From contig NZ_JASFYE010000001.1 in NCBI RefSeq assembly GCF_030055425.1, positions 116,901 to 180,900 of the forward strand: a stretch of DNA of 64,000 bases. The letters run 5' to 3'. Numbering within the stretch: position 1 is the stretch's first letter; each line of letters starts with the position of its first letter. Shown here piece by piece: positions 1 through 64,000 of this stretch. The notes beneath the pieces are model-generated. The model had not been told where the DNA came from and searched no databases. It saw only the letters and a program-made list of their open reading frames with translations. The position numbers were made by a program, and so were the translations under genes. This stretch comes from Methanothermobacter sp. (GTDB lineage: Archaea > Methanobacteriota > Methanobacteria > Methanobacteriales > Methanothermobacteraceae).

Positions 1-188
1 ACACCTGATGTCATCCAACCCGCCTCAAATACGATAAGAACTGAAGAAAACTGCAGACTACACACCTGATGTCATCCAACCCGCCTCAAATACGATAAGA
101 ACTGAAGAAAACTGCAGACTACACACCTGATGTCATCCAACCCGCCTCAAATACGATAAGAACTGAAGAAAACTGCAGACTACACACC
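1..188. repeat. 61-bp perfect tandem repeat, three copies plus a fragment
   Basis: Three identical 61-bp units lie head to tail at 1-61, 62-122 and 123-183, followed by 5 bases of a fourth (184-188). The left edge is cut by the window, so more copies may exist. The third unit contains the stop codon (TAG, minus strand, 180-182) of the neighbouring gene, and every other unit carries a copy of that gene's last codons and stop. Complete identity between units points to recent or actively homogenised duplication. No CRISPR-type repeat-spacer structure and no convincing RNA gene signature are seen. Confidence 0.97.
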
Positions 189-539
189 CATCATTAAGGC
201 CGCCTCGTTGAGGAGCTCATTGGCCTCGTTTATCATGAGACCTGCATGGACAAAGTGTTCATCATCCCCATCATCATAGAACCTCAGGAACTCCCTCAGA
301 GAATCCCGGTAAATTCCTGCAGCCCTGAGTATCCTGCTGTGAACACCCTCAAGTCCTGCATCCGGAACTTCGAACCTTATATCGTTGAATATTTCACTTA
401 ATGAACGCTCTATATCCATGAATTCGTCTTTGAGTTCCTCAGGATTCTTCCCACCCTTCAGAAGAAGAAGGTTACCCCTGAAGCGGTTCACATTGTACCC
501 TATCCTCTGGACATACCTTTCCATACTTCTGGTATACAT
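180..539 (-). CDS. Hypothetical small acidic helical protein
   Basis: This encodes a 119-residue protein that I do not recognise. It is rich in charged residues with hydrophobics spaced as in amphipathic helices, and has no signal peptide, membrane segment or cysteine motif. A good ribosome-binding site (GGGGAGGTCC) precedes the ATG, which supports expression. Its stop codon falls inside the 61-bp tandem repeat, so the repeat begins exactly where the gene ends. It is transcribed divergently from nreA. A cytosolic helical-bundle protein is the most that can be inferred. Confidence 0.75.
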   Translation of the reverse strand: MYTRSMERYVQRIGYNVNRFRGNLLLLKGGKNPEELKDEFMDIERSLSEIFNDIRFEVPDAGLEGVHSRILRAAGIYRDSLREFLRFYDDGDDEHFVHAGLMINEANELLNEAALMMGV

Positions 540-547
540 AGGACCTC

Positions 548-569
548 CCCATTTTAGTCTGATCTTTCC
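548..569. other. CRISPR-repeat-like 22-mer in a 5' leader
   Basis: The plus-strand stretch beginning CCCATTTTAGTCTGAT matches 18 of 22 positions of the 3' part of the M. thermautotrophicus CRISPR repeat as I remember it. There is one copy, no spacer array and no cas gene nearby. It overlaps the ribosome-binding site of the gene ending at 180, so part of the match (the C-run) may reflect that site. It is a resemblance, not a CRISPR locus. Confidence 0.3.
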
Positions 570-643
570 CTAAAATAGATTTGCACAAGATCACTTCGCT
601 ATAGAAAGATATAAAGAATAAGTTAAGGGATCACCATAAAAAC

Positions 644-652
644 AATAAATAT
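644..652 (+). promoter_or_regulatory. TATA box of nreA, probably leaderless transcript
   Basis: The sequence AATAAATAT is centred about 25 bases before the ATG at 673, the usual archaeal TATA-to-start-site distance. No Shine-Dalgarno sequence is visible between it and the ATG. The transcript is therefore predicted to start at or next to the initiation codon. Confidence 0.5.
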
Positions 653-672
653 CCAGAAACAGAGCTTTAACG

Positions 673-1836
673 ATGATACGGTCAAAGTACGCCTTCCTCA
701 AGAGGCTCACCAGGGACCTCAAAATGAGGTCTATAGATGTGGGAGAGGAGCTTGAGGGGGCTACACCCCCATCGGTTTTCATAGGGAGCTGGAACTACCC
801 CAAGGTCTACGCCGGACCCATGATAGCCCCCATGCAGGGGGAGGTCGAGATATTTGACTCCCCTGAGAGATGGATACCCGAGAGTAAAACACAGGAGGAA
901 ATCATAGACTACCGCCTCAACCTCATAAGGGGCAAGCAGCTCGTGGGAGTCAGGGACCTTGATAACCATCTCGTGGAGAAACTTCAGGAAATATCACTCT
1001 CATCAGGGGCCATTGAAAGTGAGGCCCAGTTCAGAAAAAAACCAAGAGGCCTGTTTTTCAGTGAGGAGCAGACACCCCACGGCCCCAGCGCAGTCCTTGA
1101 AAACTTCGAGATAGAGAACGTTAAATGGGACCGGGAACTTGAAAGGGCCCACTACGACACGGACCTCAGGGCAGGTGAGGCGATAGTGGAACTCCACCGG
1201 AAGGGAACCCCATTCTCTGCCATCCAGAAGGCCCTCTCGGTGGGTGCACTTGGTGATGCCATGAAAAGGAGGCTGGTCCCCACAAGGTGGTCAATAACAG
1301 CCTGCGACAGTACCCTGGCGGACCACTTCCACAGGAGGGTCCTTGAATATGATATCCTGGACACCTACAGGGTCCATGAATTTGAAAGCCTTAAAAACAG
1401 CTACCTCATACTCCTCACACCCTCAGAGTGGCAGTATGAATGGATGGAGGCCTTTATAAAGCGTGACGGCCGTGCAATGATATTCTCAGACCATGAAACA
1501 CTGAAGGGTAAGAGGGAGTACTCAAGGGTTGGTGGCTGCTACTACAGCGCCAGGATGGCTGTCCTCGAGGCCCTGGACAGGGAAGAGAAACAGGCAGGCG
1601 CAATCATACTCCGGGAGGCCTATCCGGGTTACGTGCCCCTGGGTGTCTTCAATGTCAGGGAGAACGTTAAAAACGCCATGAAAACCAAAGCTCATGAGTT
1701 CAACAGCCTTAAAGAGGCCCTTGAATTCATGGACAGCAAACTGAAACTTGGACTTGATGCATTCAGAAGAAGTAGCAACCTGCTGCGGGATATCAGTTCT
1801 TCAAGGCAGATAACCTTGGACTCCTTCTTCAGGTGA
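673..1836 (+). CDS. nreA: DNA repair protein NreA
   Basis: This 387-residue protein has the layout of the archaeal Nre family, in particular a charged N-terminal segment followed by a Gly/Pro-rich stretch ([16 protein letters not shown]). The last residues, Q379-F386 (QITLDSFF), form a textbook PCNA-interacting peptide (QxxLxxFF), the hallmark of NreA. Known for the family: in haloarchaea NreA contributes to repair of alkylation and crosslink damage through PCNA binding. The biochemical activity is not settled. There is no N-terminal zinc finger as seen in NreB. It sits 4 bases upstream of the PLP-fold gene, suggesting co-transcription. Confidence 0.88.
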
Positions 1837-1840
1837 GACT

Positions 1841-2830
1841 ATGAATTCAGAAGAAAAGACAGAGCTGAGAGAGGATAGTGCCCTCCTGAGACTCAAATTC
1901 AGAGAACCATCCCCCGAGACAAAAAGAGCCGTCTGCCACGCAGCCCTTTACGGGGAAACACCTGAACCTGAAAAGAAAATCAAAAAGATCACAGGGCACA
2001 GATACGTAAGAATCCTGAGCAGCGGAAATGCCGCGATCCTCCTCACAGTATCCCTCCTTGATGGTCCTATCCTTGTGCCTGACCAGGGCGGATGGAGGGG
2101 CTTTAAGAGAATACCTGAGATCCTTGGCAGGAAGGTTTTCACGGTCAAAACGGAGCGGGGGCTCATTGACCCTGATGTCCTCAACTCACGTCTTGAAAAT
2201 ACTGGTGCCAGGGCACTTTTTGTCACAAGCTTTGCGGGTTATACAGCGGAGCAGCCCATCGCCGAACTCTCAGATATCTGCAGATCCCACGGCGCGATCC
2301 TGGTTGAGGACGCATCCGGGAGCGTCTTCGACCCCCTTGGGAGGCTCTGCAATGGTAAATACAGCCACGTCATAATCGCATCCACTGGCTCCCCAAAAAC
2401 CGTTAACGCAGGGGGCGGCGGGTTCATCTCAACCTCCATTCCAGAGTTTGCACAGCAGGACATGCTGCTGTCTGCCCTCAAGGCGGACCCCTATGTAAGG
2501 GCCGCCATTGCCGCCGAACTTGATGCCGCCGAGAGGAACCTCACAGAGACCCTCAGGGCATGCAGTTACCTCAAAGGAAAACTTGAGGGGGTATTCCACC
2601 CTGAAAAGAGGGGTATAAATGTTATAATCCCCTCAAGTACCCCCAGAGAGGATGTTAAAATCCTGAAGAAACTTATAACCGCAGATGGTAGGAGTATCTT
2701 CACAGTATGCCCATCCCCCGACAGGATACTTGAGAGTGCGGTTGCAGTGGAGGTTAAGAACCTGGATGTGGGATGCCTCACCCATGAGAACCTTGAGAGG
2801 ATGGCTGAGATCATCTCCTCAGTTATATAA
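1841..2830 (+). CDS. DegT/DnrJ/EryC1-like PLP-dependent (fold type I) protein
   Basis: This is a 329-residue protein of the fold-type-I aspartate aminotransferase superfamily, nearest in motifs to DegT/DnrJ sugar aminotransferases. D157 in VEDASGS matches the residue that pairs with the PLP pyridine nitrogen. K186 in GSPKTVNAGGGG is the expected Schiff-base lysine before the glycine-rich turn. SSGNAAIL near residue 60 fits the phosphate-binding region. The DegT family often acts in nucleotide-sugar modification. No sugar genes adjoin, so the substrate is unknown. The RBS AGGTGA precedes the ATG by 4 bases, and the gene follows nreA by 4 bases. Confidence 0.75.
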   Translation: MNSEEKTELREDSALLRLKFREPSPETKRAVCHAALYGETPEPEKKIKKITGHRYVRILSSGNAAILLTVSLLDGPILVPDQGGWRGFKRIPEILGRKVFTVKTERGLIDPDVLNSRLENTGARALFVTSFAGYTAEQPIAELSDICRSHGAILVEDASGSVFDPLGRLCNGKYSHVIIASTGSPKTVNAGGGGFISTSIPEFAQQDMLLSALKADPYVRAAIAAELDAAERNLTETLRACSYLKGKLEGVFHPEKRGINVIIPSSTPREDVKILKKLITADGRSIFTVCPSPDRILESAVAVEVKNLDVGCLTHENLERMAEIISSVI

Positions 2831-2847
2831 ATGGGGAGTATCCTCCT

Positions 2848-3318
2848 CTATAAAACCTGGAGCATCGTCGTCCTCTCCATAAGCGCGTTCTCAACTCCAA
2901 CCGTTTTTACCTCCTCTCCAAGGTCATAGAGGTTTCTGAGGTAATCCCCATCCGGTTCAAGGACACTGTCATCCCTCTGGAACCTTGAATCAAGGAATTC
3001 CCGGGCATCGGTTCCACAGTCCACAAGGACCGCGCAGATCTCCATTTCACCCTCCCTGAGACCCAAAAGTTCAAGGGCCCTGCTTATCTGCCTGGTACCT
3101 GCAATACGGAGGCATATCTCAATTCCAGGGTCACTGGAGATATTCTGACCCCTCTCAAAGGCCCTGATGGCGTGGAGTGCACCATGGATGGCATGGTCAC
3201 TCCCTGCAACGGCCCGTGCATCAATAAGCTGGACTGTGCATGGAAACCCCTTTATCTCATTCAGGAGTTCATCCAGGTCTTCAACGGTTCCACGGTATCC
3301 CCTAATATCTATATTCAC
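2848..3318 (-). CDS. KEOPS complex subunit Cgi121-like protein
   Basis: This is a 156-residue protein matching the archaeal Cgi121 family by length and motifs ([22 protein letters not shown], here split, followed by [17 protein letters not shown]). Cgi121 is the KEOPS subunit that binds the tRNA 3' end and supports N6-threonylcarbamoyladenosine formation at A37 with Kae1, Bud32 and Pcc1. The start is a GTG behind AGGTGGTTAG and overlaps the cimA stop codon by 4 bases, so the two are probably co-transcribed. The other KEOPS genes are not in this window. The call rests on remembered family motifs. Confidence 0.75.
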
Positions 3319-4814
3319 CTAACCACCTGCTGATCCTCAGATGCCTCACTTGCAAGCAGCCTGTTAACACCGCTGAGGAAGGCCTCCACACTGGCCATGA
3401 TGATGTCAGGCTGGGTGCTCCTGGCGCTTATTATCCTGTCACCGTGCCTCAGCTTTATTACAACATCGATGAGGGCATCTGTACCCCCTGTTATTGCGTC
3501 CACATGGTATTCCTCAAGGGTGATGTCTGCAAAGTCCTCAAGGCTTTTCTTTATGGCAACTATTGCAGCGTCAACTGGACCAACCCCTATACCTGCCTCA
3601 AGGACCTCGTTACCGTCCACCTTAAGTTTGACTGATGCTGTGGGTGTGACCCTGTTACCTGAGACTATGGTGACCTCCTCGAGATCCACAACCTTGTCCT
3701 CCATGACCCCGAGAACGTCCTCTGCTATTGCCTGGAGGTCCACGTCGGTGACGCATTTACCCATATCCCCCAGGGCCTTGACCCTACGGAATATCTCCAT
3801 AAGTTTATCCTCATCGACCTTCATTCCAAGTTCATCAAGCCTCTGTCTGAGGGCATGGGTACCTATGTGTTTGCCCATGACGAACCTTCTCCTGTGGCCA
3901 ACCATCTCGGGTGTTATGGGTTCATAGGTTTCCGCCTTCTTGAGGACCCCATCTGCATGTATCCCTGATTCATGGGCGAAGGCGTTTTCACCGACTATTG
4001 CCTTGTTTGGCTGCAGGTATACCCCGGTCATCCTGGCGACCATTCTGGAGGTTTCATAGAGCATCTCGATGTTGATGTTTGTATCAACATCATAGAGTGA
4101 TTTGAGTGCAACCACCACCTCCTCAAGGGCTGCGTTACCTGCACGTTCACCTATGCCATTGATGGTTGCGTGGACCTCAGATGCTCCTGCCCTTAAACCG
4201 GCCAGGGAGTTTGCAACTGCCAGTCCAAAGTCGTTGTGGCAGTGGACGCTCAGGGGAGCCCCGAGTTCTGAGAGTTCACCGTAGAATTCATAGGAGCGTT
4301 CGGGTGTGAGCATTCCCACGGTGTCACAGGCGCATATCCTCTCTGCCCCTGCAGCTATACCTTCACTGAATACCCTCCTGAGGAATTCCATATCGCTGCG
4401 TGTTGAGTCCTCTGCTGAGAGTTCAACCAGGAGTCCATGGTCAACAGCGTACTCTGTGCAGTCCACCGCCTGTTCAAGGACCTCCTCCCTCGTTTTTCTG
4501 AGCTTGTGTTCAAGGTGCAGGTCAGAGGTAGGTACAACCAGGTGCACACTGTCAACATCACATGAGAGTGCGGCATCTATGTCATCCCTGACGGCCCTTG
4601 CAAAGCTGCAGATCTCAGCATTCAGACCCTCTGATGTGATTTTCCTGATGCCTTCCCTTTCACCCTCTGATGTGATTGCTGAGCCAGCCTCGATGATGTC
4701 AGCGCCCAGATCATCGATTTTGAGCGCTATTCTGAGTTTCTCCTCTGGGGTAAGGGAAACCCCTGGTGTCTGTTCTCCATCCCTCAGTGTGGTGTCAAGT
4801 ACTCTAACCTGCAA
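3315..4814 (-). CDS. cimA: (R)-citramalate synthase
   Basis: This 499-residue enzyme of the isopropylmalate/homocitrate/citramalate synthase family condenses pyruvate and acetyl-CoA, the first step of the pyruvate route to isoleucine. [13 protein letters not shown] (residues 6-18) and the SVHCHNDFG metal-binding motif mark the HMGL-like TIM barrel. [14 protein letters not shown]-type sequence and a C-terminal allosteric LeuA domain from about residue 370 complete it. LeuA and AksA are close paralogues, so the choice of citramalate synthase rests on length and remembered synteny. It starts with TTG behind a GAGGG site. A three-half-site inverted motif surrounds its TATA box. Confidence 0.8.
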
Positions 4815-4867
4815 ATTAATCCCTCTTTCAGGTGTTCAGAAAATAGTTATTTAAGTTTTAGTTCCGA

Positions 4868-4895
4868 CACTTATATATGGTTAAGTGTTCACTTA
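4868..4895 (-). promoter_or_regulatory. cimA promoter with candidate operator (CACTTA / TAAGTG half-sites)
   Basis: On the minus strand ATATATAA (4871-4878) is a good TATA box, placing the start site near 4848 and leaving a leader of about 34 bases before the TTG. The box is wrapped by three copies of one hexamer in alternating orientation: CACTTA at 4868-4873, TAAGTG at 4882-4887 and CACTTA at 4890-4895. This geometry is typical of a dimeric repressor or activator site. The regulator is not identifiable here. Confidence 0.5.
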
Positions 4896-4917
4896 TGTGC
4901 AACGGCGGGTGACGAAG

Positions 4918-4943
4918 CTATTCAATCACTGTCTGGTGAATAG
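4918..4943. other. Stem-loop between the tRNA methyltransferase gene and cimA
   Basis: CTATTCA (4918-4924) and TGAATAG (4937-4943) form a perfect 7-bp stem around a 12-base loop. It lies 17 bases past the stop codon of the methyltransferase gene and upstream of the cimA promoter. It could mark the 3' end of the upstream transcript. No oligo-T tract adjoins it. Confidence 0.4.
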
Positions 4944-4959
4944 GGACCCCATGATATCT

Positions 4960-5970
4960 TTACACAGTTTCAATCACCCTTATAACCCTTGTGAGGCTCC
5001 TGTGCATCCTCATGGAGTATTTTTCTCTTACTCTGAACCTATCATCAATGAGTCCCTCAAGGTCAAGGTAGTGGGGTGCTGCCATACATATAACCCCATC
5101 CTCTGTAAGATTTGAGTATGCTGAGTCCAGAAACTCCCTGTAGAGTTTTTCGCTCTTCTCACCTGCGGTTGATGCTGATATGCCGTATGGTGGATCTGTA
5201 ACTATTGCATTTACCCTTTCATCAAGCTTCAGATCCCTGGCATCTGATCTTATAACCTCAAAATCAGTTATGCCATAGTGCTGGAGGTTTTTTCGTGTGC
5301 CCTCCACCATCTTCCAGTCTATATCCGCGCCGATAACCCTCACGCCCATTAGGCCTGCCTCTATGAGTATACCCCCTGTACCGCAGAATGGATCGAGGAG
5401 TCTGTCGCCAGCCCTCACGCCTGCGAGGTTCACCATGCACCTTGCAAGTTTAGGGCTCATTGAGCCAGGATAGAAGAAGGGTCTTCTGTGGGGTTTGGCC
5501 TCATTGAAGTGATCCTTACTTATCTCTGCAAGGCGCAGTGTGAGGATGAACCTGTTGTCAATGAGCACAGGCCTTACAAGGGTCCATGGATTCTCAAGGT
5601 CAACCCTTGCACCTGTCTTATTCTTAATGATGGCCCCGAGGCCTCTCTCGAGTTCCCTTGCATCCACCTCACCCCTGAGTTTCTTTATCCTAACCGCAAA
5701 ACTGCCCTTAACATGACTCTTCCAGTCTATTTTCTCTGCAGTCTCTTCAAACTCAGCGGTGGTAGAGTATCCAAAGACCCTGCAGATTTCATGGGCGTAT
5801 GCGAGCCTCCTCTTAAGGATTTTCCATGTTGATGGGGGGGTATCCAGAATCACATATCCCCTTCCATCCTCAATTACACTGAATTCTATACCCTCTGACC
5901 TCAGAACAGATTTGAGTTCAGCAGAGGGGAGTTCAGGGTGTTCCTGTGAGAGTATAACCATTATTTCCAT
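4960..5970 (-). CDS. tRNA (guanine(10)-N2) methyltransferase, THUMP type
   Basis: This 336-residue protein has an N-terminal THUMP-like RNA-binding region and a C-terminal Rossmann methyltransferase domain. The SAM motif LLDPFCGTGGILIEAG and the catalytic DPPYGIS motif (the N-methylation D-P-P-Y signature) are both present. This is the archaeal Trm-G10 enzyme that methylates N2 of G10 in tRNA. The ATG follows AAGGTGG with good spacing and overlaps the upstream oxidoreductase gene by 10 bases, so translation is probably coupled. The length fits the family. Confidence 0.88.
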   Translation of the reverse strand: MEIMVILSQEHPELPSAELKSVLRSEGIEFSVIEDGRGYVILDTPPSTWKILKRRLAYAHEICRVFGYSTTAEFEETAEKIDWKSHVKGSFAVRIKKLRGEVDARELERGLGAIIKNKTGARVDLENPWTLVRPVLIDNRFILTLRLAEISKDHFNEAKPHRRPFFYPGSMSPKLARCMVNLAGVRAGDRLLDPFCGTGGILIEAGLMGVRVIGADIDWKMVEGTRKNLQHYGITDFEVIRSDARDLKLDERVNAIVTDPPYGISASTAGEKSEKLYREFLDSAYSNLTEDGVICMAAPHYLDLEGLIDDRFRVREKYSMRMHRSLTRVIRVIETV

Positions 5971-7091
5971 ATGCTGGCCACCTTCCTTGAGAGGATAGAA
6001 GGTATTATCCTGAATAGCAGTCCTCTCTTAAGGAATTCCCTTATGAGTGGTGTCTGTCTGTCCATGTCCCCGTACCTCGATATTATCTCCTCTGCACCGT
6101 ACTCCCTCATCTTGAGGAAGATATGGTCAAGGTCCTCATCGGATAGTATCCTGAAGGTCCTCTGCACCCTCATCTGGTTCTTCATCTCACCCATATAGAG
6201 ATTTCTGCAGGCTTCCTGGTAGTTCTCAAGTAGCCCAACATCATCCTCAAGTGCCATCTGTATTGTCTCCGCTGCCACGTGGGCCGCCCTAGACGCCAGA
6301 ACTATGCCTCCGCCGGTTGTGGGTTTTACCTGTCCTGCGGCATCACCTATCCTGATGTATCTTCCCCTTACAAGTTCCGCATCAGGGTCGGGTTCCGGGA
6401 TGAAGCCATGGTAACTCTCCATGATCCTGAAATCTGTGCTGAGGTCTGAAATGAATCCCTTAACAAGGTCCTTGAGATTTTTCTGGGGTCCGAATGCACC
6501 CACCCGGGCTGTTCTTTCATCAACAGGTATTCTCCAGAGGAAACCAGGTGAGAGTCGTGAGTCAACCTTGAGGTCAACAAAGTCGGTGTCCATTTTCTGG
6601 TCCCTGAACCTCACAAGGAACTGCCTTGCCGGGTACTTGTTGCAGATAGCGGCCTGCCCCCTTGCATCCACCAGCACAGTGGCCTTAAGAGTTCCTCCAT
6701 TTACCTCCACCTCGCCTGTGGCCTCACTGAAGCTCCTCACGGCTGTCCCTGTTCTCACCTCAGCCCCTGCTTCACCTGCAAGTTCTGCAAGGTGGAGATC
6801 ATAGGCTGTCCTGTCAATCACATGGGCCTCGGGCCTCTTCTTGGAAACCCTGAGTTTTATGCCTGATGGTGAATGCAGCACCGCGCCCCTCACACTGTTC
6901 AGTATAAGGTTGTCTGGGAGCACATTCGCCTCAGTTATTCTGTGGGATATGAGTCCCGCACACTGCAGGGGGACACCTATTACTTTCTTCCTGTCGAAGA
7001 CTCCCAGAGTGAACCCCCTGCTGGCAGTGAGTCTTGCAAGCGTTGAACCTGCCGGTCCGGCTCCCATGATGATGACATCGTAGTCAGTCAT
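5961..7091 (-). CDS. Geranylgeranyl reductase family FAD-dependent oxidoreductase
   Basis: This 376-residue flavoprotein starts with the dinucleotide-binding fingerprint GAGPAGSTLA (residues 11-20) and carries the second FAD motif IRIGDAAGQVKPTTGGG. CAG in PLQCAGLIS is the conserved cysteine region of the family. Members saturate isoprenoid chains of archaeal lipids or act on menaquinone and chlorophyll side chains. Methanobacteria have several paralogues, so the substrate cannot be assigned here. It follows the PH-like gene with an 8-base overlap and has a GAGGAGGG ribosome-binding site. Confidence 0.82.
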   Translation of the reverse strand: MTDYDVIIMGAGPAGSTLARLTASRGFTLGVFDRKKVIGVPLQCAGLISHRITEANVLPDNLILNSVRGAVLHSPSGIKLRVSKKRPEAHVIDRTAYDLHLAELAGEAGAEVRTGTAVRSFSEATGEVEVNGGTLKATVLVDARGQAAICNKYPARQFLVRFRDQKMDTDFVDLKVDSRLSPGFLWRIPVDERTARVGAFGPQKNLKDLVKGFISDLSTDFRIMESYHGFIPEPDPDAELVRGRYIRIGDAAGQVKPTTGGGIVLASRAAHVAAETIQMALEDDVGLLENYQEACRNLYMGEMKNQMRVQRTFRILSDEDLDHIFLKMREYGAEEIISRYGDMDRQTPLIREFLKRGLLFRIIPSILSRKVASIWK

Positions 7092-7818
7092 CCCTGCCCT
7101 CCTCTCTGAACCTCTTAAATTTCCGTGAATGTCTCTCCATTATTGACTCTTCGCTGCCACCCTCTTCCACAGGGGATTCCCTAGGATTGCTTTCATCGAA
7201 TTCATCTGTATCCTCCCAGAACTTCGGGTCTGCAAATCCCCTCCCTTCTTGCCTTTCTGATGAGAGTTCCCTTAGTATCTCCTCTGCCTCATCCACTGTC
7301 CTTTCCCCTGTGAACCTGTTAATGTGGTACTCGATCCTGGCCGGGGATGGGGCATCCTCAAGGATTATGTGGGTATCCTCGTGGCCGCCATGAATCTTTA
7401 TATCCGCAGAGTTCAGGAGCCTCTCGATTATACCCTGTGAGAAGGATACGTCCACTATCTTGCTGTGGTTTATGTAGAACCTCCTCTTCCTTAAAACTCC
7501 GCTCTCAACTATAACCCTGTGGTCGGTGATTATGTAGCGCCTGCTCCTCCAGGAAATCACATCCCAGAGCACACTGAGCACCAGTATGATAAAAACCGCG
7601 GTTAAAATCCAGACGACCTTCTCTGCAACCGTGAAACCGTACCTTACGATGAGAATGTTATCAAGGTCTCCTGCGAATTTAACCGCTGCTGGAAAGATGT
7701 ATATGATGAGTGCAATGAAGAGAATTTTTATGATGGATGACCTTGAGTTGAGGATGAACCGTGGCCCTGTCTCATATAGAACCCTTTCACCCGGATATAA
7801 CCTCTCCCTGCCAAACAT
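7084..7818 (-). CDS. PH-like (DUF304/bPH2) membrane protein
   Basis: This 244-residue protein has two membrane segments, about residues 31-50 and 66-88, followed by a bacterial PH-like domain (RRYIITDHRVIVESGVLRK, then the DVSFSQGIIERLL stretch). The C-terminal 60 residues are highly charged and probably disordered. Proteins of this class are thought to sit at the membrane with the PH fold in the cytosol. Function is unknown. It heads a three-gene minus-strand run with the GGR-family oxidoreductase and the tRNA methyltransferase. Confidence 0.75.
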   Translation of the reverse strand: MFGRERLYPGERVLYETGPRFILNSRSSIIKILFIALIIYIFPAAVKFAGDLDNILIVRYGFTVAEKVVWILTAVFIILVLSVLWDVISWRSRRYIITDHRVIVESGVLRKRRFYINHSKIVDVSFSQGIIERLLNSADIKIHGGHEDTHIILEDAPSPARIEYHINRFTGERTVDEAEEILRELSSERQEGRGFADPKFWEDTDEFDESNPRESPVEEGGSEESIMERHSRKFKRFREEGRDD

Positions 7819-7955
7819 GTTATCACAGTGAACTTACATAGTGATTAAAAGGAGTTAACTTCAATGTACATTAATTGTTCGCATGTGTTTTTATATCTAA
7901 TGGTTGGTTCAGAACAGAACTTCAAGGATTGATCATGCATAGGGGCGCTGATTAG

Positions 7956-8681
7956 ATGACAGCAGAGAATATAAACATCGGGGAAACTCATATAAAGCTC
8001 AGGACCGACATCAAGGATCATGGACTTGCGGGGTTCATCTTAGGGGAGAGAATGAAACTCATAGAGCATATAAGGAGAAATCATGAGTTTTTAACATCCC
8101 TTGAACCCATCCATGTGAAGGAGGGGCCCCTGATAGTGAGGATGATGTCCCGTGCCTCAAGGAAGGCAGAGGTGGGCCCCATGGCTGCTGTGGCAGGAAC
8201 AATAGCCCAGCTATCCCTCATGCACCTCATGGGCATCGGCTCCAGGTGCAGTATAGTGGACAATGGTGGGGACATTGCCCTTGTGAACAACCGTAAGGTT
8301 ACCGTGGGGCTTTATGCCGGTTCATCACCAATTTCAGGGACGGTGGGTTTTCTCCTGAAGCCATGTGCCCCCAGGGGTATATGCACGTCCTCGGGTACAT
8401 TGGGTCACTCCATAAGCTTTGGGAGGGCCGACTCCGTGACCGTATTCGCATCTGAGGCCAGCACCGCAGATGCCCTTGCAACCTCAATAGCCAACAGTGC
8501 GGATGGACCCGATGATAGATCCGCTGTTGAGAGCGCGCTTGAGAGGGCTGATGACTTTCGTGAGCACTTCAGGGGGGTCATGGTTGTTGTGGGTGAGCAT
8601 GCAGGGACAGTGGGTAAGATACCAAAACTCGTAATGACCGATAGAAAAGCCGTGCTCTCAGACCTATGGGAGGAAGTCTAA
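7956..8681 (+). CDS. UPF0280 family protein (ApbE-like fold)
   Basis: This 241-residue protein matches the UPF0280 family, with GPMAAVAGTIAQL, a VDNGGDIAL motif and the CTSSGTLGHS loop. These resemble the flavin-binding and metal-binding motifs of ApbE flavin transferases. No signal peptide or lipobox is present, unlike bacterial ApbE, so it is cytosolic. The function has not been established. Its last codons and stop (GAA GTC TAA) are duplicated 61 bases downstream. It is transcribed divergently from the PH-like gene, with a TATA box near 7889. Confidence 0.8.
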   Translation: MTAENINIGETHIKLRTDIKDHGLAGFILGERMKLIEHIRRNHEFLTSLEPIHVKEGPLIVRMMSRASRKAEVGPMAAVAGTIAQLSLMHLMGIGSRCSIVDNGGDIALVNNRKVTVGLYAGSSPISGTVGFLLKPCAPRGICTSSGTLGHSISFGRADSVTVFASEASTADALATSIANSADGPDDRSAVESALERADDFREHFRGVMVVVGEHAGTVGKIPKLVMTDRKAVLSDLWEEV

Positions 8682-8775
8682 ATTTATCCTAAAATTAAAA
8701 AACGTACATTTAGACACTATAAATAAACCATATGAAGTCTAAACTATCCTAAAAACTAAAAAACGTACTTTCTGA
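8673..8775. repeat. Imperfect 61-bp-period direct repeat spanning a stop codon
   Basis: A segment of about 40 bases from 8673 recurs from 8734 with one single-base gap on each side and a few substitutions. The offset is 61 bases. The first copy contains the last two codons and the stop of the UPF0280 gene. The second keeps the same GAAGTCTAA. The remainder of the 217-base gap (to 8898) is AT-rich and shows nothing else I can name. Confidence 0.85.
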
Positions 8776-8898
8776 CTCAGCAACAGATCTAACTGATAAC
8801 AGCTAAATTTTAAAAAAAGATATAGGTTACAGCCTCAGATCGCCCATCATTCATCACCTATTCAGAGCTCATAGGGTTCATCACAGGCTGCAGTGCAT

Positions 8899-10131
8899 TT
8901 AACCGAACATTACGCCGGTTTCCTGCTTGTATTCCTCCTCCTTCTCAACACCCATTATCTTATCAACGGCGTCCATGAAGTCATTCATTGTGACCTCATC
9001 ACGTTCCTCCCTGATGGCGAACATACCTGCCTCTGTACATATCGCCTTGAGGTCCGCACCGGATGCGCCGTCTGTGATCCTTGAAAGGAGTTCAATGTCA
9101 ACCTCCTCTGCAAGGGCCATTCCAGATGTATGTATCTTGAGGATCTCCTTCCTGCCGTCCTCATTTGGCAGTGGAACCTCAATGAACCTGTCAAATCTTC
9201 CAGGTCTGAGGAGTGCAGGATCCAGGATGTCTGGCCTGTTGGTTGCAGCGACTATACCAACGTTACCCCTGGATTCGAAGCCATCAAGCTCTGCAAGGAG
9301 CTGCATTAGTGTCCTCTGAACCTCCCTGTCACCGCTTGTTGAACTCTTAAGTCTCTTGGCTGCCACAGCGTCAATTTCATCTATGAATATTATGCTGGGG
9401 GCCTTCTCCTTGGCCAGTTCAAAAACTCCCCTCACAAGCCTTGCACCCTCACCTATGTATTTTCTGACGAACTCTGATGCAACTATCTTTATGAAGGTGG
9501 CGTTGGTTTCATGTGCAACCGCCTTTGCAAGGAGTGTTTTACCTGTACCTGGTGGTCCGTAGAGCAGTACACCCTTTGGTGGTTCTATACCTATCTTCTC
9601 AAATAGTTCAGGTTTTTTAAGTGGTAATTCCACTGTCTCCTTGACCTCACGTACCTGTTCCTCGAGGCCACCTATCTGCTCGTAGGAGACGTCAGGTTTT
9701 TCTTCAACTTCCATACCCGTTACCACGGGGTCCTTTTCTGATGGAAGCACGTCGACTATGCTGAATGTCTGCTGGTTGAGTGCAACCCTGGCACCTGGCT
9801 CCAGCTGTTTCTTATCAATGAATCTTGAATAGTTTATTACGAAATGAGGGCCCGTGCTGCTCTTAACTGCGACCCTGTGATCATCAAGAACCTCTGTAAT
9901 TGTGGCTATGACCAGTGGCGGGGTTCTGAATCTTTCAATCTCACCACGGAGAGATTTGACCTCCCTGTCAAGCCTTGTCTTTTCATTTTCAATTAAAAGT
10001 TTATCCTTCTCAAGTTTTCTGATCTTCCACATCAGATTCCTTTTTGTCTTGGAATTCTCCTCTTTAAGCATTCTAATTTCTTTTTTGAGGTCCTCAATCT
10101 TTTTTAATACATTCTGGGAGTTATTTTCCAT
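8899..10131 (-). CDS. pan: Proteasome-activating nucleotidase PAN
   Basis: This 410-residue AAA+ ATPase unfolds substrates and opens the 20S proteasome gate. It has an N-terminal coiled coil (about 1-70), an OB domain, Walker A GPPGTGKT (192-199), Walker B with DEID (251-254) and the second region of homology with RPGRFDR. The extreme C-terminus is MFG, where most PANs carry the gate-opening HbYX motif (hydrophobic-Tyr-any). Phe replaces Tyr. It is divergent from aMBF1 across a 106-base promoter region. Confidence 0.96.
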
Positions 10132-10183
10132 GATTTTAGAACACTCCTATTTAAATTTTGTTGTATAGTATCTTGTTTCTAGT

Positions 10184-10197
10184 AATATTTAAATATT
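10184..10197. promoter_or_regulatory. Palindromic AT-rich element in the pan / aMBF1 divergent promoter
   Basis: AATATTTAAATATT is a perfect 14-bp palindrome containing a TTTAAATA-type TATA core readable on both strands. It lies 53 bases from the pan start and 41 from the aMBF1 start. It may serve one or both promoters. Further TATA-like sequences exist at 10149-10157 and near 10215, so its use is uncertain. Confidence 0.45.
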
Positions 10198-10237
10198 GGG
10201 GTGGGATAAATCTAGTATAAAATAAAAAGGGATCTTC

Positions 10238-10711
10238 ATGAGATGCGAGATTTGCGGCAAAAAGATTGTTGGAAAACCTGTGAAGACCAAAATCGACAGT
10301 TCAGTGATGGATGTATGCAGGGAATGCTCTAAGTTCGGTAAGATCATCAGGGAACCCCCCAAACCCAAAACCCATAAAGCAGGTGTCAGGAGAGCTCCCA
10401 GGAGGTCAAGGAGACCAATGGAAACCCTTTATGAGGTTGTTGAGGATTACGGTGAGATCATAAGGGCTAAGAGAGAGTCCAGGGGATGGTCAAGGGAGGA
10501 TCTCGCTGAGAGGATCAATGAGAAGGTCTCAGTCATAAACAGGATTGAATCTGAGAGAATGGAACCCGACATCAAACTTGCAAGGAAACTCGAGAAGCTC
10601 CTTAAAATAAAGATCCTGGAGAAATTCGATGCCGGCGAAGAGGAAAAGATTGAGAGTGGAGGGTTCCGTGGAGCCACCATAGGTGATATAGCAAGAATAA
10701 AAAGGGGTTAA
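10238..10711 (+). CDS. Archaeal multiprotein bridging factor 1 (aMBF1)
   Basis: This 157-residue protein has the standard MBF1 order: an N-terminal zinc ribbon (C3, C6, C27, C30), a basic linker, and a C-terminal Cro/C1-type helix-turn-helix at about 71-130 (IRAKRESRGWSREDLAERI). aMBF1 associates with ribosomes and has been linked to transcription and translation. The start follows an AAGGGAT site. Its stop codon lies in the first copy of a 52-bp direct repeat. Confidence 0.92.
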   Translation: MRCEICGKKIVGKPVKTKIDSSVMDVCRECSKFGKIIREPPKPKTHKAGVRRAPRRSRRPMETLYEVVEDYGEIIRAKRESRGWSREDLAERINEKVSVINRIESERMEPDIKLARKLEKLLKIKILEKFDAGEEEKIESGGFRGATIGDIARIKRG

Positions 10712-10807
10712 ACCCTCCGATTCCCCCCCCCTAAACACTCACTTCTTTTTATATGGGAGTTAAACCCTCCGATTCCCCCCCCTAAACACTCACTTCTTTT
10801 TATATGA
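10707..10807. repeat. 52-bp tandem duplication across two convergent stop codons
   Basis: A 49-base block at 10707-10755 is repeated without change at 10759-10807 (offset 52). The first copy holds the TAA of aMBF1 (10709-10711). The second holds the TGA of the DUF356 gene (10790-10792, minus strand) and its last codons. Each unit contains C8 and T5 tracts, so on either strand it can provide a terminator-like signal. Confidence 0.95.
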
Positions 10808-11152
10808 ATAATAGCCCTTGAGGACCTTCAGAGTGCCAAACATTTCCCTGAGGTCCTCATATTCATCATATTCGCTGCTCACAACAATTATGTGGGCCGG
10901 TGGGTGTATCCTCCTCACAGCCATTATGGTCTCTGTATCACCCTCCTCGACCTCAACTGCAGCTGCAACCGTGGACCTGGTCCGGAGGTTACCTCCAAGA
11001 ATGGATGCTGCCATTTTATCTGCGGTTTCATGTTTCATTATGCGGGGCCTGCCCCTGACCCTCAGGCCAGCATGTCTTTCAAGATCCGCGAGGGCATTCA
11101 GGATCTTATCCCTGCTATCAGCCCTTAAGATTATTAGAGACACATTAACCAC
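10790..11152 (-). CDS. DUF356 family protein
   Basis: This is a 120-residue protein resembling the methanogen DUF356 family (LIILRADSRDKILNALAD at the start; HPPAHIIVVSSEYDEYEDL; C-terminal KGYYSYKKK). It is cytosolic, with no signal or membrane segment. Function is unknown. It is the third gene of a run with the 145- and 418-residue surface proteins (13-base gap). Start choice is between GTG at 11152 and GTG at 11143, neither with a strong ribosome-binding site. The C-terminal KKK codons lie in a tandem duplication. Confidence 0.7.
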   Translation of the reverse strand: MVNVSLIILRADSRDKILNALADLERHAGLRVRGRPRIMKHETADKMAASILGGNLRTRSTVAAAVEVEEGDTETIMAVRRIHPPAHIIVVSSEYDEYEDLREMFGTLKVLKGYYSYKKK

Positions 11153-11165
11153 TTCTTTTAAGGAT

Positions 11166-12422
11166 TCAACCCCTTCTGAATGAACTTATCAGGCTGCTCC
11201 TGAAGAGTACCAGGAGTACCATTACAAATCCCAGGGCGGTCTGTATGTTGCCCAGGAGATCCAGGAGATCTGAACTCACAGGCAGCTCCATGGGGGGTGC
11301 TGTTCGATCGTCTGGTAGTGGTGTGTAGTAGACACCAACCGCCCTTGAACTTGGTTTGACGTTTATGTCCTTGGGTTCAACATAGTTCACACCCACAAGG
11401 AATCCGTTCTTTATTGCCCTGTTTATGGATCTTGCTATGGCCTCTGCACTGTAACCATTCTTTCTGACCGATGCCCTCACAATCTCCTGGGTGGTCTGCA
11501 CAACACCTGCCTCCTCTGTTCCGTACACCGAAACTGAAACAGAGCCGTTTGTCACTGTTATGGCGTCCTTAAGGGCGTCGTATGCGTAGATGACCTTGAG
11601 TTTACTTCCATCTATCGGGCAGACTTGATAGCTTTCGGCTGCAGGGTAACCTATGCTCCAGCCGCACTCGTCGCATACCTTGACGTAGGGCTCATCCATT
11701 GGATAACCTGTCTCATTGAGGTTCTCAGGGGTGAACATGTCCCCCGTGGATACCCCTGAGGCGAGGTTCACTGCACCACCACCGTATTTTTCACCGGCGT
11801 CCTTTGCAACCTCCTCGAAGACCTTTCCAACTATGTAGGTGGCTGAGTAACCATCCCTTATCATCTTACCTATGTTCACCGCTGTCTCCTGGCGCACCCT
11901 TGTTGCGGTACCATACTTGGGGTTACCATGTGTGTTCCTGAGGTGTATTATTGCCCCCTTCTTCCCTGGTGGGAGGACAGCAATACCTCCTGAGTATGGT
12001 GTCACCGTTATTGTACCGTCATCCTCCACGATAACCACGTAGGCATCGAAGGATCCACCAACAGCCGCACCTATACCAGGGCCGCCACACATTACCCTTA
12101 TTCCAGGGTAACTGTTTGCTGCTGATGCTGCCTCTGCGGCTGTGGCCCCATTCTCAAGGCGGTTTATAACATCCATTATCGCCATGAGCCTCGTTATAGA
12201 CTCGCCTTCACCCCCAGAGAGGACAGCGAAACGTTTCTCCTTGGACATGAGAAAGGTGGACTGGAACATGTTCTGTGCAAAGGACATACTCCCTGCTGCT
12301 GCCCCGTTGGGGTCCACACCTGTTGGGTCCGTTATTACGATGACGTTCATCGTGGCGGATACCGGACCTATAAGGAGGTTAAATATGAATATCAGGGTGA
12401 TTAACTTTGAAATTTTATGCAC
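11166..12422 (-). CDS. Exported, membrane-anchored protein of unknown function
   Basis: This 418-residue protein has a signal peptide (about 1-23, ending VSA), a large exported region and a C-terminal membrane segment (about 392-408) with a basic tail. The exported part has Gly-rich blocks (GGPGIGAAVGGS, GGGAVNLASGVSTG) and a cysteine cluster CDECG...CP near 258-280 that looks like part of a metal ribbon. I do not recognise the family. GTG start behind GGAGGGTAACCG is convincing. It follows the 145-residue POTRA-like gene by 3 bases, so the two are surely co-transcribed, next to the pseudomurein genes. Confidence 0.7.
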   Translation of the reverse strand: MHKISKLITLIFIFNLLIGPVSATMNVIVITDPTGVDPNGAAAGSMSFAQNMFQSTFLMSKEKRFAVLSGGEGESITRLMAIMDVINRLENGATAAEAASAANSYPGIRVMCGGPGIGAAVGGSFDAYVVIVEDDGTITVTPYSGGIAVLPPGKKGAIIHLRNTHGNPKYGTATRVRQETAVNIGKMIRDGYSATYIVGKVFEEVAKDAGEKYGGGAVNLASGVSTGDMFTPENLNETGYPMDEPYVKVCDECGWSIGYPAAESYQVCPIDGSKLKVIYAYDALKDAITVTNGSVSVSVYGTEEAGVVQTTQEIVRASVRKNGYSAEAIARSINRAIKNGFLVGVNYVEPKDINVKPSSRAVGVYYTPLPDDRTAPPMELPVSSDLLDLLGNIQTALGFVMVLLVLFRSSLISSFRRG

Positions 12423-12425
12423 CGG

Positions 12426-12863
12426 TTACCCTCCTGTTCTGTTGGTGATCTTAACGGTCGAAAAGTCCTCGATGACATTAACCGTCACTATACCAGTTCT
12501 GGTGTCCACCTTCACGTCTGCAGCCGCTATTGGTGTGACACGTGTTCCGGGTATTGTTGTTCTCTTAACAAATTTCTCTGCGTTTTCTATTGCCTCGCTC
12601 AGGGGAACCTTCCTCTTGGATGTTACAAGTATATCCCCCTTTATGTAGCTCCCTGGTCTGAATCCAGCAGCATACACGTTGGTCTTTATAGATGAGAGTG
12701 GAACTATGTCGTTACCCTTCACTATGACACCCGCTATTGGAACTCCCCCTGTATCCTCCATTGATGAGGCATAGGCAAGGTAGGTCATAACGCGCCCCGA
12801 TAGGATGAGTATGAAGGCTAGGAGGAGTATCACAAGCGTGTCCCTTCTGATCTTTATGAGCAT
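12426..12863 (-). CDS. Single-pass membrane protein with POTRA/FtsQ-like ectodomain (candidate)
   Basis: This 145-residue protein has a short basic N-terminus, one membrane segment (about 10-32) and an exported domain of about 100 residues. That domain reads like a POTRA unit: VIVKGNDIVPLSSI, then a helix region and FRPGSYIKGDI, a second helix (SEAIENAEKFVKR), and paired strands ending VTVNVIEDF. N-terminal anchor plus POTRA is the plan of bacterial FtsQ/DivIB. The match is by eye only. The ATG follows AAGGTGAA. It leads an operon with the 418-residue gene and DUF356. Confidence 0.6.
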   Translation of the reverse strand: MLIKIRRDTLVILLLAFILILSGRVMTYLAYASSMEDTGGVPIAGVIVKGNDIVPLSSIKTNVYAAGFRPGSYIKGDILVTSKRKVPLSEAIENAEKFVKRTTIPGTRVTPIAAADVKVDTRTGIVTVNVIEDFSTVKITNRTGG

Positions 12864-12923
12864 TACACTTCACCTTTAAACTGCACTTCATTACAGTTAC
12901 TGAATATTAATTCTCGGCTCAAG

Positions 12924-12933
12924 GTTTATAAAG
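12924..12933 (-). promoter_or_regulatory. TATA box of the surface-protein operon
   Basis: On the minus strand the sequence CTTTATAAACC is centred about 65 bases before the ATG at 12863. It predicts a leader of about 40 bases containing the AAGGTGAA ribosome-binding site. Confidence 0.5.
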
Positions 12934-12990
12934 ATTGAGCAGCATGAGATGGTGCTGGACTGGTATGCTGATAAAATATCCGGCGGCCAT

Positions 12991-12997
12991 AAAAAAG
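12991..12997 (-). terminator. Oligo-T terminator of the pseudomurein operon
   Basis: A run of seven T on the minus strand lies 5 bases beyond the Mur ligase stop codon. Archaeal RNA polymerase commonly terminates at such tracts. It separates the pseudomurein operon from the following surface-protein operon, which has its own TATA box. Confidence 0.5.
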
Positions 12998-13002
12998 TTA
13001 AT

Positions 13003-14409
13003 TCAGGAGTTTTTACTGGTTAAACCTTCTATAACCTCCGTTGCAGGGTCCATTCCCTGGGCCCCAAGGAGGAGAACCGTATCACTGGGCTTTGCATTTT
13101 CCAGAACTCTTCTGAGTGCCTCCCTCAGATTTTCGATATGGGTATACCTTATCCCATTCTCATCCAGAACACCCAGGAAGACCCTCCTCTCGTTTTCAAG
13201 GACCCTGTTCTGCTCATCAACAAGGTCGCTGCTTGATGTTATCACCAGCTCAACATCAAGACCCTTCACTGAGTCTGCCAGGGCCTCTGCATTCATGATA
13301 TTGATGTCCTCCCCCCTGGATCCCCTTATGGCATTCACAACCCAAAGCCTTCCATTGATGTCAGAGGCCGCGCTTTTAACCGTTGCCCTTATGCCGTCCG
13401 GGTTGTGGGCGAAATCGTCAATGACCCGGGGATTATCCATGAGAAGAGTGAATCTCCTCTTAAGTGGCCTGTAAGTTTTAACACCCATCCTCACATCCTC
13501 ATATGAGAATCCCAGTTCCAGTGCCGCTGTGACCGCTGCAAGGGTGTTCTGTATGAAGTGTTCACCGGTGAATGGGAGTTCATCTCTCTGAACTACAGGA
13601 TCGTCTCCACAGTAGATCCCATCACCAGTGTACCTTACAGTTCCATGGGATCCATAGAAGACCGTCCTGAGGAGGGGGTTAACATCTGCCATTGCCCTGA
13701 CCCTCTCATCATCGGAGTTCAGTACAGCAACCCCTGATTCAACTGCCCTGAGGGCTCCTGAAACCTCCCTGAAGACGTCATCCACCGATTCAACGAGTCC
13801 TATGTGGTCCATTGCAACGTTGGTTATGACAATCATCTCTGGCTGGATTGATGAGGTCATGATGTGGGCGTGGTCTCTCATGACCCTTCCAAGCCAGCCC
13901 TGAACCTCTGAAACCTCGATGACCATGAATTCCAGCTGCTCCTTACTGGCAGCCTCTGCTATCTGCTGTGCAACGACGGGGTCAATGAGTGTGTTGAACT
14001 CTGACCTTGAATCTGTATTTGTGTAGGATGACCTGCCAGCTGTGGTTATGATGTGGTTGATCATGTGGGTGGTGGTTGATTTCCCGTTGGTTCCGGTTAC
14101 AGCTATCCTCCGGGAGGACGAGGCAAACCGGTTTATGGTCCATGAAAGTGCAAGGGCATTTGCGATTTCAATCCTATCCACAAGGATGATTGGCACATCC
14201 AGAACCCCTGTGTCGGACCTCAAATCCTGGGTTATTATGGCTGCAACACCCCTTTCTGAGGCAATCTGAATACCCCTATCGTCGATCCAGTGCCTTATAA
14301 CAATGTCACCTTCCTCTGCAGCCCCCAGGGTTGTGAATTTACCCCTGAATTCTCCTCCACTTCCCACGAGTTTTCCTGAAACCCTCTCTGCGATTTCCTC
14401 GATGTCCAT
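13003..14409 (-). CDS. Pseudomurein Mur ligase (pMurE-like)
   Basis: This 468-residue ligase is homologous to bacterial MurC/D/E/F and adds an amino acid to the pseudomurein peptide using ATP. The ATP loop TGTNGKSTTT (105-114), the central MurE/F-like region with VAMDHIG, and the C-terminal ligase domain (RVIDDFAHNPDG) are all present. From memory, the M. thermautotrophicus homologue has been characterised as pMurE. The frame stays open to a GTG/ATG at 14481, but ATG 14409 has the best site (GGTGG then 5 bases). It is last in an operon with the MraY-like and ATP-grasp genes. Confidence 0.85.
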   Translation of the reverse strand: MDIEEIAERVSGKLVGSGGEFRGKFTTLGAAEEGDIVIRHWIDDRGIQIASERGVAAIITQDLRSDTGVLDVPIILVDRIEIANALALSWTINRFASSSRRIAVTGTNGKSTTTHMINHIITTAGRSSYTNTDSRSEFNTLIDPVVAQQIAEAASKEQLEFMVIEVSEVQGWLGRVMRDHAHIMTSSIQPEMIVITNVAMDHIGLVESVDDVFREVSGALRAVESGVAVLNSDDERVRAMADVNPLLRTVFYGSHGTVRYTGDGIYCGDDPVVQRDELPFTGEHFIQNTLAAVTAALELGFSYEDVRMGVKTYRPLKRRFTLLMDNPRVIDDFAHNPDGIRATVKSAASDINGRLWVVNAIRGSRGEDINIMNAEALADSVKGLDVELVITSSSDLVDEQNRVLENERRVFLGVLDENGIRYTHIENLREALRRVLENAKPSDTVLLLGAQGMDPATEVIEGLTSKNS

Positions 14410-14487
14410 CTTATCCACCATCCTCTGAAGTTTCTGATGGCAGGGACGGCGATGTTGAGAGCTCCACAATATCCATACCATCCACCA

Positions 14488-15546
14488 TCAGAATTTGAAC
14501 CCGCTTAGGTAGAGTCCAAGGCCGCAGACAGCCGCGGTTATCAGCCAGTAGAGCAGCACGATCCTCCTCTCGGACATTCCACGGTAGTGGAGTGTGTGGT
14601 GCAATGGCTCCACAGGTAGTCTGATGACTCCTGCACGGTGAAGGAGGCTGATTATAACTGAGACCACGGGGACAGCTATGGCGAGAACACCGAAATAAAC
14701 TTTATCTGTGAGCATCACAGCCGTTGCATATCCTGCTCCAAGGGCAAATGAACCTGTGTCACCCATGAATATGCTGGCCGGGTGCCTGTTGAATACAAGA
14801 AAACCTGCAGAGATCCCTGCAAGGACCACGAATGGAAGAGCTGCTGCAGATAATCCCAGGAGCAGTGCACATGATAGAGAGGCTATGAACATTATCCCTG
14901 AGGCCATCCCATCCATACCATCTATCAGGTTCACCGCGTTGATGGCACCCACCATTCCCCCGATAACAATGGGTGCCGCTGCAATACCCAGATTGAATCC
15001 TCCAAGTCTGGTAACCGCGCCACCAATAACAAGGAATACCCCTATCATGAGCTGGGCGAGTATCTTCTCACCCTCGCTCACCTCGCTCTTTATGGGTGCC
15101 TCACCCACCACCTCAACAAACCCCCTCTCCAGGAGCTCCTCCACATCCCTTTTTGCCTTATCTGTGGCCGCCCTTGCCTCCTCCCCTGGTTTCAGCACCA
15201 GCTGGCCAACCTCAAGGGGACCGTCAGATACGTTTCTGATTATCCTCTGGACCTCCTTAACCTTAAGTCCAATCAGGTCGTCGAGGAGTCCCACAATGGC
15301 AGATGTGAGGATTATGAGTGCTGTGAGGACAAGGTATGGGTTGTTGCGGTAGATGATGGTTACAAGAAGCACTGCAAGGAGCATGCCAAGGCCCCCCATT
15401 GTGGGTGTCCCTGCCTTGTGGCTGTGCTCTGTAACTATTGGCCTGTCCCCGATACCCGCACTTCTTAGAACGTTCCTTATAAAGAGTGTGAAGGCCGCTG
15501 ACGCGGCGGCACTTATAATGAATGCTGCTAACCCAATCTCCATCAT
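14488..15546 (-). CDS. MraY-like phospho-sugar-peptide transferase of pseudomurein synthesis
   Basis: This 352-residue polytopic protein of the MraY/WecA family probably loads the pseudomurein precursor onto the lipid carrier. MraY features are clear: KAGTPTMGGLG (45-55), the DD pair in GLLDD (86-90), NAVNLIDGMDG, FMGDTGSFALG and a His-rich loop PLHHTLHYRG, the MraY signature rather than WecA. An extra hydrophilic segment of about 65 residues (95-160) interrupts the loop after the DD pair. It overlaps the ATP-grasp gene by 4 bases (ATGA). A second ATG at 15543 is equally possible. Confidence 0.85.
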   Translation of the reverse strand: MMEIGLAAFIISAAASAAFTLFIRNVLRSAGIGDRPIVTEHSHKAGTPTMGGLGMLLAVLLVTIIYRNNPYLVLTALIILTSAIVGLLDDLIGLKVKEVQRIIRNVSDGPLEVGQLVLKPGEEARAATDKAKRDVEELLERGFVEVVGEAPIKSEVSEGEKILAQLMIGVFLVIGGAVTRLGGFNLGIAAAPIVIGGMVGAINAVNLIDGMDGMASGIMFIASLSCALLLGLSAAALPFVVLAGISAGFLVFNRHPASIFMGDTGSFALGAGYATAVMLTDKVYFGVLAIAVPVVSVIISLLHRAGVIRLPVEPLHHTLHYRGMSERRIVLLYWLITAAVCGLGLYLSGFKF

Positions 15547-16619
15547 ATCACCCTGAGTCTCTTCATGATCAGATCAAGTTTCTCACTATTCTCAGCCCTT
15601 GCTGTGAGCCTCATATGACTCTGAGGCCCGTGCAACAGCCACTTTACCCCCTCAGGCATTAATGATTCGATATTCCCTGGATTTCCCAGGGGTATCTCCA
15701 GCGCATGGTAATCCTCTCTTTTAAGTTTATTGGGGTTCCAGTCCCCAATTGCCATGTCCACAAGGCTGTGCATTGGATTTATTCCTGTGGCGGCCTCGGA
15801 GATGTACCTTGTACCGCTGGGCCTTGTGTTGACCTCTATAGCATAGAGGATACCGTCGTCAGAGAGTATCATGTCAACGTCCGTGTTTCCCTCCGCTCCA
15901 AGGAGTTCAGTTATCCTGGAGGCCATTTTAATGCCTTCATCTCCATTAAAGCCCTCAATGACTGCGGGGGCCCTCTTCACCTTCCCCAGTGGGTGGATTC
16001 CCTCCGTACTTGTGGGGCCCTTGTCCACAGCCACAAGGGGGAATGTTTGCCCATCCCAGCGGAGGACCTCCACTGAGATCTCAACTCCCTGTATGTATTC
16101 CTCCATGATTGCAGATTCATGGGAGCCGAGGTATTCCTCCACATCAGTATATGAAGATGCAACCTTTATGTTTGATCCCCCCTGCCCCCCTCTCTGTTTA
16201 AGGACGGTGGGGAACCCCCTTACTTCATCTGCAGTCCCTATCAGAGCATACTCTGGTGTTTTTATACCGTTTTCAGTGAAGAACTCCTTGGTTTTGAGTT
16301 TATCGGTGGAGATCTCTGCCGCCCCTTCGCCAGAGGCAACAACTGGAATCCCGTGACTCTCCTCAAGTTCCGTCTTAAGCCTGGCAACGTCTCTGAGGGG
16401 ACCGTCGACACCTATGAGGGGTACAACCGCGTCGACATCCTCCCTCAGTGCAATTTCCAGGGGTGCATCCATGCCACGGGGCACTATGAAGTGGGAGTCT
16501 GCTAGTTCAAGGTTGGGTGCCTCTGGATTTGACTCTGAAAGTAGGGTGGTAACTCCCCTTGATGATGCATAGTCTGCAACGTCATTGAATAGTCTTGAGC
16601 CAATGAATAGGATCCTCAT
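15543..16619 (-). CDS. ATP-grasp enzyme (CarB-like) of the pseudomurein operon
   Basis: This 358-residue ATP-grasp protein is related to the carbamoyl-phosphate synthase large subunit and D-Ala-D-Ala ligase class. It has an N-terminal Rossmann-like preATP domain (MRILFIGSRLF), KQRGGQGGSNI as the ATP-grasp glycine loop (about 140-150), and the metal site AIEVNTRPSG near 265-275. Genes of this type are conserved with MraY-like and Mur-like genes in pseudomurein-bearing archaea and are thought to form a bond in the precursor. The exact reaction is not known. It heads the operon. Confidence 0.8.
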   Translation of the reverse strand: MRILFIGSRLFNDVADYASSRGVTTLLSESNPEAPNLELADSHFIVPRGMDAPLEIALREDVDAVVPLIGVDGPLRDVARLKTELEESHGIPVVASGEGAAEISTDKLKTKEFFTENGIKTPEYALIGTADEVRGFPTVLKQRGGQGGSNIKVASSYTDVEEYLGSHESAIMEEYIQGVEISVEVLRWDGQTFPLVAVDKGPTSTEGIHPLGKVKRAPAVIEGFNGDEGIKMASRITELLGAEGNTDVDMILSDDGILYAIEVNTRPSGTRYISEAATGINPMHSLVDMAIGDWNPNKLKREDYHALEIPLGNPGNIESLMPEGVKWLLHGPQSHMRLTARAENSEKLDLIMKRLRVI

Positions 16620-16664
16620 GTTATCACTTAAAAAATCAAGAACTGGTTTACTGTTTGGGAAGCT

Positions 16665-16678
16665 ATTATAAATAATTT
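16665..16678 (-). promoter_or_regulatory. TATA box of the pseudomurein operon
   Basis: The minus-strand sequence AAATTATTTATAAT lies about 50 bases upstream of the ATP-grasp ATG at 16619 and predicts a start site near 16645. The GTGAT ribosome-binding site follows. Confidence 0.5.
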
Positions 16679-16706
16679 AATACCCTTTAAGTTGGGAGGC
16701 TATGAT

Positions 16707-17291
16707 CTAGATCTGATTTAAATTAGAGGGGCTCTTCTCACAGGATGTCTCATCGATTGCCGAGAGGAGTAAATCTTTGAGTTCATATGCGGCCTTCCTG
16801 ACCCTTGCAGATAGTTCCATTCCAAATTCAAGGTTTTCTGGCTGAACCCCTATCAGGGTTATCCTGCAGTCACCCTGCTCCTCAAGGTACCTCACCAGGA
16901 ATGAAAGGGGCATGGCGTGGGTGGATATGCTGTACTCTGCTATCCTCTCTCTATCAATCAGCATGATGGTCCCTGGCTCTTCACCCATCTCCACCGCATC
17001 CACTATGATAATATGGCTGGGCTTCTCTGACCTTATCCTTCCTGTGAAGTTTTCAGGGACTGTGCCTGCATTTATGAGTAGATGGCCCCTTTCAGTAACA
17101 TTCCCTGATATGATTGATGCAAGGTATGGTCCGAATCCATCGTCGGACCTCAGTTCATTTCCAACTGTAAGTACAAGGAGCCTGGTGCAGCCCTCCAGGA
17201 AGTCACTTAATCTCTGCCTTAACCGAATCAAGACCACCGCCCATTGTGTATGAGACCTTAACCCTGAAATCACCCTCCTCAAGGGTATCAC
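16707..17291 (-). CDS. [NiFe]-hydrogenase maturation protease (HycI/FrhD family)
   Basis: This M52-family endopeptidase clips the C-terminus of a [NiFe]-hydrogenase large subunit after nickel insertion. Signatures are LLVLTVGNELRSDDGFG, IIVDAVEMGEEPG (metal Asp) and STHAMPLSFL (metal His). The conserved domain begins near 17180. The 5' end is unclear: GTG 17291 overlaps the methyltransferase gene by 89 bases, and an internal GTG/TTG pair around 17242-17236 would give a more normal length. It is the last gene of the nikR operon, which fits a nickel enzyme. The hydrogenase target is not in the window. Confidence 0.85.
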   Translation of the reverse strand: MIPLRRVISGLRSHTQWAVVLIRLRQRLSDFLEGCTRLLVLTVGNELRSDDGFGPYLASIISGNVTERGHLLINAGTVPENFTGRIRSEKPSHIIIVDAVEMGEEPGTIMLIDRERIAEYSISTHAMPLSFLVRYLEEQGDCRITLIGVQPENLEFGMELSARVRKAAYELKDLLLSAIDETSCEKSPSNLNQI

Positions 17292-17952
17292 CCAGGGGTA
17301 GGAGGAGCGGAGGGTTCATCATGGGTGTCGGGCCACAGATTATATTCTCTGCCGGGACTGTGAATGAGGTTATTCTTATGGCGTTGAAGGAGCCCGACGC
17401 CACAAGTTTCAGGGTTCCCCTGAACTTTTCAGGTATCCTCCCCCTGAAATCAATCCTATCATAAACGTGGAGAGGGCCTGCTGAGGGTGCTCTGATGTTT
17501 TCATCATATGAGATGCCTCCACCCATCATCATCACAGGCTCCGCAGCGTTGATAACCGCAGCGGGTATGACTTCACCCTCCTTTTTAAGGAATCTAACTG
17601 CCCTCCTCAAAACCGGGACCTGCTCCTCATCTATGAGTGCAGTGTCAAGCATTTCACATATGATTGTATCTGCCCTCTCAGTGAATTCATATTCCAGGGC
17701 ATCCTCATTCACAACCGTGACATTCTCAAGATCAGAGAGATTTTCCCGTGCACATGCCGCTATTCTGGGGTCCCTTTCAATTGCAATGACATGATCTGCG
17801 TATTCTGATGCAAAGAATGAGAGAATGCCGCTGCCAGCTCCAAGGTCATAGGTGAGCCCCCGCGCAGTGGAGGCTATCGCCTCATAAAATGCTGAAAGGC
17901 GTTCATGGTCCCGCAGGAGGTGCTGGTGATACGCTGTGACCCTGAATTTCAT
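17203..17952 (-). CDS. PRMT-like SAM-dependent methyltransferase
   Basis: This 249-residue protein has a class I methyltransferase domain (TYDLGAGSGILSFFAS motif I; VIAIERDP motif post-I; IICEMLDTALIDEEQ) followed by a beta-rich C-terminal part as in protein arginine methyltransferases. CEMLDTALIDE sits where PRMTs have the double-E loop, though only one Glu of that loop is obvious. The substrate is unknown. It lies 11 bases after nikR and overlaps or abuts the hydrogenase protease gene, so it belongs to a nickel-controlled operon. Confidence 0.75.
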   Translation of the reverse strand: MKFRVTAYHQHLLRDHERLSAFYEAIASTARGLTYDLGAGSGILSFFASEYADHVIAIERDPRIAACARENLSDLENVTVVNEDALEYEFTERADTIICEMLDTALIDEEQVPVLRRAVRFLKKEGEVIPAAVINAAEPVMMMGGGISYDENIRAPSAGPLHVYDRIDFRGRIPEKFRGTLKLVASGSFNAIRITSFTVPAENIICGPTPMMNPPLLLPLGDTLEEGDFRVKVSYTMGGGLDSVKAEIK

Positions 17953-17963
17953 CTGATCCTTGC

Positions 17964-18386
17964 CTAGTGCTCATGCTCCACTTTCTGTTCTGTTGATGTG
18001 CTTGTGAGCCTTACGTGTTCAACACCCTTGAGCCTCATCATCTTCTCTGTGAGCTCCCGAATCTTTGAAACGTCACCCTTGACAACGATCACCTCAAGGC
18101 AGTGCTTCTCTGTCATGTGCACATGCATAACCGCATTGATGTATTCACGGTAGTCGTGCTGAATATCCGCAAGATCCTCCATGACACCCGTATAATGGTG
18201 GTCATAGATAACCGCAATTATACCGATTCTCTCTCCTTCCATTTCATTCATCCACTGGTACCTGACAATGTAGTCCTTGAGGGCATCCCTTATACCCTTG
18301 GACCTTGACTGGTAACCACGGTCCCTTAAAACTTCATCAAACTCATTCAGTAGCTTTTTTGGTAGAGACATGCTTATTCGCATCAT
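17964..18386 (-). CDS. nikR: Nickel-responsive transcriptional regulator NikR
   Basis: This 140-residue NikR has an N-terminal ribbon-helix-helix domain (RISMSLPKKLLNEFDE) and a C-terminal ACT-like nickel-sensing domain. The high-affinity nickel ligands are present in DHHYTG and MHVHMTEKHCLEV (His-X-His and Cys, matching H87, H89 and C95 of the E. coli protein). The tail EHEH adds more metal-binding residues. NikR represses nickel uptake and related genes when nickel is ample. A strong NikR-type operator overlaps its own promoter, so autorepression is likely. Confidence 0.95.
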   Translation of the reverse strand: MMRISMSLPKKLLNEFDEVLRDRGYQSRSKGIRDALKDYIVRYQWMNEMEGERIGIIAVIYDHHYTGVMEDLADIQHDYREYINAVMHVHMTEKHCLEVIVVKGDVSKIRELTEKMMRLKGVEHVRLTSTSTEQKVEHEH

Positions 18387-18418
18387 GGCTATTACCCCAC
18401 AAGTAATTTCATATGAAT

Positions 18419-18446
18419 TTATGATAGTATTAATCTAAAGTCATAT
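18419..18446. promoter_or_regulatory. NikR operator on the nikR promoter
   Basis: TTATGA (18419-18424) and TCATAT (18441-18446) are separated by exactly 16 bases. This matches the E. coli NikR consensus GTATGA-N16-TCATAC in spacing and in five bases of each half-site. The site runs from the minus-strand TATA box (TTTAAATAT, about 18443-18451) to the predicted start site near 18422. An overlapping palindrome TTCATATGAA (18408-18417) adds further half-sites. Confidence 0.75.
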
Positions 18447-18540
18447 TTAAACTTTTTTTGGCATGCAGTATTGTCTGTATGGAACAATCAGTTATTACAT
18501 GAATAATTAACATGAATATTTAAAGGCATCGGAAAGGGAA

Positions 18541-18655
18541 GTCGTTGCAGATCCAGCTCCATGGGATGCATGGTAGCCCACCATCAAACAGTGCAGATGG
18601 AACAACAAAACATAAAAAGATGCCCCATCATAATATTAATCAGTGGAGTTTTTTT
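18541..18655 (+). ncRNA. Candidate small RNA or long leader upstream of the CBS gene
   Basis: ATATTTAAA at 18516-18524 is a good TATA box predicting a start site near 18545, some 125 bases before the CBS gene. The region then holds a small hairpin (ATGGT-agccc-ACCAT) and a run of seven T at 18649-18655 just before the next ribosome-binding site. A second TATA-like AATATTAAT (18631-18639) could drive the CBS gene itself. A separate RNA of about 110 bases, or an attenuated leader, are both possible. Confidence 0.3.
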
Positions 18656-18667
18656 GAGGGATTATCA

Positions 18668-19072
18668 ATGAAAGTTAAAGAAGCAATGAACGCCGAGATA
18701 ATAACGGTGAGCCCCGAGACAAGGCCCCTTGAAGCCTTTGAAAAGATGTACAAACACGGTGTGAGAAGACTCTTTGTGCTTGACGAGGAAGATAAACCTG
18801 TTGGCGTTGTATCCTACACAGACCTCATAGGGGTCCTCGGGTCAATAAAACCCGACAGTGAGCACCCTGAGAGGGACCTCAAGGTCAGGGACATCATGGT
18901 GGATGAGGTGATAACAATCTCAGCCGACGATAACATAGAGGACGCCGCAAACCTCATGCTGAGGGCCGATATTTCAGGCCTCCTGGTGCTGGAGGACGAT
19001 AAACCTGTCGGGGTGATAACAAAAACAGATATCTGCCGGCTGGTTGCAGCAGAGATACTGGTACCCTCCTGA
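18668..19072 (+). CDS. Tandem CBS-domain protein
   Basis: This 134-residue protein consists of two CBS motifs (KVKEAMNAEIITVSPE and VRDIMVDEVITISADD, each followed by GVVSYTDL or GVITKTDI). Such a stand-alone Bateman module binds adenosyl ligands and regulates partner proteins. No catalytic domain is fused. The ATG at 18668 follows TTGAGGGATT. The open frame extends upstream to 18545 but without a ribosome-binding site. The partner cannot be told from context. Confidence 0.88.
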   Translation: MKVKEAMNAEIITVSPETRPLEAFEKMYKHGVRRLFVLDEEDKPVGVVSYTDLIGVLGSIKPDSEHPERDLKVRDIMVDEVITISADDNIEDAANLMLRADISGLLVLEDDKPVGVITKTDICRLVAAEILVPS

Positions 19073-19123
19073 TTCAGAGTTACAGCAGAAGTGTTCTGAT
19101 CATTCTTACAGAGGAGGTAACCC

Positions 19124-19606
19124 TTGAAGATTATAACAAGAAAGGAGAACATGGTCTACAGGGAAATACGGTACATGCAGCTTGATCTCAACGCCCCTGT
19201 ATCCGAGGAGATGCTTAAGAGGAACCTTGACCTTCCTGAACACGAATACCATGACATAGCAGCGAGCCTTGAGAAAAAAGGGCTTATATCAAGAGAAAAC
19301 GGGAGGATAGCTGCTGAGAACCCTGATGAAGATGTGCAGGTAATGGAAAGTCAGGAGGAAGTCAGGGAAGCCGAGCTGAACCAGATAGAGGAGGAAACCC
19401 TGAGGACCATTAAGGAACTCGGAGGCGGAGGACCCGTTCCCCGTTACCTCCTTGAGGGCCACCTCCTCTATGGTCCCCTGGGGCTCAGCACAAGGCGCAT
19501 GTACAACGTGCTCCTTTCACTTGAAAATAAAAAGCTAGTAGAGATGGTGGTGCTGGATGACGGTGAATATTACCGCCCCTCAGCCCCCGATATGGCCGGC
19601 AGCTGA
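19124..19606 (+). CDS. Conserved protein with winged-helix-like domains
   Basis: This 160-residue acidic protein probably has two short winged-helix-type segments: VSEEMLKRNLDLPEHEYHD to KKGLISRENGRI (about 25-62) and EETLRTIKELGG to MYNVLLSLENKKLVEMV (about 90-148). The second pattern, a helix pair then a short beta hairpin with DDGEYYRP, is typical of wHTH proteins. I do not recognise the family. The TTG at 19124 has a perfect GGAGGT site 5 bases before it. An ATG at 19151 with GGAG is the alternative. It may be co-transcribed with the CBS gene. Confidence 0.65.
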   Translation: MKIITRKENMVYREIRYMQLDLNAPVSEEMLKRNLDLPEHEYHDIAASLEKKGLISRENGRIAAENPDEDVQVMESQEEVREAELNQIEEETLRTIKELGGGGPVPRYLLEGHLLYGPLGLSTRRMYNVLLSLENKKLVEMVVLDDGEYYRPSAPDMAGS

Positions 19607-19630
19607 ACCATCATTTAATCCCCTGCAGCT

Positions 19631-21163
19631 CTAGAGTTTCAGATCATCCGTCACAGGGAGGCCCCTGAGCCAGCCAAGGTCGCTCTGGTATAGCATCCTT
19701 ATATCTTTTATATCGAATCGTATCATTGCAAGTCTCTCGATACCCAGGCCAAAGGCAGCCACAGGGGTCTCAACACCCAGCGGTTCGAGGACCTCTGGCC
19801 TGAACATGCCCGCCCCTCCAAGTTCTATCCAGCTCTTCTTCTCAGGGAGGTAGATCTCACATTCTGTTGAGAGGTAGGTGTAGGGGAAGTATGCCGGCCT
19901 GAACCTCACCTCAAATCCCAGTTTTCTGTAAAACTCCCGCAGTATACCCAGAAGGTTTCTGAAGTTAACATCCTCCCCTGCGACGATACCCTCAACCTGG
20001 TGGAATTCAGGCAGGTGCTTGTAGGTTATGGTCTCCCTCCTGAAAACCCTGCCAACAGAGAACATCTTGAGGGGTGGTTCATTCTCCCTAAGGAACCTGG
20101 CAGATACACAGGTTGTGTGGGTCCTGAGGACGCTCTGCATTGCAACGTCCCTGTCCCATTCATACTGCCATCCCTCTGATCCGGTGGAGCCCCCTGTTTC
20201 ATGGGCACTCTGCACTGCCCTCACAAGATCCTCATCCGGGAGTTCGGTTACTGGGGGATTTTTAACGTAGAATGTGTCCTGCATCTCCCTTGCAGCGTGG
20301 TCCTGGGGCTGGAAGAGGCAGTCAAAGTTCCAGAATGCTGATTCAAGAAGTGGGCCCCTTGACTCTGTAAACCCCAGTTTAAGGAATATGAGCCTTATCT
20401 CATCAATTATGCGCCTCAGTGGGTGCATCTTGCCGGGATAAACCAGAGGGTACTCTGCATCAATATTGTAACCCCTGTAGTGAAGCTTCCTCCAGGAGCC
20501 TGTCTTCAGGTGCTCATGGGTGACCTGGGTGGCCTCCTCAGCGATCTCAACACCCCTCTCAAGGAGTTTCCGGCCCTCAGGTGTGAGTTCAATCCTGTGC
20601 TTCCTTACCTTTTTAATATCAACTATGCCCTTTCTTCCTGCAAGGTCCTTAAGGGCACCCTTCAGGTGTTCAGGAAGTTCCGCGGTCCTTATAGACCCTT
20701 CATCAAGGAGTATTTTAAGGAGTTTCTCGTCATCTCCACTCTCAGGGGGTTTCTCCTGGGTGGCTGAAACCTTCCCATCAGATATCCTTGCCCATCCCTT
20801 TCTCACAAGCCAGCCTATGGCGATTCCTGATTCCGCCTTATCAAGGCCGGCCCTTCTGGAGAGTTCGGACATTTCAAGTTCCCCCTCCCCGGAGATGATA
20901 TCGATGACCCTCCTCTCTGGAAGACCGTGGGTTGCATAAACCTTCCCGTCATCTGTGAGTGATACTACTTCCTCTACCTCCTTGATGACCCTCACAAATC
21001 CCCTTGATTCAAGTGCGCCCGCTGCACTCATCACGGATTTGATATCCATATTCTGTGACTCTGCTATATCTTCTGGTTTAAGGGGTTTATCTGAATCCTC
21101 AAATGCCTTCAGGACCTTTTTCTCGTAAATGTGAAGCTGATCGATTACCCTATCAGGATCCAT
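19631..21163 (-). CDS. pheS: Phenylalanyl-tRNA synthetase alpha subunit
   Basis: This 510-residue subunit is of archaeal/eukaryotic type. It has N-terminal winged-helix DNA-binding-like domains (about 1-215) and a C-terminal class II catalytic core with motif 1 ([20 protein letters not shown]), motif 2 ([12 protein letters not shown]...LPEFHQVEG) and motif 3 ([12 protein letters not shown]). It charges tRNA-Phe with the beta subunit. Its partner pheT is about 28 kb away on the other strand rather than adjacent. The ATG follows GGAGGAATCGAT. Confidence 0.97.
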
Positions 21164-21197
21164 ATCGATTCCTCCATAAACTGCTCAATCCAGTTTT

Positions 21198-22115
21198 TCA
21201 TCTGTGTTCTGAATAATAATCAAGTAGACCCACCATTATGGATGAAGCTGTAAGATCGGCTGTTGTGCCGGGGTTTAAACCGCTGCTGTGGAGTTTTCTG
21301 TCAAACCTTTCAACACGTTTAAGCCCGGCCTCAGTGAGCACACCTCCCCTGTCAACAATCTCGGCGGCCTCCTCTGAAACCTCCTCGGCTATTTTTTCAT
21401 CATACTTCCTTGCTATGAGGGTGTCCGGAAACCTTGCAAGTATTGTGAGGAATGTCTGGACAACAGCCCGGTTCATCCCATATTCCCTGACCGTCGCCTT
21501 GAACACCGGGAACCCGACATTGAAGGTGACCGGCATCCCCGATGTGAGTTCCCTTGCAATGAGGTCCCAGTCAGAGGACATCTTCAGTGTATCGAAGAGT
21601 GTGATTTTCTCATCCAGTATCCTCTGCTCTGATTCGGGGTCATTAACATCGAGGCTTTCATGTTCACCCATACCCCCGGGATTCGCAGCAGAAATGGCTC
21701 TGTAGAGATTAACAGCATCTTCAGGTGTTGTCTGAAGTATTAACCTGTTCACCTGTTCCCTTAACCCCTGCAGATCCCCCTCATCAACTATTCCTGCGGC
21801 CGCAGAGAGTGGTGCAAGGAGCATGACTATACCCAGGTTTGTGTTGGTGGAAACCCATTTTCCGGTATCCTCCACAGCCCTCAGTATGAGTTCCCCCAGT
21901 CCAATAGCTGAGAGATCCAGACTATCCCGCAGTTCGACTCCCCTTCTAGCGGCGAGGCGCATGCTATCCCCGATAACTATCCCGCTCACCAGGAAGTCCT
22001 CATAGACCATGTCATCAAAGTCGCGGGTTCTGTGGACGTTGCCAGGTTTCGGATAGCCGCTAACCTCCAGTACAGATGCTATCTGGGCTATCCTTGAAAC
22101 ATAGAGGGGGTCCAC
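21198..22115 (-). CDS. CitG-like (triphosphoribosyl-dephospho-CoA synthase family) protein
   Basis: This is a 305-residue member of the CitG/MdcB family, which in bacteria makes the prosthetic-group precursor of citrate or malonate lyase from dephospho-CoA and ATP. The family start SGYPKPGNVHRTRDFDDM and the STNTNLGIVMLLAPLSAA motif are clear, as is the TPEDAVNLYRAI block. No lyase genes are nearby and methanogens of this kind are not known to use citrate lyase, so the product and target are open. GTG start overlaps the hemB stop by one base (TAGTG), so it is translated after hemB. Confidence 0.82.
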   Translation of the reverse strand: MDPLYVSRIAQIASVLEVSGYPKPGNVHRTRDFDDMVYEDFLVSGIVIGDSMRLAARRGVELRDSLDLSAIGLGELILRAVEDTGKWVSTNTNLGIVMLLAPLSAAAGIVDEGDLQGLREQVNRLILQTTPEDAVNLYRAISAANPGGMGEHESLDVNDPESEQRILDEKITLFDTLKMSSDWDLIARELTSGMPVTFNVGFPVFKATVREYGMNRAVVQTFLTILARFPDTLIARKYDEKIAEEVSEEAAEIVDRGGVLTEAGLKRVERFDRKLHSSGLNPGTTADLTASSIMVGLLDYYSEHR

Positions 22116-23095
22116 TAGATCACCCCCAGAAGTTCGGGGGCGAAGTGTGAAATTATAAGGTCAGCCCCTGCACGTTTTATTGACAGAATAGATTCATATA
22201 TCGCCTCTTCAGTAAGGTATCCGCTATCTATGGCCGCCCTCAGCATTGAATACTCCCCACTCACATTGTAGGCTGCAAGGGGGACCCTGAATCTGTCCTT
22301 CACAGCCCCTATCACATCGAGATATGCCAGGGCGGGTTTTACCATCAGTATATCGGCGCCCTCCTCAAGGTCAAGTTCCGCCTCCATGAGGGCCTCGCTG
22401 ACATTTGCAGGGTCCATCTGATATGATCTGCGGTCACCAAATGCTGGGGCTGAGGAAACCGCGTCACGGAATGGTGCGTAGAATGCGGATGCATACTTGA
22501 CGGCATAGGACATTATAAGAGTCTCACTGAAACCTGCGTCATCCAGGGCCCTCCTTATAGCTGCAACACGTCCATCCATCATATCTGAGGGGGCAACCAC
22601 ATCTGCACCGGCCTCTGCATGGGAGAGGGCTATCCTTGAAAGGACATCAAGGGTCTCATCATTGACCACCTTCCCCTCCACGACGATGCCGCAGTGGCCG
22701 TGGGTTGTGTACTGGCAGAGGCAGACGTCTGTCATGACAACTAGTTGAGTCTCCTCCTTCAGCCTCCTCACGGTCCTCTGCACAGCGCCATCAGGGTCAT
22801 ATGCTGATGAGGCAAGCTCGTCCTTGGTGGATGGCATGCCAAATAAAAGGACAGCTGAAAGCCCTTCATCCTCAAGTCTGGATGCCTCAGAGACCGCATC
22901 ATCCACAGAGTACCTGTACTGTCCAGGCATTGTGTCTATGGCCTCAGGTTCACCCCCTTCAAGTTTTTCGCTCACAAAAATGGGGTAGATGAGGTCTGAT
23001 GAGTGCAGCCGTGTTTCTCGGAAAATGTCACGTATCTGTGGACTTTTCCGCAATCTTCGCATCCTTTTTGTGGGAAACTCCATAATATCACTCAC
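22115..23095 (-). CDS. hemB: Porphobilinogen synthase (delta-aminolevulinate dehydratase)
   Basis: This 326-residue enzyme joins two 5-aminolevulinates to porphobilinogen, the entry to F430, corrinoids and siroheme. The zinc-binding cysteines ([14 protein letters not shown]), the active-site lysines in SYAVKYAS and [10 protein letters not shown], and the usual family length are present. It is therefore the zinc-dependent type. Start may be GTG 23095 or ATG 23083; the ATG is preceded by GAGTGAT. It is followed at once by the CitG-like gene. A TATA-like AATATTTATTA lies near 23135. Confidence 0.96.
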
Positions 23096-23198
23096 AGGTA
23101 AACTCTTAAAGAATTGAACAGGATAATATTTATTACATTTTCACCTCTAAAAAACATAACGCCCTGATGCTCTACTTCTGAAGGACGCTTCACTGATA

Positions 23199-24062
23199 TC
23201 ATGATTCCACATCCACAAGAACCTCAACCCTCCTTACAGCCTCGTCAACAGCATCGGAATCCATAACTATTTTCACGGCATCTTTGGGGCACCTCTCAGC
23301 GCATCTTCCGCATATGAGGCACCTCCCGGTATCATGGTTTGCTCCTCCTTCACTGATGGCTCCTGTAAAACATGCCTTCTCACAGCACCCGCAAAGAACA
23401 CACCTTTCAGCGTCCCTTACGATACTGACACCCTCCATTGGTGTTATGGACGACGCTATGTCCTCAGAAAGAAAGGGTGTCATCCTCCAGAGACAGCAGC
23501 ATTCACAGCAGTTGCAGACAGAAAGTAATTCATCGTGCGGGTCTGAATTGAGCCAGACAGAGTCTATCCTGTTTCTACCTATTATGTGGACCAGGCCCGC
23601 CTCCCTGCACCTTTCAATGTGTTCAAGGGCCTCCTCTTTTGATATGAGGCTCCCGACCTTATCTGATATCCTGAGTGCCCCTGGACCCAGGAAGATGCAG
23701 CCAAGATCGTGGGGGTATTCACTGCATCCCGAGGAAACCCTGCATATGCAGAAGTCCATCCTGAATATGTGTTTTGAGCGAAGTATCATCCTCCTCAGAA
23801 CATCTGACGGCAGTGCAGTGCTCTCTGGCAGCTGGAAACTCCTGTTCACCTCAACCGACGTGTCCCTGGGTATGACCTGTATATCGTCCCCCTCAAAAAA
23901 CAATCTCTTAACAATTTTCCTGAAGGTATCTGACCTTTCAGTGATCCTGGCAAGTTCAAATCTCCTGTGAAATGTCCTTTTTATTATTGCAATACTCAGA
24001 TCAGTGAAATCAATCACCTGAATCACCATAGAGTCTCTGTGGGAGGGGATCCCCCTCACCAT
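23199..24062 (-). CDS. Multicluster ferredoxin-like iron-sulfur protein
   Basis: This 287-residue protein ends in two [4Fe-4S] motifs (CVLCGCCEKAC and CLICGRCAERC). Upstream it has DFCICRVSSGC and a dense CNCCECCC block near residue 185, so it may bind three or four clusters. The N-terminal 100 residues have no known motif. Related proteins are common in anaerobes but the electron partner is not known. It overlaps the glycosylase gene. Start may be ATG 24062 or ATG 24029, and neither has a strong ribosome-binding site. Confidence 0.75.
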   Translation of the reverse strand: MVRGIPSHRDSMVIQVIDFTDLSIAIIKRTFHRRFELARITERSDTFRKIVKRLFFEGDDIQVIPRDTSVEVNRSFQLPESTALPSDVLRRMILRSKHIFRMDFCICRVSSGCSEYPHDLGCIFLGPGALRISDKVGSLISKEEALEHIERCREAGLVHIIGRNRIDSVWLNSDPHDELLSVCNCCECCCLWRMTPFLSEDIASSITPMEGVSIVRDAERCVLCGCCEKACFTGAISEGGANHDTGRCLICGRCAERCPKDAVKIVMDSDAVDEAVRRVEVLVDVES

Positions 24063-24696
24063 GAACCCGCCCCCGGTAATACAGTTTTCCGTGCCTTACA
24101 ATGAGGGCATGGTACTCCTGGAAGACCCTGAAATCAGGTTCAAGGTTTTCTTCAAAGATCCCCTTTATCACCGAATAGCCCTCATCCCCCCCTATAATAC
24201 CATTATGGGATAACATCCTCCTTGTGTATGCATCAACCACGAATTCAGGTTTTCTGTATCCATAGAGGAGGATGGAGTCTGCTGTCTCATATCCAACACC
24301 CCTTACCCCCAGGAGCTCCTTCCTGGATGGTATGGCGCCCTCGAGGGATATGAAGAACTCTGAAATCTCTCTCAAGTATGATGTCTTCTGTCTGTAGAAG
24401 CCGGCACATCTGAGGGCGCCCTCAAGTTCATCGTCATCAGCTGCTAGTATACCCTCAGGTTCAAGGATATTCAGTGATGCCAGGTTGCGTAGTGCGGCTG
24501 CGGCAGCGTCCCATGAGGTGTTCTGGGTGAGTATTGCCCCTGCCATCACCTCAAAGATCTCAGTCTCAGATGATGGCAGGGTGTAGTCGCCAGGGTGGTA
24601 CCTGAGTTTGAGGGTATCCCTATCAAGGAGGGGCCACCACCCCTGGGGACCATAGAGTTCCATGAGCACACTGTAGATATCCCTGAGCACCTTCAT
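24010..24696 (-). CDS. HhH-GPD DNA glycosylase, MagIII-like (no iron-sulfur cluster)
   Basis: This protein of about 228 residues is of the endonuclease III superfamily. The helix-hairpin-helix GVRGVGYETADSIL and the catalytic Asp in VVDAYTRR are present. The lyase lysine of Nth (GVGRKTA) is replaced by Glu (GVGYETA), and the C-terminal iron-sulfur cysteines are missing. Both traits match monofunctional 3-methyladenine glycosylase MagIII. The open frame reaches TTG 24720, but ATG 24696 lies about 30 bases from a possible TATA (CCTTTAACTG) and may be leaderless. A true Nth is encoded at 42000-42653. Confidence 0.8.
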   Translation of the reverse strand: MKVLRDIYSVLMELYGPQGWWPLLDRDTLKLRYHPGDYTLPSSETEIFEVMAGAILTQNTSWDAAAAALRNLASLNILEPEGILAADDDELEGALRCAGFYRQKTSYLREISEFFISLEGAIPSRKELLGVRGVGYETADSILLYGYRKPEFVVDAYTRRMLSHNGIIGGDEGYSVIKGIFEENLEPDFRVFQEYHALIVRHGKLYYRGRVHGEGDPLPQRLYGDSGD

Positions 24697-24943
24697 GTAT
24701 AGGGATAAGTATGGAGACAACAGTTAAAGGTTTAGGTTACAGGCACTGATAGAATGTGAATTTGTCGCAGCCGACCCCACGATACTGAATAACATGCTGC
24801 GCAATAACCCTCCATGATCTCCACCTTCTTCGGGTCTCCAACACATGGTCTTCAGTGAAATCAGTTCACCAATTCCCTGGAAAATCTGCACACATCTGCT
24901 TCGGCTGATCAGTTTATTAATTAAAAGCTACACAGATAACTGC

Positions 24944-25606
24944 ATGAAATATGAAATTATACACAGACCAAGTTACAGTATGGCGAATATCCAGCTTGAA
25001 AGCGGTGAAGCCATAAAGGCAGAGGCCGGTGCAATGGTGAGTATGAGCTCAAACATAGAGATCCAGACCGAAACAGGGGGTCTTCTTGGGGCTGTTAAGA
25101 GATCCATGCTTGGGGGGGAAAGTGTCTTCCTCAATACCTTCCGTTCCCAGGGGAGGGGTGAGATACAGCTTGCACCATCATACCCCGGGGATGTTGAGGT
25201 CATTGAAACCCATGAGACAGTCTATGCTCAGAGCGGCTCATTCATGGCGGCTTCAGAGGATGTGGAGATAGATACAAAATTTGGGGGTTTCAAAACATTC
25301 TTTGGAAGTGAGGGCCTCTTTCTGCTTAAACTGAGAGCCTCTGGACCCATATTCCTCTCAAGTTTCGGGGCAATATACCACAGGGAACTTGTGAATGAGA
25401 GGTTCGTGGTGGACACAGGACACATCGTGGCCTTCACAGAGGGTCTCGACTTCCATGTGAGAAAGGTCGGAGGACTTAAAAGCACATTTCTCAGTGGAGA
25501 GGGACTTGTAGCTGAATTTGAAGGTACAGGAACCGTTTACATGCAGACAAGAAGTGTTGATAGCTTTGTTGGATGGTTAATACCCATGCTCCCCTCAAGG
25601 AATTAG
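24944..25606 (+). CDS. AIM24 / TIGR00266 family protein
   Basis: This 220-residue beta-rich protein has the AIM24 pattern: AEAGAMVSMSSNIEIQTE, a Gly-rich LLGAVKRSMLGGES stretch, YAQSGSFMAAS and a C-terminal LSGEGLVAEFEGTG. It is cytosolic. The family is widespread but has no firm function. The upstream 223-base gap holds the promoter: TTTATTAATTAA at about 24912-24924 lies some 26 bases before the ATG and no ribosome-binding site is seen, so the mRNA is probably leaderless. The frame is open back to 24845 without support for a start there. Confidence 0.85.
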   Translation: MKYEIIHRPSYSMANIQLESGEAIKAEAGAMVSMSSNIEIQTETGGLLGAVKRSMLGGESVFLNTFRSQGRGEIQLAPSYPGDVEVIETHETVYAQSGSFMAASEDVEIDTKFGGFKTFFGSEGLFLLKLRASGPIFLSSFGAIYHRELVNERFVVDTGHIVAFTEGLDFHVRKVGGLKSTFLSGEGLVAEFEGTGTVYMQTRSVDSFVGWLIPMLPSRN

Positions 25607-25634
25607 ATGATAAAAACTCCATGGTGGTGATTCG

Positions 25635-26747
25635 GTGGCTGGAAACAGTACCGGCGAAGTATTCAGGGTTACAACCTTCGGGTCCAGCCATGGACCTGCA
25701 CTTGGGGCGGTTATCGATGGCTGCCCCGCAGGCCTTGAACTGAGTGAAGAGGACATCCAGAGGGAACTAGACAGGAGGAGACCCGGTACGAGCAGTTTAA
25801 CCACTCCCCGGGGTGAAATGGACAGGGTCGAGATACTTTCAGGGATATTCGAGGGTAAAACAGACGGGACTCCCATAGCCGGAATTGTCAGGAACCGTGA
25901 CGTTGACTCTGCAAGTTACAGTAACCTCAAGTCGGTGCCAAGACCCGGCCACGGCGACTACACCTGGAGGGCCAGGTTCGGCCACTATGACCACCGTGGA
26001 GGTGGCCGTGGAAGTGGAAGGGTAACCATTGGACATGTGATTGGCGGGGCGGTTGCAAAGAAGCTCATGGGAACCCAGGGTATCAGGGTGAACGCACACG
26101 TGGTACAGGTGGGTGACATCAGGGCAGACAGGGTTAACCTGAAACTGATTGAGGAGTACTCAGAGAGAAACCCTGTTAGATGCGCTGATCCCGTGGCGGC
26201 CAGATTGATGGAGAAAGCCATCCTTGATGCTAAGGAAATGGGAGACTCCATTGGCGGAGTCGTTGAGGTCGTGGCACTGGGGGTGCCCGCCGGGCTCGGG
26301 GACCCTGTCTTCAGTAAACTTGACGCTGACCTTGCAGCTGCACTCATGGGTATCGGGTCTGTGAAGGGTGTGGAGATCGGAATGGGATTTGAGGTTGCAG
26401 AGCACCATGCCAGTGAAATAAACGATGAGTTCTACATCTCTGGCGGTGAAATCAGGACAACCACCAACACCTCAGGGGGTATACTCGGGGGTATATCCAG
26501 CGGCATGCCCATAACTGCAAGGATAGCTGTGAAGCCCACACCATCAATATCGCTGCCCCAGAGAAGTGTTGACCTTGATAGGATGGAGGAGACCGAGATC
26601 GAGATCCATGGAAGGCACGACCCCTGCATATGCCCGAGGGTTGTGCCGGTTGCCGAGGCCGCAGTCGCGATGGTCCTTGCAGACCACATGATAAGGGCAG
26701 GTTTCATCCACCCCACAGATATAAGAAAGCAAAAAAATGACGGATAA
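25635..26747 (+). CDS. aroC: Chorismate synthase
   Basis: This 370-residue enzyme converts 5-enolpyruvylshikimate 3-phosphate to chorismate with reduced FMN, the last step of the shikimate route. The signatures [32 protein letters not shown] and [16 protein letters not shown] are intact. GTG start behind GGTGGTGATTC. It overlaps the ThrE-like gene by 11 bases. aroA is at 43203-44468, not adjacent. Confidence 0.97.
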
Positions 26748-27954
26748 ACTGGTTGAATTCCTTGAGGAGCTCAGCAGGGCACTTATAGCCTCAGGGAACT
26801 CTGTTTCTGAGACTGAAAGAATTTTGAGGGACGTTGCAGAGTCACAGAATGTGGAGGTTGAGGTTTCGGTCCTCCCAACCATGCTGATAATCAAGGCTGG
26901 TGGGGAGACATCAAGGATGAGTCTTGCAGTCCAGTCCCCCGGTGTGATGCCACTCCACCAGGTTACAAAGATTTACAGACTCATTGACGATGTCAGGTCA
27001 GGCTGGACCGAAATCAGCGACGCACTTGATAAACTCAGGGAAATAGTGGGTGGCCCCCACAGGTTCGGGCGCTATGGAATGTTCCTGGGGTACCTGCTCC
27101 TCTCGGTGGGGATAGCCTTCCTGATACAGCCTGATCTGAACCTTGTGGTCTATTCCTCCCTTCTAAGCATGATATCAGGTGCGCTAATAGTGCTGGGTTA
27201 TGGTAACAGGAGGTTCTCCCTTATCATGCCTGTCCTCGCCTCCTTCACGGTTTCAGGTGTTGCATTCTTTCTGATAAGAGCAGGGGCCGTCACAGGTAAC
27301 CTCACCCTCATTGTGCCCCCACTCATATACTTCATCCCGGGGGTCACCCTCACAACGGGCATATATGAACTTGCAAGCGGTGAACTCGTATCAGGGTCCA
27401 GCAGGGTGATATACGGCTGCATGCTCCTTCTGCTCCTGGTATTCGGTGTTCTGATGGGTATGCAGATCAATGGATTTCCCCAGGAAGAATTTGCGGCAAT
27501 CAAAATTTCAACACTTAGTTACAGTCCCTACATTGGCGCTGTGCTCTTTGCGGCTGGAATATACCTCTTCCTCTCGGTTTACAGAAGCGATTTCCCATGG
27601 ATACTCCTCGTGCTCTACACGGCACTCGTTGGCCAGCAGCTTGGAAACACCATTGGAGGGGGGCTTCTAGGGGCATTTCTGGGTGCCCTCTCCATGACGC
27701 TGGTGGCGAGGGCCATTGAGATGGCCGGTAAAACCCCACACTTTGTCACGCTCTACCCTGCCTTCTGGTTCCTCGCACCGGGATCCATAGGGTTCATAGG
27801 ACTTGCCAATCTCCTCGGGAAGAACTACCTGACATCCATTGCAGAGATAACACTCTTTTCAATGACGGTGATTGCAATAGCCCTCGGACTCCTGGTTGGA
27901 GCCCTTCTGACCGAACCATTCCATGAGAAAATAAGAGCCCCGAGCGGGGATTGA
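26737..27954 (+). CDS. ThrE-family threonine/serine exporter-like membrane protein
   Basis: This 405-residue protein joins the soluble ThrE N-terminal domain ([35 protein letters not shown]) to about ten membrane helices from residue 110. Both ThrE halves, often split into two genes in bacteria, are in one chain here. The likely role is amino acid export or a related transport. The last six codons and stop lie inside the tRNA-Thr gene on the other strand (19-base overlap). The start overlaps aroC. Confidence 0.8.
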
Positions 27955-28008
27955 ACCCGCGACCTCGGGATTACGAATCCCGCGCTCTCCCACCTAAGCT
28001 ACCGGGGC
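27936..28008 (-). tRNA. tRNA-Thr (CGT anticodon)
   Basis: Reading the minus strand from 28008, a full cloverleaf forms: acceptor GCCCCGG / TCGGGGC, D arm GCTT...GAGC, anticodon stem CGGGA/TCCCG with loop TTCGTAA (anticodon CGT), and T arm GCGGG-TTCAATC-CCCGC. The discriminator is T and CCA is not encoded. Its 3' end overlaps the 3' end of the convergent ThrE-like gene by 19 bases. Confidence 0.97.
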
Positions 28009-28088
28009 ATGTCAAGAATTAATGCATTTTTATTATATAAAATTTTGGTGCTCCAGGTCCTCACCCTTCAGCACCATCTCAGGTAAAA

Positions 28089-28859
28089 TCAGCGGACCAT
28101 GTTAAAAATGCCGCTCTCATCCAGTTCGATTTTCATCCCATCCCTTGCTGCCAGTGTACGGATCCCTGTAGCCTCCTGAACCCTGAATGCCTCCATTTCA
28201 GGGTCATTGAGTATCATCTTCATTCCAAGGTGGCTCATCACCGCAAGTCCCGGTTCAACCTCCTCAACCAGTTTTATGAAGTCATCGGTGCACATGTGAC
28301 CCCTTATATGGTCATTCCCGGGCCTTATGACGCTTGCTATGAGAACATCAGCATCTCTGTGATATTCTGAGAGCCCATCAAAGTATTCCGTATCCGATGT
28401 GTAGGATAATGTAACATCATCTCTCCTGAGTTTGAATCCCACCCCTGTGGGGTCTCCATGCACGGTCCCGGTACCTGTCACCTCAATCTCCCCTATCTCC
28501 ACGGTCTCGCCGGGGGATAGTGTCAGGCAGCGAGATTTTCTCTTGTGATAATCTGATATGCAGGGGCCCCAGTCCATGTAGCCATCTATAACACTCACAC
28601 TACCCACAACAGCCCCATTCTGGCGGGTCATCCCCCTGGTCATCGCCTCGATGAGTACCTCGGCGTCGGTGTAATGGTCCGTATGTGAATGTGAGACCAT
28701 GACTGCATCCAGTTTTCTGGGGTCAGCATCAAACTGGTAGGACCTCACAAGGGCACCCGGACCGGGATCCACATGGATGTTCATTCCACCGATTCCATCA
28801 ATTCTCAGTCCACCGGTCATCCTCTTCTGTGTTATGGTGGCGAAATCGTCCGCCACCAC
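28089..28859 (-). CDS. Metallo-beta-lactamase superfamily hydrolase
   Basis: This 256-residue protein has the metal site motif [15 protein letters not shown] (about 56-70) and later ligands in GTVHGDP, SDTEY and MSHLGMK. It resembles UlaG-like or RNase Z-like hydrolases by its general pattern. The substrate is unknown. Start is GTG 28859 or the next GTG codon. It is cytosolic and monocistronic or paired with the connectase-like gene upstream (93-base gap with its own AT-rich stretch). Confidence 0.8.
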
Positions 28860-28952
28860 TCCCCAGAAATGTTAGCCTCATTTTATATCACCTATCTATG
28901 TAATGGGAGAAGATTATAAAAATCTATCCCCCCTGACGAATTTACTAAAAGT

Positions 28953-29882
28953 CTATTCCTCAGTGCGGCAGATTATGACGTCGCACTCAAGTTTTATGTC
29001 CCTGCCGTCCACGCAGAGGTTCTCGTTCCTCACGGCGACCCTCTCACCTGCAGCCACCACAACATCATCTGAGAGCCTCATGAGAACATTCTCACCGGGG
29101 CCCGCAACACGTTTCCATCTGGTGTCGTAGGCCTCAACACCATCCGAAAGTTTTACCTCAACATGGTTGCCGTCCTGACTGATTACACGACCAACCTCCC
29201 CCTCTGTGAGTATTCTGGATGCCAGTTTCATCTCCTCTCTGCGATCAAGCATCTCCTGTTTAAGTTTAGCCCTCCACTTCTGAAGGAGCCGGACGTCCCT
29301 AACGATTGTATCGCTGAGAAGCTTATGTGCGCTCCTCTTATCCAGTAAGGGGCTCTTCATGAAGATGTCATATTTACTGCCAACTGAGGGGGTTCTGGAT
29401 GAAACGTAATCCATGAGTTCCCTGAAAAGGTTTTCAACCTCCTTTAGGGTCGTCTTTGTCTTCCACCTCTTCTTAAGGAACCTGTTTGTCAGTTCCTTTG
29501 CCACCTTATTTCCGAAGACGATTATCGCAGTTTCACCCTTCTCCATACTGGTTATCCTTGAGCCTGTGAGATCTATTATCTGATAGGCGCCTGTTGTTGC
29601 ATATATCCTTCTCCTCTTTGTCTCGAATGGGGTTTTCTGGCTTATCTCCCCAACAACCACATCCCCCAGACTTCTCACCTTGGCTGTGTCATCTGTGACC
29701 TTTATACTGACACCAAGCTCCGACGCCCTCCTGTGGAGTTCATCGTCGCTCTTTATCTTCCCACTGTAGAGTTCCTCTTCAAGCTTTTCCCTCTTTGATT
29801 TATCCCCAAAGTAGGCTATTCTGCGTTTGTCTCCTGCTATCACGCATCCCCTGGTACTTATGTATGTTATGATGAGACTCAT
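28953..29882 (-). CDS. Connectase-family protein (DUF2121)
   Basis: This 309-residue protein matches the DUF2121 family of methanogens (TYISTRGCVIAGDKRRIAYF, then KREKLEEELYSGKI). The family is distantly related to proteasome beta subunits. The M. jannaschii member, Connectase, is a protein ligase that recognises a KDPGA motif in MtrA. After Met removal this protein would start with Ser, which would be the Ntn nucleophile; GDKR holds the usual acidic/basic active-site neighbours. The middle (150-200) is helical and the C-terminal 90 residues look like a small beta barrel. The ATG follows GGTGATCCACA. Confidence 0.82.
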   Translation of the reverse strand: MSLIITYISTRGCVIAGDKRRIAYFGDKSKREKLEEELYSGKIKSDDELHRRASELGVSIKVTDDTAKVRSLGDVVVGEISQKTPFETKRRRIYATTGAYQIIDLTGSRITSMEKGETAIIVFGNKVAKELTNRFLKKRWKTKTTLKEVENLFRELMDYVSSRTPSVGSKYDIFMKSPLLDKRSAHKLLSDTIVRDVRLLQKWRAKLKQEMLDRREEMKLASRILTEGEVGRVISQDGNHVEVKLSDGVEAYDTRWKRVAGPGENVLMRLSDDVVVAAGERVAVRNENLCVDGRDIKLECDVIICRTEE

Positions 29883-30006
29883 TGTGGATCACCCAACAGG
29901 TACCATATCTGGTGGGGAAAATAATAAACTATTCGAATCCCACCATCAGCCCGCCTCTTAATATTAATAAAGCCGGATCAACATAATTAATTATTGAGGG
30001 GAGGAA

Positions 30007-32040
30007 ATGAAAGGTAAAGAATTCACTAATTCTCTGATAAATGAGAAGAGTCCCTACCTGCTGCAGCATGCCCACCACCCTGTCAACTGGTACCCGTGGG
30101 GGGATGAGGCATTTCAGCTGGCAAGGGAGGGCAAAAAACCCATATTTCTATCCATAGGCTACTCGACATGTCACTGGTGCCATGTGATGGCAAGGGAATC
30201 CTTTGAGGACCCTGAAATCGCAGGAATACTCAATGAAAACTTTGTGGCTGTGAAGGTGGACAGGGAGGAGCGCCCTGACATCGACGCCATCTACATGAAG
30301 GTCTGCCAGATGATGACCGGGACAGGTGGCTGGCCCCTCACAATCATCATGACCCCTGAGGGGGAACCATTCTTTGCGGGAACCTACTTCCCGCCCGATG
30401 ACAGGGGTGGTGTACCCGGCCTCAGGACAATCCTCGAAAGGGTGGTTCTGCTCTGGAAGAACGCCCCTGAGGGAATAGTAAAAACCGCCAGGGAGGTTGT
30501 CAGTGCCCTTAAAAAGTCTGTGACAGAATCATCCGAACTCAAACCTGAAACCGTGGATGCAGCATATGAGTATCTAAGGAGGAACTTCGATGCCAGGAAC
30601 GGCGGCTTCGGGTCCTACCAGAAGTTCCCGACCCCCCACAACATCTACTTCCTCCTGAGGTATCACCTGAGGCGAGGGGACGATGAGTCCCTGAGGATGG
30701 TTAACCTGACCCTCAGGAGGATGAGATACGGGGGCATATATGACCAGCTTGGCTACGGATTCCACAGATACGCGGTTGAGCCCACCTGGACTGTGCCCCA
30801 CTTTGAGAAGATGCTCTATGATCAGGCACTGATACTGAAAGCCTACCTGGAGGCCTTCCAGGTTACCTGTGATGATCTCTACAAACAGACATCCCTTGAG
30901 ATTGTTGAATACGTCCTTGGAAACCTCCAGTCCCCTGAGGGGGCTTTCTATTCAGCAGAGGATGCCGAGAGTGAGGGAGTTGAGGGTAAGTACTACCTCT
31001 GGAGGGCCTCTGAGATACGCGAGGCCCTGGGGGATGAGGCAGACGTTGTAATGCGCTACTTCAACGTCCTTGAGGATGGAAACTTTGCATGTGATATGAG
31101 GGGGGAGAACATACTCCACATAGGCTCCCCAGAGATGGTTGCAGATGAGTTCGACCTCACGCCTGGTGAGCTCAATGAGATCATAGAGCAAGCAAGGAGG
31201 GCCCTCCTCGAGAGGAGAATGGAGCGGCCGGCCCCCGCCATGGATGATAAGATATTAACGGACTGGAACGGCCTCATGCTTGGGGCCCTTGCAGCTTGTG
31301 GGAGGATCCTCGACAGCAAAGAGGCCCTGGCCGCCGCAAAGAGGTGCCTTAAATTCATCATGAACAACCTGCACGTGGATGATGAGCTTCTTCACCGCTA
31401 CCGTGACGGGGAGGCTGGAATAGACGGGAAACTCGATGATTACGCATTTCTCATCTGGGGCCTCCTTGAGTTGTATGATGCGACCTTCAGGGAGGGTTAC
31501 GTTGATATGGCCCTTGAACTATCAGAATCCCTTGAGGATAGATTCGGTGCCCCTCATGGTGGATTCTATTCAACCGATGACCCCCGGCTGATAGTAAGAC
31601 CCATGGATGCTACTGATGGTGTTATACCCTCAGGGAACTCTGTGCAGATGCTAAACCTCCTGAGGCTGGGGGGCATCCTCGAGGATGATGATCTAACAGA
31701 ATCTGCCAGGGGAGTGATGGGGGCCTTTGCCGGTGATGTTGAATCTGCACCGGCAGCCCACACATTCCTCCTATCCAATTTAGAGTGGGCCCTCAGTGGC
31801 GGGAGGTCACTCACCATCGTCTGCAGCGGAAAACCCGTTATACCTCTGGAGCTCAGGAAGAAACTGATACCCGACTTCACCATGACCGTTATGCCCCGTG
31901 ACTGGCCCACTGCACCCCCACACCTGAGGGATAAGGGGGCTCCCCCTGAGGGCTGCGCATACTACCTCTGTGATGGCAGAAGATGCTACCCGCCGCTGAA
32001 TGATCCCATGGACGTCATGGAACACCTGGGGGTGATCTAA
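30007..32040 (+). CDS. DUF255 / YyaL-type thioredoxin-like protein
   Basis: This 677-residue protein has an N-terminal thioredoxin-fold DUF255 domain ([21 protein letters not shown] with a CxxC pair near 57-60; [13 protein letters not shown]) and a long helical (alpha/alpha)6-like C-terminal region as in glycoside hydrolases and epimerases. The human homologue is SPATA20. The reaction is unknown. A strong GGGGAGGAA site precedes the ATG. The CopB-type ATPase gene starts immediately after its stop codon. Confidence 0.88.
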
Positions 32041-33984
32041 ATGGAAATGCACAGACACCATGAAATGGAATACAGGAGGCGGTTCATTGTATGCCTCCTC
32101 CTTACCATCCCTGTTATCCTGCTTGGTGAACTGCCAACAGGGACTGTCCTGGTAAGCTTTGAGGGTAGTGAACTGGCTGTTCTCATCATATCCTCCATCA
32201 TATTCTTCTATGGGGGCTACCCCTTCCTGAGGGGATCCCTGAGGGAGATCTCATCCAGAACCCCCGGTATGATGACCCTCATCGCAGTGGCCATAACAGT
32301 GGCTTACATCTACAGCCTGGGGGTACTGGCGGGCCTTGAGGGCATGGTATTCTTCGTTGAACTTGTAACCCTTATTGACGTAATGCTTCTGGGTCACTGG
32401 ATCGAGATGAGATCCGTCCGGAGCGCCTCAGGGGCCATTGAGAGGCTTGCAAGGCTCATCCCCAAGAAGGCCCACCTCCTGGTCGACGGGAAGGTTGAGG
32501 ATGTTGATGTTGCCACCCTCAAACCAGGTGACATTGTGCTTGTGAGGTCAGCAGAGAAGATACCCACCGATGGGACTGTGATAAAGGGGGAGTCCCATGT
32601 AAATGAGGCGCTGCTCACAGGGGAGTCAGTTCCCGTCAGGAAGTCCCCCGGTGACCGGGTTATTGGGGGTTCCCTAAACACCGGAGGCTCCCTAACCGTG
32701 GAGGTGGAGCGTGTTGGTGAGGAATCATTCATTTCCCAGATAATCCAGCTTGTGGGAACAGCCCAGGAGGGGAGGACAAGGACGCAGGTGCTGGCAGACA
32801 GGGCGGCATTCTGGTTAACACTTGTCGCCCTTACAGGGGGGGCCCTCACATTCACAGCATGGTACGCCCTTGGTATGGGGGCCTTCTTCTCACTTGAAAG
32901 GTCAGTGACGGTCATGGTCACCGCCTGCCCCCATGCCCTGGGACTTGCAATACCCCTTGTGATAGCGGTCTCCACCGCAATCTCAGCGGGAAGGGGGATA
33001 CTCATAAGGAACCGGGAAGCCTTCGAAAACGCCATGAACCCTGATGTTGTTGTCTTTGACAAGACAGGGACACTGACTGTTGGTGAGCTGGGTATAACCG
33101 ATGTCATATCCTTTGACCCTGAAATGGATGAGGGGGAGATACTATCCTATGCTGCAGCCGTTGAGTCAGCCTCCAGTCACCCCATAGCCAGGGGCATAGT
33201 TGAGGCCGTGGATGAGGTGCTCCCTGTGGAGAACTTTGCGGCGATAGGTGGAAGGGGCGTTATGGGGCATGTGAACGGCTCAAGGGTGAAGGTACTCAGC
33301 TACAGTTACACAGAGGAACTGGGACTCATGGTCAAGGACCCCCGGGTTGATGAACTCATGGAGCAGCCAAAAACCACGGTCTTTGTAACCGTGAATGATG
33401 AACTGAAGGGCTGCATCGCCCTTGCAGATGTCATACGCCCCGAGGCCAGGGATGCCATCAGGATTCTCAAATCAAGGGGTGTAAGGTGTATGATGTTAAC
33501 CGGTGACAGCCAGAGGGTCGCCGAGTGGGTTGCCTCAGAACTTGGCATTGAAGAATACCAGGCAGAACTCATCCCCCAGGAGAAATATGAGGTTATCAGT
33601 GATCTACAGGGTGATGGACTGAGGGTTGCCGTTGTGGGGGATGGTGTCAACGACGCCCCGGCCCTTGCACAGGCAGATATAGGAATAGCCATAGGGGCCG
33701 GGACCGACGTGGCGATTGAGAGTGCCGATGTGGTGCTTGTGAGGAGCAACCCCATGGGCGTTGTTGACCTCATGGACCTTGCATCGGCCACCTACAGCAA
33801 GATGAAGGAGAACCTGATCTGGGCCACAGGTTACAACGTCATAGCCCTCCCGCTTGCTGCCGGGGTGCTGTATGGTCAGGGTCTTATCCTGACGCCAGCC
33901 ATGGGGGCCATACTCATGTCTGTAAGTACTGTCATAGTGGCCCTCAACGCCAAGACATTCAGCTTCAGGGGTCAGAGCGGTTAA
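32041..33984 (+). CDS. P1B-type heavy-metal ATPase, CopB-like (CPH class)
   Basis: This 647-residue copper-type transport ATPase has a short His-bearing N-terminus (HRHH), the actuator TGES, the membrane metal site CPH in TACPHALGLAIPL, the phosphorylation site DKTGTLT and the hinge GDGVNDAP. The last helix has MSVSTVIVALNA. CPH plus this MSxST pattern defines the P1B-3 (CopB) group, reported to export copper. No N-terminal heavy-metal-binding domain is present. Translation is coupled to the DUF255 gene (GGGTGAT inside its last codons). Confidence 0.9.
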   Translation: MEMHRHHEMEYRRRFIVCLLLTIPVILLGELPTGTVLVSFEGSELAVLIISSIIFFYGGYPFLRGSLREISSRTPGMMTLIAVAITVAYIYSLGVLAGLEGMVFFVELVTLIDVMLLGHWIEMRSVRSASGAIERLARLIPKKAHLLVDGKVEDVDVATLKPGDIVLVRSAEKIPTDGTVIKGESHVNEALLTGESVPVRKSPGDRVIGGSLNTGGSLTVEVERVGEESFISQIIQLVGTAQEGRTRTQVLADRAAFWLTLVALTGGALTFTAWYALGMGAFFSLERSVTVMVTACPHALGLAIPLVIAVSTAISAGRGILIRNREAFENAMNPDVVVFDKTGTLTVGELGITDVISFDPEMDEGEILSYAAAVESASSHPIARGIVEAVDEVLPVENFAAIGGRGVMGHVNGSRVKVLSYSYTEELGLMVKDPRVDELMEQPKTTVFVTVNDELKGCIALADVIRPEARDAIRILKSRGVRCMMLTGDSQRVAEWVASELGIEEYQAELIPQEKYEVISDLQGDGLRVAVVGDGVNDAPALAQADIGIAIGAGTDVAIESADVVLVRSNPMGVVDLMDLASATYSKMKENLIWATGYNVIALPLAAGVLYGQGLILTPAMGAILMSVSTVIVALNAKTFSFRGQSG

Positions 33985-34056
33985 GTTCACAGCCAGGGAA
34001 CATGAAATGAAAGGATTTAATATGAGTTGATGGCATATATTAGATGGGTGAAAAAA

Positions 34057-34641
34057 ATGAAAAGGACCCTGGAGAACCTTACAAAGGCCTTCATTGGTGA
34101 AAGCCAGGCAAGGAACAGGTACACCTTCTATGCGAAAATTGCAAAGAAGGAGGGATTCGAGCAGATATCTGAGATATTCCTGACCACCGCGGACAATGAG
34201 AGGGAACACGCCAAGTGGCTCTTCCGCCTCATAAATCAACTCAGAGAGGAAGCAGGGGATGAGCCCGAGTCCATTGTTGTGGATGCCGAGGCCCCCCTCA
34301 TACTTGGAAGTACCGATGAGAACCTGATAGCTGCCATTGCAGGTGAACACTACGAAAACAGCGAAATGTACCCTGAATTTGCCGATGTTGCAGAGGAGGA
34401 GGGGTACCCTGAGATTGCCAAGAGGCTCAGGGCAATAGCAGAGGCAGAGAAACACCACGAGGAACGTTACAGAAAGCTACTTAAACTTGTTGAAACAGGC
34501 AAGGTTTACAGGAAGGAGGAACCTGTGGTCTGGGTCTGCAGGAAGTGTGGCTACGTCCATGAGGGTACAGAGCCACCAGAGAAGTGTCCATCATGTGACC
34601 ACCCCGCCAGATACTTCCAGGTGAAATGTGAGGAGTACTAG
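34057..34641 (+). CDS. Rubrerythrin
   Basis: This 194-residue non-heme di-iron peroxidase has a ferritin-like four-helix domain ([47 protein letters not shown]) and a C-terminal rubredoxin domain ([10 protein letters not shown]...CPSC). It reduces hydrogen peroxide in anaerobes. ATG 34057 follows GGGTGA. The frame continues back to TTG 34027 without support. It forms an oxygen-defence pair with desulfoferrodoxin 12 bases downstream. Confidence 0.95.
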
Positions 34642-34653
34642 AAGGGAGGCCAC

Positions 34654-35028
34654 ATGACAGAAAGGAACCAGATATTTCAGTGCAACGTCTGCGGAAACAT
34701 CGTTGAGGTGCTCAACCCCGGTGCGGGTCAGCTTGTATGCTGCAACCAGCCAATGGAGCTCCTCGTTGCAAGAAGGACAGATGTTGGCCCTGAAAAGCAC
34801 GTGCCAGTTGTTGAGGGGAGCGGCGATGGAATCAGGGTTAAAATTGGTGAGGTACCCCACCCAATGGAGGATAACCATCACATACAGTGGGTGGAGGTCA
34901 TAGCAGGGGAGGAGGTCCACAGGAGGGATCTCAGTCCAGGTGACAGGCCAGAGGCGGAATTCCCTGTTGACCCTGACTCAGAGTTCATGGTGAGGGCCTA
35001 CTGCAACATCCATGGACTCTGGTACTGA
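34654..35028 (+). CDS. Desulfoferrodoxin (superoxide reductase, two-iron class)
   Basis: This 124-residue protein reduces superoxide to peroxide without making oxygen. The N-terminal desulforedoxin domain has CNVCG and VCC, giving the four cysteines of iron centre I. Centre II has its Glu/Lys/His loop (PEKHVP), HPMEDNHHIQWVE and the C-terminal CNIHGLW. It is thus a class I enzyme. A GGAGG site precedes the ATG. The product peroxide would be handled by the rubrerythrin encoded just upstream. Confidence 0.96.
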   Translation: MTERNQIFQCNVCGNIVEVLNPGAGQLVCCNQPMELLVARRTDVGPEKHVPVVEGSGDGIRVKIGEVPHPMEDNHHIQWVEVIAGEEVHRRDLSPGDRPEAEFPVDPDSEFMVRAYCNIHGLWY

Positions 35029-35049
35029 TATGGTCCAATCAACCCTTAA

Positions 35050-35058
35050 TTTTTTTTT
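35050..35058 (+). terminator. Oligo-T terminator after the oxygen-defence genes
   Basis: Nine consecutive T lie 21 bases beyond the desulfoferrodoxin stop codon. No stable hairpin precedes it, as is usual in archaea. A TATA-like AAATTATAAATAGG near 35081-35093 follows and belongs to the next gene. Confidence 0.5.
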
Positions 35059-35163
35059 AATCTATAGAATTTTTTGCTCTAAATTATAAATAGGAAGTAT
35101 CTGGGCATGTATTAGTATGTACGGGATACTCTGGAGAGTTTTTATGGAAGGAGGCTTTATTTT

Positions 35164-35523
35164 ATGAAAATTAAATACATAACCATGATAGTTAAAGATA
35201 TGGATGAATCCGTCCGATTTTACCGGGATGTAATGGGTTTTGAGGTGGATAGCCAATATAACCTCGGAGATCATGGTGAGATAACCCTCCTCAGGGGTGA
35301 AGGGGAAACCATGGTGGAGCTCATAAGGAATCCCATCAATAAACACGGACTATTCTCGGTGGGAATGGACGTTGATGACCTTGAAGTCACACTTCAGGAG
35401 CTGAGGTCCCGGGGGGCAAAGGTTGTAATGGAACCAACACCCATAACTGTGGGAAAACTTGCATTCATAGAGGACCCCAATGGGGTGAGGATAGCCCTGA
35501 TTCAGCACATGGACAGTGAGTGA
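35164..35523 (+). CDS. VOC (glyoxalase/bleomycin-resistance) family protein
   Basis: This 119-residue protein contains one beta-alpha-beta-beta-beta VOC unit pair ([54 protein letters not shown]). Typical metal ligands are possible at His/Glu positions in ELI and IALIQ, but the first-strand His is replaced (TMIV), so metal binding is doubtful. It could be a lyase, isomerase or binding protein. A GGAGG lies 9 bases before the ATG. Confidence 0.82.
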
Positions 35524-35542
35524 AGATTAATTTACAGACTAT

Positions 35543-35636
35543 CTGACTCCATACCAGTGAAGAATTCTGACACCATAAACCCATAGTTAAGACCATCTGG
35601 CTTCATAACCACCAAAAAAACTGAACCCCTAAACCC
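35543..35636 (+). repeat. Degenerate CTGACnCCATAAaCC motif series
   Basis: Four related 14-17 base motifs begin near 35543, 35567, 35598 and 35621 (CTGACTCCATACC, CTGACACCATAAACC, CTGGCTTCATAACC, CTGAACCCCTAAACC). They fill the 148-base gap before the lipoprotein gene. Spacing is 23-31 bases. They may be a decayed tandem repeat or a series of protein sites. The rest of the gap is AT-rich promoter sequence. Confidence 0.4.
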
Positions 35637-35671
35637 AAAACTTTTATTTTTCAAATTATAAAATCCTCCCC

Positions 35672-36160
35672 ATGAAGAGGATCTATCTTATGGCACTCCT
35701 TCTTCTTACCGTAAGTGTGAGTGGATGCATAACTTCAGGAAACAGCAGCATCAACCAGCTTACCCCCCAGATAAATGATCATATAAAAAAGGGTGACACC
35801 TATTTCAATGAATCAGCACTTGCAGCAAACAGCTTCAAACTGGACGAGGCGCTTTCAAAGTGTGAACTTGCAGAGAGTGAGTACAGTTCCGCGAGAAACC
35901 TTGCATCCGAGGCCCTGGGCCACGCGAAGGACGCAGGTGACCCCATAGTGGTCAACTACATCGAACTACTGGTCTCTGAGCTGGAGGCAAAACTCAACGC
36001 CACCTACCAGCTTAAGAATGCCATACAGATGTTCACACTGAACGATACCGAGAGCGGGAACTCCAATATAGAACTTGCAAATGGTTACATGCTGAGTGCA
36101 AAGGAATTTGAAAGAAAAAGACAGGAAATTGTGAATAAAAATCCTGAAAGGTTCAGGTAA
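35672..36160 (+). CDS. Small lipoprotein-like exported protein
   Basis: This 162-residue protein has a signal sequence with a lipobox-like SVSGC at 15-19, so Cys19 would be the lipidated residue. The mature part is helical (DEALSKCELAESEYSSARNLASEAL), with a tetratricopeptide-like feel but no clear repeat. Function is unknown. No ribosome-binding site precedes the ATG. CTTTTATTTTT about 26 bases upstream suggests a leaderless mRNA. Its terminal codons form a hairpin that is duplicated downstream. Confidence 0.75.
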   Translation: MKRIYLMALLLLTVSVSGCITSGNSSINQLTPQINDHIKKGDTYFNESALAANSFKLDEALSKCELAESEYSSARNLASEALGHAKDAGDPIVVNYIELLVSELEAKLNATYQLKNAIQMFTLNDTESGNSNIELANGYMLSAKEFERKRQEIVNKNPERFR

Positions 36161-36199
36161 CCCACAGTACACACTTTTTATAATCTGAAAGGTTCAGGT
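36143..36199. repeat. Duplicated hairpin spanning the lipoprotein stop codon
   Basis: CTGAAAGGTTCAGGT occurs at 36144-36158 and 36185-36199 (offset 41). With the preceding C the first copy is a perfect inverted repeat, CCTGAA-AGG-TTCAGG. The second keeps five of the six pairs. The first encodes the protein's last residues and adjoins its stop. The second lies 6 bases beyond the stop of the convergent antiporter gene. T5 between them may assist termination. Confidence 0.8.
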
Positions 36200-36204
36200 C
36201 CCCC

Positions 36205-37404
36205 TTATGGGGCCCCTTCAACCTCCAGAAACCTTTCCCCTGTGATTCTAACAGCCAGCGATCCCACAGGTGCCGTGAAGAGTATGGCAAGCACCGCCAT
36301 TGCGAGTATTGTCTGACCCGCTGCAACCCCCGCGGCAAGGGGTATTGCACCCACGGCTGCCTGAACAGTAGCTTTTGGTATGTAAGCTGCTATGCAGAAC
36401 ACCCTTTCCCTCAAATTGAGGTTGGAGCCCCTGAGTGCCAGGAGCACACCCATGCTCCTTGCTGCAAGACCCAGGAGTATCACTGCAAGTCCCAGGAGAC
36501 CCACCTGGAATATGAGTTTAACGTCAACCGCTGCCCCCACAAGCACGAAGAGCAGTATCTCTGCAAATATCCATACCTTGTTGAATTTCTCAGAGAGCTT
36601 CAGTCCCGTCTCAGGCATCCTCTCAAGTATAACAAGTCCCGTTACCATCACACCAACCAGTGCTGCTATCGGGACATGTGCACTGAGTATATCCCCTCCA
36701 TTTTTAAGAAGTATTGCAGCTCCCAGAATGATGAGTGTCTTCTCAGTGTTTCTTATCTCAAATTTCCTGAAGAGATACACTAGGGAAAGTCCAAGGGCAA
36801 GACCTGCAACTATACCTGTCAGGATGGATATCGGGACTCCCAGGGCCTCCACAAGGAAGTTAACCTGCTGTCCCCGATACATTCCCAGGAACACCGAGAA
36901 GAGGGTTATTGAAACAACGTCATCCACAGATGCGCCTGTCAGTATAATGGTGGGTATACCTTTGGCTGTCCCCATCCTCCTCTCAATGAAGGAGAGCATC
37001 TGTGGGACTATAACTGCAGGTGAAACTGCGGCTATAACAAAACCAAGGATACCCGCCTCTATGAGTGAAAGCCCCAGTATGTAGTGGGCCGCGAACATCA
37101 CAGCGAAACCCTCAACCATGTCGGGTATGAAACTCATCTTAACCGCGGTCATACCCACCTTTCTGAGGCTTTCAAGGTTTATACCGAAACCAGCCCTCAG
37201 GAGGATTATTATAAGTGCTATGACCCTGAGGTCCGGTGAAACGTCCATTATACTTTTTGATATCAGGTTCAGTCCATGGGGGCCTATCAGCATACCAAGT
37301 AAAAGCATCCCCAGGATTCCAGGTATTCCGATACGGTTGAATGCCCTGCTGAAAAGAAGGCCAAGTAAGATAATAACAGCTACGCTGAATGCAACATACT
37401 CCAA
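36205..37404 (-). CDS. Cation:proton antiporter (CPA2/KefB-like)
   Basis: This 399-residue protein has about 12 membrane helices. It carries the CPA signature regions GIPGILGMLLLGMLIGP (about 26-42), ILLRAGFGINL, and ILTGASVDDVVSITLF with the Asp pair expected in the ion-binding helix of electrogenic antiporters. It lacks the C-terminal TrkA-type regulatory domain of KefB. Likely role is Na+/H+ or K+/H+ exchange. The TTG start has a GGAGGTATCAAT site. Confidence 0.85.
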   Translation of the reverse strand: MEYVAFSVAVIILLGLLFSRAFNRIGIPGILGMLLLGMLIGPHGLNLISKSIMDVSPDLRVIALIIILLRAGFGINLESLRKVGMTAVKMSFIPDMVEGFAVMFAAHYILGLSLIEAGILGFVIAAVSPAVIVPQMLSFIERRMGTAKGIPTIILTGASVDDVVSITLFSVFLGMYRGQQVNFLVEALGVPISILTGIVAGLALGLSLVYLFRKFEIRNTEKTLIILGAAILLKNGGDILSAHVPIAALVGVMVTGLVILERMPETGLKLSEKFNKVWIFAEILLFVLVGAAVDVKLIFQVGLLGLAVILLGLAARSMGVLLALRGSNLNLRERVFCIAAYIPKATVQAAVGAIPLAAGVAAGQTILAMAVLAILFTAPVGSLAVRITGERFLEVEGAP

Positions 37405-37544
37405 ATTGATACCTCCATCTGGAGGATAGCTCCTCCTACATTTTTTCTGCAGGAGTCATCAGCCAGAAAAAGCGTTTAAAGGTGGACTCCATCACCTATA
37501 CACTGAGATTTCAGCTGGTTTTATATAAGTTTTGTGGTTGCTTT

Positions 37545-38702
37545 TCATCTAGTAACCTTCCCCTCCATCCTTTCAATACCAGCTATTACAGCTATGGCAG
37601 CTGACTGGGTTATAACTGAAAACAGGACAACCGCGGGTATCCATACACCGTAGAGGTAACCCATAAGGAGGCTTCCTGAAAACCAGGCGACCCCAAACAC
37701 CATGTTGAATGTCCCGTAGGCTGAGCCCCTCTTCTCTGGTGGGGAAAATCTTGAAACAGCAGCCCTCATAACAGACTCCTGGGCACCCATACCCACACCC
37801 CAGAGTGCGGCGCCAGTAAACGCTGCCAGTGACCCGCCAAGGAAGGCAAGGGGGGCATAGAGCATGGATATGAACACCGCAAGGGCCATAACCCTGAAAC
37901 CATACCTGTCAAAGTACCTTCCAAAGATGAGCGCTGAGACGGCATCTGTAAGCATTGCAAGGGAATAGAGGACAGGAATCATTGATGAATCCAGAACCCC
38001 GCTCACTCCAAGGTGGTAACCCACAAGTGGAAAATCAGCGTACCCGAGGGCTATGAAACATACAGCGAGCAAGTAAATCCAGTAGGAGCCCCTGAAGGAC
38101 GTGTAATCAATTCTTGTTGAGGTTTCAAGTTCACCTGGACGCGGAAAGAGCAGGTACCCTGCAGTTAGAACTGAAAGTGCCATGACCGCTGGAACTGCAA
38201 GGACCAGGAACCCCTCCCTGAACCCTCCGCCAAGTGCCAGGACCAGGAAAACTATGAAAGGTCCTGCAACAGCCCCGATCTGGTCAAGAGCCTCATGTAT
38301 CCCGAACCCAGTTCCATGACCCATACTGGAGGAGGCGTATGATAAAATAGCATCCCTGGGTGGTGTTCTGAGGCCCTTACCCATCCTCTCCATTATTATC
38401 AGGAGAACCGCCACCTGCCAGTTACCTGCAAATGCAAGTAGAGGCACAGCGATAAGGTTGATAAGGTAGCCGGCAAATGTTATGAACCAGTACCTCCCTG
38501 TTCTATCTGAGATGTACCCTGAAAGGAACCTTATGAGGTACCCTGAAAGTTCACCGAAACCTGCCGCAAATCCAACCATGAATGCGCTGGCGCCTAGAAA
38601 GGCCATGAATGGCCCTGTTATTCCCCTGGCACCCTCATAGGTCATGTCAGCAAGGAGACTCACAATTCCAAGTATGATTATGAATTTAGTTGCCCTATTC
38701 AT
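37545..38702 (-). CDS. Major facilitator superfamily transporter
   Basis: This 385-residue protein has about 12 membrane helices with MFS loop motifs (GYISDRTGRYWFI after helix 2; GRYFDRYGFRVM after helix 8; RMGKGLRTPPRDAIL). The sequence GKGLRTPPRDA is typical of a subfamily of uncharacterised archaeal and bacterial MFS proteins. The substrate is not known. The ATG follows GAGGGGTTTATC. It lies 87 bases downstream of, and possibly with, the antiporter on the same strand. Confidence 0.87.
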   Translation of the reverse strand: MNRATKFIIILGIVSLLADMTYEGARGITGPFMAFLGASAFMVGFAAGFGELSGYLIRFLSGYISDRTGRYWFITFAGYLINLIAVPLLAFAGNWQVAVLLIIMERMGKGLRTPPRDAILSYASSSMGHGTGFGIHEALDQIGAVAGPFIVFLVLALGGGFREGFLVLAVPAVMALSVLTAGYLLFPRPGELETSTRIDYTSFRGSYWIYLLAVCFIALGYADFPLVGYHLGVSGVLDSSMIPVLYSLAMLTDAVSALIFGRYFDRYGFRVMALAVFISMLYAPLAFLGGSLAAFTGAALWGVGMGAQESVMRAAVSRFSPPEKRGSAYGTFNMVFGVAWFSGSLLMGYLYGVWIPAVVLFSVITQSAAIAVIAGIERMEGKVTR

Positions 38703-38789
38703 GATAAACCCCTCAGAAATGAATTTTCCATCCCAAGAATTTACTGTTCCATTATATATAAAATCCCATCATACGAATTAATTTCCAGC

Positions 38790-39566
38790 CTACGGATCAT
38801 CACACGCTCCACTGAACAGCATGTAAACTGCCCTGTAGGTGTACTCGGGTTCAGATATACCCATATAAAGTGACCTCCTGAACCCGCCATCAGGGTTTCT
38901 CAGTTCCAATATAAAGTCCTCCACGTCATATTTCCTTCCCCTGAGGATCTCATTGAGCCTGAAGCCCGCGTAAACCGTCTCAAGATAGGGTGGATAGGAT
39001 AGGGGTGTGAAGTTCCAGCCACCATCACCCCAGCAGGAATCAGTAAATTCAAGCACATCCTTCCTGCTGAAATTCACACCATGGGCCTCCAGTATCTCAA
39101 CTGCGAAGTGGGTGTTTATGATGTCTGACCCGTACCTCCCAAATCCGCCGTCATCGTTCTGAAGTGAAAGAACCCACTCAGGGACCCCCTCAAGGTATTC
39201 GCCATGGAGTCTGAGGACCGAATCCATGTAATACGTTATTTCAAGCTTTGATTTCCTGTAGGACCTTCTGAGAAGATCTAGAAACCTCTGCTTTACCCTG
39301 AATTCCCTGCCATAATCAGCCAGCAAAGTGCACCTGTAGAAGAGTCCCTGGGCAGCGAAGCTACCTTTTGAGTGCAGCTCCTCAAGCCAGTCAAGGGTTC
39401 TACGGATATCATCCGGGATAGAATCTATGACCTCAAGGGCCCTTATGGCGTAATACGTGTTTTTCGAGTCAGGAAGTCCCTCATAAAGTGTGTAACCCCC
39501 TGATGGGTGTCTCCTCCTGTCAAAAAAGTTAATGATACCCTCAACTATGGGTGAAGTCCCTGACAT
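38790..39566 (-). CDS. Alpha/alpha-toroid (prenyltransferase-like) protein
   Basis: This protein of about 258 residues has repeated helix pairs with QW-like or prenyltransferase-beta-type motifs (LQNDDGGFGRYG; GDGGWNF; LRNPDGGFRRS; YTYRAVYML), as in squalene cyclases and protein prenyltransferase beta subunits. The zinc ligands of farnesyltransferase (Asp-X-Cys and His) are not evident, so enzymatic prenyl transfer is doubtful. ATG 39566 follows GGAGGAGTAAC. The frame continues to TTG 39590. It is divergent from the COG1107 gene. Confidence 0.72.
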   Translation of the reverse strand: MSGTSPIVEGIINFFDRRRHPSGGYTLYEGLPDSKNTYYAIRALEVIDSIPDDIRRTLDWLEELHSKGSFAAQGLFYRCTLLADYGREFRVKQRFLDLLRRSYRKSKLEITYYMDSVLRLHGEYLEGVPEWVLSLQNDDGGFGRYGSDIINTHFAVEILEAHGVNFSRKDVLEFTDSCWGDGGWNFTPLSYPPYLETVYAGFRLNEILRGRKYDVEDFILELRNPDGGFRRSLYMGISEPEYTYRAVYMLFSGACDDP

Positions 39567-39673
39567 GTTACTCCTCCGGGTCCACAACAATCAAATATAA
39601 ATAATGAACACCGCCATTATATAATAAGTTCCGGTTATTTATCATTAAATAAATCGTTTCTATGAGGAATACC

Positions 39674-41851
39674 ATGATCCAGTCATGTAGTGAATGTAAG
39701 GGTAAGGGTTACCGTGTTAAAAGTTACAAAATATGCAGCGCATGCCATGGGACAGGCTACCAGTCAACAGAGGATATTAAGGACCACTTCAAGGGTGTGT
39801 CAAACACTGCAAGGCAGAGGTTCGACCTTGAGGAGACCCATGATGTGCCCTGCGAGGTATGCAGGGGAAAGGGCGAGGTCGAGGTGAGGGAACCCTGCCC
39901 CACCTGTGAAGGTAAGGGTGAGGTTAACATATGCCCCTCATGTGGAAAGAGGATAAGTGGCAGGGACGAGTACTGTCCCAACTGCCAGAAGAAGGAGCCC
40001 GTCTACGTCCTCCACCCTGCATGCACCATCGACGACCTTGAGGTTGGAAGCGTATACAGGGGGAAGATAACAAGGATAGAAAAATATGGTGTCTTCGTGA
40101 GCCTCAACAGCCATGTCTGGGGGCTCATGAGGGGCCTGTTCCCTGACAACAGGATCGGTGACGAGATATTCGTCAGGGTATCCCATGTGAAGCCCTACAA
40201 GGGCGAGGTTGACATGATACCCGCCAGTATAAAGGGCCCATATGAGATCGTTAAATTAAAAAAGGACCTCCCAAGGACAAGGATAGCTGATATAGACACC
40301 AAGAGTCTTGGTAAAACAGTCAGGATAGTGGGTGAGGTCATACAGATACAGCAGACCTCAGGACCAACAATATTCACAATCTCAGATGAGACGGGCACAA
40401 CCTGGGCGGCGGCCTTTGATGAGCCAGGCATAAGGGTCTACCCCCACATCCAGATAGGACACATAGTTGAGGTTATAGGTGAGGTTAACCAGCACACCGG
40501 TAAGATCCAGATAGAATCAGAGTCCATTGAACGCCTCATAGGAAAGGATGCAGCTGAGGCAAGGAGGCTAATCGATGAGGCAATTGACAGGAGGGCAGAA
40601 CCAGAAAGGAAGGACCTTCTCATAGAAAGCGAAACCCTTGAAAAACTGAGGCCGAAACTCATTGAAGCAGCCAAGGCCATAAGAAGGGCAATATACGATG
40701 GAAGATCCATACTGGTAAGGCACCATGCAGACGCCGATGGTATATGTGCGGGTGTGGCCATAGAAAAGGCCGTTGTGCCCCTGCTTAGAGAACTGAACCC
40801 GAGCACAGATGCGGAGTGGCACTACTTCAAGAGGGCCCCAAGTAAGGCTCCATTCTATGAACTGGAGGACGTTGTGAAGGACCTCTCCTATGCACTTGAG
40901 GACCTGGAAAGGCACGGGCAGAAACTCCCCCTCCTTGTGCTCCTTGACAACGGGTCAACAGAGGAGGACATACTCGCCCTCATGAAGGCAAAGATCTATG
41001 ACATCGAAATAGTTGTCGTGGACCACCACTACCCGGGTGAGGTCACCGATGGAAGGGTGGAGGTTGATGAATACGTTGACGTGCACGTAAACCCATACCT
41101 TGTGGGTGGGGACTCCCAGATAACCGCTGGTGCCCTTTCAGTGGAGATAGCCAAGATGATAAACCCTGAAATCACCGAGAGGATCCTGCACCTCCCAGGG
41201 ATTGCTGCTGTGGGGGACCATGCAAACTCCCCTGAAGCCGAAGGTTACATTGAACTTGCAGGTGAGAGGGGCTATGAACGGGATGAACTTGAAAAAATAG
41301 CCGCCTGTGTTGACTTTGAGGCGTTCTACCTCCGATTCATGAATGGAAGGGGGATAATAGACACCATCCTTGGCCTTGGAAATCTTGATAAGCACAAAAA
41401 GCTGGTGGACGCCCTCTACAGGGAATACGAGAGGAAGGTTGATACCCAGCTCCGGGCCGCGATACCCAACCTCAAATCCACGAGGCTCCCCAATGGTATA
41501 CTCTTCAATGTCCTTGACGTTGAGAAGTACTCACACCGCTTCACCTTCCCTGCCCCCGGCAAGACCTGCGGCTTCGTCCATGACTACATGGTCCAGAAAC
41601 ACGGTGAGGAGACACCGATAATCACCCTTGCCTATGGACCGGACTTCGGGGTTATAAGGGCAACCGACGCTGTGAATGAAAAATTCGGGTTCAACCTCAA
41701 CGAGATAGTCTGGGAGCTGGCAGAGGAGATTCCTGAGGCTGTGATCGATGGGGGTGGACATGAATGCGCGGGGTCACTCAAGTACATTGAGGGCCTCTCA
41801 AAGAAGGTTCTATCGGCCTTTGCAGAGAAGGTGGCATCCCTCAGGGAATAA
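39674..41851 (+). CDS. Archaeal RecJ-like DHH phosphoesterase with DnaJ zinc finger, S1 and OB domains (COG1107)
   Basis: This protein of about 725 residues contains, in order, DnaJ-type CxxCxGxG zinc repeats (CSECKGKG, CSACHGTG, CEVCRGKG, CPTCEGKG), a CPSCG/CPNC ribbon, an S1 domain (VGSVYRGKITRIEKYGVFV), a nucleic-acid-binding OB domain, and a DHH-DHHA1 core (RHHADADGI, LLDNGST, VVDHHYPG, AVGDHANS, DGGGHECAGS). The family is assumed to be a nuclease acting on RNA or DNA in repair or processing. ATG 39674 has GAGGA nearby; ATG 39662 is upstream. Confidence 0.88.
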   Translation: MIQSCSECKGKGYRVKSYKICSACHGTGYQSTEDIKDHFKGVSNTARQRFDLEETHDVPCEVCRGKGEVEVREPCPTCEGKGEVNICPSCGKRISGRDEYCPNCQKKEPVYVLHPACTIDDLEVGSVYRGKITRIEKYGVFVSLNSHVWGLMRGLFPDNRIGDEIFVRVSHVKPYKGEVDMIPASIKGPYEIVKLKKDLPRTRIADIDTKSLGKTVRIVGEVIQIQQTSGPTIFTISDETGTTWAAAFDEPGIRVYPHIQIGHIVEVIGEVNQHTGKIQIESESIERLIGKDAAEARRLIDEAIDRRAEPERKDLLIESETLEKLRPKLIEAAKAIRRAIYDGRSILVRHHADADGICAGVAIEKAVVPLLRELNPSTDAEWHYFKRAPSKAPFYELEDVVKDLSYALEDLERHGQKLPLLVLLDNGSTEEDILALMKAKIYDIEIVVVDHHYPGEVTDGRVEVDEYVDVHVNPYLVGGDSQITAGALSVEIAKMINPEITERILHLPGIAAVGDHANSPEAEGYIELAGERGYERDELEKIAACVDFEAFYLRFMNGRGIIDTILGLGNLDKHKKLVDALYREYERKVDTQLRAAIPNLKSTRLPNGILFNVLDVEKYSHRFTFPAPGKTCGFVHDYMVQKHGEETPIITLAYGPDFGVIRATDAVNEKFGFNLNEIVWELAEEIPEAVIDGGGHECAGSLKYIEGLSKKVLSAFAEKVASLRE

Positions 41852-41999
41852 AATAAACCAATTATGATATGTTCTCCTATAAGACCCTGCGAACTGATTA
41901 AATATTAAATCTTAAATTTTAAAGTAGTTAATTTTAAATTCAGATCTTAATCAACCATTATTTTCTTCGTTAATGTTCTGAGAAAAATAATTTTAAATC

Positions 42000-42653
42000 C
42001 TAAACATCAGGGTTTTCCCTTTCACCCACCAGGCTCTTATAGTAGTCGCATTCATCTGCGATGGGACATTCCTCATGCCTCGGGCCCACTGGCCGGCAGA
42101 TGTCCTGTCCGAACTGGACCATGAGGTCATTGAGTTCTATCCAGTATTTCCGGGGTATGACCTCCATGAGGGCCCTTTCGGTCTCCTCAGGTGTCCTGGT
42201 GTTCACAAGACCAATTCTGTTTGATATCCTGTGGACATGTGTATCAACAGGGACCGCTGGCTTATTGAATGCATATACCAGTACACAGTTCGCGGTTTTC
42301 CTCCCAACACCTGGAAGTTTAAGGAGTTCATCAATGTCATCAGGGACCTTTCCCCCGTATTCCTCAAGGAGGATCCGAGAAACCTCCCTGATCCTCCTTG
42401 CCTTGACGTGGTAAAAGCCAGCCTTTCTTACAAGCTGCTCCAGTTTCTCGACAGGAGCATATGCAACGTCCTCCATGGTGGGGTACTCAGAGAACAGCCT
42501 GGCGGTTGCCTCATCGGTGTTCTCGTCCCTGGTCCTCTGGGAGAGTATGGTTCTTATGAGGACACGGTAGGGGTCCCTGTCCTCAAAGACTCTCAGGGAG
42601 TAGAGGCTCCTAAGACCCTCCATTATCCTGTCAATATCCCTGATGGATACCAC
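42000..42653 (-). CDS. nth: Endonuclease III (DNA glycosylase/AP lyase)
   Basis: This 217-residue bifunctional glycosylase for oxidised pyrimidines and G/T or G/U mispairs has helix-hairpin-helix [13 protein letters not shown] with the lyase lysine and PVDTHVHR with the catalytic Asp. The C-terminal cluster motif reads C-X6-H-X2-C-X5-C: the second of the usual four cysteines is His ([10 protein letters not shown]). GTG 42653 is taken as start; no strong ribosome-binding site is seen. The 148-base convergent gap to the COG1107 gene is AT-rich and otherwise empty. Confidence 0.93.
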
Positions 42654-42665
42654 CGGAAAAAAGAA

Positions 42666-43121
42666 TCAGTTAAGTTTCTGGAGCAGAAGCTGAAGACCGT
42701 CCATCAGCCCCTCACCCTCGGTTGCAATGGTGGGCAGAACATCCACATCCCTGTCAATCTCAAGTTCAGAATCATCAAGGTCCTGTTTATTTGAGAACAC
42801 AACGTAGGGGATGTTCTTCTCCTCAAGTTCTGCCATTATCTCCTTCTCAGCCAGGGTTACCCCCCTTGAGTTATCCACCACTATTATGGCGGCATCAAGG
42901 CCATTGGAGATGATCTCAAGCATGAACTTGAACCTCTCGTGGCCGGGTGTTGCAAAGAGGTGTACCTTCTCACCGTTAACAATGCAGTTACCATAATCCA
43001 GTGCCAGTGTTGTGCCCTTGTACTCGACCTTTGTTATCTTATCACATAGCTGCTCAAGGGTGGTTGTTTTACCGGTATCATAATCCCCGAAGATTACAAC
43101 CTTTGTCTCCTTATTTTTCAT
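42666..43121 (-). CDS. Small Ras-like GTP-binding protein
   Basis: This 151-residue single-domain GTPase has a P-loop GDYDTGKTT (about 10-18), a switch I Thr in KGTTLALD, G3 ATPGHE and G4 SNKQDL. It belongs to the archaeal/bacterial Ras-like group related to MglA and to COG2229. The usual G3 DxxG is ATPG, as in some members of that group. The role is unknown. ATG 43121 is chosen over TTG 43130. It lies 12 bases upstream of nth on the same strand, so the two may be co-transcribed. Confidence 0.82.
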
Positions 43122-43202
43122 TATAATCAACTCACACTCAATTTATAGTTAAGTATAATGTCTGAATGCTGTGTTCCATATTATGTACCATATTTTATAT
43201 AT

Positions 43203-44468
43203 TTAATGCTGTGGGAGGTTTATCCTGCACCCAATTGACCTCATCCTCTCTGGAAAATCAGGAAACGAAACACTGAAGACCTCACCATCCATTATTCTTA
43301 TGCCCTCTCTGAGACCGATGATGGTGAATGCCATTGCAAGTCTGTGGTCGCCGTGGGATGAGACCACTCCACCCCTCACACCACCCTCAATGACCATGCC
43401 GTCCCGTAGCTCCTTAACCTCCACTCCCAGTTTTCCAAGTTCAGTGGCGCATGTCCTTATTCTGTCTGTTTCCTTGTACCTTGCATGTTCAACTCCCCTT
43501 ATCTCGGTTCGTCCATCGGCAAGGGCCCCGAGGACCGCTACAGTTGGGAGGAGGTCCGGGGCGTCATGGAGGTCCACCTGGACACCTGAAAGTTCGCCGG
43601 TGGATGATACAACCACGTGGTCATCTCCCACAACAACATCGGCCCCCATCTCCCTGATTATGTCAAGTATGATACGGTCCCCCTGCCGGGAATCCCTGAA
43701 GAGGTTCTCGATTCTGACCTCTCCGCCTGCAACTGCAACTGCCCCTGCAAGGTAGGATGCAGAGGAGTAGTCACCCTCAACCGTGTACCTCCTTCCCCTG
43801 TACCTGGATGGTTCAACAGAGAATACGCCATCAGAGTATTCCACCGGGACAGAGAATTTCTCCATCACATCAAGAGTCATGTCAACGTAGGGCCTTGATA
43901 TGAACTCCCCTTCAACCTTCAGGTCAACGCCCTCCGAGAGGGGTGCTGCTATGAGGATCGATGATATGAACTGTGAACTCAGACTCCCATCTATTGATGT
44001 CTCGCCGCCCCTGAACCCTCCCCTTATTATAACAGGTGGGAGGCCATTCATCCTTGAGGATACCGCCTCAACACCGAGTGGTTTGAGGGCTTCCAGGAGG
44101 GGCTGCATGGGTCTTGTCCTGAGGGACTCATCACCGGTGAGTACAGTGTAGTTCTCTGCAAGGCCAGCCACCGAGGTCATGATGCGCAGGGTTGTCCCTG
44201 AATTTCCAAGGTATACAACATCGTCGGGTGTTTCAAGTTCACCCCCGCTTCCGGTGACGGACCATTTCTCACTGCCCTCTATGTCAACCCCGAATGCCCG
44301 GCAGGCCTCCACCGAGGAGAGGGTGTCCTCCGCCACAAGGGGGTCCCTGATCTCTGATATGCCATCTGCAAGTGCCGCCACTATGACCGCCCTGTGGGTG
44401 TAACTCTTGGATGGTGGGGCCTTGACTGTCCCTGAAAGTTCAGATGACACATCAACTTTAAGTTCCAT
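43203..44468 (-). CDS. aroA: 3-phosphoshikimate 1-carboxyvinyltransferase (EPSP synthase)
   Basis: This 421-residue enzyme transfers the enolpyruvyl group of PEP to shikimate 3-phosphate. The conserved PSKSYTHRA (19-27), LGNSGTTLRIM, DGSLSSQFISS and ARYKETDRI motifs, and the C-terminal HGDHRLAMAF, are intact. ATG follows GAGGTGTTTCA. It is 18 bases downstream of valS on the same strand and the two are probably co-transcribed. The shikimate genes are scattered (aroC at 25.6 kb). Confidence 0.97.
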   Translation of the reverse strand: MELKVDVSSELSGTVKAPPSKSYTHRAVIVAALADGISEIRDPLVAEDTLSSVEACRAFGVDIEGSEKWSVTGSGGELETPDDVVYLGNSGTTLRIMTSVAGLAENYTVLTGDESLRTRPMQPLLEALKPLGVEAVSSRMNGLPPVIIRGGFRGGETSIDGSLSSQFISSILIAAPLSEGVDLKVEGEFISRPYVDMTLDVMEKFSVPVEYSDGVFSVEPSRYRGRRYTVEGDYSSASYLAGAVAVAGGEVRIENLFRDSRQGDRIILDIIREMGADVVVGDDHVVVSSTGELSGVQVDLHDAPDLLPTVAVLGALADGRTEIRGVEHARYKETDRIRTCATELGKLGVEVKELRDGMVIEGGVRGGVVSSHGDHRLAMAFTIIGLREGIRIMDGEVFSVSFPDFPERMRSIGCRINLPQH

Positions 44469-44486
44469 TGAAACACCTCGAGGGGA

Positions 44487-47117
44487 TCAGCGCACTATTT
44501 CTATTATGATTTCAGGTTCATCCATGTTGAGCACATCGACCCTTTCGCCGGCTGTTCCCACAACCTCCTTTCTGAAGCTTATGTATTCGGCTGTGAGTCT
44601 TTTTCCAGCAACCTCTATTTCCCCCTTTTCCTGGAGTTCATCGTAGATATCCTGGGGGTCAGATCCCTTGAGATGGGAGATTATGGCGGGGGCGTCTCCC
44701 CTGAACTCGGGCCCTATCCTGTCCATTCTCGGTTCAAGTTCCACGACCCTCTCTGTTATTTCAGGTTCACCCCTCTCAAGGCCCACCTCAGATATATTCA
44801 TTGTCCCGGCTATGTCCTGGAGGAATGGTTCCAGCATTGCCGCTGAATCCTCATCCGTGTATATGGTGGCTGATCGGAGGGGTGCGTTGAGGGGCATCTT
44901 TGATGATGACTTGAACCTCCTGATTTCACCTATAACCTCAACTGTAAGGTCACCCATCCTCTCGATTTCAGGGTCAACCATCTCAGGTCGGTACTCTGGC
45001 CAGCCCTTCACATGTATTGATCCCTCGCCGATGTGCTGGTGAACCTCCTCTGTGAAGTGGGGTGTCACCGGGGCAAGGAGCCTGAGGCATGTCTCGAGGA
45101 CCATCCTCAGGGTGTTCTGGGCTGCCACCCTTGATGACTCATCCCCCTCCGAGTACAGCCGGTACTTGACAGCCTCTATGTACTCGTCACAGAAGTCATG
45201 CCAGACGAACTTCTGGATCCTCCCCACCGCTGAGGCGAAGTTGTACTCCTCCAGACTCTCTGTAACGTCCCTCACCAGGTTCATGAGCCTGGAGAGTATC
45301 CAGCGGTCAAGGGGTCTGAATTCCGCCTCCCTGTCATCTCCCAGGTGGATGCTTATGAATCTGAATGCATTCCAGAATTTCCTCAGGAACTTGTAGCCGT
45401 ACTTCACGTCCTTCCAGGCAAATGGAACGTCTGACCCTGGCACACTGCCTGCGGCCCAGAGCCTCAGTGCATCGGCACCGTAGTCCTCAAGGACCTCTTC
45501 GGGTGCTATAACATTTCCCCGGGACTTGCTCATCTTGTGTCCGTCCTCCCCGAAGACCATCCCGTTTATCACTATCTCACTGAAGGGTTTCTCGCCGGTG
45601 AGTGCCATGCATCTCAGTATGGTGTAGAATGCCCAGGTACGGATTATGTCGTGTCCCTGTGGCCTAAGATTTGCGGGGAAGAGGTCCCTGTAGGATTCAT
45701 CTGGCCATCCTGCAACCGAGAGAGGGGATATTGAACTGTCCATCCATGTGTCAAGGACGTCCTCCTCACCAATGAATTCTGTGCTTCCGCATTCACATTT
45801 TATACCTGGATCGTCCCTTGTTGGGTCAACTGGCAGCATATCCTCATCTGCAACGTGGACCCTTCCGCATTCCTTGCAGTACCACACGGGTATGGGGGTT
45901 GCGAATATCCTCTGCCTTGATATGCACCAGTCCCAGTCCATGGACCCTGTCCAGTTGAGGAGCCTGGTCTTCATGTGTTCGGGCACCCATTCCATTTCCT
46001 CAGCAGCCCTTCTAACATCGGGTATGAGTTTCTTTACCGCCACAAACCACTGCTTCTTGACCAGGATCTCTATGGGTGTCTTGCACCTCCAGCATGTGCC
46101 CACGTTCTGCTTCACAGGCTCCTTTCTCAGGAAGAAGCCCTCCCTTTCAAGGTCCTCAATTATCTGTTCCTTGCACTCCCTTATGGTAAGACCCTTGTAT
46201 TTGCCTGCGGCCTCTGTCATGTAACCCCTTTCATCTATAGCCTCTATAATGTCTAGGTTATGGCGGTTGACCCAGGTAACGTCTGTCTTGTCCCCGAAGG
46301 TACATATCATGACAGCGCCGGTACCGAATTCAGGGTCAACATCGGGGTCCTCTATCAGTTTAACCTTCTGGCCAAAGAGGGGTACCTCTATCTCCTTACC
46401 CTCAAATTCAGTGAATCTATCATCATCAGGGTGTACAGCCACCGCCACGCAGGCTGCCATGAGCTCAGGCCTTGTTGTGGCTATCTCTATATCTTCACCA
46501 CCATCGACAGGGAACCTCACGTAGTTGAGGTTTGTCTCGTTCTCAACGTATTCGACCTCTGCAAAGGCTATCGCAGTTTCACACCTGGGGCACCAGTTGA
46601 CCGGGTGCACGCCCTGGTATATGAGGCCGTCCTCGTACATGCGGAGGAATGAGAGCTGGGTTCTCCTCATGTACTCGGGGGTCATGGTCACGAATTCGTG
46701 GCTCCAGTCCTGGCTGAAGCCGAGGCGCTGCATCTGCTCCTTCATCATCTTTATGTTTTCCTGGGTGAGTTCCACGCAGAGGCGCCTGAATTCCTCACGT
46801 GACACGTCACTCTTCTTTATGTTGTGGGTCTCCTCAACCTTGACCTCAGTTGGGAGCCCATGACAGTCCCAGCCCTGGGGGAAGAGGACATCGAATCCCC
46901 TCATTCTCCTGAACCTTGCTATTATGTCCATGTAGACCCAGTTGAGTACGTGGCCCATGTGTATGGATCCTGTTGGGTATGGTGGTGGCGTGTCTATGAT
47001 GTACCGGGGCTTTGTCCCTGACCCTATGAAGCGGTATATGTCATCTTCCTGCCATTTTTTCTGCCATTTAACCTCGTTTTTATGGTTGTAATCCTTTGGG
47101 ATCTGGTTATCGGTCAT
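44487..47117 (-). CDS. valS: Valyl-tRNA synthetase
   Basis: This class I synthetase of about 876 residues has [15 protein letters not shown] (HIGH motif as HMGH), the KMSKSRGNV signature (KMSKS), a large CP1 editing domain and a zinc-type CWRCKTPIE / CKECGR region. Start is placed at ATG 47117 behind GGGAGAGAATAAG; the frame continues to 47183 without support. It is divergent from the small membrane protein gene. Confidence 0.97.
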
Positions 47118-47259
47118 CTTATTCTCTCCCTGATAGAAGCTGTGAAGTGCTGGAAAAGTTATATGATAATATTCACTACCCAATCTTTATAAAGATGTTT
47201 GAATACTCTAACTTTGTGGAGAAATAAAAGGAGAGCAAGTTCTCATATGGTGAATGCCA

Positions 47260-47619
47260 ATGGAGTTGATCTGGTTCTACATAGCACTCTTCCTTGCAAT
47301 AAGTGATGAGATACACACGAGGATACTCTGGAATGTCTTCTTTGACTTCTACATACTTCTTGCCGGGATCATCAAGGAGACGGTCTCATCGAACATACAG
47401 CTGTGGCTGGTCCATGAGGGCCTGGAGGCCCTCTTCCACTTCATAGTGCTGTCCCTTGTGTTTCTCTCATTTGAGATAGGGTTCCTTGCAGCCCTCATAC
47501 ATCTTATTGTGGATCTTTACCATCAGCTGAGCGGGGTGGACCATGGATGGCTGTATCACAGGGCTCTCCACTTCACCGTGGAATCGGTTTTCTTCATAAT
47601 GGTCTTCTCTGCCCTCTAG
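47260..47619 (+). CDS. Small four-helix membrane protein
   Basis: This 119-residue very hydrophobic protein has about four membrane segments (3-20, 25-45, 58-80, 100-118). Conserved-looking His and acidic residues fall near membrane ends ([32 protein letters not shown]), suggesting a metal or heme site. I do not recognise the family. ATG 47260 follows GGTGA by 6 bases; ATG 47254 is the alternative. It is divergent from valS. Confidence 0.65.
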
Positions 47620-47659
47620 AAATACCATTTTCCTTTTAAATCAAATTGATCTGTATTTA

Positions 47660-48505
47660 TCAGTTTCTCTTCAGTGACACAGAGCCTATGAATTTTGTGG
47701 TGGGTATCCGTGGCAGTGATGATGCTGCCACATATTTTCCAAGGAATATTATGTTATCGGGCCTTCCACGGTTTCTTCCAAGGAGCCTGCCCCCATCAAA
47801 GGTTGCGTGCACCCTCAGAAGTGTTGAGTTCTCCCTGCTCAGGGTCTCGTAGAGAAGTATGTTTCGCCTGTTGTATCCCCAGCGGTCTGTCCCGGCAGCA
47901 TAAACCGCTGCCTTAAGGGGATTTTCGCTCCAGCGTGAATAGTAGCCTCTCCTGTAATAGGATGGGCTGTTGGGTACACTTATGTACTCCCCATTCCGCA
48001 GCCTGAATACCGAGAGCCTTGAGTAGCCCCTCCTGTAAATTGAAACCCCTGCCTGACCCCCCGGGCCCCTTATAACAAAGTGTCCAAGGCCGAGTTTCCT
48101 CACGAGGCTGTGGGCCCTCTTCATATCATAGGACGTCACGTTGCCGCGCCGGATGATGTCTCCACCTATGGACTCAAGGGCCCGGTTTATCCAGACTATA
48201 TCGGGTCCGCCGGCCCCCATCATCCAGCCGCCCTCTGAGATTATGGTGTGGAAGAAGTATCCGTTGACGGTCTTGTATTCCTTCAGAGTTTCCCTGCCAT
48301 TCCAGACCGTCTTCTGAATCTTGAGGGTGGCGGCATAGGTGGAATCCCGCCTGTAGGCAAAGACAGCGTCACTCTCATTAACATTAACCACCACCGAGCA
48401 GCAGTCAGAGTCCACCTCATGGTGATGGGTCCCTGATGACCCCCAGTTACTCCAGCTCTTATTTGCAGGTGTCTGATCCACAGCTGCAGCTGATGCTGCA
48501 CCCAT
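47660..48505 (-). CDS. Exported protein of unknown function with a disrupted signal peptide
   Basis: The open frame from ATG 48505 encodes 281 residues, but this ATG lies inside what looks like a signal peptide: the same frame continues upstream as FFATFFVIAILMGAASA with no start codon before a stop. A good start (GGTGA then TTG at 48549) is present one frame away. The two frames meet at a run of seven A (48533-48539); one more base would give a perfect signal peptide. The mature protein has Trp, Tyr, Arg-rich stretches (YRRGYYSRW) and an N-terminal HHH and CC. Function unknown. Confidence 0.65.
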   Translation of the reverse strand: MGAASAAAVDQTPANKSWSNWGSSGTHHHEVDSDCCSVVVNVNESDAVFAYRRDSTYAATLKIQKTVWNGRETLKEYKTVNGYFFHTIISEGGWMMGAGGPDIVWINRALESIGGDIIRRGNVTSYDMKRAHSLVRKLGLGHFVIRGPGGQAGVSIYRRGYSRLSVFRLRNGEYISVPNSPSYYRRGYYSRWSENPLKAAVYAAGTDRWGYNRRNILLYETLSRENSTLLRVHATFDGGRLLGRNRGRPDNIIFLGKYVAASSLPRIPTTKFIGSVSLKRN

Positions 48506-48677
48506 GAGAATCGCGATTACAAAAAATGTAGCAAAAAAATGTGTCTCAACAATCTCACCCCCCCTTTATGTATTTTCTGTTCCCTGGACTATATGAATGT
48601 TGAGATAAGGGGGCGGGTTAATTATTTATTGGATACCCATGATAATTTGAACCATCATCTTTACCGGAGAGATCACC

Positions 48678-50333
48678 ATGCCTGTTATAACGTTGGATTA
48701 CGATGACCTGAAGGAACTGGGCATTGACCTTGATAGAGAAAGGCTCATTGAAGTTCTGCCGATGATGGGAAGTGACATTGAGGACTTTGACGATGAGGGT
48801 ATTAAGGTTGAATTCTTCCCCAACCGCCCTGACCTCCTCTCGGTTGAGGGTGTTGCAAGGAGCCTCAGGGGATTTCTGGGGATTGAAACAGGCATGCCCC
48901 GTTATGATGTTCCTGAATCAGACATTGAGGTGACCGTTGATGAATCTGTCCTCAATGTGAGGCCCCACCTTGGAATGGCTGTCATTGAAAATGTGAGATT
49001 CACAGATAAGAAGCTCAAACAGGTCATGGAGTTCCAGGAGGACCTCCACTGGGTTATAGGACGTGACCGGAGGAAGGTGGCCATTGGTATACATGACCTT
49101 GACCGTGTTGAGCCGCCCTTCGTCTACAGTGGAGTTGAACCTGAGGGTGTCACATTCACCCCCCTTGAGAGTGTATGTGAAATGACACCCCGGGAGATAC
49201 TGGAGGAGCACCCCAAGGGTGTGGCCTACGCACATCTCCTGAGGGACCATGAAAGTTATCCCCTGATAACCGATAAAAATGGAGACGTACTCTCCCTTCC
49301 CCCCATAATAAACGGGGAACTCACCAAGTTAACCACAGAGACGGAGAGGATACTCGTTGATGTTACAGGCACCGATGAGAGGGCAGTTAACCAGGCCCTG
49401 AACATCATATGCACGTCATTTGCAGAGGCTGGTGGTGTCATAAGGTCAGTAACGGTGAGGCGTCCTGATTCTGAGTTAAGGCTCCCGGACCTCACACCAA
49501 AGGAGATGAGTGTCTCTGTATCAACAGCTTCACGCATAACCGGCATTGAACTTGACGCTGCTGAGATTAAAGGGTTCCTCATGAAGGCCCGTATGGATGC
49601 ATCCATTGTCTCCCCTGACGAGGTTCTTGCGGTTATCCCGGCCTACAGGGTGGACATCCTCCACGAGGTTGACCTTGTGGAGAACATAGCAACCCAGTAC
49701 TGCATAGGGAGGATCGAACCCCTCATCCCTGAAGTTGCAACCATTGCAGAGGAGGATAACTGGAACAGGGCCGATAAATTCATAAGGGAGGTTATGGTGG
49801 GTCTGGGCTTCCAGGAGGTTATGAGCCTCATGCTGACGAGTGAGGAGAGCCACTACCAGAGGATGAGGCTCGAGGAGGATGAAAGGGTGCAGGTTGCCCA
49901 GCCAATTTCACAGGATCGGACCATGATCCGCAAGAGCCTCCTGAATGGTCTCCTTGAATTCCTTGAGGATAACAGGCATGAGGACCTCCCCCAGAGAATA
50001 TTCGAGGTTGGGGACGTGGTATACATTGACCCTGAAGCCGAGACCCGTACACGTACCGTGAAGAAACTGGCATGTGCAGTCACCCACTCAAGCGCGGGTT
50101 TCACCGAGATCAAGTCAATTGCGGCTGCAGTGGTTGAGAACCTTGGATATGAGTTCAGAGTGGAACCCCTTGACCACCCATCATTCATAATGGGAAGGTG
50201 TGCGTCCATTGAATCTGAGGGTGAATCATCGAGAATAAGAGGGTTCTTTGGTGAGGTTCACCCCGAGGTTGTGACAAACTTCAACCTGGAGTACCCTGTC
50301 ATTGCCCTTGAAATTGAATTTGAGGAGAAATGA
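48678..50333 (+). CDS. pheT: Phenylalanyl-tRNA synthetase beta subunit
   Basis: This 551-residue archaeal/eukaryotic type beta subunit has no tRNA-binding OB extension as in bacteria. It has B3/4 editing-domain sequence ([29 protein letters not shown]), B5 ([15 protein letters not shown]) and the catalytic-like C-terminal domain ([21 protein letters not shown]). It pairs with PheS, encoded at 19631-21163 on the opposite strand. The ATG follows GGAGAGATCACC. The upstream neighbour is divergent. Confidence 0.97.
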
Positions 50334-50436
50334 ATAACCAACAATACCAGATCGTGGGGTGTTGTGATCATCCAGTAGAAAAATAAATAAGCGGGTTGGG
50401 ATTTACACAGAAAAACCTGACCCCAATAACCGTCCT

Positions 50437-50850
50437 TCAGGGCCTACCAGCAACCGAAACCCTGATCCTCCTGTTTCTTGGTCCGTCAAGTTCAGCAAAG
50501 AATATGCTCTGCCATGTACCCAGGTCCATCTTCCCATTTACCACCGGAATCGTCTGGCTCCCACCAAGAAGCACGGCCCTCAGGTGGGAATCCGCATTGT
50601 TATCTATTACATTATGGCCATATGAACCGCCTGAAGGCACCATACCTGTGAGCATTGACTCTATGTCCCCCAGAAGCCGTGTCTCATTTTCATTTATGAA
50701 TATCGCTGATGTGGAATGCCTTGAGAAGACGTTCAGTATTCCCTCCTTTATTCCAGATGACTCGAGGACCCCTGAAACCATGGAGGTTATATCAATGAGT
50801 TCAACCCGCATGGAGGTCCGAAGTGGAATCTCCTCTGTATAGAATTCCAT
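50437..50850 (-). CDS. YjbQ / UPF0047 family protein
   Basis: This is a 137-residue protein of the YjbQ family (FSRHSTSAIFINENE; GNVIDNNADSHLRAVLLGGSQ, here GHNVIDNNADSH; GTWQSIFFAELDGPR). Some members show a weak thiamine-phosphate-synthase activity, which is the usual annotation, but the physiological role is open. It is a beta-barrel trimer in known structures. The ATG follows GGTGTTTCC. Its promoter segment is part of a 65-base-offset direct repeat. Confidence 0.9.
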   Translation of the reverse strand: MEFYTEEIPLRTSMRVELIDITSMVSGVLESSGIKEGILNVFSRHSTSAIFINENETRLLGDIESMLTGMVPSGGSYGHNVIDNNADSHLRAVLLGGSQTIPVVNGKMDLGTWQSIFFAELDGPRNRRIRVSVAGRP

Positions 50851-50877
50851 GGAAACACCGGTTTTAGTTATGGCCCT

Positions 50878-50972
50878 ATATCAATAAAAGTTTTGGTGTT
50901 CGCCTCACCAGATTAGGGTTTTTAGGGGTCCTCCAGAATCAGATATCAATAAAAGTTTTGGTGTTAGCCTCA
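50878..50972 (-). repeat. Duplicated promoter segment upstream of the YjbQ gene
   Basis: The plus-strand segment ATATCAATAAAAGTTTTGGT starts at 50878 and again at 50943 (offset 65), with about 30 near-identical bases each and one difference. On the minus strand each copy carries a TATA-like CTTTTATTGATAT. The nearer copy is about 35 bases from the YjbQ ATG; the farther could act as a second promoter. The oligo-T end of the upstream DUF362 transcript (T7, 50984-50990) adjoins the farther copy. Confidence 0.7.
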
Positions 50973-50983
50973 CAGTCAACCTC

Positions 50984-50990
50984 AAAAAAA
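50984..50990 (-). terminator. Oligo-T terminator after the DUF362-ferredoxin gene
   Basis: Seven T on the minus strand follow the TAG stop codon (50991-50993) without a gap. The tract would end the DUF362 transcript before the YjbQ promoters. Confidence 0.5.
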
Positions 50991-52121
50991 CTATTTGAGC
51001 ACACCTGAGAACAGACTGGTAAGCCTGTAGAGGATGCTTTTATCCTGGTAGAAAGCCCTGTGTGGGCATACCTCCATGCAGCAGAGGCAGTTTATGCAGC
51101 TTGAGTAATCAAACTCCGGTACCAGCGCCCCGGACTTCAGGGCGTCTGCAGGGCAGCTCTCAACACAAACATTACAGTTCCTGCACCTTTCAGGGTCTAT
51201 GGCCGGCCTTGACCACCAGAGTTTCATGAGTGCACGTGCAAGGCCCGATGGGAGTAGATCAAGGGTGTAGTATATGTTGGAGGGCCACTTGAAGTCATCA
51301 ACCGCTTCAGCCTTAAATCCCAGAATCTCTATATCTGAAGGGTCAGGAGCAAGGTTCCTCCTCCGTGCAGCCTCATTCACGGGTACCCTGAATGGGTCCA
51401 TCCCCAGGAGCAGGGGTATGTAAATGTCAAGTGCCAGTGCATCCTCGGATGCCAGAAGAAGCCCAAGGTCTCTTGGATCCCCTCCTGAGGGACCACTGCC
51501 CTCCATCCCCACCACCCCATCCACCAGGGTGAGTGCAGGATCCGTAAGCAGGTAGATCTCGAGGAGCTTCTCGGCAAACTCAGATGGCCCCGGGTGTTCC
51601 CTGTGATAATCCGCCTTCCTGAAACCGGGAACAGCACCGTACATGTTCTTGACAGCGCAGGTGAAGATGGTCATGGAGTGGGTCTTGAGTTTGGGTAGGT
51701 TGACAACGGCGTCACTGTCCACAACCGGCCTTGAGATGGGGTAACCCTCCCCTCCCATTATGTATGATCCTGCAGCCTCAAAGTTTACGAGTTCAATATC
51801 AAGCCTCTCTGCCACGTCAAGTATCCCTGTGGCCCTCCAGAACTTCTCAATATTCCTGAAGGATCCACCTGGACTGTCCCCAACTCTTACCTCCGCCCCG
51901 GTGTCTATGAAGAGCTCTGCAACCGCCTCGATAACCACAGGATGTGTTGTGACGTGTCTCTCAGGGGGGGCCGCCATGAGCATGTTGGGTTTCAGAAGGA
52001 CCCTCTCACCGGGTGATGCGAATTTTTTAACGCCCCCAAGGTGATCCAGGCACTCCCTAACACCATCCCTCACCTCCTCAGGGTCATAGGACCGGCAGTG
52101 AGTTACTGATACCGATGGCAT
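50991..52121 (-). CDS. DUF362 protein with C-terminal two-cluster ferredoxin domain
   Basis: This 376-residue protein has an N-terminal DUF362 domain (LLKPNMLMAAPPERHVTTHP; VVNLPKLKTHSMTIFTCAVKNMYG, read as two motifs) and a C-terminal pair of [4Fe-4S] motifs (CRNCNVCVESCP and CINCLCCMEVCP). DUF362 proteins are widespread in anaerobes and thought to be iron-sulfur oxidoreductases or carriers, but no reaction is established. It is cytosolic. It follows mch by 33 bases on the same strand direction but upstream of no other gene, so co-transcription with the C1 operon is possible. Confidence 0.87.
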   Translation of the reverse strand: MPSVSVTHCRSYDPEEVRDGVRECLDHLGGVKKFASPGERVLLKPNMLMAAPPERHVTTHPVVIEAVAELFIDTGAEVRVGDSPGGSFRNIEKFWRATGILDVAERLDIELVNFEAAGSYIMGGEGYPISRPVVDSDAVVNLPKLKTHSMTIFTCAVKNMYGAVPGFRKADYHREHPGPSEFAEKLLEIYLLTDPALTLVDGVVGMEGSGPSGGDPRDLGLLLASEDALALDIYIPLLLGMDPFRVPVNEAARRRNLAPDPSDIEILGFKAEAVDDFKWPSNIYYTLDLLPSGLARALMKLWWSRPAIDPERCRNCNVCVESCPADALKSGALVPEFDYSSCINCLCCMEVCPHRAFYQDKSILYRLTSLFSGVLK

Positions 52122-52154
52122 GAACTGCTACTCCAGAAAAAGTTAAGAAAGAAA

Positions 52155-53117
52155 TTAAAGTCCAAAGGACTTCATCAGGAGTTCTTCATTGACGAAACCT
52201 GCCCTGAAGACCTCACCGGTTCTGAGGTCATTTATGACGACCTCTGCTGGTGCGAACATGCCCTTGTCTATCTTGTAGAAGTCGTAGTCCGCCTCCTTGA
52301 ATACGTCGTAGAATGGTTTACCGTAGCCCTCAGAGGCTGATGATGGCAGGTTCTCTGCGAGGGATTTTATGTCATCACCCTCCTCTGATTCTATGTAGTA
52401 GTAGGTCCTGCCTCCAAAGAGGACGGCGTCATTGGTTTTACCCATGGCCTTAAGGCTGTCAGGGTCCACGGGGGCTATTGGTGCGATACCTGCGGCGTAT
52501 TTGACCTTGTTAACATCGAAGTGGAGTGCCTCAAGCATCTTGTAGGTACCGTTTTCCACCACACGACCTGAGATCTGTATTGAACCCACGAGGGATGATG
52601 TTGGGGCCACGAGTACGTAAACATTCTCCGGTGAAACATCACAGTCCTCTGCAATCTTGTCTGTGACGTCCTCCCCTGGCAGTTTATCTGCTTCAAGTGT
52701 GAGAACTGCAATGTCAGCCTCGTCCTGGTAGCCTATCTCCTCATAGGTCTCTGCCGGCTTAAGTGCAAGTGCCCTTGCCGGTCCTGAACCAAGGGCAAAG
52801 AAGTCACCAACACTGACTGACCAGCCTGCCTTCTGGGCACCCAGTGTTGAGATGGCCGGGAAGTCTGTCTTTATCTTGACTGATGGTAGGGCGAACCTCT
52901 CTGACAGGTCACCGGGTATTGATATGCCCACATCTGCAAGGCCTCCAAGGCACACCGCAGTGTAGAGTTCACCGGCCTTTATGCTACCATCAACGTTAAC
53001 ACCACAGTCTATGACTGTTGAGCCATTTTCAAGTTTATCAACGCTTATTTTAAGGTCATCTGCACCTTCGATCATCCTGTCAACTATCTTTTTTGCCTCA
53101 ATGTTCACACTAACCAT
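52155..53117 (-). CDS. mch: Methenyl-tetrahydromethanopterin cyclohydrolase
   Basis: This 320-residue enzyme interconverts N5-formyl- and N5,N10-methenyl-H4MPT, the third step of CO2 reduction to methane. The N-terminus MVSVNIEAKKIVDRM and the ISIPGDLSERFALP, QISGRVVENGTYKM and FGGRTYYYIES stretches fit Mch throughout. ATG 53117 is preceded by AGAGGTGATTGAAA; two further codons (TTG AAA) upstream are open. It is the last gene of a run with thyA, metE, DUF1894, DUF1890 and a membrane protein. Confidence 0.97.
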   Translation of the reverse strand: MVSVNIEAKKIVDRMIEGADDLKISVDKLENGSTVIDCGVNVDGSIKAGELYTAVCLGGLADVGISIPGDLSERFALPSVKIKTDFPAISTLGAQKAGWSVSVGDFFALGSGPARALALKPAETYEEIGYQDEADIAVLTLEADKLPGEDVTDKIAEDCDVSPENVYVLVAPTSSLVGSIQISGRVVENGTYKMLEALHFDVNKVKYAAGIAPIAPVDPDSLKAMGKTNDAVLFGGRTYYYIESEEGDDIKSLAENLPSSASEGYGKPFYDVFKEADYDFYKIDKGMFAPAEVVINDLRTGEVFRAGFVNEELLMKSFGL

Positions 53118-53781
53118 TTTCAATCACCTCTTTTGCTTCTTTGAAGTTAACCTCATATATATGAGCGCTAATGGAGTGGATGGTTATATGCCCCACGTCA
53201 ACCCCCACCTCCGATGCAACGTGATCTGCAAGGTAGGCGAGGCCGACGGCGTTGGGGAACCATGCCCCGTAGATGTCGTGGCTGCGCCAGAGTGCCGTGG
53301 TGAAGAGCCTCCCGTCCCTCACCTTGAAGTCCACAAGGATCATGCACGGGACCTCATCACTTTCAGTATCTATTTCAGGGTCCCATGTGACCATGGTGGC
53401 CCTCCGGGACTCTTTACAGTTTTTCAACCTCTCTATCGCCCTATCCACCTGGTCCACACCGAAGTGTGCCCTGAGACGGTTACCATAGGTGTATACGAAT
53501 CCCTTCCTTTCATCCGAGAGGAACTGTTCTGAGTACTTCTCAAGTTTCTCCCCACTCCAGAAGTACCCCTCTGGGACCCTTATATTGATGAGTGATCTGG
53601 CCGGGAGGTGGTAGAAGTCCCCTGACCTGCCTAGGGGGTTTTTTATTGTCACAACCGTGTTCATGACCTCCCTTGTGAGGGAACCCCTTTCATCCCTTAT
53701 CTTTCTTCCATCACGCATTATCTTCCTAACCAGTTTAAGCCAGCCCTCTGCAATTTCATCGACGCTTATCTCATAGGCCAT
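53110..53781 (-). CDS. thyA: Thymidylate synthase, archaeal type
   Basis: This 223-residue enzyme methylates dUMP to dTMP. It is shorter than the usual 264-residue bacterial ThyA. The nucleophilic Cys is in DEVPCMILVDF (residue about 146), LWRSHDIYGAWFPNAVGL matches the RS(N/H)D substrate loop, and HIYEVNF the H-x-Y dUMP site. The methyl donor in methanogens is probably a tetrahydromethanopterin derivative. It overlaps mch by 8 or more bases and follows metE by 11, so all three are likely co-translated. Confidence 0.93.
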   Translation of the reverse strand: MAYEISVDEIAEGWLKLVRKIMRDGRKIRDERGSLTREVMNTVVTIKNPLGRSGDFYHLPARSLINIRVPEGYFWSGEKLEKYSEQFLSDERKGFVYTYGNRLRAHFGVDQVDRAIERLKNCKESRRATMVTWDPEIDTESDEVPCMILVDFKVRDGRLFTTALWRSHDIYGAWFPNAVGLAYLADHVASEVGVDVGHITIHSISAHIYEVNFKEAKEVIENG

Positions 53782-53792
53782 CTTTGAACCCC

Positions 53793-54722
53793 CTAAAACT
53801 CTGATGCAGCCTTCACCATGTTTCTGAGTTTGGCGAATGCCGCCTCCCTTGGAAGTTTCCTCATTCCACAGTCAGGGTCTATGTAGAGGTTATCCTCCCC
53901 GGCTATATCAGCACCCCTTTCAATAAGGTTTTTTATGGTATCGGTGGACTCAACAACCTCAGTTGATGTGTCAACGCAGCCGAATCCCAGTTTTTTATCG
54001 CCCCTCCATTTCTCTGCCAGCACTTCAAGGTTTGATGGTCTTCCTGCAAACTCAAGGTCCAGCATATCAACCGGGAATGTAAGGAGTTCCCCAATAACCC
54101 CGCTGATGTCACCGCATACATGGAGGGAGACATCCACATCGAGGGCCCCTGAAATGCGTTTAACAGCCCTTCTTGCTGTCCCCATATCCACCATACCCGT
54201 TGAAAGGAATGGTTCATCTATCTGTATCATGACCGCCCCTGCATCCTGTAGGTGTTCAGCCTCAACCCTAAGGGCCTCTGCCATATCCATAATTGCCCTT
54301 TCCCTCTTCTGGGGGCTGTAGAATCCCTCTATCCTTGAGGCGTGCACCATGGTGGATGGTCCTGTGATTATCCCCTTAACACCCTTTGATTCGTCATCTG
54401 TAAGTTTCCTGAGTATGCCCATTGCATATCTGAGATCATGTGATCCTATGGAGCCTGAAGGGGGTGTTATCCTTGAAAATATGATTGATACTCCATCCTT
54501 TACCCTCATGCCGCCCATTGCCTCTGCAAAGTGGCCCACCATGTCCCCCCTCACCTGTCCATCTGAGATTATGTCAATCCCTGCCATTACCTGGTCCCTC
54601 ACGGCAGTCTCTATGGCGGGTCTGCAGGCATCATAGGACCCGAGAAAACTTGAAATTCGCTCCCTTAATGTTTCAGGTCCCCTGGGGGTTGCGGGGTAGC
54701 TCCCAACCACCGTTGTGATCAC
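53793..54722 (-). CDS. metE: Methylcobalamin:homocysteine methyltransferase (MetE core, archaeal)
   Basis: This 309-residue methionine synthase corresponds to the C-terminal half of bacterial MetE. The zinc ligands are seen in SLHVCGD (His and Cys) and DPDCGMRKL (Cys). The Thauer group identified the Methanothermobacter enzyme as using methylcobalamin. GTG 54722 has GGTGAT just upstream and gives the family N-terminus ITTVVGSYP. The frame is open to TTG 54752, overlapping DUF1894. Confidence 0.93.
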   Translation of the reverse strand: MITTVVGSYPATPRGPETLRERISSFLGSYDACRPAIETAVRDQVMAGIDIISDGQVRGDMVGHFAEAMGGMRVKDGVSIIFSRITPPSGSIGSHDLRYAMGILRKLTDDESKGVKGIITGPSTMVHASRIEGFYSPQKRERAIMDMAEALRVEAEHLQDAGAVMIQIDEPFLSTGMVDMGTARRAVKRISGALDVDVSLHVCGDISGVIGELLTFPVDMLDLEFAGRPSNLEVLAEKWRGDKKLGFGCVDTSTEVVESTDTIKNLIERGADIAGEDNLYIDPDCGMRKLPREAAFAKLRNMVKAASEF

Positions 54723-54732
54723 TATATCACCG

Positions 54733-55041
54733 TCAGTGCTCTGCAACTTCAATTATTCTCTCTATTTCATCCTCATCCACGGGTATCTCTATGACCGCTG
54801 TCCCATAACAGGGCTTTGTGTAGGGTATCATCACGGTTGAGCGTTCCTCATCTATGCCAACAGGTACCGGGGGTATTCCTATTATCCTTGCACCCAGTAT
54901 CTTCTCGCCGGGCCTTATATGGACGACCCTCCTTGCCTTTTTCTCAATGAATGCCGCACATTCCCTGAACCCTGAACGGGTCATGTGGATTTCATAGTCG
55001 TCGGACTGCTGCAGGTAGGTCTCTATGCAGAATGACATCAT
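54733..55041 (-). CDS. DUF1894 family protein
   Basis: This 102-residue protein belongs to a family found almost only in methanogens. Features are FCIETYLQQSDDYEIHMT at the start and PYTKPCYGTAVIEIP near the end. Two cysteines are in positions that could be functional (FCIE, KPCYG). Function is unknown. It overlaps DUF1890 by 4 bases and is followed by metE, thyA and mch, implying a task in C1 or cofactor metabolism. ATG ATG start behind GGAGG. Confidence 0.83.
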   Translation of the reverse strand: MMSFCIETYLQQSDDYEIHMTRSGFRECAAFIEKKARRVVHIRPGEKILGARIIGIPPVPVGIDEERSTVMIPYTKPCYGTAVIEIPVDEDEIERIIEVAEH

Positions 55042-55493
55042 AGCTCCTCCAGGAATCTGTCTATCCTGACCCTCAGTGGGGCCGGGTTGTGGTGTGCCCT
55101 CGCAGCTATTATCTCGGCTTCTGTACCTTCCATAACAGCATCAACCAGTTTCTCAAGGGTTTCCGCGTCCCTTTCAAATACTACCGCCAGTATTTCTGTA
55201 TTAAGTATTCCTGCAAACGTCGCGAGGTACGCGGCGGCGGCATCATTGGGTACAAAACCCACAATGAATTCATAGTCCCCCTCAGAGAGTTCATTGAGGC
55301 AGGAGTCGAGGTCGGTTAGGTCACCAGTGTATACACCCTCTGGGTCTGCAACCTGCACAAGCCTTATTGCAGCAGGATTTGCTGTTATTGTAACACTGAA
55401 CCCCTTCTTCCTGAGTTTATGTGATGTGTAGATTGCCAGGGGAACCTGAACCGGTGACTCCGGGCATCCGAGTATCATCAAAGCCTTCTTCAT
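55038..55493 (-). CDS. DUF1890 family protein
   Basis: This 151-residue Rossmann-like protein begins ALMILGCPESPVQVPLAIYT and has VGFVPNDAAAAYLATFAG in the middle and ARAHHNPAPLRVRIDRF near the end. From memory a crystal structure of the M. thermautotrophicus member exists as a structural-genomics hypothetical. The fold resembles nucleotide- or corrinoid-binding alpha/beta proteins, but ligand and function are unknown. It overlaps DUF1894 by 4 bases, and both families tend to occur together in methanogens. Confidence 0.85.
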   Translation of the reverse strand: MKKALMILGCPESPVQVPLAIYTSHKLRKKGFSVTITANPAAIRLVQVADPEGVYTGDLTDLDSCLNELSEGDYEFIVGFVPNDAAAAYLATFAGILNTEILAVVFERDAETLEKLVDAVMEGTEAEIIAARAHHNPAPLRVRIDRFLEEL

Positions 55494-55516
55494 CTATACA
55501 CTCCCTGAATACTGAA

Positions 55517-56593
55517 TTATTCCTTCACCCCGAATGAAGTGGCGAATATGAGTGAGCTGAGAAATATGAATGTCATGAGCGCTGTTCCGTTTATTGTCCT
55601 GTTTATTATGAAGAGTCCTATGAGTGCCTGGGACATGAAGGCTGCAAGTGCGCCTGTGAGGAGAACCTCCCTTCCAAGGTATGTTTTTGAGCCATTTTCC
55701 CTCATATCCCGGTACATGTAGAGCATCCTGAGGCCCATGATAATGATGCCCACACACCAGATTAAAAGGAAGAACATTGTAATGTAACCAAAGTCATATG
55801 CCCATCCAAATATTCCAGGCACCATGTAATCTATCACATCCTTCTTGTTGACCAGTATGCCATAGAAGACCGGATAGGGAAGGCCAAAGAAGAGTATCAG
55901 CTGGAGTGGCAGTGAAATGTAGCCGTCTGCAAATCCACTTGAGAGTTCACCCCAGTAGGATGACATGGGGTTATGTCCAAGGAGGGTTGTGTTCTTGAGT
56001 ACAAGTTTGAGGCTCGGGAGTGAAAAGGTTTCAAGCCTTTCTATACGGAGGAGGGGGCTTAAAACAGGCATCTGAAGTATTCTTGAGAGTAACTCCAGGC
56101 CCCCGAATCCTGCGACCGCGATGAAAGCGAAGCCAAGAACCCTCTTAACTGTTATGATGGATTTCTGCCTCATTGACTTGGAGATCAGAAAGAAACCTAT
56201 CAGCAGCCCCAGGAGCCACAGGAGAAGGAATGATCTATGCATGAGGCCCCCAAAAACGGTTATTCCTGCCATGAGAATATAAACGAATCCCCTGAGTCCA
56301 CCCACCTCAACCCCTGAGTCCTCCATGATTGCAAGGGCTGCAAGGGATGATATGGTAACAAGAAGTGCTATGGGGCCAAATGGGTGCGTGAATTCACTCT
56401 GCCCAAAGGACATGAAGAGCGCCACAACATCAAGGCCAAATATTATATTGAATCCTATCCCCAGCACAAGACAGAGGAACAGTATCATGCTGAGGGAAAG
56501 GGGTGCCAGGTTCAGCAGGAATATCATGGTCGCATACATGAGGATGCCGACCTCGACTATGAACTGAAGGTGATTCTGTGCTATGAGGGCCAA
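55517..56593 (-). CDS. Polytopic membrane protein of unknown function
   Basis: This 358-residue protein has about nine to ten membrane segments, with one larger outward or inward loop near 190-230 (RIERLETFSLPSLKLVLKN, then LLGHNPMSSYWGELSSGFADGY). The layout resembles O-antigen-polymerase-like or lipid-linked-sugar proteins, but no motif proves this. TTG start has a perfect GGAGG-N6 site. It lies 23 bases upstream of DUF1890 on the same strand and so probably heads the C1-gene operon. A relation to C1 metabolism is unclear. Confidence 0.7.
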   Translation of the reverse strand: MALIAQNHLQFIVEVGILMYATMIFLLNLAPLSLSMILFLCLVLGIGFNIIFGLDVVALFMSFGQSEFTHPFGPIALLVTISSLAALAIMEDSGVEVGGLRGFVYILMAGITVFGGLMHRSFLLLWLLGLLIGFFLISKSMRQKSIITVKRVLGFAFIAVAGFGGLELLSRILQMPVLSPLLRIERLETFSLPSLKLVLKNTTLLGHNPMSSYWGELSSGFADGYISLPLQLILFFGLPYPVFYGILVNKKDVIDYMVPGIFGWAYDFGYITMFFLLIWCVGIIIMGLRMLYMYRDMRENGSKTYLGREVLLTGALAAFMSQALIGLFIINRTINGTALMTFIFLSSLIFATSFGVKE

Positions 56594-56721
56594 TTTAATC
56601 CTCCAGAAATTTATCAGATTATCAGATACATCCTTATATTGGGGGTCATCTTAAAAAGTTTTTCTGGAGCTGGAGCACCTGTTGGGGATAGCAGGGATGC
56701 ATTCCCAGGGGTCCTTTAGCG

Positions 56722-57198
56722 TCAGATGAGTCTTCTGAATACCACCATGTCCTCACCGGGGCCATTGTAATCTGCCACCGCCTTTACAGGACCAGCATCA
56801 ACTGTTTCGCCCTCCTCCACCGCCCTGAACCCATTTTTAAGGTAAAATCTTATCGCCCTCTGGTTCACTGGTTTTGTTATAAGGTATATGACACGGGCAC
56901 CTCTTTGCCTCACAGTTTCTGTGAAGACCTCAAGAAGCCTTGATGCCACACCCCTTCCCCTGATGTGTGGTGAGACACAGAGAAGATGAATGTATGCCTC
57001 ATGAGGGTCGTCCTGGGATATGAATCCCAGGAGAAAGCCGGTGATCCTTCCATCCTCCTCTGCAACAAAGGATGTGCTGCTGAAGAACCTTGTGAATATA
57101 TGGTAGATTGAGTTCCTCTCTGTAACCATGGGGGGACATCTAAATGCCAGTTCCGCTATAGGAGTGAAATCCTCCTCCCTCACATTCCTTAAGATCAA
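56722..57198 (-). CDS. GNAT-family N-acetyltransferase
   Basis: This 158-residue acetyltransferase has LHLLCVSPHIRGRGVASRLLE-type motif A (V-x-x-x-x-RGRGVASRLL) and NQRAIRFYLKNGFRAVEEG motif B, both classical GNAT features. It resembles RimI-like enzymes but the substrate is unknown. TTG 57198 has GGTGGT 4 bases upstream and gives the natural start ILRNVREEDF; GTG 57207 is the other option. It is not clearly linked to its neighbours. Confidence 0.87.
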   Translation of the reverse strand: MILRNVREEDFTPIAELAFRCPPMVTERNSIYHIFTRFFSSTSFVAEEDGRITGFLLGFISQDDPHEAYIHLLCVSPHIRGRGVASRLLEVFTETVRQRGARVIYLITKPVNQRAIRFYLKNGFRAVEEGETVDAGPVKAVADYNGPGEDMVVFRRLI

Positions 57199-57281
57199 GC
57201 AAACCACCAGAGATATTGATGAACTGGAGAACTGTTAAGGGGTTAAGTTTAAATATGAAAAGACTTAATGTATACTGTGTT

Positions 57282-57357
<76 letters not shown>

Positions 57358-57362
57358 CAATA

Positions 57363-58400
57363 CTACTTTTTGTGTCCTGAATCAGCTGCCCCATAGACAC
57401 TGTCAATTATTATCTTGAAAAGGTCGTCTGTTTTGATTTCCTTAGGACCCTTTCGTGAAACAAGAAGCCTCAGTGCCACGTTGACTATTTCATCAACATC
57501 TGTTGACCTGTACATCAGCCCGTTCTCAATGTAGAACCTGTCAACCGAAAGCGGCTTTCCAGGGTAACATGATATGACAGGTGTGCCCAGTAGGGCCGCC
57601 TCCCTGTTCATGGTACCCCCAGCCCCGATTACAAGGTCGCACCTCTTCATGAGGCTGAATGTATCAACCGGCGGCTTGATTATGGTAACATTATCATATC
57701 CCCTGAAGATCTCTTCCTGTTCCCTGAACCGTGGGATGATGAGGATGTTGGCGTAATCCTTTAGAACCTCCACTATCGGTGTGAGTACAGATTCATGGCA
57801 GTCAGCATCCAGGTAGGAGGCCAGCGATGGTTCTGGCCTCATGAGTATGGTCTTCTCCCTTTCAAGTTTCAGGTTCAGGTCCTCGAAGATGTTCTCATTG
57901 TACTCAAAGTTCTGGAAGTGGATTATCTCAGATGACCCCCTGTACCTTGTTATCCTGTTGGGGTCAGCCCCTGTCTTCATTATATCCCAGAGGTCAATGA
58001 CCTCAGGCATGATTATATGATCACAGAGTGGGAGTGTAAGCTTGTTGGCTGCAAGGGCATGTTCATTGTCCAGCACATAGACACTGGGGATTCCAAGACC
58101 AAATGTGACCCTTGGAAGCTCTATTGAATGTTTTGAAAGGCCAACATCAGGTTTCTCTTCGGCTATAAATTTTGAGAGCTTGTAGGCTCTCTTGGTACTC
58201 TCAAGGAGCTTTTCAGCGAGTGTCACACCGTGTTTACCTATCGAGGTGAATTCAAAGCCAAAGAGGTTCATGAGCCTGTGTATATCCCCGAACTTCCTTG
58301 CTGTTATGATCACATCCTCCCCCTCATCCTGGAGGTGGGTGATGATGTCCCTGAAAAACCTCACATGAGGCGAATTTGTAATATCAATCCATACCTTCAA
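57363..58400 (-). CDS. DUF354 glycosyltransferase-like protein
   Basis: This protein of about 345 residues is from the DUF354 family, which has a GT-B-like fold related to UDP-GlcNAc 2-epimerase and MurG-type transferases. Features are KVWIDITNSPHVRFF at the start, GAGGTMNREAALLGTPVIS near 275 (the nucleotide-sugar-binding GGTxxxEAxxxGTP pattern) and PRFREQEEIF. The substrate is unknown. TTG 58400 follows GGTGGTCCCC; ATG 58412 is upstream. It lies 18 bases downstream of hypB on the same strand and may be co-transcribed. Its 3' end abuts tRNA-Ala convergently (6 bases). Confidence 0.8.
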   Translation of the reverse strand: MKVWIDITNSPHVRFFRDIITHLQDEGEDVIITARKFGDIHRLMNLFGFEFTSIGKHGVTLAEKLLESTKRAYKLSKFIAEEKPDVGLSKHSIELPRVTFGLGIPSVYVLDNEHALAANKLTLPLCDHIIMPEVIDLWDIMKTGADPNRITRYRGSSEIIHFQNFEYNENIFEDLNLKLEREKTILMRPEPSLASYLDADCHESVLTPIVEVLKDYANILIIPRFREQEEIFRGYDNVTIIKPPVDTFSLMKRCDLVIGAGGTMNREAALLGTPVISCYPGKPLSVDRFYIENGLMYRSTDVDEIVNVALRLLVSRKGPKEIKTDDLFKIIIDSVYGAADSGHKK

Positions 58401-58418
58401 GGGGACCACCATAAAATT

Positions 58419-59072
58419 TTAATCAACCATGGCATCCTCAATGGCATCAATTATCTCCTGGACGCCTTCACCGGTTTTGAGACTGGTTTTAAGAACCCTT
58501 ACATCAGGGTTGATATGTTTAACATCCTCAACCATCTTATCAAGATCTGCACCAACGGCATCTGCAAGGTCGGCCTTGTTTATAACCACGAGGTCGGCCT
58601 CCCTGAATATGAGGGGGTGCTTCTCCACCGTATCATCGCCCTCTGTGGAGCTCACAACGACGACCCTCATATGTGATCCAAGGTCAAAGTCCACTGGACA
58701 TATGAGGTTACCAACGTTTTCAATGAAAAGGATGTCCACATCCTCAAGTGGAAGATCCTCAAGTGCGTGTTCAACTAGATGAGCGTCAAGGTGGCATTCC
58801 TTACCGGTATTCAGCCCGACAACCGGCACACCATACCTTTCGAACCTCCCTGCGTCAAATTTACTTATAACATCCCCTGCAATGACCGCAACCTTCCTGT
58901 CCATGTTCTCAATGAGCCTCTCTATTAGTGTGGTCTTTCCTGACCCTATTGCACCCAAAAAGTCAACTGCAAAGACGTTGGACCTGTCAAGGCGCCTCTG
59001 GTTTTTCTTGGCAAGTTTTCTGTTTGCAAGGAGAATATCATTCTGAATTTCAACCTCTGCTATCTTATGCAT
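58419..59072 (-). CDS. hypB: Hydrogenase nickel-incorporation GTPase HypB
   Basis: This 217-residue SIMIBI-class GTPase delivers nickel to [NiFe]-hydrogenases with HypA. It has the P-loop GAIGSGKTT, the nickel/zinc C-H pair in KECHLDAH at the dimer interface, DILFIENVGNLICP (switch region) and NKADLAD (G4). It lacks the N-terminal poly-His stretch of some HypB proteins. ATG follows GAGGAGGAATTCC. It lies 12 bases after hypA. Confidence 0.97.
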   Translation of the reverse strand: MHKIAEVEIQNDILLANRKLAKKNQRRLDRSNVFAVDFLGAIGSGKTTLIERLIENMDRKVAVIAGDVISKFDAGRFERYGVPVVGLNTGKECHLDAHLVEHALEDLPLEDVDILFIENVGNLICPVDFDLGSHMRVVVVSSTEGDDTVEKHPLIFREADLVVINKADLADAVGADLDKMVEDVKHINPDVRVLKTSLKTGEGVQEIIDAIEDAMVD

Positions 59073-59084
59073 GGAATTCCTCCT

Positions 59085-59453
59085 CTATTCCCTCTTCTCA
59101 ATTTTTATGTTCCTGACGTTGCATTCCCTGCCAGTCTTCACCTGGAATTCATTTCCCCCGCATTCAGGGCAGCTTATGACTGGGGCGAAGTGATCAAGCT
59201 CATCAGCCTCAACCACGCCCTCATATCCACATTTGCATTCTATTTCAACCGGGACAACCTCAAGGTTAAAATCTGCCCCCTCAAGTATTGTGCCCTCGCT
59301 GAGGACCTCCAGCATGAATCTGATCTGTTCAGGGTTAAGTAGAGTGAGCTGGCCGATCTCAACTGTGACCTCCAGGACCTCCACTGCATCGTTCTTCTCT
59401 GCAGCATCGATGACTGTCCTTACAATTGCATCGGCCATGGATAGTTCATGCAA
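59085..59453 (-). CDS. hypA: Hydrogenase nickel chaperone HypA
   Basis: This 122-residue nickel chaperone should begin Met-His-Glu because His2 binds nickel. The called frame is open from 59462 (GTG AAA TGG), but TTG at 59453 followed by CAT GAA gives exactly that N-terminus, with GAGAGGTGAAATGG as its ribosome-binding site. The zinc domain has CKCG (one residue between Cys instead of two) and CPECG. It precedes hypB by 12 bases. Confidence 0.95.
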   Translation of the reverse strand: MHELSMADAIVRTVIDAAEKNDAVEVLEVTVEIGQLTLLNPEQIRFMLEVLSEGTILEGADFNLEVVPVEIECKCGYEGVVEADELDHFAPVISCPECGGNEFQVKTGRECNVRNIKIEKRE

Positions 59454-59544
59454 CCATTTCACCTCTCTGGTCTGACAAAATTTTATAATTAGAATTAATA
59501 GAGTTATCTATATAAAAATTGTTAATCATGTATGGTGATTTTTC

Positions 59545-60399
59545 ATGATAATAGGTTGTTCAGCATCACAGAAACTGGCTGCAATCGTTGCAGATTTGCT
59601 TGATGATAGGCTGTGCCCGGTTGAAACCCGTAAATTCCCTGATGGGGAGCGTTACATCCGTGTTAAGGGCGGGGTTGATGGTGAGGTCACCGTTGTCCAG
59701 TCGACAGGTTACCCGCAGGATGAGAACCTCATGGAACTCCTCTTCATGATGGAGAACCTTAAGGATCTTGGGGCGGATTATGTGCGGGCTGTGATACCCT
59801 ATTTCGGTTACGGGAGGCAGGAGCGGCGCTTCAAGAGTGGAGAGGCTGTTTCAGCCAGGATAGTTGCCCGCCTCCTTGAGGCCGCTGGTGCAGATGAGAT
59901 CATAACCGTGAACCTCCATGAGAACTGCCTCAGCGAATTCTTCACCGTACCTGTAACTGAACTCTCTGCCATGCCCCTCATAGCCAGGCACATCTCATTC
60001 CTGGATGACCCTGTGATCATCGCACCCGATAAGGGTGCCATGGGCCATGCCAGGGAGGTCAGCAGCATACTTGGATGTGAATGCGATTACATGGAGAAGG
60101 TGAGGCTTTCCCCTGAAACCGTTGAGACCAGGGTGCGGGACCTGGATGTTGAGGGGATGGACGCGGTGGTGGTGGATGACATCATAAGTACCGGGGGTAC
60201 GATTGTAAACGCCGCTGGAATTTTAAGAAACTGCGGGGCCTCAAGTATAACCGTGTGCTGCGTCCACCCTGTCCTGGTGGAGGACGCCCTGCTCAGGATA
60301 TTCTCTGCAGGTGTTGAGAGGGTGATTGCAACGGACACCCTGAAATCAGAGGTGAGTGAGATCTCGGTGGCCCCTCTGATTGCAGAGGCAATAAAATAA
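59545..60399 (+). CDS. prs: Ribose-phosphate pyrophosphokinase
   Basis: This 284-residue PRPP synthase has the ribose-5-phosphate and ATP loops (SSTGYPQDENLMELL with QSTGYPQDEN; YFGYGRQERRFKSGEAVSAR), the VNLHE motif and the PRPP loop VVVDDIISTGGTI. It feeds nucleotide, histidine and methanopterin synthesis. It is shorter than bacterial class I enzymes, as usual for archaea. ATG follows GGTGATTTTTC. It is divergent from hypA with a 91-base AT-rich promoter gap. Confidence 0.96.
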   Translation: MIIGCSASQKLAAIVADLLDDRLCPVETRKFPDGERYIRVKGGVDGEVTVVQSTGYPQDENLMELLFMMENLKDLGADYVRAVIPYFGYGRQERRFKSGEAVSARIVARLLEAAGADEIITVNLHENCLSEFFTVPVTELSAMPLIARHISFLDDPVIIAPDKGAMGHAREVSSILGCECDYMEKVRLSPETVETRVRDLDVEGMDAVVVDDIISTGGTIVNAAGILRNCGASSITVCCVHPVLVEDALLRIFSAGVERVIATDTLKSEVSEISVAPLIAEAIK

Positions 60400-60509
60400 A
60401 TTTTTTATTTTGACACTAACGTGGACCCTCTATAAGAGTAAAAAACAATCAGCTACTTCGAAATCCCTTCAAAATTCAAAAAATGGAAAATAAGCCCAGC
60501 CCTGAAAAA

Positions 60510-62444
60510 TCAGTGCATGGCTGGCTTCTTCATGATTGATGGTACTATATCACTTATTTTCTGCATCCTCTCAAGGAGGCTCTCCTTGCCCTTACCAATG
60601 AGGGCGTGTTCCAGGACGTCACCGAGGGTCTCAACGGGTATTATCTCAACCTTATCCTCATACCTCTTCTCAATCATGACGTCCCCCATGTTGGAGGCAG
60701 GTATGAGTACCTTCTTTATCCCTGCCTCTGCAGCCGCCTCTATCTTCCCTGTAACTCCACCCACCGGGAGCACATCTCCACGTATGCTCAGTGAGCCTGT
60801 TAGGGCGACTGACTGGTCCACGGGTATCTCCTCGAGGGCCGATATGACGGCTGTTGCCACTGAGACGCTTGCACTGTCACCCTCCACACCATCGTATGCC
60901 TGGAGGAACTGGATGTGTATGTCATAGTTTGATATGTCTGTACCCGTGTATTTCTTGATGAGGGCGCTTACGTTCTGAACCGCTTCACGGGCAATCTCAC
61001 CCAGTTTACCTGTGGCGATTATCCTCCCCTCCTCCTTGCTCTGGGCGGGGGCCGCCTCTGCAGCTATCGGGAGGATGATGCCGCTCCTGTCACCGATTAT
61101 TGCAAGTCCATTGACGCGTCCAACCTCGCCACCCTCTGATTTGAATACACTGTACTTCTTCTTCTGTACAATGTATCGGTCCGCGATCTGCTGTTCGAGG
61201 GTCCTTGAAAGTTTCTTTGCCTCCATCACATCCCTGGTCTCAACCAGTTCCGCGCCACGGCTCTTGGCAATGTCCCCTGCAGCCCTCACAAGACCTCCAA
61301 GTTCACGGAGTTTGAGTGTGAGTGAATCCTTCTTACCGGCCCTCCTCTGGGCCTCCCTTATTATCTCCTCTATGGCCTCCCTGCTGAAGTGGGGGATCCT
61401 TCCATCCTTTTCAACTTCCTGTGCAACGAACTGGACAAGTTTGTCCCTGTTTTCAGGTGTATCAGGCATTGTGTCCTTCATAAAAACCTCATAACCGTAT
61501 CCCCTAATCCTTGAACGGAGGGCCGGGTGCATGCCCTCAAGCACCTGAAGGTTACCTGATGCCACGAGAACAAAGTCACAGGGGACGGCCTGTGAGCGCA
61601 CCATTGCACCGCTGCTTGTCTCGCTCTGACCCGTGATGGAGTACTTCTTCTCCTGCATGGCTGTGAGGAGTTCCTGCTGGGTCTTCATCTTCATTGTCCC
61701 TATCTCGTCTATGTAGAGGACCCCCTTGTTGGCCCTGTGTATCATCCCGGCCTCGACCCTCTCATGTGCCGGTGTGCCAAGGCCCCCTGACTGGTAGGGG
61801 TCGTGCCTCACATCCCCCAGAAGCGCACCTGCATGGGCACCTGTTGCATCCACGAATGGGGCAACCTGCCTTCCCTCGTTGTTGACCAGGAGCTTGGGCA
61901 CCATGACGGTGGTCCTTGGCCTGAACTGCTGGAGGGCCAGGAAGACTATACCCGCTGCTATTATAGCTGCAAGGAACTGGTTAACCATGAACCCGAGGAC
62001 AAGGATGAATGATATTATGAGCATCATAAAGAGGTTCTTCTTCTCATCCTGTGCCCTTGCCCTGTTCTTGTGGTTCATGACGATTTTTCTACCCTCCCCT
62101 GCCGGTACAGTGCCTATGAGGGGGTTGTTCGGGTCGTCTATGTTGGGGTAGACCAGTATATCCTGGAGTTTCTCCCGGGGCAGGAGTTCCGCCATTGCCT
62201 TTGCCAGCATTGATTTGCCGACCCCGGGTTCACCTATCAATAATACATTACGCCTCTGCTCTGCAGCCTTTTTTATGGTCTCAACTGCCTCTTCCTGACC
62301 TATGATCTGATCTATGAGTCTTTCAGGGACATCTATATCCTTTGAGGTTTCATATGAAAGGCTCCTCCCTGATTCCTTCTTATCGTCAGTACCTTCATAT
62401 GAAACAGATTCTTCAGTTCTGAAGTTTTTAATGGTGGTTTTCAT
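60510..62444 (-). CDS. Membrane-bound archaeal Lon protease (LonB)
   Basis: This 644-residue ATP-dependent protease has Walker A GEPGVGKSM (about 74-82), a two-helix membrane insert (about 135-175, MLIISFILVLGFMV and AIIAAGIVFLAL) typical of LonB, Walker B (VLYIDEIGTM), and the Ser-Lys dyad (GDSASVSVA and GVTGKIEAA). It degrades unfolded and membrane proteins. The ATG has GGAGG 13 bases upstream, a long spacing. The 139-base gap to the PAS gene is AT-rich with a promoter-like ATATATTAAAATAAA. Confidence 0.96.
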   Translation of the reverse strand: MKTTIKNFRTEESVSYEGTDDKKESGRSLSYETSKDIDVPERLIDQIIGQEEAVETIKKAAEQRRNVLLIGEPGVGKSMLAKAMAELLPREKLQDILVYPNIDDPNNPLIGTVPAGEGRKIVMNHKNRARAQDEKKNLFMMLIISFILVLGFMVNQFLAAIIAAGIVFLALQQFRPRTTVMVPKLLVNNEGRQVAPFVDATGAHAGALLGDVRHDPYQSGGLGTPAHERVEAGMIHRANKGVLYIDEIGTMKMKTQQELLTAMQEKKYSITGQSETSSGAMVRSQAVPCDFVLVASGNLQVLEGMHPALRSRIRGYGYEVFMKDTMPDTPENRDKLVQFVAQEVEKDGRIPHFSREAIEEIIREAQRRAGKKDSLTLKLRELGGLVRAAGDIAKSRGAELVETRDVMEAKKLSRTLEQQIADRYIVQKKKYSVFKSEGGEVGRVNGLAIIGDRSGIILPIAAEAAPAQSKEEGRIIATGKLGEIAREAVQNVSALIKKYTGTDISNYDIHIQFLQAYDGVEGDSASVSVATAVISALEEIPVDQSVALTGSLSIRGDVLPVGGVTGKIEAAAEAGIKKVLIPASNMGDVMIEKRYEDKVEIIPVETLGDVLEHALIGKGKESLLERMQKISDIVPSIMKKPAMH

Positions 62445-62583
62445 TTCTATTCAAATGCCTCCATTAAGTGAAGTGGTTAAAATAAAATCACAGTTTATGG
62501 TTATTCCTTCTGCCTAAAATATTTTACTTACAAATTTTTATTTTAATATATGGTGATGTCACTTATAAAGGTATCTCCATGGG

Positions 62584-63825
62584 TCAGCGGTTTATCTCGG
62601 AGATGAGGGCAAGTGCATTCTGAATAAATTTCTCAACGATTTTACGGTACTTCTCCTCACTTGCCCTGAGGGCCTCCTGTGTCCTCTTCATCTCAGTTAT
62701 GTCCCTTGCAATGGTGGATACACCTATAATCTCACCATTAACGTCCCTGAGTGGTGAGAGTGAAATAGAAAGCCATATCTCCTCCCCATCCTTCCTGAAC
62801 CTTCTGGCCTCAAAGTTTGAAACAAGTTTACCGGCTCCCACCTCAGATATAAGGCCCTTGAGCCTTTCAAATTCCTCCTCATCCATGAGGATCGAGACGT
62901 TCTGTCCCCTGATCTCGTCTGCACTGTAACCGTATATCCTCTCAGCACCCCTGTTCCAGTCAATTATGGTCCCATCAAGGTCATAGCTTACGATGGCATC
63001 CCCCGAGGACTCCACGATGGAAGCCAGCCTTTCGAGTTCACGCTGAAACTTCAACCTCTCTGTCACATCCCTGAAGATTGCCCGGCTGTATTCAACCTCA
63101 CCATCCCTCATGCGGACGTTGACGTTTCCCTCCACAAAGATCTTCTCACCATCCTTTGTTATGAATGCGGTTTGAACAAGGGGAATGCTCTCCCCGCTCA
63201 TTACACGCCTGAAGATCTCATGACACTCATCCAGCTTGTCAGGGTGTATCACATCAAATATTGTGAGATTTTCAATGTCGTCCTCGGTGTAACCCAGGGT
63301 CTCCATCCAGGCCCTGTTAACATATACGAATCTTCCCTCGGGGTCAACCGCCTGTATCATGTCATTGGCGTTCTCAAAGAGGTCCCTGAACTGCTCCTCC
63401 CTTCTATGGACCTCATCCTCCATTCTCCTCCTCTCTGAGATATCCCTGATTATTGAGGTCAGAAAAAGGCCCCCTGCAGTCCGTGCAGGGTTCAGGCTCA
63501 TTTCAACAGGAAACTCGGTCCCATCTGATCGGAGGGATGTGGTTTCAAAAACCTTTCCTGCGAGTTCGTGCTCTCCCTCCATCCGGTATTCCCTCATCTT
63601 GGCGTTGAGGTCATCCCTGAGGGATTCCGGGACAAGTAAATCGACCCTTTTACCCTCAAGAGATGTGTATCCAAACATCCTATCTGCCGCAGGGTTTGAG
63701 AATACGATAATGCCCTCAGAGTTAACTGTGATCACCCCATCGGGGCTGTTATGTATAACTGTCTCAAATACTGATTTAAGGTCCTCATCAGACAGTAAAG
63801 GGCTTTCAGGAGAAACACCGGACAT
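62584..63825 (-). CDS. PAS-domain sensor protein without a kinase domain
   Basis: This 413-residue protein contains three PAS/PAC units: about 15-135 (ISDGVITVNSEGIIVFSNPAA-like start), 140-260 (FENANDMIQAVDPEGRFVYVN) and 270-385 (SSGDAIVSYDLDGTIIDWNRGAERIYGY). It then ends with a short SEEKYRKIV helix. No histidine kinase, GGDEF or methyl-accepting part follows. The last helix looks like the linker that normally leads into one. There is no membrane segment. It may sense redox or ligand and act through a partner. Confidence 0.85.
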   Translation of the reverse strand: MSGVSPESPLLSDEDLKSVFETVIHNSPDGVITVNSEGIIVFSNPAADRMFGYTSLEGKRVDLLVPESLRDDLNAKMREYRMEGEHELAGKVFETTSLRSDGTEFPVEMSLNPARTAGGLFLTSIIRDISERRRMEDEVHRREEQFRDLFENANDMIQAVDPEGRFVYVNRAWMETLGYTEDDIENLTIFDVIHPDKLDECHEIFRRVMSGESIPLVQTAFITKDGEKIFVEGNVNVRMRDGEVEYSRAIFRDVTERLKFQRELERLASIVESSGDAIVSYDLDGTIIDWNRGAERIYGYSADEIRGQNVSILMDEEEFERLKGLISEVGAGKLVSNFEARRFRKDGEEIWLSISLSPLRDVNGEIIGVSTIARDITEMKRTQEALRASEEKYRKIVEKFIQNALALISEINR

Positions 63826-63944
63826 CCAACCATCTCCACATAATAAATCAAATATACTCAGATAATATTTATGCCGGCAAGGTATTTAAGATTTTAGTGA
63901 TCAATAGGATCTTAGGATCAGAGCAGCCCAGAAGTGGTGAAGAA

Positions 63945-64000
63945 ATGAGTTCAAAATGTATAATGGTACAGGGGACATCATCAAGTGCCGGTAAGAGTGT
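63945..64000 (+). CDS. cobQ: Cobyric acid synthase CobQ (5' end only)
   Basis: The first 18 codons and part of the next give MSSKCIMVQGTSSSAGKSV, the P-loop-like N-terminus of cobyric acid synthase, which amidates adenosylcobyrinic acid diamide in corrinoid synthesis. The ATG follows GTGGTGAAGAA. The gene runs off the window. It is divergent from the PAS gene, with a TATA-like GTATTTAAGATTTT near 63876-63890. Confidence 0.9.
   Translation, partial: MSSKCIMVQGTSSSAGKS

Follow-up and report, generated by a model that had tools for sequence, protein, structure and literature searches.

Gene content and organization of the locus

The window, a 64,000-nucleotide stretch of a Methanothermobacter genome, carries on its minus strand a series of genes in the order ATP-grasp, MraY, pMurE, Mfer763, and Mfer764. 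The first three provide the cell wall context. The Ddl-like ATP-grasp protein (15543–16619, minus strand) scores 499.7 bits against NF053643, for which the cut-off is 500. The MraY-like transferase (MraY_archaea; 14488–15546, minus strand) matches NF053644 with E = 9.2e-163, and the pseudomurein peptide ligase pMurE (13003–14481, minus strand) matches NF053648 with E = 3.8e-210. The Mfer763 open reading frame runs from ATG to stop at exactly 12426–12863 (minus strand) and encodes a predicted bitopic POTRA protein of 145 residues. It matches the uncharacterized NCBIfam family NF053641 (Mfer763_fam) with E = 6.6e-71 and 236.9 bits over model positions 1–137 of 137, which exceeds the curated cut-off of 170 bits; the Pfam search matched no family. 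A sequence-only reading of this DNA had placed a 145-residue gene here, next to MraY-like and Mur-ligase genes. The family match and the orthologues across the phylum show that the gene is real, and both neighbors are present, but that reading overlooked the nearest gene, Mfer764 (11166–12422, minus strand), which starts 3 bp past the Mfer763 stop codon.

The 139-bp gap between pMurE and Mfer763 (12864–13002, minus strand) contains, as read from the sequence, a T-run at 12991–12996 and a TATA-like TTTATAAA at 12925–12932. These elements suggest that the Mfer763–Mfer764 pair may be a transcription unit of its own in Methanothermobacter.

Both families have been described before. Lupo et al. 2025 (PMC11915815) reported five OGs in clusters A and B that are exclusive to Methanopyrales and Methanobacteriales. 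Cluster A includes OG0001472, with one TM, and OG0001162, with the already published Sec signal, and both were termed “devoid of known domains” (PMC11915815). Paired by position and features, Mfer763 must be OG0001472 and Mfer764 must be OG0001162; NF053641 and OG0001472 are the same family, with the same single TM, the same place in cluster A, and the same restriction to the two orders. To the published account of OG0001472, which has no known domain, the present analysis adds the POTRA fold and the tight pairing with Mfer764; the Ntn-like reading of Mfer764 is also new. In the part of the literature on pseudomurein archaea that was covered, no report of a POTRA protein was found.

Distribution and pairing of Mfer763 and Mfer764

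Orthologues of Mfer763 have been found in 139 of the 152 genomes of the phylum, and the presence/absence pattern of Mfer764 across genomes is nearly the same. In a wider sample of 297 genomes, four more carriers were identified, all from one genus, inferred to be Methanopyrus, with the gene order unchanged. Outside Methanobacteria and these Methanopyrus-like genomes, no real match was found among the other archaea sampled. The phylogenetic profile therefore agrees with the earlier expectation that the gene is confined to pseudomurein archaea. No relatives were found in viral contigs or phage records. Two further matches to NF053641 have been attributed to chance: the match in genome G196 (E = 8e-5) is a polytopic protein with wall genes absent nearby, and the second, weak match in genome G055 sits in an 1818-aa open reading frame for an adhesin-like protein. 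The 13 genomes of the phylum without Mfer763 are mostly fragmented or incomplete; an above-cut-off pMurE is present in six of them, often close to where the contig ends, and is missing from the remaining seven. With pMurE at contig ends or missing too, these gaps are probably the result of assembly loss.

Mfer764 lies directly downstream of Mfer763 in 74 of 77 loci, and the median distance between the two genes is 4 bp. Two of the three unpaired loci (L035 and L036) are at contig ends; in the third (L038), Mfer763 is followed by other genes. This last Mfer763 gene (706–1149 of L038) belongs to a genome that is 63% complete (G148) and has no Mfer764 match. The two genes also stay paired in loci that lack an adjacent pMurE and MraY, such as L024, L028, and L088; in two of these three, other Mur-type ligases are encoded upstream of the pair. 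Because the pair is kept together apart from pMurE and MraY, the closest functional link of Mfer763 is Mfer764. In L028 and similar Methanobrevibacter loci, where the pair is found away from pMurE, DUF356, an HTH gene, and a proteasome-activating ATPase gene are kept downstream. In genome G006 (L007), Mfer764 is split over two frames, by either a sequencing error or a genuine frameshift, while it is intact in the near relative G001 (L006).

Predicted structure of Mfer764

The Mfer764 protein of the window has 418 residues (NF053642, E = 5.2e-220). Its features are a signal peptide, a putative Ntn-like domain, an insert of the Cys4 type, and, at the C-terminal side, a predicted membrane helix. 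The signal peptide comprises residues 1–23 (12354–12422, minus strand), as judged from conservation, with a predicted cut between A23 and T24. Residues A23, T24, and N26 are invariant in 36 sequences, and the A-T-x-N motif is retained in four Methanopyrus-like genomes. The putative Ntn-hydrolase-like domain (residues 24–219; 11766–12353, minus strand) has been assigned from the AlphaFold2 model and Foldseek, and the C-terminal hydrophobic helix (residues 384–406; 11205–11273, minus strand) from the model and hydropathy.

The model is a mediocre one (pLDDT 76), and the leading Foldseek matches, with a best E-value of 2.3e-4 and a probability of 1.0, have low TM-scores. These matches, taspase-1, DUF1028, GlmS glutaminase, Anbu, the proteasome, and glycosylasparaginase, all have the Ntn fold. 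An hhalign comparison with DUF1028 gave no homology (P = 0.23), and a T1-anchored comparison with the same family gave a weak N-terminal motif similarity, seen in 1 of 1000 shuffles, which is suggestive only. From the model, Mfer764 probably has the Ntn fold. Ntn enzymes use an N-terminal threonine, and cleavage before T24 would yield one in Mfer764. The odds that Mfer764 performs Ntn catalysis are put at slightly under even. It is a possible candidate for the missing pseudomurein transpeptidase or amidohydrolase.

Predicted topology and POTRA fold of Mfer763

The AlphaFold2 model and hydropathy of Mfer763 give a basic N-terminus of 7 residues, a hydrophobic helix at residues 7–33 (12765–12845, minus strand), and an exported domain at about residues 41–135, in agreement with the bitopic plan of the sequence-only reading (a short cytoplasmic N-terminus, one helix, and an exported domain). 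The helix is strongly conserved by column entropy. Nine of 26 positions are invariant across all 58 Methanobacteriales sequences, and residues 8, 12, 16, 20, 24, 28, and 32 are invariant in 58 of 58, forming a complete i+4 phase. The chance of such a phase is ~2e-4 by counting, a figure that ignores shared ancestry. A Fourier test for helical periodicity of the conservation, based on entropy, does not reach significance (p = 0.16), even with every residue of the i+4 stripe invariant. The Methanopyrus-like sequences retain I12, L19, G23, R24, Y28, and A32. This invariant stripe suggests that the helix has an intramembrane partner. Residues 30–32 form a conserved A/S-x-A motif, which would also fit a cleaved signal peptide.

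The POTRA domain (about residues 41–135; 12459–12743, minus strand) has been assigned from AlphaFold2, Foldseek, and a profile search. The model, built from 58 sequences with the Methanopyrus-like sequences left out, has a mean pLDDT of 85 and about 90 in the domain. Its elements are b1 (45–49), a1 (56–65), a hairpin (72–80), a2 (88–100), b2 (112–119), and b3 (125–132), giving the order b-a-a-b-b of a POTRA domain. The top Foldseek match in the PDB is FtsQ in the FtsB-FtsL-FtsQ complex (8hhf_Q; E = 3e-3, probability 1.00, 126 columns), an E-value above 1e-3, with modest TM-scores of about 0.4. Below FtsQ, dozens of matches are mostly the POTRA domains of BamA, Omp85, and TamA. Using hmmsearch, a family profile that included the Methanopyrus-like rows was compared with 177,635 PDB sequences; only four matches were obtained at E ≤ 10, all of them BamA/YaeT POTRA proteins, the best with E = 2.6e-4 and b1-a1 in register. 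The Pfam POTRA family PF07244 gives weak matches to 3 of the 58 members, with E = 0.029 at best. With AlphaFold2 and Foldseek joined by an independent sequence profile, the assignment is solid for a prediction, and we have little doubt that the exported domain of Mfer763 adopts the POTRA fold. The POTRA reading made from the sequence is thus borne out by the predicted topology and by a POTRA-dominated Foldseek list, and structure prediction gave no sign of a different fold.

The sequence-only reading had gone further and proposed an archaeal FtsQ that links wall synthesis with division. Mfer763 and FtsQ/DivIB are both predicted to have an N-in bitopic helix followed straight by a POTRA domain, and both are encoded beside mraY and mur genes, so that the wall-cluster position of Mfer763 parallels the dcw cluster. 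The Foldseek match to FtsQ spans TM and POTRA, and E. coli FtsQ aligns in register over the TM-POTRA junction, although not significantly. On the other hand, Mfer763 has 145 residues compared to 276 in E. coli FtsQ, ends 13 residues past the last POTRA strand, and lacks the C-terminal FtsQ beta-domain in the model. In FtsQ, this beta-domain binds FtsB/FtsL, while its POTRA and TM are believed to act in recruitment (PMC6134095). Going by the model, Mfer763 has the first half only of the FtsQ plan (TM plus POTRA). The POTRA_1 profile (PF08478) has no match in 200 related genomes, including this one, while 8 of 14 control genomes are positive. The profile comparison therefore supports a POTRA-type similarity, with BamA POTRA2 closer than FtsQ, but not membership in the POTRA_1/FtsQ family, and the identification as FtsQ is left unsupported.

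The proposed link to division is not supported either. This genome gave no match to the DivIC family (FtsB-like, PF04977), and its ftsZ gene is located on a different contig. Mfer763 has no ftsA/ftsZ neighbors, and its conserved partner is Mfer764, not a gene of division. The M. jannaschii, Haloferax, and Methanosarcina controls are positive for the FtsZ family and negative for Mfer763; since FtsZ is present in control archaea without it, Mfer763 is not part of a general archaeal divisome, but it may have a septal role specific to the wall. It is unlikely that Mfer763 is a true FtsQ counterpart, a divisome hub coupling FtsZ-ring constriction to septal pseudomurein synthesis, and a role in the wall only fits equally well.

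The similarity to BamA raises another alternative, in which Mfer763 is a POTRA-type chaperone that receives or guides wall proteins just after their export, or Mfer764 itself, in the way that BamA POTRAs handle client polypeptides. Mfer763 shares the fold of the BamA/Omp85 POTRA domains, its best sequence similarity is to b1-a1 of POTRA2, and the gene for an exported protein is only 3 bp away. However, BamA and Omp85 have a beta-barrel, whereas Mfer763 has none; it would carry a single POTRA anchored in the cytoplasmic membrane, the archaeon being monoderm and having no outer membrane. The conserved TM face suggests a partner within the membrane and not clients that bind transiently, and the chaperone role is also improbable. 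A merely coincidental resemblance, with Mfer763 as an unrelated small membrane subunit of another b-a-a-b-b fold, would suit the absence of a Pfam match and a Foldseek score that is not decisive alone, but is very improbable given a POTRA-dominated Foldseek list and a profile search returning POTRA proteins only.

Proposed role in pseudomurein assembly

To our knowledge, the enzymes of the extracytoplasmic steps of pseudomurein assembly, including cross-linking, have not been assigned. In cross-linking, a terminal residue is removed and Glu is joined to Lys of a neighboring peptide; PBP-like genes are not known in pseudomurein archaea, and a role for transglutaminases has been suggested (PMC2812497). 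A secreted enzyme of the Ntn type would be another chemically plausible option.

We propose that Mfer763 and Mfer764 combine outside the cytoplasm into a membrane-anchored complex for pseudomurein assembly, with the POTRA domain as its scaffold; we give this a probability of roughly 0.6. Taken separately, a role in pseudomurein assembly and a complex between the two proteins are both likely, the former slightly more so. Beyond the computed gene, topology, POTRA fold, pairing, and restricted distribution, we infer the physical complex, the catalysis by Thr24, the substrate, and the step of the pathway. In the proposed complex, Mfer763, with its short cytoplasmic tail, TM helix, and one extracytoplasmic POTRA, would be a non-catalytic docking unit like the TM-plus-POTRA half of FtsQ. 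The exported Mfer764, with its Ntn-hydrolase-like domain and C-terminal membrane helix, would join it on the outer membrane face, where the POTRA would anchor or position it. The signal-peptide cut at A23/T24 would expose the threonine of Mfer764, and the substrate of the complex would be membrane-linked pseudomurein, its step most likely being assembly or the cross-linking of peptides. A bolder form, which we regard as rather speculative, is a two-protein extracytoplasmic synthase unit with no known counterpart, in which the POTRA scaffold and a secreted Ntn-type transpeptidase, with a threonine nucleophile freed by signal peptidase, replace the absent penicillin-binding proteins.

The putative POTRA scaffold and its Ntn-like exported partner, encoded in a conserved cluster, provide two concrete candidates for pseudomurein assembly. 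If the proposal is true, the TM-POTRA module known from the wall and division machines of bacteria would also occur beside archaeal mur-type genes, either co-inherited with them or separately recruited.

A further wall candidate lies elsewhere in the window. In a Methanopyrus-like genome, the neighbor of Mfer764 (L106, 3092–4201), which has no Pfam match, is homologous to a polytopic protein encoded at 55517–56593 (minus strand), and a second copy of the latter has been observed (G000:C1:398283-399335). The polytopic protein is probably OG0000796 of Lupo et al., and is a candidate wall glycan polymerase or transporter.
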